Under the pieces are notes generated by a model. The model made no database searches and was not told where the DNA came from. It saw only the letters and a program-made list of their open reading frames with translations. Shown piece after piece: positions 1 through 43,087 of a stretch of DNA of 43,087 nucleotides. Source of the stretch: Flavobacteria bacterium RIFCSPLOWO2_12_FULL_35_11 (GTDB lineage: Bacteria > Bacteroidota > Bacteroidia > Flavobacteriales > Flavobacteriaceae); the NCBI GenBank assembly GCA_001800975.1, contig MGWK01000094.1, positions 12,431-55,517 of the forward strand, written 5' to 3'. Positions within the stretch are counted from its first letter, which is position 1. Every line of letters starts with the position of its first letter. The position numbers and the translations under genes were made by a program.

Positions 1-781
1 CGGCCGCATCCTTATCGGTGACTTTGGTAAATCCGTCGATGATGCTGAAATCCACGTTTTTAGGCAAAATATCTTCTCCGATGCCTTCGGTGATGTAAGG
101 GTAAATTTCATTTTCGTCAAAAATACCCGTTTCATGATATTTTTTAAAAACCGAGCCGTAAGTGTCTATTCCCCACATTTTAATCTTTGGATTTTTTTCT
201 TTCAAATATTTTCCTACACCTGAAATGGTTCCTCCAGTACCCACTCCTGAAACAAAATGAGTGATTTTTCCTTCGGTCTGTTCCCAGATTTCAGGTCCGG
301 TTTGTTCATAATGTGCCAAGGCATTCGACGGATTGTCGTATTGGTTCACGTACCATGAATTTGAGGTTTCTTCAGCCAGGCGTTTTGAAACTGAGTAATA
401 AGAACGCGGATCATCGGGCACTACATTCGTCGGGCAAACAACCACCACGGCGCCTACCGCCCTTAAAATATCCATTTTTTCTTTAGACTGTTTGTCGCTG
501 ATGACACATATCAATTTATAGCCTTTGATTATGGCCACCAATGCCAATCCCATTCCCGTATTTCCCGAAGTGCCTTCAATAATGGTGCCTCCAGGCTTTA
601 ATACGCCTTGCTTTTCGGCATCTTCAATCATTTTTACGGCCATCCTGTCTTTTATGGAGTTTCCCGGATTGAAAGTTTCCACTTTTGCCAATACCAAAGC
701 ATCAATTTCTTTTACGATTTTATTTAATTTAACCAAAGGTGTGTTGCCAATGGTTTCCAATATATTTTTAGCGTATTTCAT
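1..781 (-). CDS. PLP-dependent cysteine synthase / cystathionine beta-synthase-like protein, 3'-truncated by window edge
   Basis: The first 260 codons of a fold-type II PLP enzyme are present; the C-terminus lies outside the window. It begins MKYAKNILETIGNTPLVKLN. The PLP lysine is K44 in the motif NPGNSIKDR and the phosphate-binding loop is EGTSGNTGMG. A glycine-rich HFVSGVGTGGTISG stretch follows. These motifs place it in the CysK/CBS family, which carries out beta-replacement on O-acetylserine or serine. Whether it makes cysteine (CysK) or cystathionine (CBS) cannot be decided without the C-terminus, where a CBS-domain pair could lie. A second family member, CysM-like, sits at 18585-19475 beside serine acetyltransferase, so this copy may serve transsulfuration instead (inference). 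The ATG start is preceded by a -7 box about 20 nt upstream. Confidence 0.9.
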   Translation of the reverse strand, partial: MKYAKNILETIGNTPLVKLNKIVKEIDALVLAKVETFNPGNSIKDRMAVKMIEDAEKQGVLKPGGTIIEGTSGNTGMGLALVAIIKGYKLICVISDKQSKEKMDILRAVGAVVVVCPTNVVPDDPRSYYSVSKRLAEETSNSWYVNQYDNPSNALAHYEQTGPEIWEQTEGKITHFVSGVGTGGTISGVGKYLKEKNPKIKMWGIDTYGSVFKKYHETGIFDENEIYPYITEGIGEDILPKNVDFSIIDGFTKVTDKDAA

Positions 782-800
782 TTTTTAAGTCTTAGTGCGA

Positions 801-808
801 CAAAGATA
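801..808 (-). promoter_or_regulatory. Bacteroidota -7 box (TATCTTTG) for the cysteine synthase-like gene
   Basis: On the minus strand the sequence reads TATCTTTG, a full match to TAnnTTTG, 19 nt before the ATG at 781. No clear TTG -33 element is visible at the expected spacing. Confidence 0.55.
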
Positions 809-895
809 GTAATTTTGGGTAATGGGGGAAAAGGGATTAGGAAACTATTGCCTATTCCCTATTGCCTTAAATTTTTGCCTAATGCCGTAAAATTA

Positions 896-1651
896 TCAAC
901 TGTCTATCCAAGTTTTAAAATCTTTAACGCGTTCGCGGCTTACAATAATTTCTGAATCCTTGAAAGAATTCAGCACCACTTTTAACCTACTGTTTGAATA
1001 TGAAACAATGTCTTTTATGGCATTAATATTTATAAAATGTTGCCGATTCACCCTAAAAAATGTTGATGGCTGCAGCTTTTCTTCCAATTGTTCCAAAGTA
1101 TCTTCTATGAGGTAAGTTCTGTTGTCAATTGTATAAATATTTGTTGCTTTATTTTCGCTGTAAAAACATTCAATGGCATCGACAGCAATCATTTTTAAGT
1201 GCGGACCTATTTTTGCCGTAAATCGTGTTTTGTAATTTTTTTTGGTTGGGGCAATCAATTGTTGAATTTGATCCATATTTAACACATCTTTTGAAGTGTT
1301 GGAATGCAACGCTTTATATTGATTGATCGCATTTTCAAGTTCGTCGTTATCGATTGGTTTCAATAAATAGTCGATACTGTTTAATTTAAAGGCTTTTAAC
1401 GCATATTCATCATAGGCCGTTGTAAAAATGATGGCACTTTTAATGTCAACTTCCTCAAAAATTTCAAACGACAATCCGTCAGAAAGCTGGATGTCAAGAA
1501 ATAACAAATCAGGATGTTCATTGTTCAAAAACCAATTTATTGATTCTTCCACCGAATGCAACATCGCTATAGGCTCAATCCCAAATTCATTTAGCATTCT
1601 GCTCAATCTTCTTGCGGCCGGCTTTTCGTCTTCAATAATTACAACTTTCAT
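896..1651 (-). CDS. LytTR-family two-component response regulator
   Basis: This 251-residue protein has an N-terminal receiver domain (about 1-115) and a C-terminal LytTR DNA-binding domain (about 145-250). The acidic pocket is E7-D8-E9 and the probable phosphoacceptor is D53 in FLDIQLSDG. The switch Thr/Tyr region reads IIFTTAYDEYALKAF and the conserved lysine is in YLLKPI. The LytTR part contains the typical FFRVNRQHFINI segment. It is the last gene of the minus-strand block that starts with the DUF2141 gene, and its likely partner is the LytS-type kinase at 2505-3845. LytTR regulators usually bind direct repeats upstream of few targets; the targets cannot be read from this sequence. The ATG start has an 85-nt gap to the preceding 2TM gene. 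Confidence 0.93.
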   Translation of the reverse strand: MKVVIIEDEKPAARRLSRMLNEFGIEPIAMLHSVEESINWFLNNEHPDLLFLDIQLSDGLSFEIFEEVDIKSAIIFTTAYDEYALKAFKLNSIDYLLKPIDNDELENAINQYKALHSNTSKDVLNMDQIQQLIAPTKKNYKTRFTAKIGPHLKMIAVDAIECFYSENKATNIYTIDNRTYLIEDTLEQLEEKLQPSTFFRVNRQHFININAIKDIVSYSNSRLKVVLNSFKDSEIIVSRERVKDFKTWIDS

Positions 1652-1736
1652 TTTTTTGTATTTGGCATCAGGTATTTTGGATTGTTAGATTGTTAGATTT
1701 ACAATTTCTATTTTTTTTTAACTTTTAACTTTTTTT

Positions 1737-2051
1737 CTACTCCCAAAATTCTCGTTTATCCTTTTCCATATATTCTTTAATTTTTTGGTCTTCCCAGTTT
1801 TTCCCTAAAAGAATATCCATGCCAAAAACACCAAATGCGTGAAAAGCGAGTCCGATACCCCAAAATAAAATGGTGTTATAAGATTGCCATTCCCAAAGCA
1901 CTTCTGTTCCGCCATCAGAAAAAACCTTTGCAATTAATAAAAATGCATTTACCAAAAGGTAAACCATTAAATGTACATAAAATCCTTTTATCGATTTCAC
2001 CTTTTTTTTAGCGCGTAAATATTTTTGCTCTTCTGTGTGTTCTGTTTTCAT
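1737..2051 (-). CDS. 2TM-domain membrane protein
   Basis: A 104-residue protein with two hydrophobic segments (about 24-44 and 60-82) joined by a short loop, matching the 2TM family of unknown function. The N-terminus MKTEHTEEQKYLRAKKKVK and the C-terminus GKNWEDQKIKEYMEKDKREFWE are shared with the neighbouring 95-residue protein and with the C-terminal domain of the kinase at 2505-3845, so the three are paralogues. The gene lies 17 nt after the previous 2TM gene and 85 nt before the LytTR regulator. Its place between a sensor kinase and its regulator suggests a role in signalling or in a membrane response to it (inference). No catalytic residues are evident. Confidence 0.88.
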   Translation of the reverse strand: MKTEHTEEQKYLRAKKKVKSIKGFYVHLMVYLLVNAFLLIAKVFSDGGTEVLWEWQSYNTILFWGIGLAFHAFGVFGMDILLGKNWEDQKIKEYMEKDKREFWE

Positions 2052-2068
2052 GATGCTGATTTTAATAA

Positions 2069-2356
2069 TTAATTTTTATCTTTTTCAATAAATTCTTTAA
2101 TTTTTCTGTCTTCCCAATCTTTTCCAAATAATAAATTATGATTGAAAGCTCCCAATGCGTGAAATGCGAGTCCAATTCCCCAACCGATCATCGGAAACCA
2201 AAACCATTGAAATTCTGGAGAAAATTTCAGATTTATGAATATTAAAAATGGGATCACAACTAAGTAAGCAATAAAATTTATATAAAACTCTTTAACTTTT
2301 TCAACATTTTTTTTTGCCCTGATATATTTTTGTTCTTCTGTATATGCTGTTTTCAT
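2069..2356 (-). CDS. 2TM-domain membrane protein (paralogue)
   Basis: A 95-residue protein with two membrane segments (about 26-44 and 52-72) and the conserved WGIGLAFHALGAF stretch in the second helix. The charged end GKDWEDRKIKEFIEKDKN matches its neighbours. It is closer in sequence to the kinase-fused 2TM domain than to the 104-residue copy, since both share IPFLIFIN and FHWFWFPM/FQWFWFPM-type segments. It starts 148 nt after the kinase stop; that gap holds a tandem 7-bp array (2461-2497). Function unknown. Confidence 0.87.
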   Translation of the reverse strand: MKTAYTEEQKYIRAKKNVEKVKEFYINFIAYLVVIPFLIFINLKFSPEFQWFWFPMIGWGIGLAFHALGAFNHNLLFGKDWEDRKIKEFIEKDKN

Positions 2357-2460
2357 TTTTTTATTTTTGATTTACGATTTACGATTTTTAATCCTATCCC
2401 CAAGTCTTTCCTAAGGAAAGGGAGTTTGATTGAAATAAGAAAAGTATTTACAACAAAAAA

Positions 2461-2497
2461 CTTTTAACTTTTAACTTTTAACTTTTAACCTTTAACT
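2461..2497. repeat. Tandem TTTTAAC heptamer array inside the kinase/2TM operon
   Basis: About five imperfect copies of CTTTTAA/TTTAACT sit between the kinase stop and the next 2TM gene. Shorter runs of the same motif occur at about 1718-1730, and its complement (GGTTAAA) recurs at 34962-34996 and after galE near 23011. Confidence 0.75.
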
Positions 2498-2504
2498 TTT
2501 TTCA

Positions 2505-3845
2505 CTATTCCCAATACTGTTTGTCTTCATTGTCCATATATTCCTTAATTTTCCGTTCCTCCCAATCTTTTCCTAGAATCGGATTGTAACTGAAAGCTTT
2601 GAAACCGTGAAATATAAGTCCGATACCCCAACCAAACATTGGAAACCAAAACCAATGGAAATGAGGAACATACTTGAAATTTATAAAAATTAAAAATGGA
2701 ATTACGATGCAATAGGAAATTAAGCTTCCATAAAATTCTTTGATGTCATGCACGCGTTCCACGGCCCTTAAATATTTGTTGCTTTCTATAGTTTCTGTTT
2801 TCATTGTTTTCGTTTTTTGAGTCAATAATGGTAATTTTACGATGAAATTTTCGGCGGTTTTTTCAACCACCACTTTTTTTAAGGTGATTAAATGATAGCG
2901 GTCAATAATATTTCTCAATCCTATCTTGGTTCCGTTTTCCATGGTGGTTTTCGGATTAAAATTATTGGAAACCACCAAGTAACCGTTTTCTTCCCTAATG
3001 ATTACTTTTAACGGATTTTCTTCTGAAACTACATTGTGTTTTATGGTGTTTTCTAACAATAATTGTAACGATAAGGGTAAAATTTTATAGTCTGAATCAC
3101 TTGCTTTTTCAGGAATTTCAAAGGTTACCGCATTTTCAAACCGCATTGTCAGCAATTCCATATAGGTTTTGGCAAAATGCAATTCTTCATCCAATTCAAT
3201 TAAATCCTTATTTTTTTGTTCCAAAACATAGCGGTACACTTTTGAAAGTTTGGTGGTAAACTTTTCAGCCAGCTTCGGATTTTCACCAATCAATGAGGTC
3301 AAAACATTTAAACTGTTGAATAAAAAATGCGGATCAATCTGGCTTTTTAGCGATTCGTATTTGGCAGTTTCAGTTTTGGCCACAATTTGTTGTTCCTTTA
3401 CTTTTTTCTCAGTCAATGATTTGTAAAAAAATATGGAATGAAACACCAAACTTATGATGATTGTCATCCCCAAACCAAAAGAATAATACGCTTTTGCACT
3501 TGAATCGTTTAAAAAACTGTCAATTGGATTGCCCAAAATAACCACAAGAGTTACTAATCTTAATACTGCCAATCCAATCATTGTCAGCAAAATGGAACCC
3601 GATGCGCCAATGATCAATCGTTTTTTAGGATTTTCTTTCCAATCAAATTTATTTTCCAAAGAATAAAAGAAATAAGCGTTGAGCGTAGTCAATACAAAAG
3701 CGTACATAAAGTGAACGCTCAGCACAATAAACAAATCATTTATGGGTAAATTAAATCCGCCATTAAACAACAATCGCTCAATAACAAATATGATTATTGC
3801 CAATATTGCCGATACTTTTATGATATATTTTAGGTTGAAATTCAT
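2505..3845 (-). CDS. LytS/YehU-type sensor histidine kinase with C-terminal 2TM domain
   Basis: This 446-residue protein has four predicted membrane helices (about 7-25, 35-61, 76-104, 120-142), a coiled linker, then a His_kinase domain with phosphoacceptor H173 in SQIDPHFLFNSLN. The N box LSLQLLLENTIKHNV and a glycine motif GTKIGLRNIIDRY complete a kinase of the LytS class. From M348 a complete 2TM domain is appended, almost identical in layout to the two free 2TM proteins downstream. Kinase/2TM fusions are known in Flavobacteriaceae. Here the junction is notable: the internal ATG (2804) begins a normal-looking 2TM protein, and in another frame an ATGA stop/start overlap would separate the two, just after an A6 tract. 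It is therefore either a true fusion or a homopolymer indel. It pairs with the LytTR regulator at 896-1651. Confidence 0.9.
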   Translation of the reverse strand: MNFNLKYIIKVSAILAIIIFVIERLLFNGGFNLPINDLFIVLSVHFMYAFVLTTLNAYFFYSLENKFDWKENPKKRLIIGASGSILLTMIGLAVLRLVTLVVILGNPIDSFLNDSSAKAYYSFGLGMTIIISLVFHSIFFYKSLTEKKVKEQQIVAKTETAKYESLKSQIDPHFLFNSLNVLTSLIGENPKLAEKFTTKLSKVYRYVLEQKNKDLIELDEELHFAKTYMELLTMRFENAVTFEIPEKASDSDYKILPLSLQLLLENTIKHNVVSEENPLKVIIREENGYLVVSNNFNPKTTMENGTKIGLRNIIDRYHLITLKKVVVEKTAENFIVKLPLLTQKTKTMKTETIESNKYLRAVERVHDIKEFYGSLISYCIVIPFLIFINFKYVPHFHWFWFPMFGWGIGLIFHGFKAFSYNPILGKDWEERKIKEYMDNEDKQYWE

Positions 3846-3876
3846 TCTGGCTTATTTAATTTTTTACAACTGCAAT

Positions 3877-4305
3877 TTAAAATTTAATTTCTAAATTAAG
3901 GGCATAGTCCTTTACTTCAAATTTTGCGCTTTCAAATTCTGGCGGACCAAAATTCATCTTATTATTGGACAATCCGTAACTTTCTTTTGGCTTACCATTT
4001 TCCTCAAAGTCCAAAAGGTTGTTATTGTTTTCATCGTGAAAACAAATAATGGCATAATTTCCTTGGAGAACATTTTCAAAAACAACGGTGCTTTTCCTGT
4101 TTTCTACTGAAGCAGATTTGGAATAAATAGGCTGTTTCATGAAATTCTCTTCATTATAAAGGGCAAATTTTACCGTTCCGTTGTCACTTAATGCATTTAC
4201 TACGGAAACAGTGACTGAAATTCCTTCTTCTGATTTGTTTGTTGCTGTTTGCGCGAAAATCATTGATGAAATCAATAATGCGATCGCTAAAATTACTTGT
4301 TGCAT
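3877..4305 (-). CDS. DUF2141 family exported protein
   Basis: From the ATG at 4305 the protein has 142 residues and starts with a signal peptide (MQQVILAIALLISSMIFAQT). A longer reading from 4353 adds 16 residues that would spoil the signal peptide, so the shorter start is preferred. The mature part matches DUF2141: a beta-rich domain with NGTVKFALYNEENFM, GNYAIICFHDENNNNLLDFEENGKPKESYG and a C-terminal strand. The acidic DENNNNLLDFEENG segment looks like a calcium-type loop. It lies 31 nt before the kinase gene and is probably the first gene of that operon. Function unknown; periplasmic or surface location is inferred from the signal peptide. Confidence 0.87.
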   Translation of the reverse strand: MQQVILAIALLISSMIFAQTATNKSEEGISVTVSVVNALSDNGTVKFALYNEENFMKQPIYSKSASVENRKSTVVFENVLQGNYAIICFHDENNNNLLDFEENGKPKESYGLSNNKMNFGPPEFESAKFEVKDYALNLEIKF

Positions 4306-4555
4306 ACTTTTTAATTTTATGGTTAATATTGTTTTATAGATCAAATTTGCCAAGTTTTATGGAATTGAAAAAAGTTTACTTTCTGAATTGTCGTTTATTT
4401 CGACTGAACTGTAAAATTTTCAGCCTTAAACCTAAAACGGATATTTCAACCCCAATTATTTAATAAAACTCTTTTAAAAAAACCCTAACATTCATCATCT
4501 TATTATATTAAAAAGTTTGTACTTTTATAAAACTTTTTATAAAAACCATTGAATT

Positions 4556-6658
4556 ATGAAAATATACGATGACAAACACATTAAAAATGTTGCTTTTGTT
4601 GGTGCCCATAAAAGTGGTAAAACAACATTGGCCGAAACCATGCTCTTCGAAGCCGGATTAGTCAGCCGCCGTGGTAGTGTTGAGAATAAAAACACGATTT
4701 CCGACTACCACGCGATTGAACATGAAAGAGAAACTTCCGTTTTTGCCACACCCCTACACACCGAATGGCGCAACTACAAAATAAACATTATTGACACTCC
4801 CGGATTGGATGATTACATTGGTGAAATTGCCTCTACAATGCACGTAACCGACTCAGTTGCTATGATCATAAATGCACAATATGGTGTTGAAGTTGGCACA
4901 GAAATTATATGGGATTATATAGACCGATTTTCGCGCCCAACCTTATTTGTAATCAATCAAATAGACCATCCAAGCGCCGATTTTGACGAAAGCTATAAAA
5001 GCATTGTTGAATTGGTGGGTAAAAATGTGGTTAAAATGCAATATCCGCTTAAAGTTAATGGCGCACAATGCATTATTGATGTGCTTAAAATGAAAATGTA
5101 CAAATTTGGACCGCAAGGAGGAAAACCGGAAAAATTAGAAATTCCAAAAGATCAAATTGAACATGCAACAGAACTTCAAAATGAATTAATTGAAAAAGCT
5201 GCTGAAAACGATGAAAATTTAATGGAACTTTATTTTGATAAAGGCACCCTTAATGAAGATGAAATGCGTGAAGGAATTAAAAAAGGGATGCTTAATCATG
5301 AATTATTCCCTGTATTTTGCATTTCGGCTTTAAATGATATGGGCACCGGACGTTTAATGGGATTTATTGACAATGTTGCCCCATCTGCAGCCGATTTAAA
5401 ACCTGAACAAAGTGTTGAAGGAACCACAGTTGAATGTAAAGTTAATGCACCAACCGTACTTTTTGTTTTTAAAACTGTTTATGAACCTAACTTGGGACAA
5501 ATTAGTTTCTTCAAAGTAAAATCAGGAGAAATTAAGCAAAATGACAAGTTGGAAAATTCCAGAAACGGTGAAATTGAAATCGTAAACCAGCTATATATTA
5601 TGGATGGCAAAAATCGGGAACTGGTTGAAAAATTAAGTGCCGGCGATATTGGAGCCACTTTAAAATTAAAGTTTACGGAAACAAACGACACACTAAGAAC
5701 AAAGGGTTCAAATATTACCATAAAACCAATTGTTTATCCCGAAACAAGAATTACCAAAGCGGTAAGGGCTTTTGATAAAAATGATGATGAAAAACTAAAT
5801 GAAGCGCTTAAAAAAATACATAGCCAGGATCCAACCGTTAGCGTTAAGTATTCATCGGAGTTAAAACAACTCATTTTATCTTGTCAAGGGGAATTGCATT
5901 TAGCGACAATTGACTGGATTTTGCAAAACACTTATGGCATAAAAGCAGTTTTTGAACAACCAAGAATTGCCTATAGAGAAACCATACAGCGATCTGCGAC
6001 AACTAGTTACAAACATAAAAAGCAATCGGGAGGTTCAGGACAATTTGGGGAGGTTCACATTAAAATTGAACCTTGGTACGAAGGAATTCCGGAACCGGAA
6101 GGATTTAACATCAGAGGAAAAGAGGAAGTAAATCTGGATTGGGGCGGAAAATTAATATTCTACAACTGTATTGTTGGCGGTGTAATTGATGCGCGCTATT
6201 TGCCTTCTGTTTTAAAAGGAATTTTAGAAGTGATGGAAGAAGGTCCTTTAACCGGTTCCTACGCCAGAGATGTTCGGGTGATGCTTTTCGACGGCAGAAT
6301 GCACCCTGTAGATTCAAATGATATTTCATTTAAAATTGCCGGAGCGCATGCTTTTAAAGAAGCCTTTTTAAATGCCAAACCTAAATTATTGGAACCAATT
6401 CATGAAATTTCCGTAAAAGTTCCTGAAGAATTAATGGGGAACGTAATGACCGATTTACAATCGCGCAGATCTGTAATTCTTGGAATGGACAGTGAGGGTA
6501 AATATCAAACAATTAAGGCCAAAACACCTTTGGCAGAAATGTATAAATACTCAACAACATTGCGTTCAATAACGCAAGGCCGTGGAAGTTTTAGCACTAA
6601 ATTTTCAAATTTTGAATTGGTGCCTAACAACGTTCAAGAAGAATTGGTTAAAAAATAA
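4556..6658 (+). CDS. Elongation factor G paralogue (EF-G2-like)
   Basis: A 700-residue translational GTPase with all EF-G domains: G domain (about 1-280), domain II (about 290-390), III (about 405-480), IV and V. P-loop is GAHKSGKTT (G1), G3 is DTPG (80-83) and G4 is NQID. The residue after DTPG, normally the catalytic histidine (DTPGH), is L84, and the switch I region reads ERETSVF, not the usual ERGITI. A histidine at the domain IV tip (RMHPVDSND) is kept. It is thus an EF-G paralogue, not the housekeeping FusA. The closest characterised case known to me is Bacteroides thetaiotaomicron EF-G2, reported to support translation without GTP hydrolysis; the L84 change fits such behaviour (inference). 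It is monocistronic, with its own terminator just downstream. Confidence 0.93.
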   Translation: MKIYDDKHIKNVAFVGAHKSGKTTLAETMLFEAGLVSRRGSVENKNTISDYHAIEHERETSVFATPLHTEWRNYKINIIDTPGLDDYIGEIASTMHVTDSVAMIINAQYGVEVGTEIIWDYIDRFSRPTLFVINQIDHPSADFDESYKSIVELVGKNVVKMQYPLKVNGAQCIIDVLKMKMYKFGPQGGKPEKLEIPKDQIEHATELQNELIEKAAENDENLMELYFDKGTLNEDEMREGIKKGMLNHELFPVFCISALNDMGTGRLMGFIDNVAPSAADLKPEQSVEGTTVECKVNAPTVLFVFKTVYEPNLGQISFFKVKSGEIKQNDKLENSRNGEIEIVNQLYIMDGKNRELVEKLSAGDIGATLKLKFTETNDTLRTKGSNITIKPIVYPETRITKAVRAFDKNDDEKLNEALKKIHSQDPTVSVKYSSELKQLILSCQGELHLATIDWILQNTYGIKAVFEQPRIAYRETIQRSATTSYKHKKQSGGSGQFGEVHIKIEPWYEGIPEPEGFNIRGKEEVNLDWGGKLIFYNCIVGGVIDARYLPSVLKGILEVMEEGPLTGSYARDVRVMLFDGRMHPVDSNDISFKIAGAHAFKEAFLNAKPKLLEPIHEISVKVPEELMGNVMTDLQSRRSVILGMDSEGKYQTIKAKTPLAEMYKYSTTLRSITQGRGSFSTKFSNFELVPNNVQEELVKK

Positions 6659-6676
6659 AGCCTAATTATAAAAATT

Positions 6677-6713
6677 AAAGACTCGTCTATTAAATAAATG
6701 GACGAGTCTTTTT
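6677..6713 (+). terminator. Intrinsic terminator after the EF-G paralogue
   Basis: An 11-bp perfect stem (AAAGACTCGTC / GACGAGTCTTT) with a 13-nt loop ends in a T run, 19 nt after the stop codon. Confidence 0.9.
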
Positions 6714-6972
6714 GTTAAATGCCAATTAATATTCATTAATTCAATTAATTTTTATAATTCTTAAAGTTTTTAGATGGTTATTAAACGATAAATTTTAAAA
6801 AAAATTAAATATTAATTGATTGCCAATATAATAATATTTTCCTTTAAAAAAAAGAATTATCATTAATTTTTGGTATTTTATTCATGTACAATTCGTTTAA
6901 AGATGAATTTCATTGTGATATGTTCAATAAAAAAATATATAATTGATTATTTCTTCATCGCTGATAAATCTG
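6714..6972. other. AT-rich intergenic stretch
   Basis: Very AT-rich sequence between the EF-G terminator and the next promoter. No open reading frame, repeat or RNA structure was recognised. Confidence 0.6.
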
Positions 6973-6980
6973 TATCTTTG
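6973..6980 (+). promoter_or_regulatory. -7 box (TATCTTTG) for the small Cys-rich protein gene
   Basis: TATCTTTG followed by CAAC lies 17 nt before the ATG at 6998. No good TTG -33 element at the usual spacing; the nearest is too far upstream. Confidence 0.65.
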
Positions 6981-6997
6981 CAACTTAATATACTTTA

Positions 6998-7192
6998 ATG
7001 AAACTAATTCTTATTACAATTGGCCTTTTAGCGCTTGGCGTTGCTGGAATAGCAATTAAAATTTGGGCTAAAAAAGACGGAAAATTTGCAGGAACTTGCG
7101 CAAGTCAAAATCCACATTTAAATAAAGAAGGAGTTGCCTGTGGATACTGCGGAAGATTGCCTGATCAATGTGAAAACCAAGAAAATAAATAA
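6998..7192 (+). CDS. Small Cys-rich membrane-anchored protein
   Basis: A 64-residue protein: one N-terminal membrane helix (about 2-22), then a lysine-rich stretch and four cysteines in the order GTC, ACGYC, QC (segment 33-59). Similar short proteins are annotated only as membrane or secreted protein in Bacteroidota. The layout of one helix plus a four-Cys tail resembles NqrM, the Na+-NQR maturation factor, but that is a visual resemblance; no nqr or apbE gene is nearby. It has its own promoter and is followed after 3 nt by the glycosyltransferase gene, so the two are probably cotranscribed. Confidence 0.8.
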   Translation: MKLILITIGLLALGVAGIAIKIWAKKDGKFAGTCASQNPHLNKEGVACGYCGRLPDQCENQENK

Positions 7193-7195
7193 GAA

Positions 7196-8305
7196 ATGCT
7201 CGAATATCTATTTATTGCTTTTATAGTAATTTTTTGTATTCAGTTTATTTATTACATTTTCATTTTTGGCTCTTTTTCTTTTTCTAAAAAAAAATCAACC
7301 GAAAATAACTTCAATTTACCGGTTTCAGTTATTATTTGCGCAAAAAATGAGGCGAAAAATTTAACTGAAATTCTTCCCAATTTCTTAAACCAAAATTACA
7401 AAAACTTCGAACTGGTTTTAATTAATGATCGTTCACGCGACCAAACATTAAAGGTGATGGAGAAGTTTAAAAAAGATTCCCCAATTTCCATAAAAATTGT
7501 GGATGTAGCCGTGAATGAACAATTTTGGGGAAGTAAAAAATATGCGCTTACCTTAGGCATTAAAGCTGCTTCTCATGAACATTTATTGTTTACTGATGCC
7601 GATTGTATTCCTGTTTCAGAAAGCTGGATAACCGAAATGGTCAATAATTTCAACAATGAACATCAAATTGTATTGGGTTATGGCGCCTATAAAAAAATAA
7701 AAAAATCATGGCTCAATAAACTTATTCGGTTTGAAAGCCTTTTAACTGCCATCCAATATTTTAGTTATGCAAAAATTGGAATTCCTTATATGGGTGTTGG
7801 CCGTAATTTAGCCTATACAAAAACGGTTTTTTTCAAGGTTAACGGATTCGCAAATCATATGCATATCAAATCGGGCGATGATGATTTGTTTATAAACCAA
7901 GTGGCTACAAAGCAAAATACGGCCATTTCTTGTTCACAAGACAGCTTTACCGAATCGTTTCCAAAAACAACCTTTAAAGATTGGATTCATCAAAAAAGAA
8001 GACATATTTCAACGGCTTCTTTATACAAACCTGGGCATAAATTTTTATTGGGACTTTTTTTCAGCTCCCAATTGTTATTTTGGATTTTAGGCATCATTGT
8101 TTTAAGTTTCCTTTATAACTGGCAAATAGTTGCAGGTTTAATTTTTACAAGAATCTTATTTTTGTATTTGGTAATTGGCTACTCCGCAAAAAAATTAAAT
8201 GAAAGAGATTTAATCCTCTTTATTCCATTTTTTGAAATATTTTTAATTTTGATACAAATGTTTATCTTTATAAAAAATATGATTTCAAAACCTACACATT
8301 GGTAA
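7196..8305 (+). CDS. Family 2 glycosyltransferase, membrane-bound
   Basis: This 369-residue protein starts with a membrane helix (about 3-28), followed by a GT-A domain: VSVIICAKNEAKNL nucleotide-binding start, NDRSRDQT, the metal-binding DADC motif, a GDDDLF acceptor/catalytic region and a QKRRH motif typical of processive-type GT2 enzymes. The C-terminus has two to three membrane helices (about 280-365). It would transfer a sugar from an NDP-sugar to a lipid or glycan on the inner face of the membrane; the substrate is not predictable. Its end overlaps the sigma factor gene by 7 nt, suggesting translational coupling. Confidence 0.9.
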   Translation: MLEYLFIAFIVIFCIQFIYYIFIFGSFSFSKKKSTENNFNLPVSVIICAKNEAKNLTEILPNFLNQNYKNFELVLINDRSRDQTLKVMEKFKKDSPISIKIVDVAVNEQFWGSKKYALTLGIKAASHEHLLFTDADCIPVSESWITEMVNNFNNEHQIVLGYGAYKKIKKSWLNKLIRFESLLTAIQYFSYAKIGIPYMGVGRNLAYTKTVFFKVNGFANHMHIKSGDDDLFINQVATKQNTAISCSQDSFTESFPKTTFKDWIHQKRRHISTASLYKPGHKFLLGLFFSSQLLFWILGIIVLSFLYNWQIVAGLIFTRILFLYLVIGYSAKKLNERDLILFIPFFEIFLILIQMFIFIKNMISKPTHW

Positions 8306-8865
8306 AAAAAAACAATGATATTGCTGACTTAATCGCTAAAGCAAGAAAAAAAGACCAAAAGGCTTTTAATACATTGCTAAATACCTATTGGAGTGATGTT
8401 TATCGTTTTCAATTGTCAAAAATAGAAGATGAAGATGAAGCCGAAGACATTACCATCAAAACCTTTTCAAAAGCATTTGATAAAATTGACTTGTATAACG
8501 AAAGCTATAATTTTAAAACTTGGCTGATTTCAATTTCAAAAAATATTTTTTTGGATCATTTGAGAAAACAACGCACCGAAACCATTTCAATAGACAAAAA
8601 GGAATCGGAGGCTTATAAAATTTCTGATGAAACCCCATCGGCTGAAGACCAATTGATTATAGATCAAAATTTGGCGCAATTGCTCAATTATTTGAAGCAA
8701 TTAAAACCTCACTATCAGGAAATTATTAATCTTCGCTATTTTAGGGAAATGAGTTATAAGGAGATGGCCGAAGTATTAAAAGAACCTATTGGAAATATTA
8801 AAATAAAGTTATCGAGAGCAAAAAAATTATTGGCAGAAATTATTAAAAAATCTACTGAAAGTTGA
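8299..8865 (+). CDS. RNA polymerase sigma-70 family factor (ECF-like)
   Basis: A 188-residue sigma factor with region 2 (about 10-85, AEDITIKTFSKAFDKIDLY and TWLISISKNIFLDHLRK) and region 4 (about 125-182, LNYLKQLKPHYQEIINLRYFREMSYKEMAEVL). The two are joined by a short acidic linker. No in-frame ATG precedes region 2, so TTG at 8299 is the likely start, overlapping the glycosyltransferase stop. The gene overlaps the Nramp gene by 4 nt. No anti-sigma factor gene is next to it, which is unusual for many ECF groups but common in Bacteroidota. The target promoters are unknown. Confidence 0.9.
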   Translation: MVKKNNDIADLIAKARKKDQKAFNTLLNTYWSDVYRFQLSKIEDEDEAEDITIKTFSKAFDKIDLYNESYNFKTWLISISKNIFLDHLRKQRTETISIDKKESEAYKISDETPSAEDQLIIDQNLAQLLNYLKQLKPHYQEIINLRYFREMSYKEMAEVLKEPIGNIKIKLSRAKKLLAEIIKKSTES

Positions 8866-10091
8866 ATGCAAAAAAATCGAATTGGCTAAAAAACTTAGGC
8901 CCAGGAATTCTTTTTGCCGGAGCCGCGATTGGCGTTTCACATTTGGTGCAATCTACCCGAGCGGGAGCCGACTTTGGTTTTGGGTTAATTTGGGCATTGG
9001 TTTTAATTCATATCGTAAAATATCCGTTTTTTCAATTTGGCCCCAGATATGCCACGGCAACGGGCGAAAGTTTATTGGATGGCTACAAAAAATTAGGAAA
9101 AGGCGTGCTGCTTGCCTATTTTATTTTAAATCTGGCTACGATGTTCACCATTCAGGCAGCAGTGACTGTGGTAACTGCAGGATTGGCGGCAAATTTATTC
9201 GGAATAACGACAAATCCATTATATTGGAGCATCATAATCACCCTAATTTGCTTTACGTTATTGGTTACTGGCCGCTACAGTTTGCTCGATAAACTCATGA
9301 AATTGATTGTGATTACCCTAACTTTAAGCACCACAATTGCCTTAATAATTGCCGCATTTAATTCGACAAATACCTACAGCTTTGTGCAAATTATTCCTGA
9401 AGGAGCTGTTGAAATCGGATTTTTGATCGCATTTTTAGGATGGATGCCTGCCCCACTCGATGTTTCTATTTGGCAATCGCTTTGGGCACTGGAAAAACAA
9501 AAAGACAAAACCACCGAATTCAATACCAAACAGGCCATATTCGATTTCAATATTGGTTTTATGAGCACCTTGGTCATTGGTATTTTCTTTGTTGCCTTAG
9601 GCGCCATTGTAATGTATAATTCCGGTGAAACATTTAGCGATGGCGCCGTTCAATTTTCTAAGCAACTTATGACGCTTTATACTAAAAGTTTAGGGCCGGA
9701 AATGTATATTTTTATTGCCGCAGCCGCCTTTACCACAATGTTTAGCACAACCATCACAACTTTAGACGCCTCGCCAAGAGCAATGACAAAGGCTTTCGAA
9801 TTGCTAAGCCATAAAACGTACAAAAATATGTACTGGTTTTGGATCAGTTTTCTGTCCATCGGAACAATTTCAATCCTGATTTTCTTTAAATCAGAAATGG
9901 GTTTCTTAGTAAAAACTGCCACAATTCTTTCGTTTTTAACAGCACCATTTTATGCCATTGTCAATTATATATTAATTTCCAGCAAACATACTCCCGAAGA
10001 ATGGCGACCTTCTTTACAACTAAAAATGCTGAGTTGGTTTGGCATCCTGTTTTTAATCGGTTTCAGTATTTGGTATCTTTATACCATTTAA
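8862..10091 (+). CDS. Nramp-family transporter with atypical metal-site motifs
   Basis: A 409-residue membrane protein with about eleven hydrophobic helices and the Nramp/LeuT-type layout, starting LKNLGPGILFAGAAIG. Classical Mn/Fe Nramps carry DPGN in TM1 and MPH in TM6. Here the TM1 position reads GAAIGVSH and the TM6 position reads GWMPAPLD, so the aspartate of DPGN and the histidine of MPH are missing. Related divergent groups, such as the Nramp-related magnesium transporters, also change these residues; the substrate here may not be Mn or Fe (inference). The start is TTG at 8862, overlapping the sigma factor stop as TTGA. In this frame no ATG occurs near the expected N-terminus. Confidence 0.88.
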   Translation: MNAKKSNWLKNLGPGILFAGAAIGVSHLVQSTRAGADFGFGLIWALVLIHIVKYPFFQFGPRYATATGESLLDGYKKLGKGVLLAYFILNLATMFTIQAAVTVVTAGLAANLFGITTNPLYWSIIITLICFTLLVTGRYSLLDKLMKLIVITLTLSTTIALIIAAFNSTNTYSFVQIIPEGAVEIGFLIAFLGWMPAPLDVSIWQSLWALEKQKDKTTEFNTKQAIFDFNIGFMSTLVIGIFFVALGAIVMYNSGETFSDGAVQFSKQLMTLYTKSLGPEMYIFIAAAAFTTMFSTTITTLDASPRAMTKAFELLSHKTYKNMYWFWISFLSIGTISILIFFKSEMGFLVKTATILSFLTAPFYAIVNYILISSKHTPEEWRPSLQLKMLSWFGILFLIGFSIWYLYTI

Positions 10092-10262
10092 CCTTTAAAA
10101 TAACCATAATAAATGTTCCTTTTTCCCTTTTTTCTTCAAAATAAAAAGAAACCGTAACTGCTGCTATGCTTTATTTTTCTTTTTTGAAAAAATAAAAAAA
10201 TCATTCATTTCTTTTACGGCGATTTCAAAAGTTAAATGGTATTTTAGTTTATAATTTCTTCG

Positions 10263-10270
10263 TATTTTTG
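10263..10270 (+). promoter_or_regulatory. -7 box (TATTTTTG) for lipA
   Basis: TATTTTTG followed by CAATC, 19 nt before the lipA ATG. A matching -33 TTG is not obvious. Confidence 0.6.
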
Positions 10271-10289
10271 CAATCTATTTTCATTTAAA

Positions 10290-11162
10290 ATGACACAAGA
10301 AACCTCTTCATTACCAAATAAAATTCAAAAACCAGCCTGGTTGCGCGTTAAACTTCCTGTTGGAAAAAAATATACCGAATTAAGGAATTTGGTCGATAAA
10401 TACAAATTGAATACCATTTGCACAAGCGGAAGCTGTCCAAATATGGGTGAATGCTGGACAGAAGGGACGGCTACATTTATGATTTTAGGAAATACCTGCA
10501 CACGTTCCTGCGGATTTTGTGGCGTAAAAACAGGCCGACCTGAAACTGTTGACTGGGAAGAACCTGAAAAAGTGGCCCGATCAATTAAACTGATGAAAAT
10601 TAAACATGCCGTGATCACTTCAGTTGACAGGGATGATTTAAAAGATGGTGGTTCCATTATTTGGGCTGAAACGATTAACGCCATCAGAAGAACCAATCCT
10701 GAAACTACGCTTGAAACCTTAATTCCCGATTTTCAGGGAAATAAAACCAATATTGACCGTATTATAGCGGTTGCTCCTGAAGTCATTTCCCATAACTTGG
10801 AAACTGTGCGACGCTTAACGCGAGAAGTTAGAATTCAGGCAAAATATGACCGCAGTCTGGAAGTTTTAAAATATATGAAAGACCAAGGCCAGCGCAGAAC
10901 TAAATCGGGCATTATGCTTGGTTTGGGCGAAACTGAGGAAGAAGTTTTGGAAACCATGCAGGATTTGGCAAATGCCAAAGTTGATGTGTTAACCATTGGC
11001 CAATATTTGCAGCCAAGCAAAAAACACTTGCCGGTGATTGAGTTTATCACGCCCGAACAATTTATTAAATACAAAGAAATTGGACTGACAATGGGATTTA
11101 AATATGTCGAAAGTGGCGCATTAGTCAGGTCTTCTTATAAAGCGCAGCGACATTTGGAATAA
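10290..11162 (+). CDS. lipA: Lipoyl synthase
   Basis: A 290-residue radical SAM enzyme that inserts two sulfur atoms into protein-bound octanoyl groups to form lipoyl cofactor. The auxiliary cluster cysteines are C44, C49 and C55 ([12 protein letters not shown]), and the radical SAM cluster is C70, C74, C77 (CTRSCGFC). The C-terminal serine motif is present in [12 protein letters not shown]. Length and motif order are normal for LipA. It is transcribed alone from a nearby -7 box. The octanoyl transferase gene lipB is not in the window. Confidence 0.97.
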
Positions 11163-11412
11163 ATGGCAGTTCTTTTTTTTAACTGCCAAAAGTTTTTAAA
11201 TTTAATTGCTTTCAACTTTAAATTTGGAATTCTTACTTCCGCATCTAAGCGTTAAACGCTTAACTTTTAATTTAAGTTTTAACTTAAGCAAAGTTCCATT
11301 TTTAACTGTTTATTAACAAAAAAGCGCATTTTACGGCACAAACATTGCTGTATATAATACGAAGCAAAGTTTTGTAACCTTTGTTATCATTCTTAGTAAG
11401 TTTGATTAGTAT
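11163..11412. other. Intergenic region between lipA and its terminator
   Basis: AT-rich sequence with a short perfect inverted repeat at 11246-11262 (TAAGCGTT / AACGCTTA) lacking a T run. No coding potential was recognised. A small transcript ending at the 11413-11440 hairpin is possible but not supported by a convincing promoter. Confidence 0.4.
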
Positions 11413-11440
11413 GAAAAAAGTGCCTCACGGCACTTTTTTC
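11413..11440. terminator. Bidirectional intrinsic terminator
   Basis: A perfect 12-bp stem (GAAAAAAGTGCC / GGCACTTTTTTC) with a TCAC loop. The A and T runs make it work on both strands, serving lipA (plus) and the lipoprotein gene (minus). Confidence 0.92.
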
Positions 11441-11472
11441 TATTTAATCATATTACTAATTTTATGCAATTG

Positions 11473-12189
11473 CTATTTAATCAATTTTCCTTCTTCAAGT
11501 AGAACATCATAATTATAACCTTGTCCAAAATCTTTGTCTAAAACAATGACGCCTTTAAAAGTTACCACATCACCAATATTAACTGTTTCGGTAGTTGTTA
11601 TCGTTAAATCATTTTTATTTTCAAACTGTGTTCCGTCAACAATATGAACCCAATTTTTATCCATAATGCCATTATTAACTTTCACAACTTGCCCTTTCAC
11701 AATTATAGACTTTCCGGAAAATGATTTTTTGGCTGAAAATAATTCTGACAATGACGTTCCGTTTTTCGGTTTTTCAATTTTAACATCACTTACAGGCGCA
11801 GGAGCTGAACTTGCATGCGGATCCTCTTGCTTCACTTCAACAGCAACCTCTGTTGTCCTTACACCATTGACAAAAACAATTTCGTCAAAGGTTTTATTCA
11901 ATTGTTTGCTTTCAAAATCCTTCATCACCATACCGTCTTCATAATAATAGGTTTCCCCAACAGTTACCGGCATATTTGCTATTGCCATCCAATAGGTTTT
12001 TCCATTTTCTTCAACATTTAAATAGGCATAGTTACCGCCGTCAACAGTTTCCTTCACAACAATTTTATGAACATCAGATTTTGCCGCTGGTGTTTCATTA
12101 TTAATTTTAGAATAATTTTGTTTGTCCTTGCAACTAACCATTAATAGAATACTAAAAAGCACTGCAAAATATTTCATTTTATTTTTCAT
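11473..12189 (-). CDS. Putative lipoprotein with C-terminal OB-fold-like domain
   Basis: This 238-residue protein begins with a lipoprotein signal peptide (YFAVLFSILLMVSC, lipobox cysteine near residue 20), so it is expected on a membrane facing the periplasm or on the cell surface. The middle (about 40-120) has beta-rich segments with a YLNVEENGKTYWMAIANMP stretch. The C-terminal part (about 150-238) reads like an OB-fold of the tRNA-anti/nucleic-acid-binding-like type: GKSIIVKGQVVKVN, NWVHIVDGT, DVVTFKGVIVLDKDFG. Such domains in exported proteins need not bind nucleic acid. Function unknown. The start could be M1 or M5. It ends at the shared terminator 11413-11440. Confidence 0.83.
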   Translation of the reverse strand: MKNKMKYFAVLFSILLMVSCKDKQNYSKINNETPAAKSDVHKIVVKETVDGGNYAYLNVEENGKTYWMAIANMPVTVGETYYYEDGMVMKDFESKQLNKTFDEIVFVNGVRTTEVAVEVKQEDPHASSAPAPVSDVKIEKPKNGTSLSELFSAKKSFSGKSIIVKGQVVKVNNGIMDKNWVHIVDGTQFENKNDLTITTTETVNIGDVVTFKGVIVLDKDFGQGYNYDVLLEEGKLIK

Positions 12190-12250
12190 TTTATTTGATT
12201 TAATTTTTTGTAAAAATAACTATTATTACACAAACACAATATGATATTAA

Positions 12251-12916
12251 TCACCATTTTATAACAGATAAACCATTGTTTTTCAAATAGTTATTAGTTT
12301 TGCTGAAATGTTTATTTCCAAACCAATGCCCTCTGTTGGCGCTTAATGGAGAAGGATGTCCGCACGTTAATAAAAAATGCTTTTTCTGATCAATTTTTTT
12401 GCCTTTCTTTTTGGCATAACCACCCCACAATAAAAAAACTACGTGCTCTTTTTCTTCTGAAATAATTGAAATAACGGCATCCGTAAACTGTTCCCATCCT
12501 TTATTTTGATGGGAGCCCGCATTTTGTGATTTTACCGTTAAAGTGGCATTTAATAAAAGTACGCCCTGTTTCGCCCAACGCTCCAAATTTCCGCTTTTGG
12601 GATAGGGAATGGACAAATCGGACTCAATTTCATTGAAAATATTTTTTAATGAAGGCGGATGTAAAATGCCATCATTCACCGAAAAACACAATCCGTGTGC
12701 CTGCCCTTCTCCATGATAAGGATCTTGGCCAATAATTACGACTTTTAAATCCTCAAATGAACACAAATTAAACGCTTCAAAAATTTGATCAGGTCCCGGA
12801 TAGCACTTATTTTTTGCATATTCTTCTTTCACATAACTTATAAGTTCCTCAAAATAAGGCTCTTCAAACTCCGTTTGCAACAGATTTCTCCAACTGTCGG
12901 TAATTTTTAAATTCAT
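12251..12916 (-). CDS. ung: Uracil-DNA glycosylase (family 1)
   Basis: A 221-residue enzyme that removes uracil from DNA to start base excision repair. The catalytic water-activating motif is GQDPYHG with D65. The uracil-pocket and DNA-intercalation loop is present as HPSPLSANRG, and HGLCFSVN follows the first motif. Length and motifs are normal for Ung. It is divergently transcribed from mutS2 with 58 bp between the start codons. Confidence 0.97.
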   Translation of the reverse strand: MNLKITDSWRNLLQTEFEEPYFEELISYVKEEYAKNKCYPGPDQIFEAFNLCSFEDLKVVIIGQDPYHGEGQAHGLCFSVNDGILHPPSLKNIFNEIESDLSIPYPKSGNLERWAKQGVLLLNATLTVKSQNAGSHQNKGWEQFTDAVISIISEEKEHVVFLLWGGYAKKKGKKIDQKKHFLLTCGHPSPLSANRGHWFGNKHFSKTNNYLKNNGLSVIKW

Positions 12917-12939
12917 TACGTCTGTTTGTCTTTAATTTA

Positions 12940-12947
12940 TACTTTTG
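12940..12947 (+). promoter_or_regulatory. -7 box (TACTTTTG) for mutS2
   Basis: TACTTTTG lies 27 nt before the ATG at 12975. It overlaps a TTG codon (12945) that opens the reading frame, which argues that translation starts at the ATG, not at that TTG. Confidence 0.6.
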
Positions 12948-12974
12948 TCTAACTTTTCAAAAGTAACCTATTTT

Positions 12975-15194
12975 ATGAATAGTATTTCAGAAAAAACATT
13001 AACAGATTTAGAATTTTTTACCGTTTTAAAAATGGTAAGCAGCTATTGTATTTCTGATTTAGGAAAGAATGCCACCCTACAAATAAGGCCTTTAAAATCG
13101 AAAGAAATACTGCTTCCGGAATTGCTTCAGGTGAATGAATATTTTTCGTCACTCGAAAATGAAAACCGAATTCCTAGTCATTATTTTGATGATATTCAGA
13201 AAGAAATTCACCTTTTAAAAATTGAAAACAGTTTCTTGGAACCTGCTTCTTTTTTAAAAATAGTGAACAACGCAACCACTGTATTTGAATTGCTGAAATT
13301 TTTCAATAAATTTAAAATGGTGTATCCCACGCTGTATAAATTTTCAGAAGAAATTGAAATCCAAAAGGAACTGGTTGAAAACATAAAAGCCATAATCACG
13401 CCTTTTGGGGAAGTTCAGGAAAACGCTTCCGTATTGTTAAAACAACTTCGAGGTGAAATAAATTCAATTCGTTCTAAAATTGGCACAAGTTTTAACAAAG
13501 CCTTAAGCCATTGCAACAGCGCGGGTTATTTGGATGAAATACGAGAATCGGTTATCGACAATCAGCGTGTTTTGGCGGTTCAGGCGATGCATCGAAAAAA
13601 AGTGAAAGGCAGTTTGTTAGGAACTTCTAAAACAGGAAGCATTGTGTTTATTGCCCCGGAAGCAACGCTTCAATTTAGCCGGGAATTACAAAACTTGGCC
13701 TACGACGAGCATCAGGAAATTGTAAGAATCTTAAAAGAACTGACCGATTCAACTCGAATATTTGCGCCCGATTTGAATGAATATCAAAAATACCTCATTA
13801 AACTCGACGTAATTGGGGCAAAAGCCAAATATGCAAAAACAATCAATGCGTGTTTGCCGAAAATCACTTCAGAAAAAAGCGTTTACTTAAAAGATGCCTT
13901 TCACCCTATTTTATTGTTGAAAAATAAGGAAAAAGACCTGGAAACATTTCCCCAAACACTTGAATTAAACACCCAGCAGCAAATAATTGTCATTTCCGGT
14001 CCAAATGCCGGCGGAAAAAGCATTACGCTAAAAACCATTGGTTTGCTGCAAGTGATGCTGCAAAGCGGCTTGTTGATTCCTGTTCATTTTAGATCGGAAA
14101 CTTGCTTTTTTGAAAACATATTGACCGATATTGGCGACAACCAATCCATTGAAAATCAGTTAAGCACTTACAGTTACCGTTTAAAAAATATGCGCGACTT
14201 TCTGCGAAAATGCAACGACCGCACCTTGTTTTTAATCGATGAATTTGGAACCGGAAGCGATCCTGAATTGGGCGGCGCACTGGCCGAAATATTTTTGGAA
14301 GAATTTTACGAAAAAAAAGCATTTGGAATCATTACAACGCATTATGCCAACCTAAAAGTTTTGGCCAGTGAATTGGAAAATGTGGTGAATGCCAATATGC
14401 AATTTGACGAAAAAACACTGCGTCCACTTTTTAAATTGTTTATTGGGCAGGCCGGAAGTTCTTTTACTTTTGAAGTTGCCCAAAAAAACGGCATTCCGTT
14501 TAGCCTGATCAATAAAGCCAAAAAACGGGTTAAAGTTGAAAAAGTTAGGTTAGACAAAACCATTTCTAAATTGCAGCAAGAGCGAAATATATTGCAAAAA
14601 ACTTCTGAAACACTTGAAATAGAAAAGTCGAAAGCCATTGAAAAATCGGATAGTTTAACCGAAAAACAACAAAAAATTCAGGAGAAATTAGAGAACTTTC
14701 AGGAATTGTATGACAGCAACCAGAAAATGCTATCTTATGGAAGAAAAATTAATGAATTGGTCAATAAATATTTCCAAACAAACAATAAAAAAGAGCTTAC
14801 CACCGAATTTAACAAGTGGCTTGCCAACGAGAAAGGAAAATTTATAAAGAAAAATCCGATAAAACCTGTTACAAAAACAGAAAAACAAAAAGTTAAAGTT
14901 GAAATACAACAGGTGGCAGAAAAACTTAAAACCACCGAAATGGAAGTTTTGGTTGAAGTAATAAAAGTTCGCGAAAATCAACAAAATGAAGCTGTAAAAA
15001 CAGCCAAACAAAAATCGGATTACGTTTATAAAATCAAAGACAAAGTAAAAATTCTCGGTTCAAATGCTACCGGTACCATTGAAAAAATAGAAAAAAACAA
15101 TGCCTTTATAAACTACGGATTTTTTACAACCAAAACGCTGTTAAGCAAACTGGAATTGGTGGAATCTGCCAAAAAAACAAGCAAAACCAAATAA
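12975..15194 (+). CDS. mutS2: MutS2-family ATPase lacking a Smr domain
   Basis: From the ATG the protein has 739 residues. It has the MutS core and clamp domains, then the ABC-type ATPase: Walker A GPNAGGKS, Q/stacking segment ENQLSTYSYRLKNM, Walker B LFLIDEFGTGSDPELGG and the THY switch. A long lysine- and glutamate-rich coiled coil follows (about 520-640). The C-terminus ends in a small KOW-like beta region (KDKVKILGSNATGTIEKIEKNN). The Smr endonuclease domain usual in Bacillus or Helicobacter MutS2 (LDLRG and HGxGTG motifs) is absent. MutS2 proteins act in suppression of recombination or in rescue of collided ribosomes in other bacteria, and the latter can also involve the Smr part. The reading frame extends 10 codons upstream to a TTG that lies within the -7 box. 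Confidence 0.92.
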   Translation: MNSISEKTLTDLEFFTVLKMVSSYCISDLGKNATLQIRPLKSKEILLPELLQVNEYFSSLENENRIPSHYFDDIQKEIHLLKIENSFLEPASFLKIVNNATTVFELLKFFNKFKMVYPTLYKFSEEIEIQKELVENIKAIITPFGEVQENASVLLKQLRGEINSIRSKIGTSFNKALSHCNSAGYLDEIRESVIDNQRVLAVQAMHRKKVKGSLLGTSKTGSIVFIAPEATLQFSRELQNLAYDEHQEIVRILKELTDSTRIFAPDLNEYQKYLIKLDVIGAKAKYAKTINACLPKITSEKSVYLKDAFHPILLLKNKEKDLETFPQTLELNTQQQIIVISGPNAGGKSITLKTIGLLQVMLQSGLLIPVHFRSETCFFENILTDIGDNQSIENQLSTYSYRLKNMRDFLRKCNDRTLFLIDEFGTGSDPELGGALAEIFLEEFYEKKAFGIITTHYANLKVLASELENVVNANMQFDEKTLRPLFKLFIGQAGSSFTFEVAQKNGIPFSLINKAKKRVKVEKVRLDKTISKLQQERNILQKTSETLEIEKSKAIEKSDSLTEKQQKIQEKLENFQELYDSNQKMLSYGRKINELVNKYFQTNNKKELTTEFNKWLANEKGKFIKKNPIKPVTKTEKQKVKVEIQQVAEKLKTTEMEVLVEVIKVRENQQNEAVKTAKQKSDYVYKIKDKVKILGSNATGTIEKIEKNNAFINYGFFTTKTLLSKLELVESAKKTSKTK

Positions 15195-15277
15195 TTAAAC
15201 CATCATAATTTTGGATGTTGAATGTTGAATTTCAACCTTAACAATTAAACGATTCAACAGTTAAACGTTTAAACAAT

Positions 15278-15508
15278 TTATTCACTTTCGTAACGCTCCA
15301 TTTCTCGGTCGTAAAATGCGGTGGCTTCTTCGATTAAACCTGCAACTATTTCTGCAAGCTCGTCTGTATCATCGCTCTGCAAATCTTCAAACCATTCAAT
15401 TTCATCATCAACCAAATTGATCACAAATCTTGGAAACTCGGTATGAACCACAAAAATTGCATCCATATGATCGGTATTGTCTCCCAATAAAAATTTAGGT
15501 AAGTTCAT
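15278..15508 (-). CDS. Small acidic conserved protein of unknown function
   Basis: A 76-residue, strongly acidic protein (NLVDDEIEWFEDLQSDDTDELAE, C-terminal helix with AFYDREMERYESE). No signal peptide, membrane segment or known catalytic motif is visible. Its ATG lies within the last codons of the MATE gene (14-nt overlap), so the two are likely coupled. It looks like a real gene because composition, coupling and length fit a conserved flavobacterial protein, but I cannot name a function. Confidence 0.75.
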   Translation of the reverse strand: MNLPKFLLGDNTDHMDAIFVVHTEFPRFVINLVDDEIEWFEDLQSDDTDELAEIVAGLIEEATAFYDREMERYESE

Positions 15509-16853
15509 GTTTTTCTCGTATTAATTTTTTTGATAAATAGTTAAATCTTAAAAATAGCATAATTGCCGAACTTGTTAACGCGGTTAATAGGCCAATCCAA
15601 ATACCAAAGGTACCCATATCTGCAATGCTGCCAAAATAAATGCATACCGGAAATCCAATAATCCAATAGGCAACAAATGTCAGTATAGAAGGAACATTCA
15701 CATCTTGCAATCCTCGTAAAGCGCCCAATATCACGGCTTGAAAACCGTCTGAAAGCTGAAATATTCCCGCGATAATCAAAAGACTTGACGCGATTCCTAT
15801 AACTTCTAAATTATCGGTAAACATCCAAGGCAAAATATCTTTTAAAAGGATAAACCCAACCGAAAATATAGACATAATAATCAAAATTAATAAAAAGTTT
15901 GAAAAGGCAATGCGCCGCAATTCTAAATAATTTCCCAATCCTTTTAAATTTCCCACTCTTATGGTTGCCGCAGCGCCAATTCCTACAGCAATCATAAATG
16001 TTGTTGAAGACATTTTTATGGCAATTTGGTTTGCTGCCTGCGGAAATGCGCCCAAAGTGCCGGCCAATAAAACAGATGCCGTAAACAATCCAACTTCAAA
16101 AAGCATTTGCAAAGCGGTTGGAAATCCCAATTTTGTGATTTTTAAAAATATGCTGCTTTTAAGTTCTCCCAATTTAAGTCGGTTCATATAAACGGCAAAT
16201 TTTTTCTTTTTCTTCATCACAAGGTAAAGAAAAACCACCATGACAATTCTTGAAATAAGGGTTCCCAAAGCAGCGCCAACCAACTCCAGTCTTGGAAAAA
16301 TCCAAAAACCGTAAATCAGCATAAAATTTATTGCCACATTTACAATATTGGTAATTATAGTGGCATACATGGAGTATTTTGTTTCAGATAAACCGTCGGC
16401 AAATTGTTTAAATCCCTGAAAAATCATTAGCGGAATCATAGACAACGCCACTATTTCGTAATATGGAATTGCCAATACCACCACTTCTTCCGGTTGGTCT
16501 AAATGATACAATAACGGTTTCAACAGCAATAGCATAATAAACATGACTATTCCCAAAATAGATGATAAAATTAAGCCATGCTGAAAAATTCCCCTTCCCT
16601 TTTCTACATCGCCTTCTCCGTCAGATTCGGCTATTAAAGGTGTTATGGCAAATGAAAACCCAATTCCGATGGAAAGTGCTATAAAAACCAAACTGTTTCC
16701 AAGTGAAGATGCCGCCAATTCAACCGGACCCAATCTTCCCACCATGATATCATCAATTAAGCCAACCAATAAATGGCCTAATGATCCCATCATAATTGGA
16801 GTGGCCAGTTTTAGGTTATTGCTAAACTCAGATGTGTAGTTTTTAAGCTTCAA
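15495..16853 (-). CDS. MATE-family multidrug/organic cation exporter
   Basis: A 452-residue membrane protein with twelve helices in two related halves. The first starts LATPIMMGSLGHLLVGLIDDIMVGRLGPVELAASSLGNS, a clear NorM/MATE signature, and the second has LFEVGLFTASVLLAGTLGAFPQAANQIA. MATE exporters move cationic compounds out using Na+ or H+; the substrate is unknown. The start must be TTG at 16853: an in-frame TAA comes directly before it, and the first internal ATG would cut into helix 1. The gene is followed by, and overlaps, the small acidic protein gene. Confidence 0.93.
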   Translation of the reverse strand: MKLKNYTSEFSNNLKLATPIMMGSLGHLLVGLIDDIMVGRLGPVELAASSLGNSLVFIALSIGIGFSFAITPLIAESDGEGDVEKGRGIFQHGLILSSILGIVMFIMLLLLKPLLYHLDQPEEVVVLAIPYYEIVALSMIPLMIFQGFKQFADGLSETKYSMYATIITNIVNVAINFMLIYGFWIFPRLELVGAALGTLISRIVMVVFLYLVMKKKKKFAVYMNRLKLGELKSSIFLKITKLGFPTALQMLFEVGLFTASVLLAGTLGAFPQAANQIAIKMSSTTFMIAVGIGAAATIRVGNLKGLGNYLELRRIAFSNFLLILIIMSIFSVGFILLKDILPWMFTDNLEVIGIASSLLIIAGIFQLSDGFQAVILGALRGLQDVNVPSILTFVAYWIIGFPVCIYFGSIADMGTFGIWIGLLTALTSSAIMLFLRFNYLSKKLIREKHELT

Positions 16854-17021
16854 TTAAAATAATTTTTAGTTGCGAAGATAAAGAAATTAATTAGCAATAC
16901 TTAGGCATAAACTTAAACGATAAACAAAAAAAATTAGATTTACATTAATATTTAGGATATCAAATTTTAGATTTTTAAATTTGAATCCTTTTACTTTCAC
17001 CTTTATCCTTGTTTATTTGTT

Positions 17022-17029
17022 TAATTTTG
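17022..17029 (+). promoter_or_regulatory. -7 box (TAATTTTG) directly before the nitroreductase start
   Basis: TAATTTTG ends 4 nt before the ATG at 17034. A transcript from this box would be leaderless or nearly so. Confidence 0.55.
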
Positions 17030-17033
17030 CGCT

Positions 17034-17768
17034 ATGGAAAAACATGAAAGTTTTATTGATGCACTAAACTATCGTCGATCGGTTAGGGTTTATGATGAAT
17101 CAAGGGAAATTGAGGATGACATCGTAAAAAAATGCATTCAGCAAGCCACTTTGGCGCCCAACAGCAGCAATATGCAGTTGTGGGAATTTCATCATGTGAC
17201 TTCAGAAGATTTGGTAAAAAAATTAGCAGTTGCCTGTTTGGGACAGCCTGCCGCAACCACTGCAAAGCAACTATTGGTAGTGGTGGTTCGAAAGGATTTG
17301 TGGAAACTCCGCGCCAAAAGCAACCTCCATCATATTCAGCAACTATTTACAAACAACCCAAAGGAAAAACAAAGTTCCCGAGAAAAATTTGCCCTCAACT
17401 ATTACGGAAAATTGATGCCTTTTGTGTATGGAGAATTTTTGGGATTGTTTGGCTACCTGAAATTTCTCATTTCTTGGGTAACAGGAATTTTCAGGCCAAC
17501 CTATCGCCAGCTTCGCAAATCCGATTTGCGCATCGTGGCCCATAAAAGTGCGGCGTTGGCGGCCCAAACCTTTATGTTGGGTATGGCTGCTGAGGGTTAC
17601 GACACCTGTCCGATGGAAGGAACAGACACCCTTCGGATTAAAAAAATATTGAAATTGCCTTTGAGCAGCGAGATTAATATGGTGATCTCCTGTGGAATCA
17701 GAAAACCTGAAGGCGTTTACGGAGTACGTTTCCGGATTCCTTTTGAAGAAGTTTACAAGCATTGGTAA
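17034..17768 (+). CDS. Nitroreductase-family FMN protein
   Basis: A 244-residue protein of the nitroreductase superfamily. The N-terminus has the FMN-binding YRRSVRVYDESREI segment and CIQQATLAPNSSNMQLWEFHHVT, followed by a helical insertion (about 95-160) with aromatic-rich LGLFGYLKFLISWVTGIFRP. The second flavin-contact region is AAQTFMLGMAAEGYDTCPMEGTD. Such enzymes reduce nitro groups or other electrophiles with NAD(P)H. The physiological substrate is unknown. It lies 31 nt upstream of cysE and appears to head a three-gene operon; a link to sulfur metabolism is possible only by context. Confidence 0.9.
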   Translation: MEKHESFIDALNYRRSVRVYDESREIEDDIVKKCIQQATLAPNSSNMQLWEFHHVTSEDLVKKLAVACLGQPAATTAKQLLVVVVRKDLWKLRAKSNLHHIQQLFTNNPKEKQSSREKFALNYYGKLMPFVYGEFLGLFGYLKFLISWVTGIFRPTYRQLRKSDLRIVAHKSAALAAQTFMLGMAAEGYDTCPMEGTDTLRIKKILKLPLSSEINMVISCGIRKPEGVYGVRFRIPFEEVYKHW

Positions 17769-17799
17769 GTATGTTTAAAATTAACCGTCAAACGATGAT

Positions 17800-18588
17800 A
17801 TGACAACAGAAGAAATTATTCAGCAAATTATCTCGAACAAAAACAGGCCCCATTTAGATTTCAGTCTGAAACACAAGACCGAAAAATTTACGGACAACTT
17901 GTTTTATACGTTGTTTGATGCGAAAGCCTGCGTTTCAAAAAATATTGAAAAACTGGAAATTGATTTCAAAGAAGTCTACAAGTTGGCTTGTTTGGTCCAG
18001 GATGGTTCATGCAATGAAATTTGGAGCAGTTTCTTGGCCAAATTGCCGGTTATATTGGAAAATTTAAATCTAGACGCCCAAGAACTTTTTGAAAATGATC
18101 CCGCTTCCAACAGCATAGAAGAAGTTTTCTTGGCCTATCCCGGCTTTTACGCCATTGCGATTTATCGGTTCAGCCATGAACTTTTCTTGTTGAAAACGCC
18201 TTTAATCCCAAGACTGATGAGCGAATATGCCCACAGCAAAACGGGAACCGACATTCATCCCGGCGCTATTATTGGCAAAAGCTTTTTTATAGACCACGCC
18301 ACGGGAACCGTTATTGGCGAAACTTGCGTGATTAAAGACCATGTGAAAATATATCAGGGCGTTACCTTGGGTGCTTTACAGGTTGATAAAAATTTGAAAG
18401 ACACAAAACGCCATCCAACCGTTGAAGACCATGTCACCATTTACGCCAATGCCACAATTTTGGGTGGCAATACGGTGATAGGCGAAAACAGCACCATTGG
18501 AGGAAACGTATGGATTACAGCGTCGGTGCCAAAAAATTCCATTGTTTACCACACCCACGAAACGAAACTAAAACCAAAAAGAAGATGA
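17800..18588 (+). CDS. cysE: Serine O-acetyltransferase
   Basis: A 262-residue enzyme that acetylates serine with acetyl-CoA, the first step of cysteine synthesis. The N-terminal helical domain is followed by a left-handed beta-helix built from hexapeptide repeats (about 145-250): GTDIHPGAIIGKSFFIDHATGTVIGETCVI, then VTIYANATILGGNTVIG. Catalytic His/Asp residues lie in FIDHATG, and the CoA-binding GGNTVIGENS stretch follows. Its TGA stop overlaps the start of cysM (ATGA), so acetylserine production and use are coupled. Bacteroidota versions are sometimes named EpsC. Confidence 0.95.
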   Translation: MTTEEIIQQIISNKNRPHLDFSLKHKTEKFTDNLFYTLFDAKACVSKNIEKLEIDFKEVYKLACLVQDGSCNEIWSSFLAKLPVILENLNLDAQELFENDPASNSIEEVFLAYPGFYAIAIYRFSHELFLLKTPLIPRLMSEYAHSKTGTDIHPGAIIGKSFFIDHATGTVIGETCVIKDHVKIYQGVTLGALQVDKNLKDTKRHPTVEDHVTIYANATILGGNTVIGENSTIGGNVWITASVPKNSIVYHTHETKLKPKRR

Positions 18589-19475
18589 TGAAAGATCGAA
18601 GTCTGTTAGATTTTATAGGAAATACGCCACTCATTAAAGCGAATAAGATTCTGGTTAAAGAAGGGGTTTCTTTGTACCTCAAACTGGAGGGAAACAATCC
18701 GGGAGGAAGCGTAAAAGACCGTCCGGCCTTTAATATGATTCGTGCTGCTTTTGAAAGAAACGACCTGAAAAAAGGGGATTATTTAATTGAAGCCACCAGC
18801 GGAAACACCGGAATTGCCCTGGCGATGATTGCACAGCAATTTGAACTCCAAATAGAGTTGGTGATGCCCGAAAACTCCACCAAAGAACGTGTGCAAACCA
18901 TGGAAGCCTTCGGTGCAAAAGTCACCTTGACGCCTGCCGAAGACGGTATTGAAGGATCGAGAATCTATGCCGAAAAACAGGTTGTCGAAAAAGATTATTA
19001 TATGCTGGACCAGTTTGCGAATACCGACAATTGGAAAGCGCATTATAAAACCACCGGTCCGGAAATTTGGCGCGACACCCAAGGAGAAATCACCCATTTT
19101 GTTTCGGCCATGGGAACAACCGGCACCATTATGGGCACATCCACTTTCTTAAAAGAAAAAAATGCAACCATCCAAATTGTGGGCGCACAACCCGATGACA
19201 ATTCGAAAATACCGGGCATCAGAAAATGGTCTCCGGCATTTCTTCCAAAAATATTTGATGCCAAGAAAGTGGATCAGGTGATTGAAGTAAGTGAGTCAGA
19301 AGCCCGACTGATGACCAAAAGACTGGCAAAAGAAGAAGGCGTGTTTGCGGGAATGAGCAGCGGTGGCTCGGTAACCGCAGCGCTAAAATTGGCAGAAACC
19401 CTTGAAACCGGAGTTATTGTGGCCATTATTTGCGACCGCGGCGATCGCTATTTGTCATCAGATTTATTTGAATAA
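18585..19475 (+). CDS. cysM: Cysteine synthase B (O-acetylserine sulfhydrylase)
   Basis: From the ATG overlapping the cysE stop the protein has 296 residues (MMKDRSLLDFIGNTPLIK). The longer open frame from 18510 would add 25 codons read out of frame inside cysE and is rejected. The PLP lysine is in NNPGGSVKDRPAFNM, the phosphate loop is EATSGNTGIAL, and the C-terminal DRGDRYLSSDLF is the CysM-type ending. It forms cysteine from O-acetylserine and sulfide (CysM enzymes can also use thiosulfate). With cysE it gives a two-step cysteine module. Confidence 0.95.
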   Translation: MMKDRSLLDFIGNTPLIKANKILVKEGVSLYLKLEGNNPGGSVKDRPAFNMIRAAFERNDLKKGDYLIEATSGNTGIALAMIAQQFELQIELVMPENSTKERVQTMEAFGAKVTLTPAEDGIEGSRIYAEKQVVEKDYYMLDQFANTDNWKAHYKTTGPEIWRDTQGEITHFVSAMGTTGTIMGTSTFLKEKNATIQIVGAQPDDNSKIPGIRKWSPAFLPKIFDAKKVDQVIEVSESEARLMTKRLAKEEGVFAGMSSGGSVTAALKLAETLETGVIVAIICDRGDRYLSSDLFE

Positions 19476-19501
19476 CTGCCTTAAGTTATTCCTTTTTATG
19501 A

Positions 19502-19532
19502 TTGTTTGTAAGTGCCTTTTATTGTATTTTTG
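19502..19532 (+). promoter_or_regulatory. Promoter with -33 TTG and -7 TATTTTTG for the nucleotide-sugar operon
   Basis: TTG at 19502-19504, a 20-nt spacer and TATTTTTG at 19525-19532. This is the best full match to the Bacteroidota consensus in the window. The first gene starts at 19560. Confidence 0.75.
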
Positions 19533-19559
19533 CACCTCAGAAAACTATAATTTCTACGC

Positions 19560-20693
19560 ATGAAAAAAATTCAAATGGTTGACTTACAAAGTCAATACGC
19601 AAATATTCAAGATCAAATAGATTCAAAAATAGCGGAAGTTTTAAAATCCGCAGCTTATATCAACGGACCGGAAGTGCATTCCTTTCAAAAAGAACTGGAA
19701 AATTACTTGGGCGTAAAAAATGTGATTCCTTGTGCCAACGGCACCGACGCGCTTCAAATCGCGATGATGGGATTGGGATTGAAACCTGGCGATGAGGTCA
19801 TTACCGCCGATTTTACCTTTGCCGCCACTGTGGAAGTGATTGCATTGTTGCAATTAACGCCGGTTTTGGTTGATGTGGATGTGGTGGATTTCAACATTTC
19901 CATAGAAGCCATCAAAAAAGCGATTACGCCAAAAACAAAAGCCATCGTGCCAGTCCATTTGTTTGGAAAAGTGGCCGATATGGAAGCCATTATGGAAATT
20001 GCCAAGGAACACAATTTGTTTGTGATTGAAGACAATGCCCAGGCAATTGGCGCCACCTATACCTTTAAAGACGGCAGCAAAAAGAAAGCGGGAACCATAG
20101 GCCATGTGGCTTCAACCTCGTTTTTCCCTTCAAAAAATTTAGGCTGTTATGGAGACGGCGGGGCAATTTTCACCAATGACGATGAATTGGCCCATAAAAT
20201 TAGGGGCATCGTAAATCACGGAATGTATGTGCGTTACCATCACGATGTTGTTGGCGTAAATTCTCGTTTAGACAGTCTGCAAGCCGCAATTTTAAATGTA
20301 AAACTTCCTCATTTGGATGCTTACAACAAAGCGCGTCAAGCAGCCGCCCGAAAATACAATCTGGCTTTCGCCAATGAAAAAAATATCATCACGCCAGTAA
20401 TTTGCGAAAATTGTGATGACCATGTTTTCCATCAATATACCTTAAGGGTTTTGAATACAGACAGAGACGCTTTGGTGAATCATTTAAATGAAAATGGCAT
20501 TCCTTGCGGCGTTTATTACCCAATTCCGCTTCACTCACAAAAAGCCTATGCCGATAAAAGATATGATGAAGCCGATTTTCCTATCACCAATCGATTGGTG
20601 AAAGAAGTGATTTCATTGCCAATGCATACCGAATTAGATGATGACCAAATTGATTTCATCACCGCCACGATTATAAAATTCATCAACAAATAA
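19560..20693 (+). CDS. DegT/DnrJ/EryC1/StrS sugar aminotransferase (WbpE/WlbC-like)
   Basis: A 377-residue PLP aminotransferase acting on a keto nucleotide-sugar. The PLP lysine is K192 in STSFFPSKNLGCYGDGGA, and IEDNAQAIGA holds the PLP-ring aspartate. The opening MVDLQSQYANIQDQID and the PCANGTDALQIAM phosphate-binding stretch resemble WbpE/WlbC, which aminate UDP-2-acetamido-3-keto-glucuronate, but the substrate cannot be fixed from motifs alone. The partner dehydrogenase and acetyltransferase for that pathway are not adjacent. Its stop directly abuts the ATG of the UDP-glucose dehydrogenase gene, so the two are one operon. Confidence 0.92.
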   Translation: MKKIQMVDLQSQYANIQDQIDSKIAEVLKSAAYINGPEVHSFQKELENYLGVKNVIPCANGTDALQIAMMGLGLKPGDEVITADFTFAATVEVIALLQLTPVLVDVDVVDFNISIEAIKKAITPKTKAIVPVHLFGKVADMEAIMEIAKEHNLFVIEDNAQAIGATYTFKDGSKKKAGTIGHVASTSFFPSKNLGCYGDGGAIFTNDDELAHKIRGIVNHGMYVRYHHDVVGVNSRLDSLQAAILNVKLPHLDAYNKARQAAARKYNLAFANEKNIITPVICENCDDHVFHQYTLRVLNTDRDALVNHLNENGIPCGVYYPIPLHSQKAYADKRYDEADFPITNRLVKEVISLPMHTELDDDQIDFITATIIKFINK

Positions 20694-22007
20694 ATGAATA
20701 TCGCAGTCATTGGCACCGGTTATGTGGGTCTTGTTTCAGGAACCTGTCTGGCGGAAGTCGGTAATCAGGTAATTTGCGTTGACATAGATAAAGAGAAAGT
20801 CGCCCAGCTTAAAAAAGGGATTGTGCCCATTTATGAGCCAAACCTGGAAGAACTTTTTCTTAAAAACATCAATGCAGACCGCTTGCATTTCACCACCGAT
20901 TTAAAAAGTGCGCTAGATATTTCTCAAATTGTGTTTTTGGCTTTGCCGACGCCACAGGATGAGGACGGATCGGCCGATTTAAAATATGTTGAATCGGTGG
21001 CACATCAATTGGGCGAACTGATCACCGATTATAAAATTATCATCAATAAAAGCACGGTTCCTGTGGGCACTTCAAAAATTGTGAAGGACATTATTTCCCA
21101 GCACACCAAAGTTCCTTTTGATGTTGTTTCGAATCCCGAATTTTTGCGTGAAGGATTTGCCGTGCAGGATTTTATGAATCCGGAGCGCATTGTTATCGGG
21201 TCGAAAAGCAAAAAAGCCATCGACATTTTAACCAAATTATACAGTCCGTTTACCGCCATCAACCGTCCGGTCATTCTTATGGACGAAAAATCGGCCGAGC
21301 TGACCAAATATGCCGCAAACACCTTTTTGGCCACCAAAATCACTTTTATGAATGAGGTTGCCAATTTGTGCGAAATTATTGGCGCGAACGTGGATGATGT
21401 GCGAAAAGGCATCGGTTCAGATTCGCGGATAGGCAATAAATTTTTATTTCCCGGAATAGGTTTTGGCGGGTCTTGTTTTCCAAAAGACGTGAATGCCCTT
21501 GTGCATTCGAGCGACGCGGCCGGTTACGATTTTCAAATCTTGAAATCCGTTTTGGCCGTCAACAAAGTCCAGAAAAAATCGCTGATTCCAAAAGTCAGAC
21601 GCTATTTCAACAATCAGATCGAAGGCAAAAAAATTGGCTTATGGGGATTGGCTTTTAAACCGAATACCGACGACGTGCGGGAAGCGCCGGCATTGGACAT
21701 CATCAACGAATTGTTGCTTGCAGGCGTAAAAATTACCGCCTATGATGCAGAAGCCATGCCCAATATGAAAAAGATTTACGGCAATCAAATTACCTTTTGC
21801 AAAAATGCCTATGAGGTGTTGGAAAATGTGGATTGTCTTTTAATCAATACCGAATGGCGGGAATTTTATTCGCCCGATTTCGCCAAAATGAAAAGCCTGA
21901 TGAAAAATCCGGTCATTTTTGACGGAAGAAATATTTTTGATCTGGACTTGATGAAAACCAATGGTTTTCATTACGAATCGGTCGGAAGAGAAATCGTAGC
22001 CTTATGA
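20694..22007 (+). CDS. ugd: UDP-glucose 6-dehydrogenase
   Basis: A 437-residue NAD-dependent enzyme that oxidises UDP-glucose twice to UDP-glucuronate. The N-terminal Rossmann motif is GTGYVGLVSG and the catalytic cysteine is C261 in GFGGSCFPKD. KSTVPVGTSK and a C-terminal UDP-binding domain with GLAFKPNTDDVREAP complete the family. It is read without a gap after the aminotransferase gene and overlaps galE by 4 nt (ATGA). Relatives acting on UDP-N-acetyl sugars share these motifs, so UDP-glucose is likely but not certain. Confidence 0.93.
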   Translation: MNIAVIGTGYVGLVSGTCLAEVGNQVICVDIDKEKVAQLKKGIVPIYEPNLEELFLKNINADRLHFTTDLKSALDISQIVFLALPTPQDEDGSADLKYVESVAHQLGELITDYKIIINKSTVPVGTSKIVKDIISQHTKVPFDVVSNPEFLREGFAVQDFMNPERIVIGSKSKKAIDILTKLYSPFTAINRPVILMDEKSAELTKYAANTFLATKITFMNEVANLCEIIGANVDDVRKGIGSDSRIGNKFLFPGIGFGGSCFPKDVNALVHSSDAAGYDFQILKSVLAVNKVQKKSLIPKVRRYFNNQIEGKKIGLWGLAFKPNTDDVREAPALDIINELLLAGVKITAYDAEAMPNMKKIYGNQITFCKNAYEVLENVDCLLINTEWREFYSPDFAKMKSLMKNPVIFDGRNIFDLDLMKTNGFHYESVGREIVAL

Positions 22008-23017
22008 AAAAAATACTAGTTACAGGCGGATTGGGTTTTATAGGATCCCATACCGTTGTTGCATTGCAGCAGGAAGGATTTGAAGTGGTCATTATCGATA
22101 ACTTGTCAAATTCCACCATTGAGGTGTTGGATAAAATAACGTCGATCACCAACCTGAAACCGGAATATCACAACCTCGATTTGCGGGATAAAACTGCGGT
22201 CAAAACCTTTTTTGCCAACAATGCCATTGACGGTGTCATTCATTTTGCAGCTTCAAAAGCGGTGGGCGAAAGCGTGCAAATGCCTTTGGAATATTATGAA
22301 AATAATATCAGTTCCCTAGTGTATGTGCTGCAGGAAATGACGGCCAACAAGATCAATAATTTTATTTTCAGCTCTTCATGCACTGTTTACGGACAGGCAG
22401 ATGAACTTCCAATAACCGAAAATGCGCCCATAAAACCGGCGGAATCTCCTTATGGAAACACAAAACAAATTGGTGAAGAGATCATAAAAGACACTACGAA
22501 AGTTTCCGATTTAAAAGCCATTGCCCTGCGTTATTTCAACCCGATTGGCGCCCATGAATCGGCAAAAATTGGAGAATTGCCTATTGGCGTTCCCCAAAAT
22601 TTAATACCTTTTGTTACCCAAACCGCTGCAGGAATTCGAGAAGAATTGTCCATTTACGGCAATGACTATCCGACTCCCGACGGCACCGCCGTGAGAGATT
22701 ATATTCATGTGGTGGATTTGGCGAAAGCGCATATCATTGCCTTGAAAAGGCTCTTGGACAATAAAAATAAAGCGGCGTTTGAGGTATTTAATTTGGGTAC
22801 AGGAAAAGGAAATTCTGTTTTGGAAGTGATCCAAACTTTTGAAAAAGTAACCGGAAAAAAACTGAACTACAAATTTGTGGAAAGACGGGAAGGCGACATC
22901 ACAGCCGCTTACGCAGACACCACCATCGCCAACAAAGAACTGGGCTGGAAAGCCGAACTTACGTTAGATGAGGCCTTGCTTTCCGCTTGGAAATGGCAAC
23001 TTACACTTAAAGGTTAA
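22004..23017 (+). CDS. galE: UDP-glucose 4-epimerase
   Basis: A 337-residue short-chain dehydrogenase family epimerase that interconverts UDP-glucose and UDP-galactose. NAD motif GGLGFIGSHT, catalytic SSSCTVYG with the Y150-x3-K154 pair in SPYGNTK, and ALRYFNPIGAHESAKIGE typical of GalE. The full length and motif order agree with GalE. It closes the nucleotide-sugar operon and is followed by a strong terminator. Confidence 0.95.
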   Translation: MKKILVTGGLGFIGSHTVVALQQEGFEVVIIDNLSNSTIEVLDKITSITNLKPEYHNLDLRDKTAVKTFFANNAIDGVIHFAASKAVGESVQMPLEYYENNISSLVYVLQEMTANKINNFIFSSSCTVYGQADELPITENAPIKPAESPYGNTKQIGEEIIKDTTKVSDLKAIALRYFNPIGAHESAKIGELPIGVPQNLIPFVTQTAAGIREELSIYGNDYPTPDGTAVRDYIHVVDLAKAHIIALKRLLDNKNKAAFEVFNLGTGKGNSVLEVIQTFEKVTGKKLNYKFVERREGDITAAYADTTIANKELGWKAELTLDEALLSAWKWQLTLKG

Positions 23018-23032
23018 AGGTTTTGACCATAT

Positions 23033-23078
23033 AATAAATCTCATTTTGAACTCCTTCAAAATGAGATTTATTTTTTTT
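23033..23078. terminator. Strong intrinsic terminator between galE and fabD
   Basis: An 18-bp perfect stem (AATAAATCTCATTTTGAA and its complement, CTCC loop) followed on the plus strand by eight T. It probably also stops minus-strand transcription from fabD. Confidence 0.93.
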
Positions 23079-23095
23079 AATACTGAAAACTAAAT

Positions 23096-23974
23096 TTATT
23101 CAGCGCTACCGGCAGTAACGGTTCTGTCTATTTTACGAACCAAGCCCTGCAACACTTTTCCCGGACCCACTTCAATAAATTCTGTGGCCCCATCGGCAAT
23201 CATTTGCTGTATGGTTTGTGTCCAGCGCACAGGTGCCGTTAACTGAAGGATTAAATTTTCTTTAATTTCTACGGAATCTTTAACTGCTTTTGCAACCACA
23301 TTCTGATAAACCGGACAAATAGGTTTATGAAATATGGTGTTATTGATGGCTTCGGCCAATTCTTCCCTTGCAGGCTCCATTATTGGAGAGTGAAAAGCAC
23401 CGCCAACAGGTAATTTTATGGCGCGCTTTGCCCCTTTTTCAATCAGCAATTCACAGGCTGTATTTATTGCAGAAACCGCTCCTGAAATAACCAGTTGTCC
23501 CGGACAATTGTAGTTTGCGGCAACTACGATACCATCTATGCTCGCACAAACTTCTTCAACAACGGCATCTTCCAATCCCAAAACTGCTGCCATGGTAGAT
23601 TCTTGCATTTCACAAGCTTTTTGCATCGCCAAAGCTCTTTTTGAAACCAATTTAAGTCCATCTTCAAAAGACAAAACCCTATTGGCCACCAAAGCCGAAA
23701 ATTCGCCTAAAGAATGTCCGGCCACCATTTCAGGCTTGAAGTCGTTTCCTAAAATTTTGGCCAATATTACCGAATGCAGAAATATGGCGGGTTGCGTCAC
23801 TTTTGTTTGCTGCAATTCTTCGGCGGTTCCTTCAAACATAATGTCGGTGATGCGAAACCCCAAAATTTCATTGGCCTGTTCAAACAGCTCTTTTGCCAAC
23901 GGAGAGGTGTTGTATAAGTCCAATCCCATTCCTGTATATTGGGCACCCTGACCCGGAAAAATATATGCCTTCAT
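23096..23974 (-). CDS. fabD: Malonyl-CoA:ACP transacylase
   Basis: A 292-residue enzyme that moves malonyl groups from CoA to acyl carrier protein for fatty acid synthesis. The nucleophile is S88 in GHSLGE, and the catalytic histidine lies in VGGAFHSPIM. The start MKAYIFPGQGAQYTGMG is the conserved family opening, and GPGKVLQGLVRKI the usual end. No other fatty acid genes are adjacent. A 115-nt leader contains a 22-codon open frame. Confidence 0.96.
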   Translation of the reverse strand: MKAYIFPGQGAQYTGMGLDLYNTSPLAKELFEQANEILGFRITDIMFEGTAEELQQTKVTQPAIFLHSVILAKILGNDFKPEMVAGHSLGEFSALVANRVLSFEDGLKLVSKRALAMQKACEMQESTMAAVLGLEDAVVEEVCASIDGIVVAANYNCPGQLVISGAVSAINTACELLIEKGAKRAIKLPVGGAFHSPIMEPAREELAEAINNTIFHKPICPVYQNVVAKAVKDSVEIKENLILQLTAPVRWTQTIQQMIADGATEFIEVGPGKVLQGLVRKIDRTVTAGSAE

Positions 23975-23994
23975 CTGTAGTATTTTATTGTTTT

Positions 23995-24063
23995 TTATTT
24001 GTCAAATGGAACGCTTAGCATCTTTCTTTTACCTGTCAGATTATTATGTTGCAGGCGTTTCAT
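23995..24063 (-). CDS. Possible 22-codon upstream ORF in the fabD leader
   Basis: Between the -7 box at 24089-24096 and the fabD ATG lies an ATG-to-TAA frame of 22 codons (MKRLQHNNLTGKRKMLSVPF then DK). It is basic and shows no membrane helix or amino acid run that would suggest simple attenuation. It could be a translated leader or a small protein; the evidence is only position and codon-like content. Confidence 0.3.
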   Translation of the reverse strand: MKRLQHNNLTGKRKMLSVPFDK

Positions 24064-24088
24064 TTTTCGTGTGTTATCTATTAATAAG

Positions 24089-24096
24089 CAAAAATA
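24089..24096 (-). promoter_or_regulatory. -7 box (TATTTTTG) for fabD
   Basis: Minus-strand TATTTTTG, 114 nt before the fabD ATG. No -33 TTG at the right distance. Confidence 0.45.
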
Positions 24097-24266
24097 AACA
24101 TAATTTGCTATTTTCTTATTTGTATTTTGATGAGTTATGATTAAACTTTCAAATTTTAACTTTCTAGAATAACCTTTAAGTCATAAGAACATATTTTTCT
24201 GTAAAATGAATCGAATTTAATTGTTCTATCATATTAAAGTAATAACAGTATTCTAAACTTTATTCA

Positions 24267-24500
24267 TGTTTCTGTTCATTTTCTTTACTCACCATTTTTA
24301 TTGTTTTTTATAGGTATTCGTGAATCTCCTTCGTCGATTTGTCTTGCCCAAAGAAAACGAACCAAAAGAAAAGGCACTTTCTCGTCAGGTATTTTTTAAA
24401 GATCGATTGAAAAAATCACTCTTTAAAAACCATATTTTAAAAGCTAAATTTTCTCCAAGGCTTCAAAAATTTTTAACGCTTTTAAAATATTATACTTACT
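24267..24500 (+). repeat. Long dispersed intergenic repeat, copy 1 (shared with 42906-43087)
   Basis: A stretch starting CATGTTTCTGTTCATTTTC and ending near TTATACT is repeated at the right end of the window with high identity. This copy carries about 55 extra bases near its left end. It contains an open frame of 68 codons (24320-24526) that is repeat-derived and not counted as a gene. Confidence 0.85.
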
Positions 24501-24588
24501 ATAAAGGATTTTATGATGCTATGTAAATTCATATTTTAACTTTTCAAGTGTAAAATTTTTTATTATTAATTGTTAATTACTCCGTCAG

Positions 24589-24697
24589 CCAGTATGATTG
24601 AAACTTCATTTCATGAGATCCTGAAACAAGTTCAGGATGACACTTTCAATATTTTACAACGAAACCTGCCTGCGGCTGGCAGGAAAATCATAGGCCG
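24589..24697 (+). repeat. Dispersed palindromic repeat with GATCCTGAA...TTCAGGAT hairpin, copy 1
   Basis: Contains the hairpin ATCCTGAA-ACAAG-TTCAGGAT (24618-24638), flanked by TCCGTCAGCC on the left and AAATCATAGG on the right. The same layout recurs at 28627-28723. The stretch 24700-24830 after it is AT-rich without recognised features. Confidence 0.8.
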
Positions 24698-24831
24698 CTT
24701 CTTCTTTGATTTAGTATTAAAACAATAATTTTAACCTATAATTATTTAATCTATAATTTAAAATTCATCATTCAAAATTCACTGATTTATGTTGTCTGGT
24801 TTCTATTATTTTTTTATTTCTACTCATGTTT

Positions 24832-24870
24832 TTTACACACCCCTAACCCCTCTCGAGGGGGATATAATTG
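24832..24870 (+). repeat. Palindromic ACACCCCTAACCCCTCTC..GAGGGG repeat, copy 1
   Basis: TTTTACACACCCCTAACCCC followed by the palindromic core around CTCGAG. Related copies are at 28911, 39061, 39242 (inverted), 39712, 39898 and 39998. A shorter CCCCATTCGGGGG variant is at about 24899. Confidence 0.85.
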
Positions 24871-24939
24871 TAATGAAATGCAACTTTCAGCTTTTATTCC
24901 CCATTCGGGGGCATTTAATCAAAAATCGTACATCGTAAA

Positions 24940-25737
24940 TCATAAAATCGTCAATTTCACTTTATAGCCTTCGCTGTTTCTGATGTTGAAAACGGTGTTG
25001 TCTTCAAACAATAAATATTGGCCTTTGATACCCATCAGTTTTCCTAAAAAAACAGGGGTATTGTCCAGATTCAATGTTTTTATTTTGGTCGGATATTTGA
25101 TTACGGGATACTCGATGGTCGTTATTTTTCCGTTATTAGGCAAAAAGTAAGGCCAGGCTTCCTTGGGAATGTATTGTTTCAGCTTTTCCCGTTCTTCAAT
25201 TAAATCTATTTCGGCAATTTCATTTTTCAGCATTTTTTGCCAGCTGGTTTTATCGGAAACATGGTCTTTTAGGGCGACTTCTGTAATTCCTGCCAAATAT
25301 CGGTTGGGCACTTCCACAATTTCAATCGCTTTTGAGGCGCCTTGATCTATCCACCTTGTTGGCACCTGGGTTTTTCTGGTTACGCCCACTTTTATGTTGC
25401 TCGACAAGGCCAAATACACAATGTGCGGCTGCAATTGCACTTTTTCTTCATAGTCCAAATCACGATCGCTGATACCCAAATGTGCCGTACTCAATTCGGG
25501 TTTCATCACCCAGTCGCCCACCTGGGCACTTTCATAAAAACATTCATAACAAAACCCTTGTCTGAAAATTTTCTTTTCCTTTCCGCAATTCATACATTGA
25601 TAGCCCTCAAAACGGATTTCAATAGTCCGTCCCAATAGCTGATTCAGGTTCAGAAAATCATTTTCAACTTCCAAATAATAGTTCACGGCCTCATTTAATT
25701 CCGTCATCATCTTTTTTAAAACAGTATGGTATTGCAT
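24940..25737 (-). CDS. DUF2797 family protein
   Basis: A 265-residue cytosolic protein matching DUF2797. The N-terminal part has a zinc-type cluster of four cysteines (CMNCGKEKKIFRQGFCYEC, about 48-66). The central part, HIVYLALSSNIKVGVTRKTQVPTRWIDQGA, is reminiscent of the GIY-YIG fold (VYLA...KVGVT...R), though I cannot show nuclease activity. The C-terminal region is beta-rich. It is divergently transcribed from the GH3-like gene with 45 bp between starts. Function unknown. Confidence 0.88.
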   Translation of the reverse strand: MQYHTVLKKMMTELNEAVNYYLEVENDFLNLNQLLGRTIEIRFEGYQCMNCGKEKKIFRQGFCYECFYESAQVGDWVMKPELSTAHLGISDRDLDYEEKVQLQPHIVYLALSSNIKVGVTRKTQVPTRWIDQGASKAIEIVEVPNRYLAGITEVALKDHVSDKTSWQKMLKNEIAEIDLIEEREKLKQYIPKEAWPYFLPNNGKITTIEYPVIKYPTKIKTLNLDNTPVFLGKLMGIKGQYLLFEDNTVFNIRNSEGYKVKLTIL

Positions 25738-25782
25738 CGTAATTTTTTAGTAAATTTAAAGCCTAAAGATACTTAATAAAAA

Positions 25783-27303
25783 ATGCCATATCCAATAGTT
25801 AATTCAATAATTTCCTGGTTTTTAAAAAAGCGAAAACATCAAATGGAGTTGTTTTTAAAATATCCCATTGATGTTCAGGAAGAATTGTTGCGTAAATTGG
25901 TGGAGAAAGCCCAAGATACCGAAATTGGAAAAAAATATCAATTCTCCGCTATTGGAACTTATGCCGAATTTGCCAAAAAAGTCCCTATCCAGCAATACGA
26001 ATCCATAGAACACCTGGTTGAACGCACCCGAAAAGGGGAACAAAACGTATTTTGGCCCACGCCCATAAAATGGTTTGCAAAATCGAGCGGCACCACCAAT
26101 TCAAAAAGCAAATTTATTCCCGTGAGTGAAGAAGCCTTGGAAGATTGCCATTTTAAAGCGGGGAAAGACATGTTGTGCCTTTATTTCAACAACAATGAAG
26201 ACGCCCAGCTTTTTACGGGAAAAAGCCTGCGTTTGGGAGGAAGCAGCGCCGTTTATGAAGACAACAACTCCTATTTTGGCGATTTATCGGCCATTATTAT
26301 AGAAAATTTGCCCTTTTGGGCCGATTACAGCAGTGCGCCAAAACAGGAAACCGCCTTGATGGGCGAATGGGAAAGCAAAATGAAAGCCATTGTTGATGAA
26401 ACCATTACAGAAGACATCACCAGTTTGGTAGGCGTGCCTTCATGGATGCTGGTGTTGTTAAATTATGTTTTGGAAAGAACCGGAAAAACCAACATATTGG
26501 AAGTTTGGCCTAACCTGGAAGTCTATTTTCACGGCGGCGTAAATTTCAATCCTTACAGGGAACAGTTTAAAAAATTGATTCCGAAAACCAATTTTAAATA
26601 TTACGAAACATATAATGCTTCTGAAGGATTTTTCGCCATCCAGGATGTCAACAATTCTTTTAATTTGCTGCTTATGCTCGACTACGGCATTTTTTACGAA
26701 TTTATTCCTATGGATAAATTTGAAGGCGAAGATTCCGTCGCCATTCCGCTATCCGAAGTAAAACTCAATACCAACTATGCCATGGTCATCACCACCAATG
26801 GCGGATTGTGGCGTTATTTGATTGGGGATACCGTAAAATTCACGACGCTGGATCCTTTCCGAATCAGGATTACGGGAAGAACCAAACATTTTATCAATGT
26901 ATTTGGGGAAGAACTGATTATTGAAAATGCCGAAACCGCTTTAAAACAGGCCTGTTTAAAAACAGGTGCCGAAGTCTCCGAATTTACCGTTGCCCCTATT
27001 TTTATGGTAGATGATAAAAGTGGCGGGCATGAGTGGCTGATTGAATTTAGAACGCCTCCTGAAAACCTTAATTATTTCACCGAATTGCTGGACAATGCCC
27101 TGAAAGCCATTAATTCCGATTATGAAGCAAAACGCTATCACAATATGACCCTGGCCATGCCCATTATTAACTGCGGCAGAAAAGGATTGTTTTACGATTG
27201 GCTGAAACAGCAAGGTAAATTGGGCGGACAGCATAAAGTGCCCCGATTGTCCAATTCAAGAAAACACCTGGAAGAACTCCTTAAATTGGCAAACGCCGAT
27301 TAA
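25783..27303 (+). CDS. GH3-family acyl-amide synthetase-like protein
   Basis: A 506-residue member of the GH3 family of the adenylate-forming superfamily. ATP motifs are SSGTTNSKSKFIPVS (about 103-117), YYETYNASEGFFAIQD and LWRYLIGDTVKF. In plants GH3 enzymes join amino acids to hormones; the bacterial members have unknown substrates. It is transcribed toward the polyprenyl synthetase gene, and the two stop codons overlap on the TTAA at 27300-27303. Confidence 0.92.
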   Translation: MPYPIVNSIISWFLKKRKHQMELFLKYPIDVQEELLRKLVEKAQDTEIGKKYQFSAIGTYAEFAKKVPIQQYESIEHLVERTRKGEQNVFWPTPIKWFAKSSGTTNSKSKFIPVSEEALEDCHFKAGKDMLCLYFNNNEDAQLFTGKSLRLGGSSAVYEDNNSYFGDLSAIIIENLPFWADYSSAPKQETALMGEWESKMKAIVDETITEDITSLVGVPSWMLVLLNYVLERTGKTNILEVWPNLEVYFHGGVNFNPYREQFKKLIPKTNFKYYETYNASEGFFAIQDVNNSFNLLLMLDYGIFYEFIPMDKFEGEDSVAIPLSEVKLNTNYAMVITTNGGLWRYLIGDTVKFTTLDPFRIRITGRTKHFINVFGEELIIENAETALKQACLKTGAEVSEFTVAPIFMVDDKSGGHEWLIEFRTPPENLNYFTELLDNALKAINSDYEAKRYHNMTLAMPIINCGRKGLFYDWLKQQGKLGGQHKVPRLSNSRKHLEELLKLANAD

Positions 27304-28277
27304 ATTTTACGTTCGATGACATAATTGACCATGGTCAGCAAGGAATCTTTGTAGGGCGATTGCGGGTAGGTTTCCAGCAATTCCAATGCTTTGGACTGGT
27401 ATTCTTTCATTTTTTCCGTGGCGTATTCAATGCCGCCTTTTGCTTTTACGAAAGCAATAATTTCTTTTACGCGTTTCTTGTCGTCGTGGTACTTTTTAAC
27501 CGATTTTATCAGCCAGTCGCGCTCCTCTTTGGTACAGGCATTCAGCACATAAATAAGCGGCAAGGTCATTTTTTGTTCTTTAATGTCGATGCCGGTGGGT
27601 TTCCCGATTTTTTCATCGGTATAATCAAATAAGTCGTCTTTAATTTGAAAAGCAATGCCAATGCGTTCCCCAAACAGTCGCATTTTCTCTATTTCTTCGG
27701 AAGGACTTCCCACAGAAGCTGCGCCGATGCCGCAACAGGCGGCGATTAAGGTGGCTGTTTTCTGACGGATGATTTCAAAATAAACTTCTTCGGTAATGTC
27801 GAGTCTGCGTGCTTTTTCAATTTGCAGCAGTTCCCCTTCACTCATTTCCCGAACGGCCACCGAAATCAGTTTTAAAATGTCAAAATCGTTGTTGTCAATG
27901 GAGAGCAATAAGCCTTTCGACAATAAAAAATCGCCCACAAGCACCGCTATTTTGTTTTTCCAAAGTGCGTTTACGGAGAAAAAGCCCCTTCTTTTGTTGC
28001 TTTCATCCACCACGTCATCGTGTACCAACGTTGCCGTATGAATCAATTCAATGACGGAGGCGCCGCGGTAGGTGCGTTCTTCAAATCTTCCTCCCGAAAC
28101 CATTTTAGCCACCAAAAAAACAAACATCGGACGCATTTGTTTTCCTTTTCGCCTTACGATATATTGGGTGATTCTGTTAAGTAATGGAACTTTTGTAGCC
28201 ATGGCTTCTTTGAACTTGCTTTCAAAGAGTTCCATTTCTTCCAATATGGGCTGTTTTATTTGTTCTACAATTTTCAT
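27300..28277 (-). CDS. Polyprenyl diphosphate synthase (trans-isoprenyl)
   Basis: From the ATG at 28277 the protein has 325 residues. It elongates isoprenyl diphosphates, in this size class usually to the octaprenyl-type side chain of menaquinone. The first aspartate motif is HDDVVDES and the second is KDDLFDYTDE, both complete, so it should be catalytic. KGKQMRPMFVFL and GERIGIAFQIKDD are also typical. A GTG three codons upstream (28286) lies inside a -7 box, which favours the ATG start. Chain length cannot be read from the motifs with certainty. Confidence 0.93.
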   Translation of the reverse strand: MKIVEQIKQPILEEMELFESKFKEAMATKVPLLNRITQYIVRRKGKQMRPMFVFLVAKMVSGGRFEERTYRGASVIELIHTATLVHDDVVDESNKRRGFFSVNALWKNKIAVLVGDFLLSKGLLLSIDNNDFDILKLISVAVREMSEGELLQIEKARRLDITEEVYFEIIRQKTATLIAACCGIGAASVGSPSEEIEKMRLFGERIGIAFQIKDDLFDYTDEKIGKPTGIDIKEQKMTLPLIYVLNACTKEERDWLIKSVKKYHDDKKRVKEIIAFVKAKGGIEYATEKMKEYQSKALELLETYPQSPYKDSLLTMVNYVIERKI

Positions 28278-28285
28278 GTGCAGCA

Positions 28286-28293
28286 CAAAAATA
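28286..28293 (-). promoter_or_regulatory. -7 box (TATTTTTG) for the polyprenyl synthase gene
   Basis: Minus-strand TATTTTTG followed by TGCTGCAC and then the ATG, only 8 nt away. Transcripts would be leaderless or nearly so. Confidence 0.6.
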
Positions 28294-28513
28294 GCAGTTT
28301 ATTTGTATCATTTTGCTCTTTATGGATAATTTGTTAAAAAAACTGAATTTTAGTTATTTTAAAGAATGTTTGACTAAGAATTTATGGCTCTTTTGAACTA
28401 ATAATGTGATTTAGATATCTATTATCATTTCTTTTCTTTTTCCATCGCTGAAAAAGTAACAAAAAATCTAGTCTGATGATCTTTTTCTGTAAAATAAATT
28501 GAATTTTTGCCTT

Positions 28514-28723
28514 GCGCCGGCTGGCCCTATCGCTAAAAAAAGCTACAAGCTGTTTTCTTTACGCTCTGTCCTATCACCCAGACCGCCTTTGCCCTGCATC
28601 TCCAGCCACGAGGCTCTTTGGGTTGCTCCGTCAGCCATTATGTTTTAAACTTCAATCCAAGAGATCCTGAAACAAGTTCAGGATGATGTATTCAATATTT
28701 TACTACGAAAAAAATCATAGGAC
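28514..28723 (+). repeat. Composite repeats: GCGCCGGCTGG...ACGCTCTGTCC module and GATCCTGAA hairpin repeat, copy 2
   Basis: 28514-28524 and 28561-28571 carry GCGCCGGCTGG and ACGCTCTGTCC, seen again at 42124 and 42204. The TCCGTCAGCC/ATCCTGAA hairpin repeat follows (hairpin 28664-28684). A degenerate third relative is at about 28752-28790. The rest of 28294-29034 is AT-rich with no recognised gene. Confidence 0.75.
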
Positions 28724-28910
28724 GGTTTTCTTCGAGAAGTTGATTTAAATATGATTGAAACATCATTTCATGAAATCCTATAATAAATTTAAGATTCTAA
28801 GTACTCGATAGTCGTTTTCAGAAAAAGGGACTCGTAAATAGTAAAAAAGCACGGAATAAAATCCATGCTTTTTGATTGGTATTGCATTGTTTTTATTGTT
28901 TTATCATGTT

Positions 28911-28972
28911 TTTTACACCCCCTGGCCCTCCCGTTCTAAAAACGGGACAGGCTTCTCGAGAGGGGAATTTGA
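28911..28972 (+). repeat. Palindromic ACACCCC..GAGGGG repeat with inserted CCCGTT/AACGGG hairpin
   Basis: TTTTACACCCCCTGGCCCTC, then a 27-bp module (28930-28956) with stem CCCGTT-CTAAA-AACGGG, then CGAGAGGGGAATTTGATT. The module is identical at 39082-39108 and 40020-40046. Confidence 0.85.
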
Positions 28973-29034
28973 TTCGTTTAACTTCAGTATCCGGGCCTCG
29001 GACTTCGAACTTCGGTCTTCGGTCTTCGGACTTT

Positions 29035-30111
29035 TTACTTCACGTTGTGCTGAATATTGATGGATTCCACGTGAATGGCTTTAAATATTTCTTCAATAAA
29101 TTCTTTGTTAAGTCCTTTTTCCTCCGCGGCTTCACCGATGGTTGCCAAAATATCGGCCCATCTGCTGCTTTGTAAAATAGCCACATTTTCTTTGTGTTTC
29201 AGCAAGCCTATTTGCTCTGATATGCCCATTCTGTCTTTCAACAAATCAATTAAATTGCTGTCGAGCAAATCCAATTCTTTACGGTACATAGTCAATTTTC
29301 GCTGGAATTCCTCTTTGCTGCTGCTTTTCAGACGGATTTTTAAATCGGAGGTCATTTGCGCCAATTGTGCAGGCGTGATTTGTTGTTTGGCATCGCTCCA
29401 GGCATTGTCCGGATCGATATGGGTTTCAATCATAAATCCGTCGTAGTTTAAATCGAGGGCCGTTTGCGAAACATCCAACAGCGTGTCCCTTCTTCCGCAG
29501 ATATGAGATGGATCAATGATTAATGGCAAATTAGGGAACTCTTTTTGCAGCTCTATCGCCAAATGCCATTTCGGTTTGTTGCGGTAATGCAAAGAATTGT
29601 AGGTTGAAAACCCTCTGTGGATCACGCCCAGCTGGGAAATTCCCGCTGCTTGAAAACGTTCCACGGCACCCAACCACAAAGGCAAATCGGGATTTACGGG
29701 ATTTTTCACCAATACCGGTATGTTAACCCCTTTCAAAGCATCGGCAATTTCCTGCACCACAAAAGGATTCACCGTTGTTCTGGCACCTATCCACAAAATA
29801 TCGATACCGTGTTTTAGCGCAAGTTCAACGTGATTTGCATTTCCCACTTCGGTAGTCACCAACATTCCAGTTTCTTTTTTCACACGCTGCAGCCAAGGCA
29901 ATCCTATTTCTCCGACACCTTCAAAGCCGCCCGGACGCGTTCTTGGTTTCCAAATACCTGCGCGGTACACGTTTGCATCTGTATTTTTAAGCAAGTGCGC
30001 TGTTTTCATTACCTGATCTTCCGTTTCCGCACTGCAAGGTCCTGCGATTACAATTGGGTGCGATAAATTCATATCATCCAACCACTTTCTGTTTTCTTTC
30101 GTAATTTCCAT
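29035..30111 (-). CDS. Bifunctional DAHP synthase / chorismate mutase
   Basis: A 358-residue fusion. Residues 1-260 form a type I-beta DAHP synthase (condensing phosphoenolpyruvate with erythrose 4-phosphate): AGPCSAET, YRAGIWKPRTRPGGFEGVG, LWIGARTTVNPF, KNPVNPD, GVIHRGFSTY and IIDPSHICGRRD. Residues about 270-355 form an AroQ chorismate mutase helix bundle (YRKELDLLDSNLIDLLKDRMGISEQIGLLKHKEN). The fusion gives both the first step of the shikimate pathway and the branch to prephenate in one protein, and such fusions are commonly inhibited by prephenate or chorismate. It is the last gene of the four-gene minus-strand Phe/Tyr operon. Confidence 0.95.
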   Translation of the reverse strand: MEITKENRKWLDDMNLSHPIVIAGPCSAETEDQVMKTAHLLKNTDANVYRAGIWKPRTRPGGFEGVGEIGLPWLQRVKKETGMLVTTEVGNANHVELALKHGIDILWIGARTTVNPFVVQEIADALKGVNIPVLVKNPVNPDLPLWLGAVERFQAAGISQLGVIHRGFSTYNSLHYRNKPKWHLAIELQKEFPNLPLIIDPSHICGRRDTLLDVSQTALDLNYDGFMIETHIDPDNAWSDAKQQITPAQLAQMTSDLKIRLKSSSKEEFQRKLTMYRKELDLLDSNLIDLLKDRMGISEQIGLLKHKENVAILQSSRWADILATIGEAAEEKGLNKEFIEEIFKAIHVESINIQHNVK

Positions 30112-30133
30112 TTTCGTTCCTGTTTTACTTTAA

Positions 30134-30982
30134 CTATTTAATTCCGTTCAATATTGTTTTGATGTAATTTGTGTTGTTCATTGTTCTGTTTAATCCGTCC
30201 TCATCATCGTGCTCAATCATTTCTTTAAATTCATTCAGGTTTTTGATATATTCCTCCAAAGATCTCACCACATTTTCTTTATTCTGAAGAAAAATTGGGG
30301 TCCACGTGCTCGAGGAGCTTTTTGCCAAACGCACTGTTGAAGCAAAACCGGTGCTTGCCATATCAAAGATATACTGCTCGTTTTTTTCAATTTCCAAGAC
30401 TGTTTTTCCCAACATAAATGAACTCACATGCGACAGGTGCGACACATAGGCAATGTGCCTGTCGTGTTCTTCCGGGTTCATCATTTTGATGCGCATATTC
30501 AGTTTTTTAAACAAGCTTAACGCTTTGTCCAGCATTTGCCAGCCACACTTTTCGGTTTCGCAAAGAATGGCCACTTTATGGTCGAACAAGTCCAAAATGG
30601 CCGCTTCAGGTCCCGAGAATTCCGTCCCTGCCAGCGGGTGTGCCGCCACAAAATTTTTGCGGTTTGGGTGATGCTGTATTGCCTTGCAAATTTCATTTTT
30701 AACGGAGCCCACGTCAAAAACCAAGGTATCTCCTGAAACCAAATCCAACACTTTCAAGGTCACCTCCGGAATTTTATTCACCGGAACCGCAATCACCACC
30801 ACCGAAGCATCTGACAGTTGGGAAAAATCAATTTCTTCCTCAATAATGCCAAGCGCCAACGCTTTTTTGATATGTTCGGGATTCTGGTCAATTCCGTAAA
30901 CTATATAGCCTTCCCTTTTCTTCAAATCGAGCGCCAAGGAACCGCCAATTAAACCCAAACCAATCACCACTAATTTTTCCAT
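30134..30982 (-). CDS. tyrA: Prephenate dehydrogenase
   Basis: A 282-residue NAD(P)-dependent enzyme that converts prephenate to 4-hydroxyphenylpyruvate for tyrosine. Dinucleotide motif GLGLIGGSLALDL, catalytic histidine region AHPLAGTEFSGP, and the second conserved histidine segment AYVSHLSHVSSFML. No ACT domain is attached, so feedback control by tyrosine, if any, uses another site. It lies 3 nt after the aminotransferase gene and 22 nt before the DAHP synthase gene. Confidence 0.94.
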   Translation of the reverse strand: MEKLVVIGLGLIGGSLALDLKKREGYIVYGIDQNPEHIKKALALGIIEEEIDFSQLSDASVVVIAVPVNKIPEVTLKVLDLVSGDTLVFDVGSVKNEICKAIQHHPNRKNFVAAHPLAGTEFSGPEAAILDLFDHKVAILCETEKCGWQMLDKALSLFKKLNMRIKMMNPEEHDRHIAYVSHLSHVSSFMLGKTVLEIEKNEQYIFDMASTGFASTVRLAKSSSSTWTPIFLQNKENVVRSLEEYIKNLNEFKEMIEHDDEDGLNRTMNNTNYIKTILNGIK

Positions 30983-30985
30983 TTC

Positions 30986-32143
30986 TTAAATTTCTACAGT
31001 CGATAATCTGTTTAACACTTCTTTCAATACGGCTTCCGAAACACATAAGGAAGCGCGGATATAGCCTTCTCCATTGGAGCCAAAAATATTTCCGGGGGTA
31101 ATGAACACGTCATTTTCGTACAGTAACTTGTCGGTAAATGCTGCCGAATTTATACCTTCGGGCAATTTTGCCCAAACAAACAATCCGCCGTAATTTTTAT
31201 TATAAGTACAGCCTAACGCATCAAAAATTTCCCGCACGGCTACCTGTCTTTTTTTATAGGTTTCATTTTGTTGCAGAAACCAATCTCCCGACAATTTTAA
31301 GGCTTCCACCGCCCCTTTCTGAATTCCGAAAAACATCCCCGAATCCATATTGCTTTTCACTTCCAAAATTGTTTTAATAATTTCGGCATCGCCCACCACC
31401 ATGCCAACGCGCCATCCGGCCATATTAAAGGTTTTGCTCAATGAATTCAGCTCAATGGCCACTTCTTTTGCGCCTTCCGTTTCCATAATGCTTATCGGAT
31501 TGTCGTTCAGCACAAAAGAGTACGGATTGTCGTTTACGATTAATATATTGTGCTTTTTTGCAAAAGCTACCAATTGTTCAAAATCGGCTTTGGAAGCCAC
31601 CGCCCCGGTTGGCATATGCGGATAATTTACCCACATAATTTTTACCTTGGTTAAGTCCTGTTTTTCAATTTCGGCAAAATTAGGCAACCAGTTTGTCTCC
31701 TGTCTCAGTGCATAAAAAACGGGTTCCGCTTCCAACAATCTTGTGACAGATTCGTAGGTAGGATAGCCCGGATTTGGAATCAACACTTGATCGCCTGCAT
31801 TCAAAAAAGCCATAGATATGTGCATGATGCCTTCTTTTGATCCCATCAAAGGCAAAATTTCATTGGTAGGATTTAATGATACATTGAAATTGGTCTTGTA
31901 AAAGTTTGCCATCCCTTCGCGCAATTCAGGGATGCCCTGATAACTTTGATATTGGTGCGCTGTTGGCAGTTCCATCGCATTTTTCATGGCTTCAACCACG
32001 CTTATGGGTGGATTTAAATCGGGGCTTCCGATGGCCAGGTTGATAATTGGTTTCCCTGCATTCCGTAAAGCGGCCACTTCCCTTAACTTTTTAGAGAAGT
32101 AGTATTCCTTTACGTCCTTTAATCTGTTTGCTTTTGGTATCAT
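30986..32143 (-). CDS. Class I/II aminotransferase (aromatic/aspartate-type)
   Basis: A 385-residue PLP aminotransferase. INLAIGSPDLNPP is near the N-terminus, and the PLP lysine is in LNSLSKTFNMAGWRVGM. The conserved YPHMPTGAVA and C-terminal GEGYIRASLCVSE (substrate-carboxylate arginine) are in place. Its position between pheA and tyrA indicates that it transaminates phenylpyruvate and 4-hydroxyphenylpyruvate, or prephenate (inference). Its ATG overlaps the pheA stop by one base (TAATG). Confidence 0.93.
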   Translation of the reverse strand: MIPKANRLKDVKEYYFSKKLREVAALRNAGKPIINLAIGSPDLNPPISVVEAMKNAMELPTAHQYQSYQGIPELREGMANFYKTNFNVSLNPTNEILPLMGSKEGIMHISMAFLNAGDQVLIPNPGYPTYESVTRLLEAEPVFYALRQETNWLPNFAEIEKQDLTKVKIMWVNYPHMPTGAVASKADFEQLVAFAKKHNILIVNDNPYSFVLNDNPISIMETEGAKEVAIELNSLSKTFNMAGWRVGMVVGDAEIIKTILEVKSNMDSGMFFGIQKGAVEALKLSGDWFLQQNETYKKRQVAVREIFDALGCTYNKNYGGLFVWAKLPEGINSAAFTDKLLYENDVFITPGNIFGSNGEGYIRASLCVSEAVLKEVLNRLSTVEI

Positions 32144-32961
32144 TATCGTTTGCTTTTGCTGTATTCGCCCAACACTTTTAAGGCTTCCGTTTTTTCTTTC
32201 ACTTCTTTGATGGCATTGAAATAATCGGCATAACTGTCAAAAATAAAATCGGCGAAAAACGCATATTTCCAAGGCGTTTCAATCACGGGCATCGATTGTA
32301 TTTTAGAAAGGTTCAGGTTGTGCTTTGCCAAAATGGTCAACACTTCAGCCAAACTGCCGGTATCATTGCTTGTGATAAATTTAATGGACGCCTTATTTGC
32401 CGAAACACTTTTTTTACTTTCCGCATTGGTCAGAATAAAAAATCGGGTTGCATTGTCTTTGATGGTCTGTATTTCCGGCGCAATGATTTCCAGCTGGTAG
32501 ATTTCCGCTGCCAAACTGCCGGCAATCGCCGCAACACCCATAAGTTTTTGGTCCTGAATTCTTTTGGCCACCGCTGCGGTATCCTTGTCTTCGATTAATT
32601 TTATGTGGGGATAGTCATTAAAAAATTTATGGCATTGCAACAAGGCCATCGGATGTGAATATACTTCTTTGATGTCCTCAATTTTTTGTCCGCCCAAAGC
32701 CATTAAATTGTGGTGAATGGGCAAATAATGCTCCCCACAGATGGTTAATTTATGGTCGTCTATCAACGCATAATTTGGCAAAATGGCTCCTGCTATGGAG
32801 TTTTCGATGGCCATCACAATCACTTCCGCTTTTTTGTTGTGCAGTAAATCGGGCATTTCACCGAACGACATACACTCGACCAAGTCGATATTTTTTCCAA
32901 AATATTCCTCGGCCACTATGTGGTGAAATGATCCTTTAATTCCCTGTATCGCTACCTTCAT
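32143..32961 (-). CDS. pheA: Prephenate dehydratase
   Basis: A 272-residue enzyme that makes phenylpyruvate from prephenate. The start is MKVAIQGIKGSFHHIVAEEYFG and the catalytic threonine lies in NATRFFIL. A C-terminal ACT domain (about 190-265) has TGSLAEVLTILAKHNLNLSKIQSMP, equivalent to the GALV and ESRP regions that bind phenylalanine in other dehydratases. There is no fused chorismate mutase; that activity sits on the DAHP synthase. It is the first structural gene of the operon, behind the attenuator leader at 33061-33218. Confidence 0.95.
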   Translation of the reverse strand: MKVAIQGIKGSFHHIVAEEYFGKNIDLVECMSFGEMPDLLHNKKAEVIVMAIENSIAGAILPNYALIDDHKLTICGEHYLPIHHNLMALGGQKIEDIKEVYSHPMALLQCHKFFNDYPHIKLIEDKDTAAVAKRIQDQKLMGVAAIAGSLAAEIYQLEIIAPEIQTIKDNATRFFILTNAESKKSVSANKASIKFITSNDTGSLAEVLTILAKHNLNLSKIQSMPVIETPWKYAFFADFIFDSYADYFNAIKEVKEKTEALKVLGEYSKSKR

Positions 32962-33061
32962 CTGTTATTATTATTTGTTTTTATTTGGTCCTCTGGAATG
33001 CGCATTTATTCATTCGTTTTTACATCGTGAAATAGTTATACGCAGTTCATCATTTTTGGTC

Positions 33062-33090
33062 AAAAAAAAAGCCTCGAAATTTTTCGAGAC
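33062..33090 (-). terminator. Attenuator terminator before the Phe/Tyr operon
   Basis: On the minus strand, GTCTCGAAA and TTTCGAGGC pair (one G-U) around a two-base AA gap, and nine U follow at once. It lies about 100 nt before the pheA ATG and after the leader peptide, so it would end transcription before the structural genes. Confidence 0.88.
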
Positions 33091-33133
33091 CCTTATTATT
33101 TATTTTTGTTAAAATAACACATACGAAGCCTCA
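33085..33133 (-). promoter_or_regulatory. Possible antiterminator pairing in the Phe/Tyr leader
   Basis: Minus-strand UGAGGCUU (33133-33126), which begins at the leader stop codon, can pair with GGGUCUCG (33092-33085), the 5' arm of the terminator, in eight base pairs including G-U pairs. A separate 9-bp pairing links leader codons 3-6 (33185-33177) with GTGTTATTT (33120-33112). These alternative pairings are what a ribosome-controlled switch needs. Confidence 0.6.
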
Positions 33134-33193
33134 TCTCTTATTGCTAAAATAAAAGTAAAAATAAAAGCTGTTCCAAGTGTTATTTGTCATCAT
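33131..33193 (-). CDS. Phe/Tyr operon leader peptide
   Basis: A 20-codon frame, MMTNNTWNSFYFYFYFSNKR, then TGA. It contains four Phe and three Tyr codons in an unbroken alternating run (residues 10-16) and one Trp. It begins about 18 nt after the -7 box and ends just before the terminator hairpin. A ribosome short of Phe-tRNA or Tyr-tRNA would stall in the run, leaving the UGAGGCUU segment free; a ribosome reaching the stop would cover it. The peptide itself likely has no function once made. It is too short for ordinary gene finders. Confidence 0.85.
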   Translation of the reverse strand: MMTNNTWNSFYFYFYFSNKR

Positions 33194-33210
33194 CTATGTT
33201 TTGTAAGGCG

Positions 33211-33218
33211 CAAATCTA
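33211..33218 (-). promoter_or_regulatory. -7 box (TAGATTTG) for the Phe/Tyr operon
   Basis: Minus-strand TAGATTTG followed by CGCC, 17 nt before the first ATG of the leader peptide. A -33 TTG is not clear. Confidence 0.65.
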
Positions 33219-33545
33219 ACTAATAAATCTAAAAAACCATCATTTTTTTGGCTAAAAAAAATGACTATTACCAAAATCGCAATAAAATTGGCCAATAAAT
33301 ATCATATTCATAAATCAACTATCATAAATTAGCCAAATTTTGACATTTATAACTTTATTTTATGATAATAATTCAATAAAAAGGGTAAAGAATAAAAGAT
33401 AGACAATAAGAATCATAGTGATAGCTTAGAGACCCTCTGATTCAGAAGTTGAAAGTATAAAGGCAAAAAGCAATTGATATTTTATAATCTTATTAGTTCA
33501 ACAATTACCCAATTAAACAGGAATAGGTCCAACGAAAAATTAAAC
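33219..33545. other. AT-rich divergent intergenic region
   Basis: Separates the Phe/Tyr operon promoter from the Wzi-like gene promoter. No gene or repeat was recognised. Confidence 0.5.
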
Positions 33546-33553
33546 TACCTTTG
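33546..33553 (+). promoter_or_regulatory. -7 box (TACCTTTG) for the Wzi-like gene
   Basis: TACCTTTG followed by GACAC, 19 nt before the TTG start at 33573. Confidence 0.55.
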
Positions 33554-33572
33554 GACACAATTATTTTGAAAT

Positions 33573-34955
33573 TTGAAAAAGACGCATTTGAAATTTTTAT
33601 TGGCTGCGATTCTCTATGGTCTCAGTTTTACCAAAGGATTTTCACAAAACAACCCGATAAATTATTCTGTGAGACTAAACTCAGCAGTTTCATCAGAGAG
33701 CACCCTGCCTTTTTGGATGACCGCCAATAAATTTGGCGCTGTCCCAAACAGCAACCATAATTCAGTTTATGCCGCATTATTTTCAGACTTCAATAATTCG
33801 GAGCGCGACTTATCATTTTCCTATAAAGCAAGTTTTACGGGTTATTTGGCCTCTAAAAATGACTTATTTATCAATGAACTTTATGGAAGCTTAAAATTTA
33901 AAGGGGCACAATTGGTTCTTGGCAGCAAAAACGATGACATCTTATATGAAGGTTTGTCATCTTCCAATGGAGACATCCTTAAATCCAACAATGCAAGAGC
34001 TTTTCCGGGTTTCAACCTAAAAACCACAGATTATTTAAAACTTCCATTTGCCAAAAAATGGTTGCGCGTAAAGGCCAATTATGCCGAATATTTATTGAAC
34101 GACAAACGCGTTGTTGACGGTGCCCATTTACACCATAAGCGCTTACATTTTAAATCTATTTTAAACAAGAAGCTCAGTATGGTTACCGGTATGGACCATT
34201 ATGTTCAATGGGGTGGCACTTCCGAAGAATATGGGAATTTCCCATCCACTTTTAAAGATTATTTAAGAGTTCTCATAGGGTATTCAGGCGGTGAAAGTGC
34301 TTTAGAAACAGATCAAATAAATGCTTTGGGAAATACTGTGGGCGCTTATTTGTTTCAATTGAATTATACAGGCGAAAAAACAAATTGGAATGCCTATTGG
34401 TCTCACCCATTTGAAGATCGATCCGGAAGAGAATTATCCAATTATCCGGATGCTCTATATGGCTTTTTTATCGACCTGAAAAAACCTGAAAACTTTATTA
34501 CCCACGTTTTAGCAGAGTTTACTTATACGAAACATATGAGCGGAAGCACTGGAATTAGCGGACGTGACGGTTACTTCAACAATGGCGTCTATAACTCTGG
34601 CTGGACTTATTTTGGCCATACCATTGGCACCCCATTTTTTTCCACAAATGAACCCATTGAGGGAATTACAAGAGGAATTGATCCAAATTACAGCAGGTTT
34701 ACCGCCTATCATCTTGGATTTAAGGGCTATTTGAGTGAGGCCCTTCAGTATAAAACCAACTTCAGCTATATCCATTACGGCGGCTGGTTTGACAATCCCA
34801 TCAACAAAGAACAGTTTTCTTCCCTTGTTGAAATTTACGCTCAGCCAAAGAAATTTCCTTTCGAAATTTCGCTAGGGGCCGCAGCTGATTTTGGCAGCGC
34901 TTTACCTAAAAATTTTGGCGGATTTTTACAGTTGCGGTTTTCTTTGAATAATTAG
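33573..34955 (+). CDS. Capsule assembly Wzi-family outer-membrane protein
   Basis: A 460-residue protein with a signal peptide (KFLLAAILYGLSFTKGFSQ, cleaved near residue 25) followed by beta-strand-rich sequence ending in a phenylalanine/asparagine beta-barrel end (LQLRFSLNN). It matches the Wzi-like capsule assembly family of Bacteroidota. The start is TTG: an in-frame TGA lies two codons upstream and the signal peptide begins right after. In E. coli Wzi anchors capsule polysaccharide at the outer membrane; here the same role is inferred. The nearby CpsB-like phosphatase and sugar enzymes support a polysaccharide context. Confidence 0.87.
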   Translation: MKKTHLKFLLAAILYGLSFTKGFSQNNPINYSVRLNSAVSSESTLPFWMTANKFGAVPNSNHNSVYAALFSDFNNSERDLSFSYKASFTGYLASKNDLFINELYGSLKFKGAQLVLGSKNDDILYEGLSSSNGDILKSNNARAFPGFNLKTTDYLKLPFAKKWLRVKANYAEYLLNDKRVVDGAHLHHKRLHFKSILNKKLSMVTGMDHYVQWGGTSEEYGNFPSTFKDYLRVLIGYSGGESALETDQINALGNTVGAYLFQLNYTGEKTNWNAYWSHPFEDRSGRELSNYPDALYGFFIDLKKPENFITHVLAEFTYTKHMSGSTGISGRDGYFNNGVYNSGWTYFGHTIGTPFFSTNEPIEGITRGIDPNYSRFTAYHLGFKGYLSEALQYKTNFSYIHYGGWFDNPINKEQFSSLVEIYAQPKKFPFEISLGAAADFGSALPKNFGGFLQLRFSLNN

Positions 34956-34961
34956 GGAATT

Positions 34962-35039
34962 AAAAAGGTTAAAGGTTAAAGGCTAAAGGTTAAAGGATCG
35001 TGCAGTCGTGCAGTCGTGCGGTCGTGCAGTCGTGCGGTC
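34962..35039 (+). repeat. Tandem GGTTAAA heptamers followed by GTCGTGCA/G octamers
   Basis: 34962-34996 holds about four heptamers (AAGGTTA type). 34997-35039 holds five copies of an 8-bp unit GTCGTGCR. The same octamer class recurs at 38593-38694. Confidence 0.9.
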
Positions 35040-35050
35040 AATATATTATT

Positions 35051-35106
35051 TTGAATGTTGGATGTTAGATGTTGGATGTTGGATGTTAGATGTTGGATGT
35101 TGGATT
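35051..35106 (+). repeat. Tandem TTGGATG/TTAGATG heptamer array
   Basis: About seven copies of a 7-bp unit with a regular G/A variation. A second degenerate block lies at about 35176-35247 and a short one at about 15213-15228. The rest of 34956-35393 has no recognised gene. Confidence 0.88.
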
Positions 35107-35393
35107 ATAAAAAGGGTCTTCGACAGGCTCAGACTGACAAAAAAAATTAATTGATTTTGGATTGACTATTTACGATTTTGGATGTTGGATTTACGATTTA
35201 CGATTTTGAATGTTGAATGTTGGATGTTGAATTTTGAATTTTGAATTAAGGGCGGCAGAAATTATTGCGACTTTAACAAAAAAGAGCGCAATTGGCTCAT
35301 TCCATTATTTCAAAAATGCGATTCGACGATTAAAAAACTGAACATCCCAACAAATTCCTTAAATTTACCGCTTATCTAAAAATTCGCTAGTTT

Positions 35394-36134
35394 ATGTTTT
35401 CCTTTTTTCAAAAAAAGATGCCGCTAACCAACTTGTTTCCTGCAGATTTTGTGGACATTCATTCGCATTTTTTGCCGAATATCGATGACGGTTCCAAAAG
35501 TATGGATGAGTCAGTGGCTTTGTTAAGAAGAATGCATGGGTTTGGCATTAAAAACATCATCTGCACCCCGCATGTGATGGAAAGTGTTTGGGAAAATTCT
35601 TCTGAAACTATTCAACGAAAACTTGATGCCTTGAATGCACATTTAAAAAACATTGAATTTACCGATATTACCCTTCGCACAGCCGCTGAGTATATGCTGG
35701 ATGCCAATTTTGACCGCCTGCTAAAAACCGAAAAACTGCTGACGTTAAAAGACAGTTATATTTTGGTGGAACTGTCGTTTTTAAACGCACCCATTAATTT
35801 ATATGAAACTTTGTTCCAAATTCAGATTGCGGGTTACAAGCCCGTTTTGGCACATCCTGAACGGTATTCTTATTTCCATAACGACTTTAAGGAATATGCT
35901 AAACTAAAAGCCGCGGGCTGTTGGTTTCAGCTGAACTTACTGTCCCTATCCAATTATTACGGCTCTTCCGTAACTTCCGTGGCGCTTCAACTATTAAAAC
36001 ACCAATTGATTGATTTTACGGGCACGGACACACACAAACAGCATCATTTGGATTTTTTGGAAAAAGTTGTTGACGGGAAGGTTTTAAAACTTATTGAACC
36101 TATTTTGGGAGCGAATGCTTTTTTTAGGGAGTAG
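35394..36134 (+). CDS. CpsB/YwqE-type tyrosine-protein phosphatase (PHP fold)
   Basis: A 246-residue PHP-fold metal-dependent phosphatase. Metal ligands are H23 and H25 in VDIHSHFLPNIDDGSK, with further conserved parts CTPHVM, AAEYMLD, VLAHPERY and GTDTHKQHH. In Gram-positive bacteria CpsB/YwqE dephosphorylates the tyrosine kinase that controls capsule or exopolysaccharide chain length. The matching Wzc-like kinase is not in the window. Its closeness to the Wzi-like gene and the dehydratase gene fits control of polysaccharide export. Confidence 0.93.
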   Translation: MFSFFQKKMPLTNLFPADFVDIHSHFLPNIDDGSKSMDESVALLRRMHGFGIKNIICTPHVMESVWENSSETIQRKLDALNAHLKNIEFTDITLRTAAEYMLDANFDRLLKTEKLLTLKDSYILVELSFLNAPINLYETLFQIQIAGYKPVLAHPERYSYFHNDFKEYAKLKAAGCWFQLNLLSLSNYYGSSVTSVALQLLKHQLIDFTGTDTHKQHHLDFLEKVVDGKVLKLIEPILGANAFFRE

Positions 36135-36411
36135 GGATTTTTGATTGACGATTTTTGATTTTGGATTATTTCTCATTGTGTAGTTTTCAGTTGCAGTTTT
36201 CAGTAACAATTTTCAAAAAAACAAGAAACGAGTTTTCAATTTTCAGTTGCACTTTTCATAAAAATTATATAAAAACATTGATTGAAAATCCGCGTTATTT
36301 GGTCTCCTATAAATTGACTTTATGTCCAATCTATGTCAGAAACTTACTCTTAGGCCATTCCTAAATTTAGACAAATCTTTATATTTAACCATAATAATTT
36401 ATACCGCCTGT
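36135..36411. other. AT-rich intergenic region with short degenerate repeats
   Basis: Contains degenerate direct repeats of TTGATTTTGGATT and TTTTCAGTTGCA type. No gene recognised. The two flanking genes converge here but no clear terminator hairpin is seen. Confidence 0.5.
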
Positions 36412-38301
36412 TTAAAGGTCGAATTTTTCGTATATTGAATTGTTCGAAATAAACTCCGGCACAATTTCTTTCATTTTTGCAACGGTTTGCTCAAAATTTA
36501 AATCCCTATTGGAATCGCACAATTCATTTATTTTTTGTCCAATTTCTTTTGCATCCAAGGTTTTTACCTTGGCAATCATAATTTTATTGTGGTGGGTTGG
36601 GATGGTATTCTCCCCATCACCCAGCAATTCTTCATAAATTTTTTCCCCCGGCCTGAGTCCGGTAATTTCTATATCGATGTCCTCCGGATATTTCAGGTTC
36701 GACAACTGGATCATATTGAGCGCCAGGTCGTAAATTTTTATGGGGCTTCCCATATCAAACACAAAAATTTCTCCTCCATTTCCCATGATACCGGCTTCCA
36801 GCACCAACTGGCAGGCTTCGGGGATGGTCATAAAATAGCGTGTTATGTCTTTATGGGTTAAGGTGATTGGCCCTCCATTTTTAATTTGGGTTTTAAATAA
36901 AGGAATCACAGAACCACTTGAACCCAACACGTTTCCAAATCGCGTGGTAATAAATTTTGAAGTGCCGTTGGCCTGCAAACTGGTGATGTACATTTCGGCG
37001 ATGCGTTTGGTGGCGCCCATCACATTTGTTGGGTTTACCGCTTTATCGGTAGATACCATCACAAATTTTTTCACCTTATGTTTTAGCACCAAATCGGCAA
37101 TGGTTTTGGTCCCAAACACATTCACAAGCACTGCTTCGTAAGGATTCTCCTCCATAAAAGGCACGTGTTTGTAGGCTGCAGCATGAAACACAATTTCGGG
37201 CTTGAATTTCTCAAAGATGGAATCCATCCGTTTTTGGTTTCTTACATCGGCAACAATACAGGTGATATTTTTATGTTTTTTATAGTTGAAATATTGTTGC
37301 AGGTTGTATAAATCGGATTCGGCCTGGTCCACCAATATTAAGTGCCTGTAATTGAAATTTGCCAGCTGTCGTGAGATTTCACTTCCAATAGAACCGGCGG
37401 CCCCCGTTATTAACACCACTTTGTCACTAAATTCGTTTTGCAGCTCGGCGCTGTCCAATTCAATCACCGATCTTCCCAATAGATCTTCAATATTTATTGA
37501 TTTTATTTGTGCAGACATAGACTTGGGGCTGTTTATCCACGATTTTGTGGGCGGCACAATCTTCACCTTTACCGAAAGGGTTGCCAATTGGGCCACTATT
37601 TCAATGAGCCTTGCTTGTTTTATGTACTGCATGGCAATGATGATCCTTGTCACATTTTTGCTGGTGATTAATTCTTGGGTAATTTCCTCTGAATTGTATA
37701 TGATTAACCCATTTAGTCTTTTTCCTTGCTTTTTTTTGTCATCATCAATAAATCCCACTATTTGTGAATTGTTTGCCTTGTCATTTTTGAAAATTGAGTA
37801 GGTCAGCAATCCTGCTTCCCCCGCTCCGTAAATTAATACCCGGGGTCCGGTTTTAAAACTGGAAAACAGAATGTCGTAAAAAATCTTAAACAAAAATCTA
37901 ATCCCAATTAACACTAGCGTGTTCAATAAAAAATGGATGACAATTATTGACATTGGAATATTTAAACTTTCATTCCAATTTAGATAATTGTCAAGCAATA
38001 CAGTCACCATTAAGAAAACCATAATTAAAAAACTCGCTGAAGTTACTTTTATGGCATCCCTAGTTCCTGTATGGCGAATGATTCCTTTGTAGGAACCTGT
38101 GATTAAGAAAAAAAACACGCTGATGGCGATTACAACCGGGAGTTGTATTTTTAGCACTGACCCGTCCAATGAATAGTTAAAATTAAAACGTATTAAGTGG
38201 GCGAATAAAAAATTATTTACCACCCAATACAAATCAATAGCCAAAACCAACCAGCTTGGAGCACTCCTGATAAAAAACTGTTTGCGCATCCTTTTTAACA
38301 T
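36412..38301 (-). CDS. Membrane-bound nucleotide-sugar 4,6-dehydratase (PglF/WbpM/CapD-like)
   Basis: A 629-residue protein with four N-terminal membrane helices (about 16-37, 50-69, 86-104, 115-146). A CoA-binding-like Rossmann domain follows (VLIYGAGEAG), then the catalytic short-chain dehydrogenase domain with GAAGSIG (300-306). The usual Tyr-x3-Lys pair is Met-x3-Lys here (M428, K432 in NVMGATKRIAE), as in WbpM and PglF, which make UDP-4-keto-6-deoxy-GlcNAc from UDP-GlcNAc. The later PglE-like aminotransferase and PglC-like transferase on the same strand fit a bacillosamine-type pathway. A start at M5 is also possible. Confidence 0.93.
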   Translation of the reverse strand: MLKRMRKQFFIRSAPSWLVLAIDLYWVVNNFLFAHLIRFNFNYSLDGSVLKIQLPVVIAISVFFFLITGSYKGIIRHTGTRDAIKVTSASFLIMVFLMVTVLLDNYLNWNESLNIPMSIIVIHFLLNTLVLIGIRFLFKIFYDILFSSFKTGPRVLIYGAGEAGLLTYSIFKNDKANNSQIVGFIDDDKKKQGKRLNGLIIYNSEEITQELITSKNVTRIIIAMQYIKQARLIEIVAQLATLSVKVKIVPPTKSWINSPKSMSAQIKSINIEDLLGRSVIELDSAELQNEFSDKVVLITGAAGSIGSEISRQLANFNYRHLILVDQAESDLYNLQQYFNYKKHKNITCIVADVRNQKRMDSIFEKFKPEIVFHAAAYKHVPFMEENPYEAVLVNVFGTKTIADLVLKHKVKKFVMVSTDKAVNPTNVMGATKRIAEMYITSLQANGTSKFITTRFGNVLGSSGSVIPLFKTQIKNGGPITLTHKDITRYFMTIPEACQLVLEAGIMGNGGEIFVFDMGSPIKIYDLALNMIQLSNLKYPEDIDIEITGLRPGEKIYEELLGDGENTIPTHHNKIMIAKVKTLDAKEIGQKINELCDSNRDLNFEQTVAKMKEIVPEFISNNSIYEKFDL

Positions 38302-38478
38302 ACTTCTATATTATTACCCCCCTTTGACAAACAAAATGCTTTAATTTGATACCTTACGGTATGCTAATTTGCCTTTATGGTTCCTTTTTAATGATCACAT
38401 TGCTGTGATGCTGCAATTTTTGAAGCCTCTCCTAGTTAACGGGGTTTATTAACTAAAATTTTATAGTTAGCAAATATA
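38302..38478 (-). promoter_or_regulatory. Promoter and structured 5' leader of the PglF-like gene
   Basis: A -7 box TATATTTG (38471-38478) lies about 170 nt before the start codon. The leader contains inverted repeats: TAACTA/TAGTTA near its 5' end, GTTAA/TTAAC, and ATCACA-GCAA-TGTGAT (38394-38409 on the plus strand), a stem with a GNRA-type loop, then TACC/GGTA. No leader peptide is evident. A protein-binding or antitermination leader, as known for capsule loci with NusG-like UpxY in Bacteroides, is possible (inference). Confidence 0.45.
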
Positions 38479-38592
38479 GGGCATTTTTAAATAGGTCATT
38501 TTATTTTAGGACAGAGAAATACTAAATTGTCACCATTTATTTTACTTTTATTGTAAATTATTGGTCTTTTAGGGATTAGGGATGAGTTGTTG

Positions 38593-38694
38593 GTCTTGCG
38601 GTCTTGCAGTCTTGCGGTCTTGTGGTCTTGTGGTCGGGGGTTGTGGGTCGTGCAGTCTTGCAGTCTTGCGGTCTTGCGGTCTTGCAGTCTTGCT
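38593..38694 (+). repeat. Tandem GTCTTGCG/A octamer array
   Basis: About thirteen copies of an 8-bp unit GTCKTGYR with an irregular break in the middle. It is the longest tandem array in the window. Confidence 0.92.
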
Positions 38695-38715
38695 GAAACT
38701 ATTATTTTTCCCCGG

Positions 38716-38869
38716 CCCTAAAGGGCAATGTCATTAAGTTAAGGATATTTGTCATTCCGACAAAGGAGAAATCGCATCAAACTAGCTAACCATTATGAGA
38801 TTCCTCGTACCTCGGAAGGACAAAAAAAAGAGCGTCAAAGTCTTAACTTAATGACATTGCCCTAAAGGG
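38716..38869. mobile_element. 134-bp MITE-like element with 18-bp inverted termini and 10-bp target duplication
   Basis: 38726-38743 (CAATGTCATTAAGTTAAG) and 38842-38859 are perfect inverted repeats, and CCCTAAAGGG flanks both ends (38716-38725 and 38860-38869) as a direct repeat. No coding capacity inside. The interior carries another inverted repeat (GTCATTCCGA at 38751 and its imperfect complement near 38813). Confidence 0.75.
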
Positions 38870-39060
38870 AGAAAATAGTTTTATTGGCTTTTGAATTTTG
38901 GGTCTTTTCTGTTGGCTTGCTGTCGTGCGGTCGGGATATTGGATTGTAGGTATTTTTGATTATTGGATTGTATAAAAGTCAAAAGTTGGAAAGTTGGAAA
39001 GTCGAAAGTTTTTTTGGTTGTTGAATCTTTTTATTTCAGCTTATAGCTTTGAGTCTTCAT

Positions 39061-39126
39061 TTTTTACACACCCCTTACCCTCCCGTTCTAAAAACGGGAC
39101 AGGCTTCTAGAGGGGAGTTGATTGTG
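39061..39126 (+). repeat. Palindromic ACACCCC repeat with CCCGTT/AACGGG module
   Basis: TTTTTACACACCCCTTACCC, then the 27-bp hairpin module at 39082-39108 and AGAGGGGAGTTGATTGTGG. Confidence 0.87.
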
Positions 39127-39241
39127 GTTTTCACCAAAGGGGAATTGATCGTGATTCCTTAAAAAAGGGATTAGCTAAATATTCTAAAATTAGCGAACGT
39201 GACAATGTTGTATTGAACTCAATTGGCTTTCTATACATAAG

Positions 39242-39279
39242 CTAACTCCCCTCTAGAGAGGGGTTAGGGGTGTGTTTTT
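39242..39279 (-). repeat. Inverted palindromic repeat overlapping the 3' end of the DUF559 gene
   Basis: The 32 bp at 39244-39275 match the complement of 39717-39748 with one mismatch. It supplies the last eleven or so codons and the stop of the DUF559 gene. Confidence 0.88.
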
Positions 39280-39649
39280 CAAACTCATAAATATAGTCTT
39301 CTAATGCTCGAATTACATTTTCCATATCTTTTAACACTTGTTCATCACTAAAACGCAATACTGTTATCCCTAATTCATTCACGCGTTTCTCTTTTTTAGT
39401 ATCTTTATTGAATACTTCCAAAAACTGATGTGAATAACCGTCTATTTCGATTCCCAAAAGCAATTCATCACAATAAAAATCAATAATATAATTGTCAATT
39501 GGTTTTTGTCGATGAAAATCATAACCATAAAATTCTTTTCCTTTAATTTTTAACCAGAATATGATTTCCGATTTTGTTGAATGGTTCCGTAATTCGCGAG
39601 CAAATGGAATTAGTTTTGGATTGTACCAAATAATTTTTCTCTTTTTCAT
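39242..39649 (-). CDS. DUF559 (Vsr-like) endonuclease-fold protein
   Basis: A 135-residue PD-(D/E)xK-type protein related to very-short-patch-repair endonucleases. Conserved features are ARELRNHSTKSEIIFWLKIK, the YGYDFHRQKPIDNYIIDFYC motif (catalytic aspartate) and LLLGIEIDGYSH. The C-terminal KHTPNPSLEGS is read from the palindromic repeat at 39242-39279, while an inverted copy lies 63 bp upstream of the start. The gene and the two copies thus form a cassette. It interrupts the string of polysaccharide genes and probably is not part of that pathway. Activity is unproven; a mobile or selfish role is inference. Confidence 0.88.
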   Translation of the reverse strand: MKKRKIIWYNPKLIPFARELRNHSTKSEIIFWLKIKGKEFYGYDFHRQKPIDNYIIDFYCDELLLGIEIDGYSHQFLEVFNKDTKKEKRVNELGITVLRFSDEQVLKDMENVIRALEDYIYEFEKHTPNPSLEGS

Positions 39650-39711
39650 CGCTTTTTTGTGAAATTTAATGAAAAATAGGTAAATTATTGCGTGGAGGCT
39701 CAGTTTATTAT

Positions 39712-39820
39712 TTTTTACACACCCCTAGCCCCTCTCTAGAGGGGAGTTGATTGTGGTGAATTGAATGCAGTTTTCTTTAGCAGGAGATTTTATTGTGTTT
39801 GTCTTAAACCATTTTTACAC
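39712..39820 (+). repeat. Palindromic repeat unit, first copy of a 109-bp tandem-like duplication
   Basis: 39717-39748 is the inverted partner of 39244-39275. The following sequence through ATTTTTACAC at 39820 is repeated at 39898-40007 with few differences. Degenerate short units lie between them (39811-39897). Confidence 0.85.
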
Positions 39821-39897
39821 TTTCCTTACCTCCTCTGATGAGGGGAATTTACAATTTTTACACACCTCTTAACTCCTCAGATAATGGGAATTAACAA

Positions 39898-40007
39898 TTT
39901 TTACACACCCCTTACTCCTCTCCTAGAGGGGAGTTAATTGTGGTGAATTGAATGCGGTTTTCTTTAGCAGGAGATTTTATTGTGCTTGTCTTAAACAATT
40001 TTTACAC
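39898..40007 (+). repeat. Second copy of the 109-bp duplication
   Basis: Matches 39712-39820 across the palindrome CCTAGAGGGGAG and the TTTTCTTTAGCAGGAGATTT segment. Confidence 0.85.
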
Positions 40008-40070
40008 ACCCCTAACCCTCCCGTTCTAAAAACGGGACAGGCTTCTCCTTTAGGGGGGAATTGATTGTTG
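40008..40070 (+). repeat. Palindromic repeat with CCCGTT/AACGGG module, third copy
   Basis: ACCCCTAACCCTC, the 27-bp module at 40020-40046, then CCTTTAGGGGGGAATTGATTG. The stretch 39650-40117 contains no gene apart from these repeats. Confidence 0.85.
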
Positions 40071-40117
40071 TGAATTTTTACTTTCAGCTTTGACCTTTAA
40101 ACTTTAAACATTAAAAC

Positions 40118-41257
40118 TTATTCACTAAAAAAATTGTCCAATGCCAATTTAATCCTGTCGCGGTCTTCGTTGGTGAGGTTGGAGCCGGAAGGCAGGCAGA
40201 GGCCGTTTTGGAAAAGGGATTCGCTTAGTGCGCCGCCATAGTATGGGTCGTTTGCGAAAATGGGCTGCAGGTGCATGGGTTTCCATAATGGGCGGCTTTC
40301 AATATTTGCCGCATCCAAGGCCAAACGGAGGTCTTCGCGTGTTTTTCCTCCTGTTTCTTCTGGGTTTACCAGGATGGCGGTGAGCCAGTGGTTTGAAAAA
40401 TAATCGGTATTGGGTTCGGTAAAAACGGTTACGCCTTTGGTATCTTTGAAATAGGTCACATAAAAATTATGCATGGCCCTGCGCAAAGCAATATGGTCGT
40501 TTAGCACTTCCATTTGTCCGCGGCCAATGCCTGCCAAAATATTGCTCATTCTGTAATTGTAGCCAATCTCACTGTGTTGGTAGTGTGGTGCGTTGTCGCG
40601 GGATTGTGTGGCGAAGAACACGGCCTTGTCTTTTATTTCTTTGGTTTTGGCCACCAAAGCCCCTCCGCCAGAAGTGGTGATGATCTTGTTCCCGTTAAGT
40701 GAGAGCACGCCGATGTCGCCAAAAGTACCGCATTTTTGATTTTTGTAGGTGCTCCCCAAAGCACTTGCGGCATCTTCAATTAAAAAGAGGCTGTATTTTT
40801 TTGCTAAGGCGATTATCTGATCCCATTTGGCAGGCATCCCATAAGAATCCACCACAATAATGGCTTTTGGTTTTTTCCCTTTTTTCAATCTGTCGAGAAT
40901 GGCATTTTCCAACACTATCGGACACATATTCCAGGTGTCGGCTTCGCTGTCGATAAAAACAGGTGTTGCCCCTTGGTATACAATAGGGTTTGCCGAGGCT
41001 GAAAAGGTAAAACTTTGGCAGAGAACCTCATCTCCCTGTTTTACCCCTGCCAGTATTAATCCCAGATGAATGGCAGCAGTTCCTGAGCTTAGTGCTGCAG
41101 CAAAGTTGTTAGCCCCTAAATAAGATTGCAATGTATTTTCAAACTCATTTACATTGGGGCCTAATGGCGCTATCCAATTGGTGTTGAATGCTTCTTGGAT
41201 ATATTTCATCTCATTGCCAGACATGTGCGGCGGAGATAGCCATATTTTTTTGTTCAT
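40118..41257 (-). CDS. PglE-like DegT/DnrJ/EryC1/StrS aminotransferase
   Basis: A 379-residue PLP aminotransferase. The PLP lysine lies in SLNGNKIITTSGGGAL, a motif typical of PglE and related 4-amino-4,6-dideoxy-sugar aminotransferases. The N-terminus IWLSPPHMSGNEMKYIQEAFNTNWIAPLG and LIEDAASALGSTYKNQKCGTFGD also match. It would aminate the 4-keto product of the PglF-like dehydratase to UDP-4-amino-4,6-dideoxy-GlcNAc. The acetyltransferase PglD that should follow is not in the window. Compared with the aminotransferase at 19560, it lacks the SFFPSKN form of the lysine motif, so the two act on different sugars. Confidence 0.93.
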   Translation of the reverse strand: MNKKIWLSPPHMSGNEMKYIQEAFNTNWIAPLGPNVNEFENTLQSYLGANNFAAALSSGTAAIHLGLILAGVKQGDEVLCQSFTFSASANPIVYQGATPVFIDSEADTWNMCPIVLENAILDRLKKGKKPKAIIVVDSYGMPAKWDQIIALAKKYSLFLIEDAASALGSTYKNQKCGTFGDIGVLSLNGNKIITTSGGGALVAKTKEIKDKAVFFATQSRDNAPHYQHSEIGYNYRMSNILAGIGRGQMEVLNDHIALRRAMHNFYVTYFKDTKGVTVFTEPNTDYFSNHWLTAILVNPEETGGKTREDLRLALDAANIESRPLWKPMHLQPIFANDPYYGGALSESLFQNGLCLPSGSNLTNEDRDRIKLALDNFFSE

Positions 41258-41396
41258 AGGGTGATTTTGTTGTAAAGGATAAAATTAAGGATTTTTTATG
41301 TATCCCTGCCATCCCTTACAAAAAAATCGGGAGAGGCTTGATTATGGGATTTCGTTAGTTCGTGAGAGGTTGCTTATCTGCATTACGGTAGTTCAC

Positions 41397-41455
41397 AGCA
41401 GGTTGCCGCGTCGGATTTCTTCGGCTTTGCCTCAGTAACCTTCCTCGCAATGACG
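41397..41455 (-). repeat. Left inverted arm of the GIY-YIG cassette
   Basis: AGCAGGTTGCCGCGTCGG ... CCTCGCAATGACG; its complement is found with variation at 41833-41886. Related half-copies lie at about 41352-41372 and 42047-42115. Confidence 0.82.
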
Positions 41456-41495
41456 TCGGTTCTATTGGACTTTATATATCGCAATGATTAGATAT

Positions 41496-41777
41496 CTATC
41501 CTTCAGATAGATCTTCCCAAGTTGGGTTTTTTAATTGTATTAGTTCTTCTTTTTTTTTGCGATTGCCTGCTTTTAGTTGCTTTTCTCTTACAATAGCTTG
41601 ATTTATCTCCTCAAATTCTTCAAAATATACCAATTTATCACAATTATAGCTAGCGGTAAAACCTTTGTGAATTTTAGTTTTATGCTGATGTACACGTTCT
41701 AATAAATTACTGGTTACCCCAATATAAATAACCGTATTGTTTTTATTGGCCATAAAATATATGTAACTCTTTTTCAT
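41496..41777 (-). CDS. GIY-YIG endonuclease-fold protein
   Basis: A 93-residue protein of the small GIY-YIG (UPF0213/YhbQ-like) group. The fold motif is SYIYFMANKNNTVIYIGVTSNLLERVHQHK, with the catalytic arginine after GVTSNL. The metal-binding glutamate is in AIVREKQLK. The C-terminus ends WEDLSEG, read across a small hairpin (41494-41512). The gene is flanked by inverted repeat arms (41397-41455 and 41833-41886), which is why it looks like a mobile cassette. Enzyme activity and target are unknown. Confidence 0.88.
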   Translation of the reverse strand: MKKSYIYFMANKNNTVIYIGVTSNLLERVHQHKTKIHKGFTASYNCDKLVYFEEFEEINQAIVREKQLKAGNRKKKEELIQLKNPTWEDLSEG

Positions 41778-41832
41778 TTAGTGAAGTTACCTAATTTATT
41801 CGACATCATAAGCCAGTAAATAACCTAAAACC

Positions 41833-41886
41833 CGTCATTGCGAGGCGTTATTGAGCGCTAGCGAAAGAACAACGCGGCAACCTGTT
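41833..41886 (+). repeat. Right inverted arm of the GIY-YIG cassette
   Basis: CGTCATTGCGAGGCG ... AACGCGGCAACCTGTT, complementary to the left arm at both ends. The middle parts differ. Confidence 0.82.
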
Positions 41887-41967
41887 AAGAACTACCTCAG
41901 AGCTATTAAGCAAGCTATTGTATGTTTAACGCTGTGTTTGTTTAGGGATAGGTTGTTCAATAGCACG

Positions 41968-42003
41968 TCATTGCGAAGTTTTTGCAAAAAACTTCGCAAT
42001 CGT
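41968..42003. repeat. CGTCATTGCGAAG palindrome with 14-bp arms
   Basis: ATTGCGAAGTTTTT (41970-41983), a GCA loop and the exact complement at 41987-42000. It shares CGTCATTGCGA with the right arm of the GIY-YIG cassette. Confidence 0.85.
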
Positions 42004-42046
42004 TGCTAATTTAACTTAGAGGTCGTTCGGGGCAGGGTGTTTAGAG

Positions 42047-42232
42047 GATTTCGTTAGTTCTAAACAGGTTGCTACACTACATTTCGTTAGTTCACAGCAG
42101 GTTGCCGTGTCGGCTTTTCCATCGCGCCGGCTGGTATCTGCGAGCCATCTCGCCCATAGCTTTCGCTATGTCGCACTAAAAATGTTCACTGAACATTTTC
42201 TTAACGCTCTGTCCCCCTTCAGGGGTTAGGAG
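42047..42232. repeat. Mosaic of repeat fragments before the sugar transferase stop
   Basis: Contains two TTTCGTTAGTT/CAGGTTGC half-units, the GCGCCGGCTGG module (42124), a CATAGC-TTTC-GCTATG hairpin, ACGCTCTGTCC (42204-42214) and CCCCTTCAGGGG. The last unit reaches into the stop codon of the sugar transferase gene. Confidence 0.75.
42179..42199 (-). terminator. Possible terminator of the sugar transferase gene
   Basis: AAAATGTTCA and its complement TGAACATTTT, separated by one base; on the minus strand the stem ends in five U about 30 nt after the stop. The tight loop would open to about five bases. Confidence 0.45.
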
Positions 42233-42798
42233 GCTTTTTTACGAAGCAGAGACATTGCAGTTTGCCAAATAATTTTTAAATCGCCAAAAAAGGTGCGGGT
42301 GTGGTAGTAGTGTAAGTTTAATGTTACTTTGTCGGGGAAGAGGATGGTGTCGTTGTAGTGCAGGGGGTTTTCCTGCTGTGCCAACAGGGCTTCTTCGTTG
42401 GCGTATTTTAAGGTAGCAGGACTTGTGAGTCCTGGTTTTAGTTCCAGAATTTTACGATCTGCACCCTGAAGTTTGTCGTAGTAGCCCGGAACATCTGGGC
42501 GGGGACCCACCACGCTCATAGTACCAGTAAATACATTCAATAACTGGGGCCATTCGTCTATTCTGGTTTTACGGATAAAATTGCCGAAACGAGAAATGGT
42601 TTTTATCCCATGAACTTCTTTCATGGACTTTAACTTGTAAATGTTAAAAGAGTGGCCAAACTGGCCTATTCTTTTTTGAATGAAAAGTCCGTTGGATTTG
42701 GTGTCTATTGCTGCAAAAAGCCAGCAAATAATCATGAGCCAGCCCAATATTAATAGGGCGAAAATGGAGAAGAGGATGTCGAAGAGTCTTTTTGGCAT
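42226..42798 (-). CDS. PglC-like initiating sugar-phosphate transferase
   Basis: A 190-residue monotopic phosphoglycosyl transferase that links a sugar phosphate from a UDP-sugar to undecaprenyl phosphate. One N-terminal membrane segment (about 8-30), then FIQKRIGQFGHSFNIYKLKSMK, RKTRIDEWPQLLNVFTGTMSVVGPRPDVP and KPGLTSPATLKY, all family hallmarks. The short length fits PglC, not the longer WbaP/WcaJ type. With the PglF- and PglE-like genes on the same strand it suggests that a bacillosamine-type sugar starts the glycan (inference). Its final codons and stop run into the repeat mosaic at 42219-42232. Confidence 0.94.
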   Translation of the reverse strand: MPKRLFDILFSIFALLILGWLMIICWLFAAIDTKSNGLFIQKRIGQFGHSFNIYKLKSMKEVHGIKTISRFGNFIRKTRIDEWPQLLNVFTGTMSVVGPRPDVPGYYDKLQGADRKILELKPGLTSPATLKYANEEALLAQQENPLHYNDTILFPDKVTLNLHYYHTRTFFGDLKIIWQTAMSLLRKKAS

Positions 42799-42905
42799 TA
42801 AAATCTTAATTAGCTTCTTATTTAATATTTATGTAAGGTGACTAAATTAAGAAACTTTGTGTTATTTATTCTTTTTTTGTATTGCCAAAAGAAATATTTG
42901 AAATG

Positions 42906-43087
42906 CCGCTCATGTTTCTGTTCATTTTCTTTGCTTGCCCAAAGAAAACGAACCAAAAGAAAAGGCCCTTTCTCGTCAGGTATTTTTTAAAGACCGATTA
43001 AAATAATCGCTCTTTAAAAACCATATTTCAAAAGCTAAATTTTCTCCAAGGCTTCAAAAATTTTTAACGCTTTTGAAATATTATACT
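42906..43087 (+). repeat. Long dispersed intergenic repeat, copy 2, cut by the window end
   Basis: Matches 24267-24500 with a 55-bp internal difference. The region 42799-42905 between it and the sugar transferase start is AT-rich with no recognised promoter box. Confidence 0.87.

Follow-up and report, generated by a model that had tools for sequence, protein, structure and literature searches.

Introduction

Leader-peptide attenuation is a classical kind of regulation. In the enterobacterial pheA leader, a peptide rich in the cognate residue, an intrinsic terminator and an alternative antiterminator stand before pheA, and multivalent leaders that sense more than one amino acid are known as well (ilvGMEDA, thrABC). 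A comparative study of attenuation by Lopatovskaya et al. in 2010 may have predicted related cases.

For the flavobacteria, a 2021 account of Flavobacterium psychrophilum gives strong indications that leader-peptide attenuation acts before operons for amino-acid biosynthesis (PMC9723704). The same account states that the structured 5′ elements of pheA and hisG occur in other genera of the Flavobacteriaceae, and that the pheA element is without Rfam hits (PMC9723704). For that element, the portions of the article cited here name neither a leader peptide nor its codons, and they offer no pairing scheme, no covariation and no occurrence outside the family (PMC9723704). A further feature of relevance is that Bacteroidia ribosomes are reported to fail to recognize Shine-Dalgarno sequences (PMC9976891).

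The locus studied here lies on the minus strand of a 43,087-nucleotide stretch of DNA from Flavobacteria bacterium RIFCSPLOWO2_12_FULL_35_11, the whole of which we call the window. It resembles the trp, his, ilv and thr leader attenuators in its four-segment logic but differs from them in its Phe plus Tyr signal pair and in its occurrence in Bacteroidia, which we take to be the class of these loci from Lutibacter and the taxonomy. The enterobacterial Phe_leader family (RF01859) gives a sub-threshold match at 33062-33181 (25.9 bits, E 0.015), compared with a gathering cut-off of 55 bits, so that the locus is not a member by that test. In contrast to the RF01859 leader, each of the 141 runs compared here contains codons for Phe as well as for Tyr, and the locus heads a four-gene Phe plus Tyr operon, in another phylum and with another promoter type. 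With the F. psychrophilum pheA element, as far as it is described, it shares the gene and the family (PMC9723704). In our literature search, outside which most subscription papers lay, we found no description of the Phe plus Tyr pair, of covariation or of a class-wide range. The preliminary description of this DNA, which knew of no described case in the flavobacteria, was too strong on that point in view of the leader-peptide attenuation reported for F. psychrophilum (PMC9723704).

We propose, with a probability of about 0.92, that the sequence before pheA controls the Phe/Tyr operon by ribosome-mediated transcription attenuation. As judged by comparing genomes, what is new here, and well supported, is the Phe plus Tyr pair, the covariation and the class-wide range; the kind of regulation itself and flavobacterial amino-acid attenuation were already known.

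Results

Layout of the pheA leader region

The elements of the leader and the operon are collected in Table 1. The preliminary description had proposed a −7 box, a 20-codon frame with seven alternating Phe/Tyr codons, a terminator hairpin with nine U, and the gene order pheA, aminotransferase, tyrA and DAHP synthase/chorismate mutase. All of these are present as described, the four genes being identified by their domains, and its coordinates for TGAGGCTT at the leader stop (33133-33126), for the terminator arm and for the complementarity of leader codons 3-6 to 33120-33112 are likewise correct.

Table 1. Features of the predicted attenuator and of the operon behind it, in window positions.
Feature	Position	Strand	Basis
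−7 promoter box TAGATTTG, presumably of TAnnTTTG type	33211..33218	-	read from sequence
Leader peptide frame MMTNNTWNSFYFYFYFSNKR, 20 codons, TGA at 33133-33131 within region 2	33131..33193	-	sequence and counterparts in relatives
Regulatory codons FYFYFYF (TTT TAT TTT TAC TTT TAT TTT)	33146..33166	-	both Phe and Tyr codons in 141/141 runs
Region 1 AAATAACAC, codons 3-6, complementary to 33120-33112	33177..33185	-	comparative support weaker than for other stems
Region 1 partner GTGTTATTT, 3′ of region 2	33112..33120	-	folding and comparison
Region 2 UGAGGCUU, antiterminator 5′ strand, near-copy of terminator 3′ arm	33126..33133	-	pairing and covariation
Region 3, terminator 5′ arm, common to antiterminator and terminator	33083..33094	-	pairing and covariation
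Region 4, terminator 3′ arm	33067..33078	-	folding and covariation
Nine-T tract of terminator	33062..33070	-	read from sequence
pheA, prephenate dehydratase (PDT and ACT), operon gene 1	32143..32961	-	domain matches
Class I/II aminotransferase	30986..32143	-	domain match
tyrA, prephenate dehydrogenase (PDH)	30134..30982	-	domain matches
DAHP synthase fused to chorismate mutase	29035..30111	-	domain matches

The UGA of the leader is the start of region 2, and the intrinsic terminator, GGGTCTCGAAAAATTTCGAGGC followed by nine T ending at 33062, is located between the leader frame and pheA, the first structural gene. The closest relatives of the window PDT are Lutibacter records, which places the window almost certainly in that genus. 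The ACT domain of this PDT scores 27.9 bits with a cut-off of 27. The spacer from terminator to pheA is 100 nt (32962-33061). Its length differs strongly among close Lutibacter: from stem end to pheA there are 105 nt in the window, 21 in L002, 197 in L003 and 63 in L010. A Wzi-family capsule-assembly protein (PF14052; 33573-34955, plus strand) is divergent from the pheA leader.

We assume TAnnTTTG to be the consensus to which the box TAGATTTG belongs. A match to it at most 70 nt 5′ of the leader ATG was found at 85 of 141 loci, compared with 16 of 141 shuffled sequences (one shuffle each). A universal TAnnTTTG promoter was rejected, since the exact match is confined to those 85 loci. The position of the −7 box suggests that transcription probably starts ∼12 nt 5′ of the leader start codon.

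No Rfam family reached its cut-off in the window, and no T-box was present among 34 weak Rfam hits in 33040-33240; T-boxes and other Rfam families were rejected because none reaches the cut-off. These results bear on whether the region might instead hold another 5′ regulator, such as a T-box, a riboswitch or a protein-bound RNA. We found nothing in favour of such a regulator, no family comes near its cut-off in the leader, and the terminator and antiterminator are tied to the positions of the leader codons, all of which makes this explanation very improbable.

The Phe/Tyr leader and its terminator are conserved in the family

A run of seven consecutive Phe/Tyr codons occurs once in the window, where 0.01 would be expected. 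Genome-wide, however, the seven-codon TWY run is not rare (14 matches, compared with 23 for the reversed pattern), so the run by itself proves nothing. The window leader alone folds moderately better than shuffled sequences (z −1.60, equalled by 12 of 200). The case becomes much stronger when relatives are compared. At least five Phe/Tyr in eight codons, followed by a terminator before pheA, were found at 81 of 81 loci, comprising the window and 80 relatives kept of 117, many of them close, so that the effective number is lower. Among these loci are records of Lutibacter, Polaribacter, Tenacibaculum, Arenibacter, Maribacter, Algibacter, Flavivirga, Robertkochia and Flavobacterium. A Phe/Tyr leader and terminator before pheA were also present in 25 of 25 further genomes of the family, taken from 38 with a PDT and possibly overlapping in species with the 80 named loci; a 26th (L176) is positive too.

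With a stricter threshold of at least six Phe/Tyr in eight codons plus a terminator, 76 of 81 upstream regions scored, whereas the same criteria picked out 1 reverse complement in 81 and 2 dinucleotide shuffles in 243. Adding the region-2 match described below left 60 of 81 real regions and none of the 81 reverse complements or 243 shuffles. One might still hold that the hairpin is a plain terminator or the end of a small RNA, with a Phe/Tyr frame arising by chance in AT-rich DNA, and the frequency of TWY runs in the genome speaks for this. However, presence at 81 of 81 loci with these controls, the retention of the frame and of Phe/Tyr identity across families of differing sequence, and the region-2 match and covariation leave this reading with hardly any credibility. 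A chance origin of the run is thus rejected on conservation, even though such runs are not rare in the genome.

Outside the Phe/Tyr run the leader peptide drifts (MTKQYFWNGFYFYFFFKGG, MKNTFTFTSFFFFFYFFKRSETF, MSNNRFYFSNTFYFFFNKK, MLNNNFTRFYFYFYFFSKRRDFV), and the order and length of the run itself vary between families (FYFYFYF, YFYFFYFY, FFFFFYFY, FYYFGFYY). This pattern is relevant to the idea of a TnaC-like arrest of the nascent chain, in which free Phe or Tyr, not hungry codons, would be sensed. The conserved aromatic run is compatible with such an arrest, as is the likeness of the N-terminal leader residues within a genus (NTWNS, YFWNG). However, sequence-specific arrest peptides typically keep fixed residues, whereas here the flanking residues and the order and length of the run drift between families while the Phe/Tyr codons remain. 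We consider nascent-chain arrest improbable for this reason, and favour codon-dependent stalling of the ribosome. The outcome in relatives is the one that the preliminary description had named as support: Phe/Tyr codons kept, the remaining peptide drifting, and terminator and antiterminator stems that covary.

Both amino acids are represented in every leader of the set

For comparisons across the class we used a set of 141 loci. Entry depended on a terminator and on the combined density of Phe and Tyr codons, and was blind to region 2, to whether both residues occurred and to where the stop lay. Families f4 and f15 were excluded, and L172, L175 and L182 (genomes already included) and L176 (positive, and needlessly omitted) were left out. 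Both Phe and Tyr codons were present in 141 of 141 runs, with a mean of 4.2 Phe and 2.6 Tyr codons per run, and this pair fits an operon that makes both amino acids. The excess of Phe over Tyr codons could mean that mainly Phe is sensed and that the Tyr codons are secondary. Given that no run lacks either codon and that the operon makes both products, we regard a mainly Phe-directed switch as unlikely. The leader is probably one switch reading both end products; from the codons, each of the two would be sensed separately.

An alternative pairing covaries with the terminator

With partner starts searched from 5 nt upward, the sequence pairing best with the 5′ arm of the terminator begins 5-15 nt past the last Phe/Tyr codon at the 141 loci, and 9-12 nt past it at 104 of them. 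A high-scoring 5-nt match was found there at 109 of 141 loci. Control windows gave such a match in 3 of 138 cases upstream and in 0 of 138 downstream, and shuffled sequences did so in 251 of 2820. When arms were exchanged between dissimilar loci, the score dropped in 842 of 904 exchanges (23 ties). Region 2 tracks the terminator as both change: GAGAC or GAGGC occurs with GUCUC in Lutibacter and Polaribacter, GGGAC or AGGAC with the arm GUCCU in Arenibacter, GGAGC with GUUCC in Maribacter, and AGGAU with AUCCU in Flavobacterium, while family f8 has GAGCGGUC with GACCGCUC and family f52 has GCCGGGACU with AGUCCCGGC (region 2 with terminator arm).

To score covariation we aligned 27 of the 81 loci, hand-picked for diversity, and used shuffles that ignore kinship, which inflates the scores. 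Both partners vary in 8 of the 12 terminator pairs, and the score was reached by 0 of 500 shuffles. Both partners also vary in 4 of the 9 antiterminator pairs (11 cells), where neither the score nor the number of cells was reached by any of 500 shuffles; the number of such pairs is unremarkable, since 81 of 500 shuffles reach it, as do most of the slid versions. Sliding the partners reduced the covariation score from 0.323 to at most 0.145 for the terminator and from 0.288 to at most 0.156 for the antiterminator. When the alignment is folded as a whole, the consensus shows the terminator alone, which is what competing structures would lead one to expect.

At single loci the signal of the pairing between regions 2 and 3 is weaker, with 99 of 141 loci reaching at most 1 in 40 shuffles; 22 of 141 are without five standard pairs in its core, and among the 27 loci of other orders there are 8 whose region-2 match does no better than shuffled sequence (p >0.05). 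Across the set, the comparisons show conservation of a predicted antiterminator that uses the terminator 5′ arm and would be mutually exclusive with the terminator. The preliminary description had proposed this pairing of the leader-stop sequence with the 5′ arm, and covariation now backs it.

Leader geometry and predicted folding states

The leader stop overlaps region 2 or is 3′ of it at 138 of 141 loci, so that a ribosome finishing the leader would cover region 2. Toeprint distances place the cover of a stalled ribosome at ∼10 nt beyond its codon, and a ribosome on the last Phe/Tyr codon would thus leave region 2 just free.

Three states were obtained by folding the window sequence: a leader hairpin holding region 2 (−15.7 kcal/mol), the antiterminator (−10.6 kcal/mol, for RNA from the stalled ribosome to the 5′ arm only) and the terminator (−12.7 kcal/mol), the antiterminator being the weaker of the latter two. 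In the register tested only 2 of 8 region-2 bases of the window antiterminator are paired, although the fold itself pairs GAGGCUU with the arm. The window fold also predicts a protector pairing of regions 1 and 2. In the comparison of this pairing among loci, a locus's own partner beat a swapped one in 666 of 931 cases (37 ties), and 36 of 141 loci reached at most 1 in 40 shuffles. The protector stem is therefore plausible but weakly supported.

Range of the attenuator and linkage to the operon

The attenuator extends beyond the flavobacterial setting given in the preliminary description, to several further families within the class. In the same order it was present in families f2 (2 of 2 loci), f3 (1 of 1), f8 (2 of 2) and f14 (3 of 3), and not found in f11 (0 of 1), giving 8 of 9. 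In other orders of the class, where 45 of 49 genomes with a PDT were examined, 27 of 45 loci passed the strict finder. Among the 18 that failed, 5 (L167, L189, L192, L194, L196) show a Phe/Tyr-rich leader by eye, and a terminator was seen in L189, L192 and L194 only. In L192 and L194 (family f30), the leaders (MKLTQTYFWFYP...) mix Tyr, Phe and Trp codons and are accompanied by a GC-rich terminator and a TACCTTTG box. Two of two extra loci of the class have the attenuator. It was not found at 29 loci of f4, at 7 of f26 or at 7 of f15, where one strict-finder match (L117) was judged to be chance.

In other classes of the phylum, with 46 of 95 genomes with a PDT examined, 2 of 46 loci passed the strict finder (L284 and L277). 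L277 was judged to be chance, its hairpin lying 466 nt before the PDT. The attenuator of L284 (f85) looks real and is the one convincing case outside the class. The L284 PDT begins VAIQG, resembling the type of the class, and another f85 locus, L252, begins VAFQG and is without attenuator; acquisition by horizontal transfer is possible.

Behind the PDT, the aminotransferase, PDH and DAHP synthase genes follow at 78 of 80 named loci. At all 22 f4 loci tested, and at all 28 tested from other classes, none of the three was found behind the PDT (E at most 1e-8, in the DNA examined), and those f4 loci are without the attenuator. As far as these predictions go, presence of the attenuator largely follows the operon. 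Exceptions are loci that keep the aminotransferase neighbour and have no attenuator (6 of 6 f15 loci tested, the f26 loci tested, L163, L165 and L166), and L173, which has the operon neighbours behind the PDT and no attenuator. The f15 loci L113, L115, L117-L119 and L121 come from reduced genomes of ∼0.6 Mb and have a PDT, then an aminotransferase, and no convincing attenuator. The f4 locus L149 (genus g56) does have a frame rich in Phe and Tyr, MDNSDFYTFRFYFQK, whose end is 315 nt away from the PDT; an AT-only hairpin lies behind it, no G+C terminator was called there, and the locus is uncounted. This frame is either a remnant or chance.

Companion leaders in the genus of the window

Leaders before other biosynthetic genes in the same genus were chosen as the frame richest in the expected residues, with no shuffled control, and on this basis hisG leaders (L211-L222) are His-rich (e.g. 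MTFIQLHHHHFHTGTQAS), ilvD leaders (L223-L234) Ile/Leu/Val-rich (e.g. MKKVILNIIAIRVSVIISQGG) and trpE leaders (L235-L246) Trp-rich (e.g. MNLKNTNTNWWWNSLNL). The leader is followed by a terminator in 10 of 10 hisG, 9 of 10 ilvD and 11 of 11 trpE loci examined, from 12 each; in the ilvD locus L223 the best terminator lies 5′ of the leader. A stretch able to pair with the terminator 5′ arm is present in the hisG, ilvD and trpE leaders, weakest for Trp (9, 8 and 11 loci; no control). The leader MKKVILNIIAIRVSVIISQGG (L226), with its terminator before ilvD, comes from the window's own genome (G000:C94, ilvD match at 6289-7242), on the same contig and ∼5 kb outside the window. HisG was unmatched in that genome and present in 12 of 12 congeners searched; its absence reflects either an assembly gap or loss.

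Discussion

Comparison among genomes establishes, at the level of sequence, the leader with its Phe and Tyr codons, the terminator, the alternative pairing of regions 2 and 3, the spacing and the linkage to the operon. With leader, terminator and alternative pairing all kept in relatives, the ribosome-mediated attenuator suggested in the preliminary description is very strongly supported by these comparisons as a reading of the locus.

In the mechanism that we envisage, a ribosome would translate the leader behind RNA polymerase. With ample Phe-tRNA and Tyr-tRNA it would get to the stop inside region 2 and cover that region, the terminator (regions 3 and 4) would form, and transcription would end near 33062. 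If Phe or Tyr were short, the ribosome would stall in the FYFYFYF run with its leading edge just short of region 2; region 2, being free, would pair with the terminator 5′ arm, and polymerase would continue into pheA and on through the aminotransferase, tyrA and DAHP synthase/chorismate mutase genes. Were the leader not translated, region 1 and the leader codons would hold region 2, and termination would be the default. We infer translation of the leader, stalling, sensing of both amino acids and read-through on starvation from this arrangement.

It is fairly likely that the dual Phe plus Tyr attenuator is the ancestral control of the aromatic operon in Bacteroidia, and that it belongs to a set of such leaders in the genus of the window, with members for Phe/Tyr, His, Ile/Leu/Val and Trp. 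The locus suggests how the Phe/Tyr operon is regulated in a large class in which, in the literature that we found, attenuation is little described. It also suggests annotation rules for more such leaders, namely a Phe/Tyr run, region 2 ∼9-12 nt later and a matching terminator; no Rfam model detects this leader at its cut-off. If the dual attenuator is indeed the ancestral control, ribosome-mediated attenuation, with tight coupling between the leading ribosome and RNA polymerase, would be a general strategy in Bacteroidia, and such coupling would hold in a class whose ribosomes ignore Shine-Dalgarno sequences and with leaders that start only ∼12 nt from the predicted 5′ end. The attenuator offers a ready test of transcription-translation coupling in Bacteroidia.
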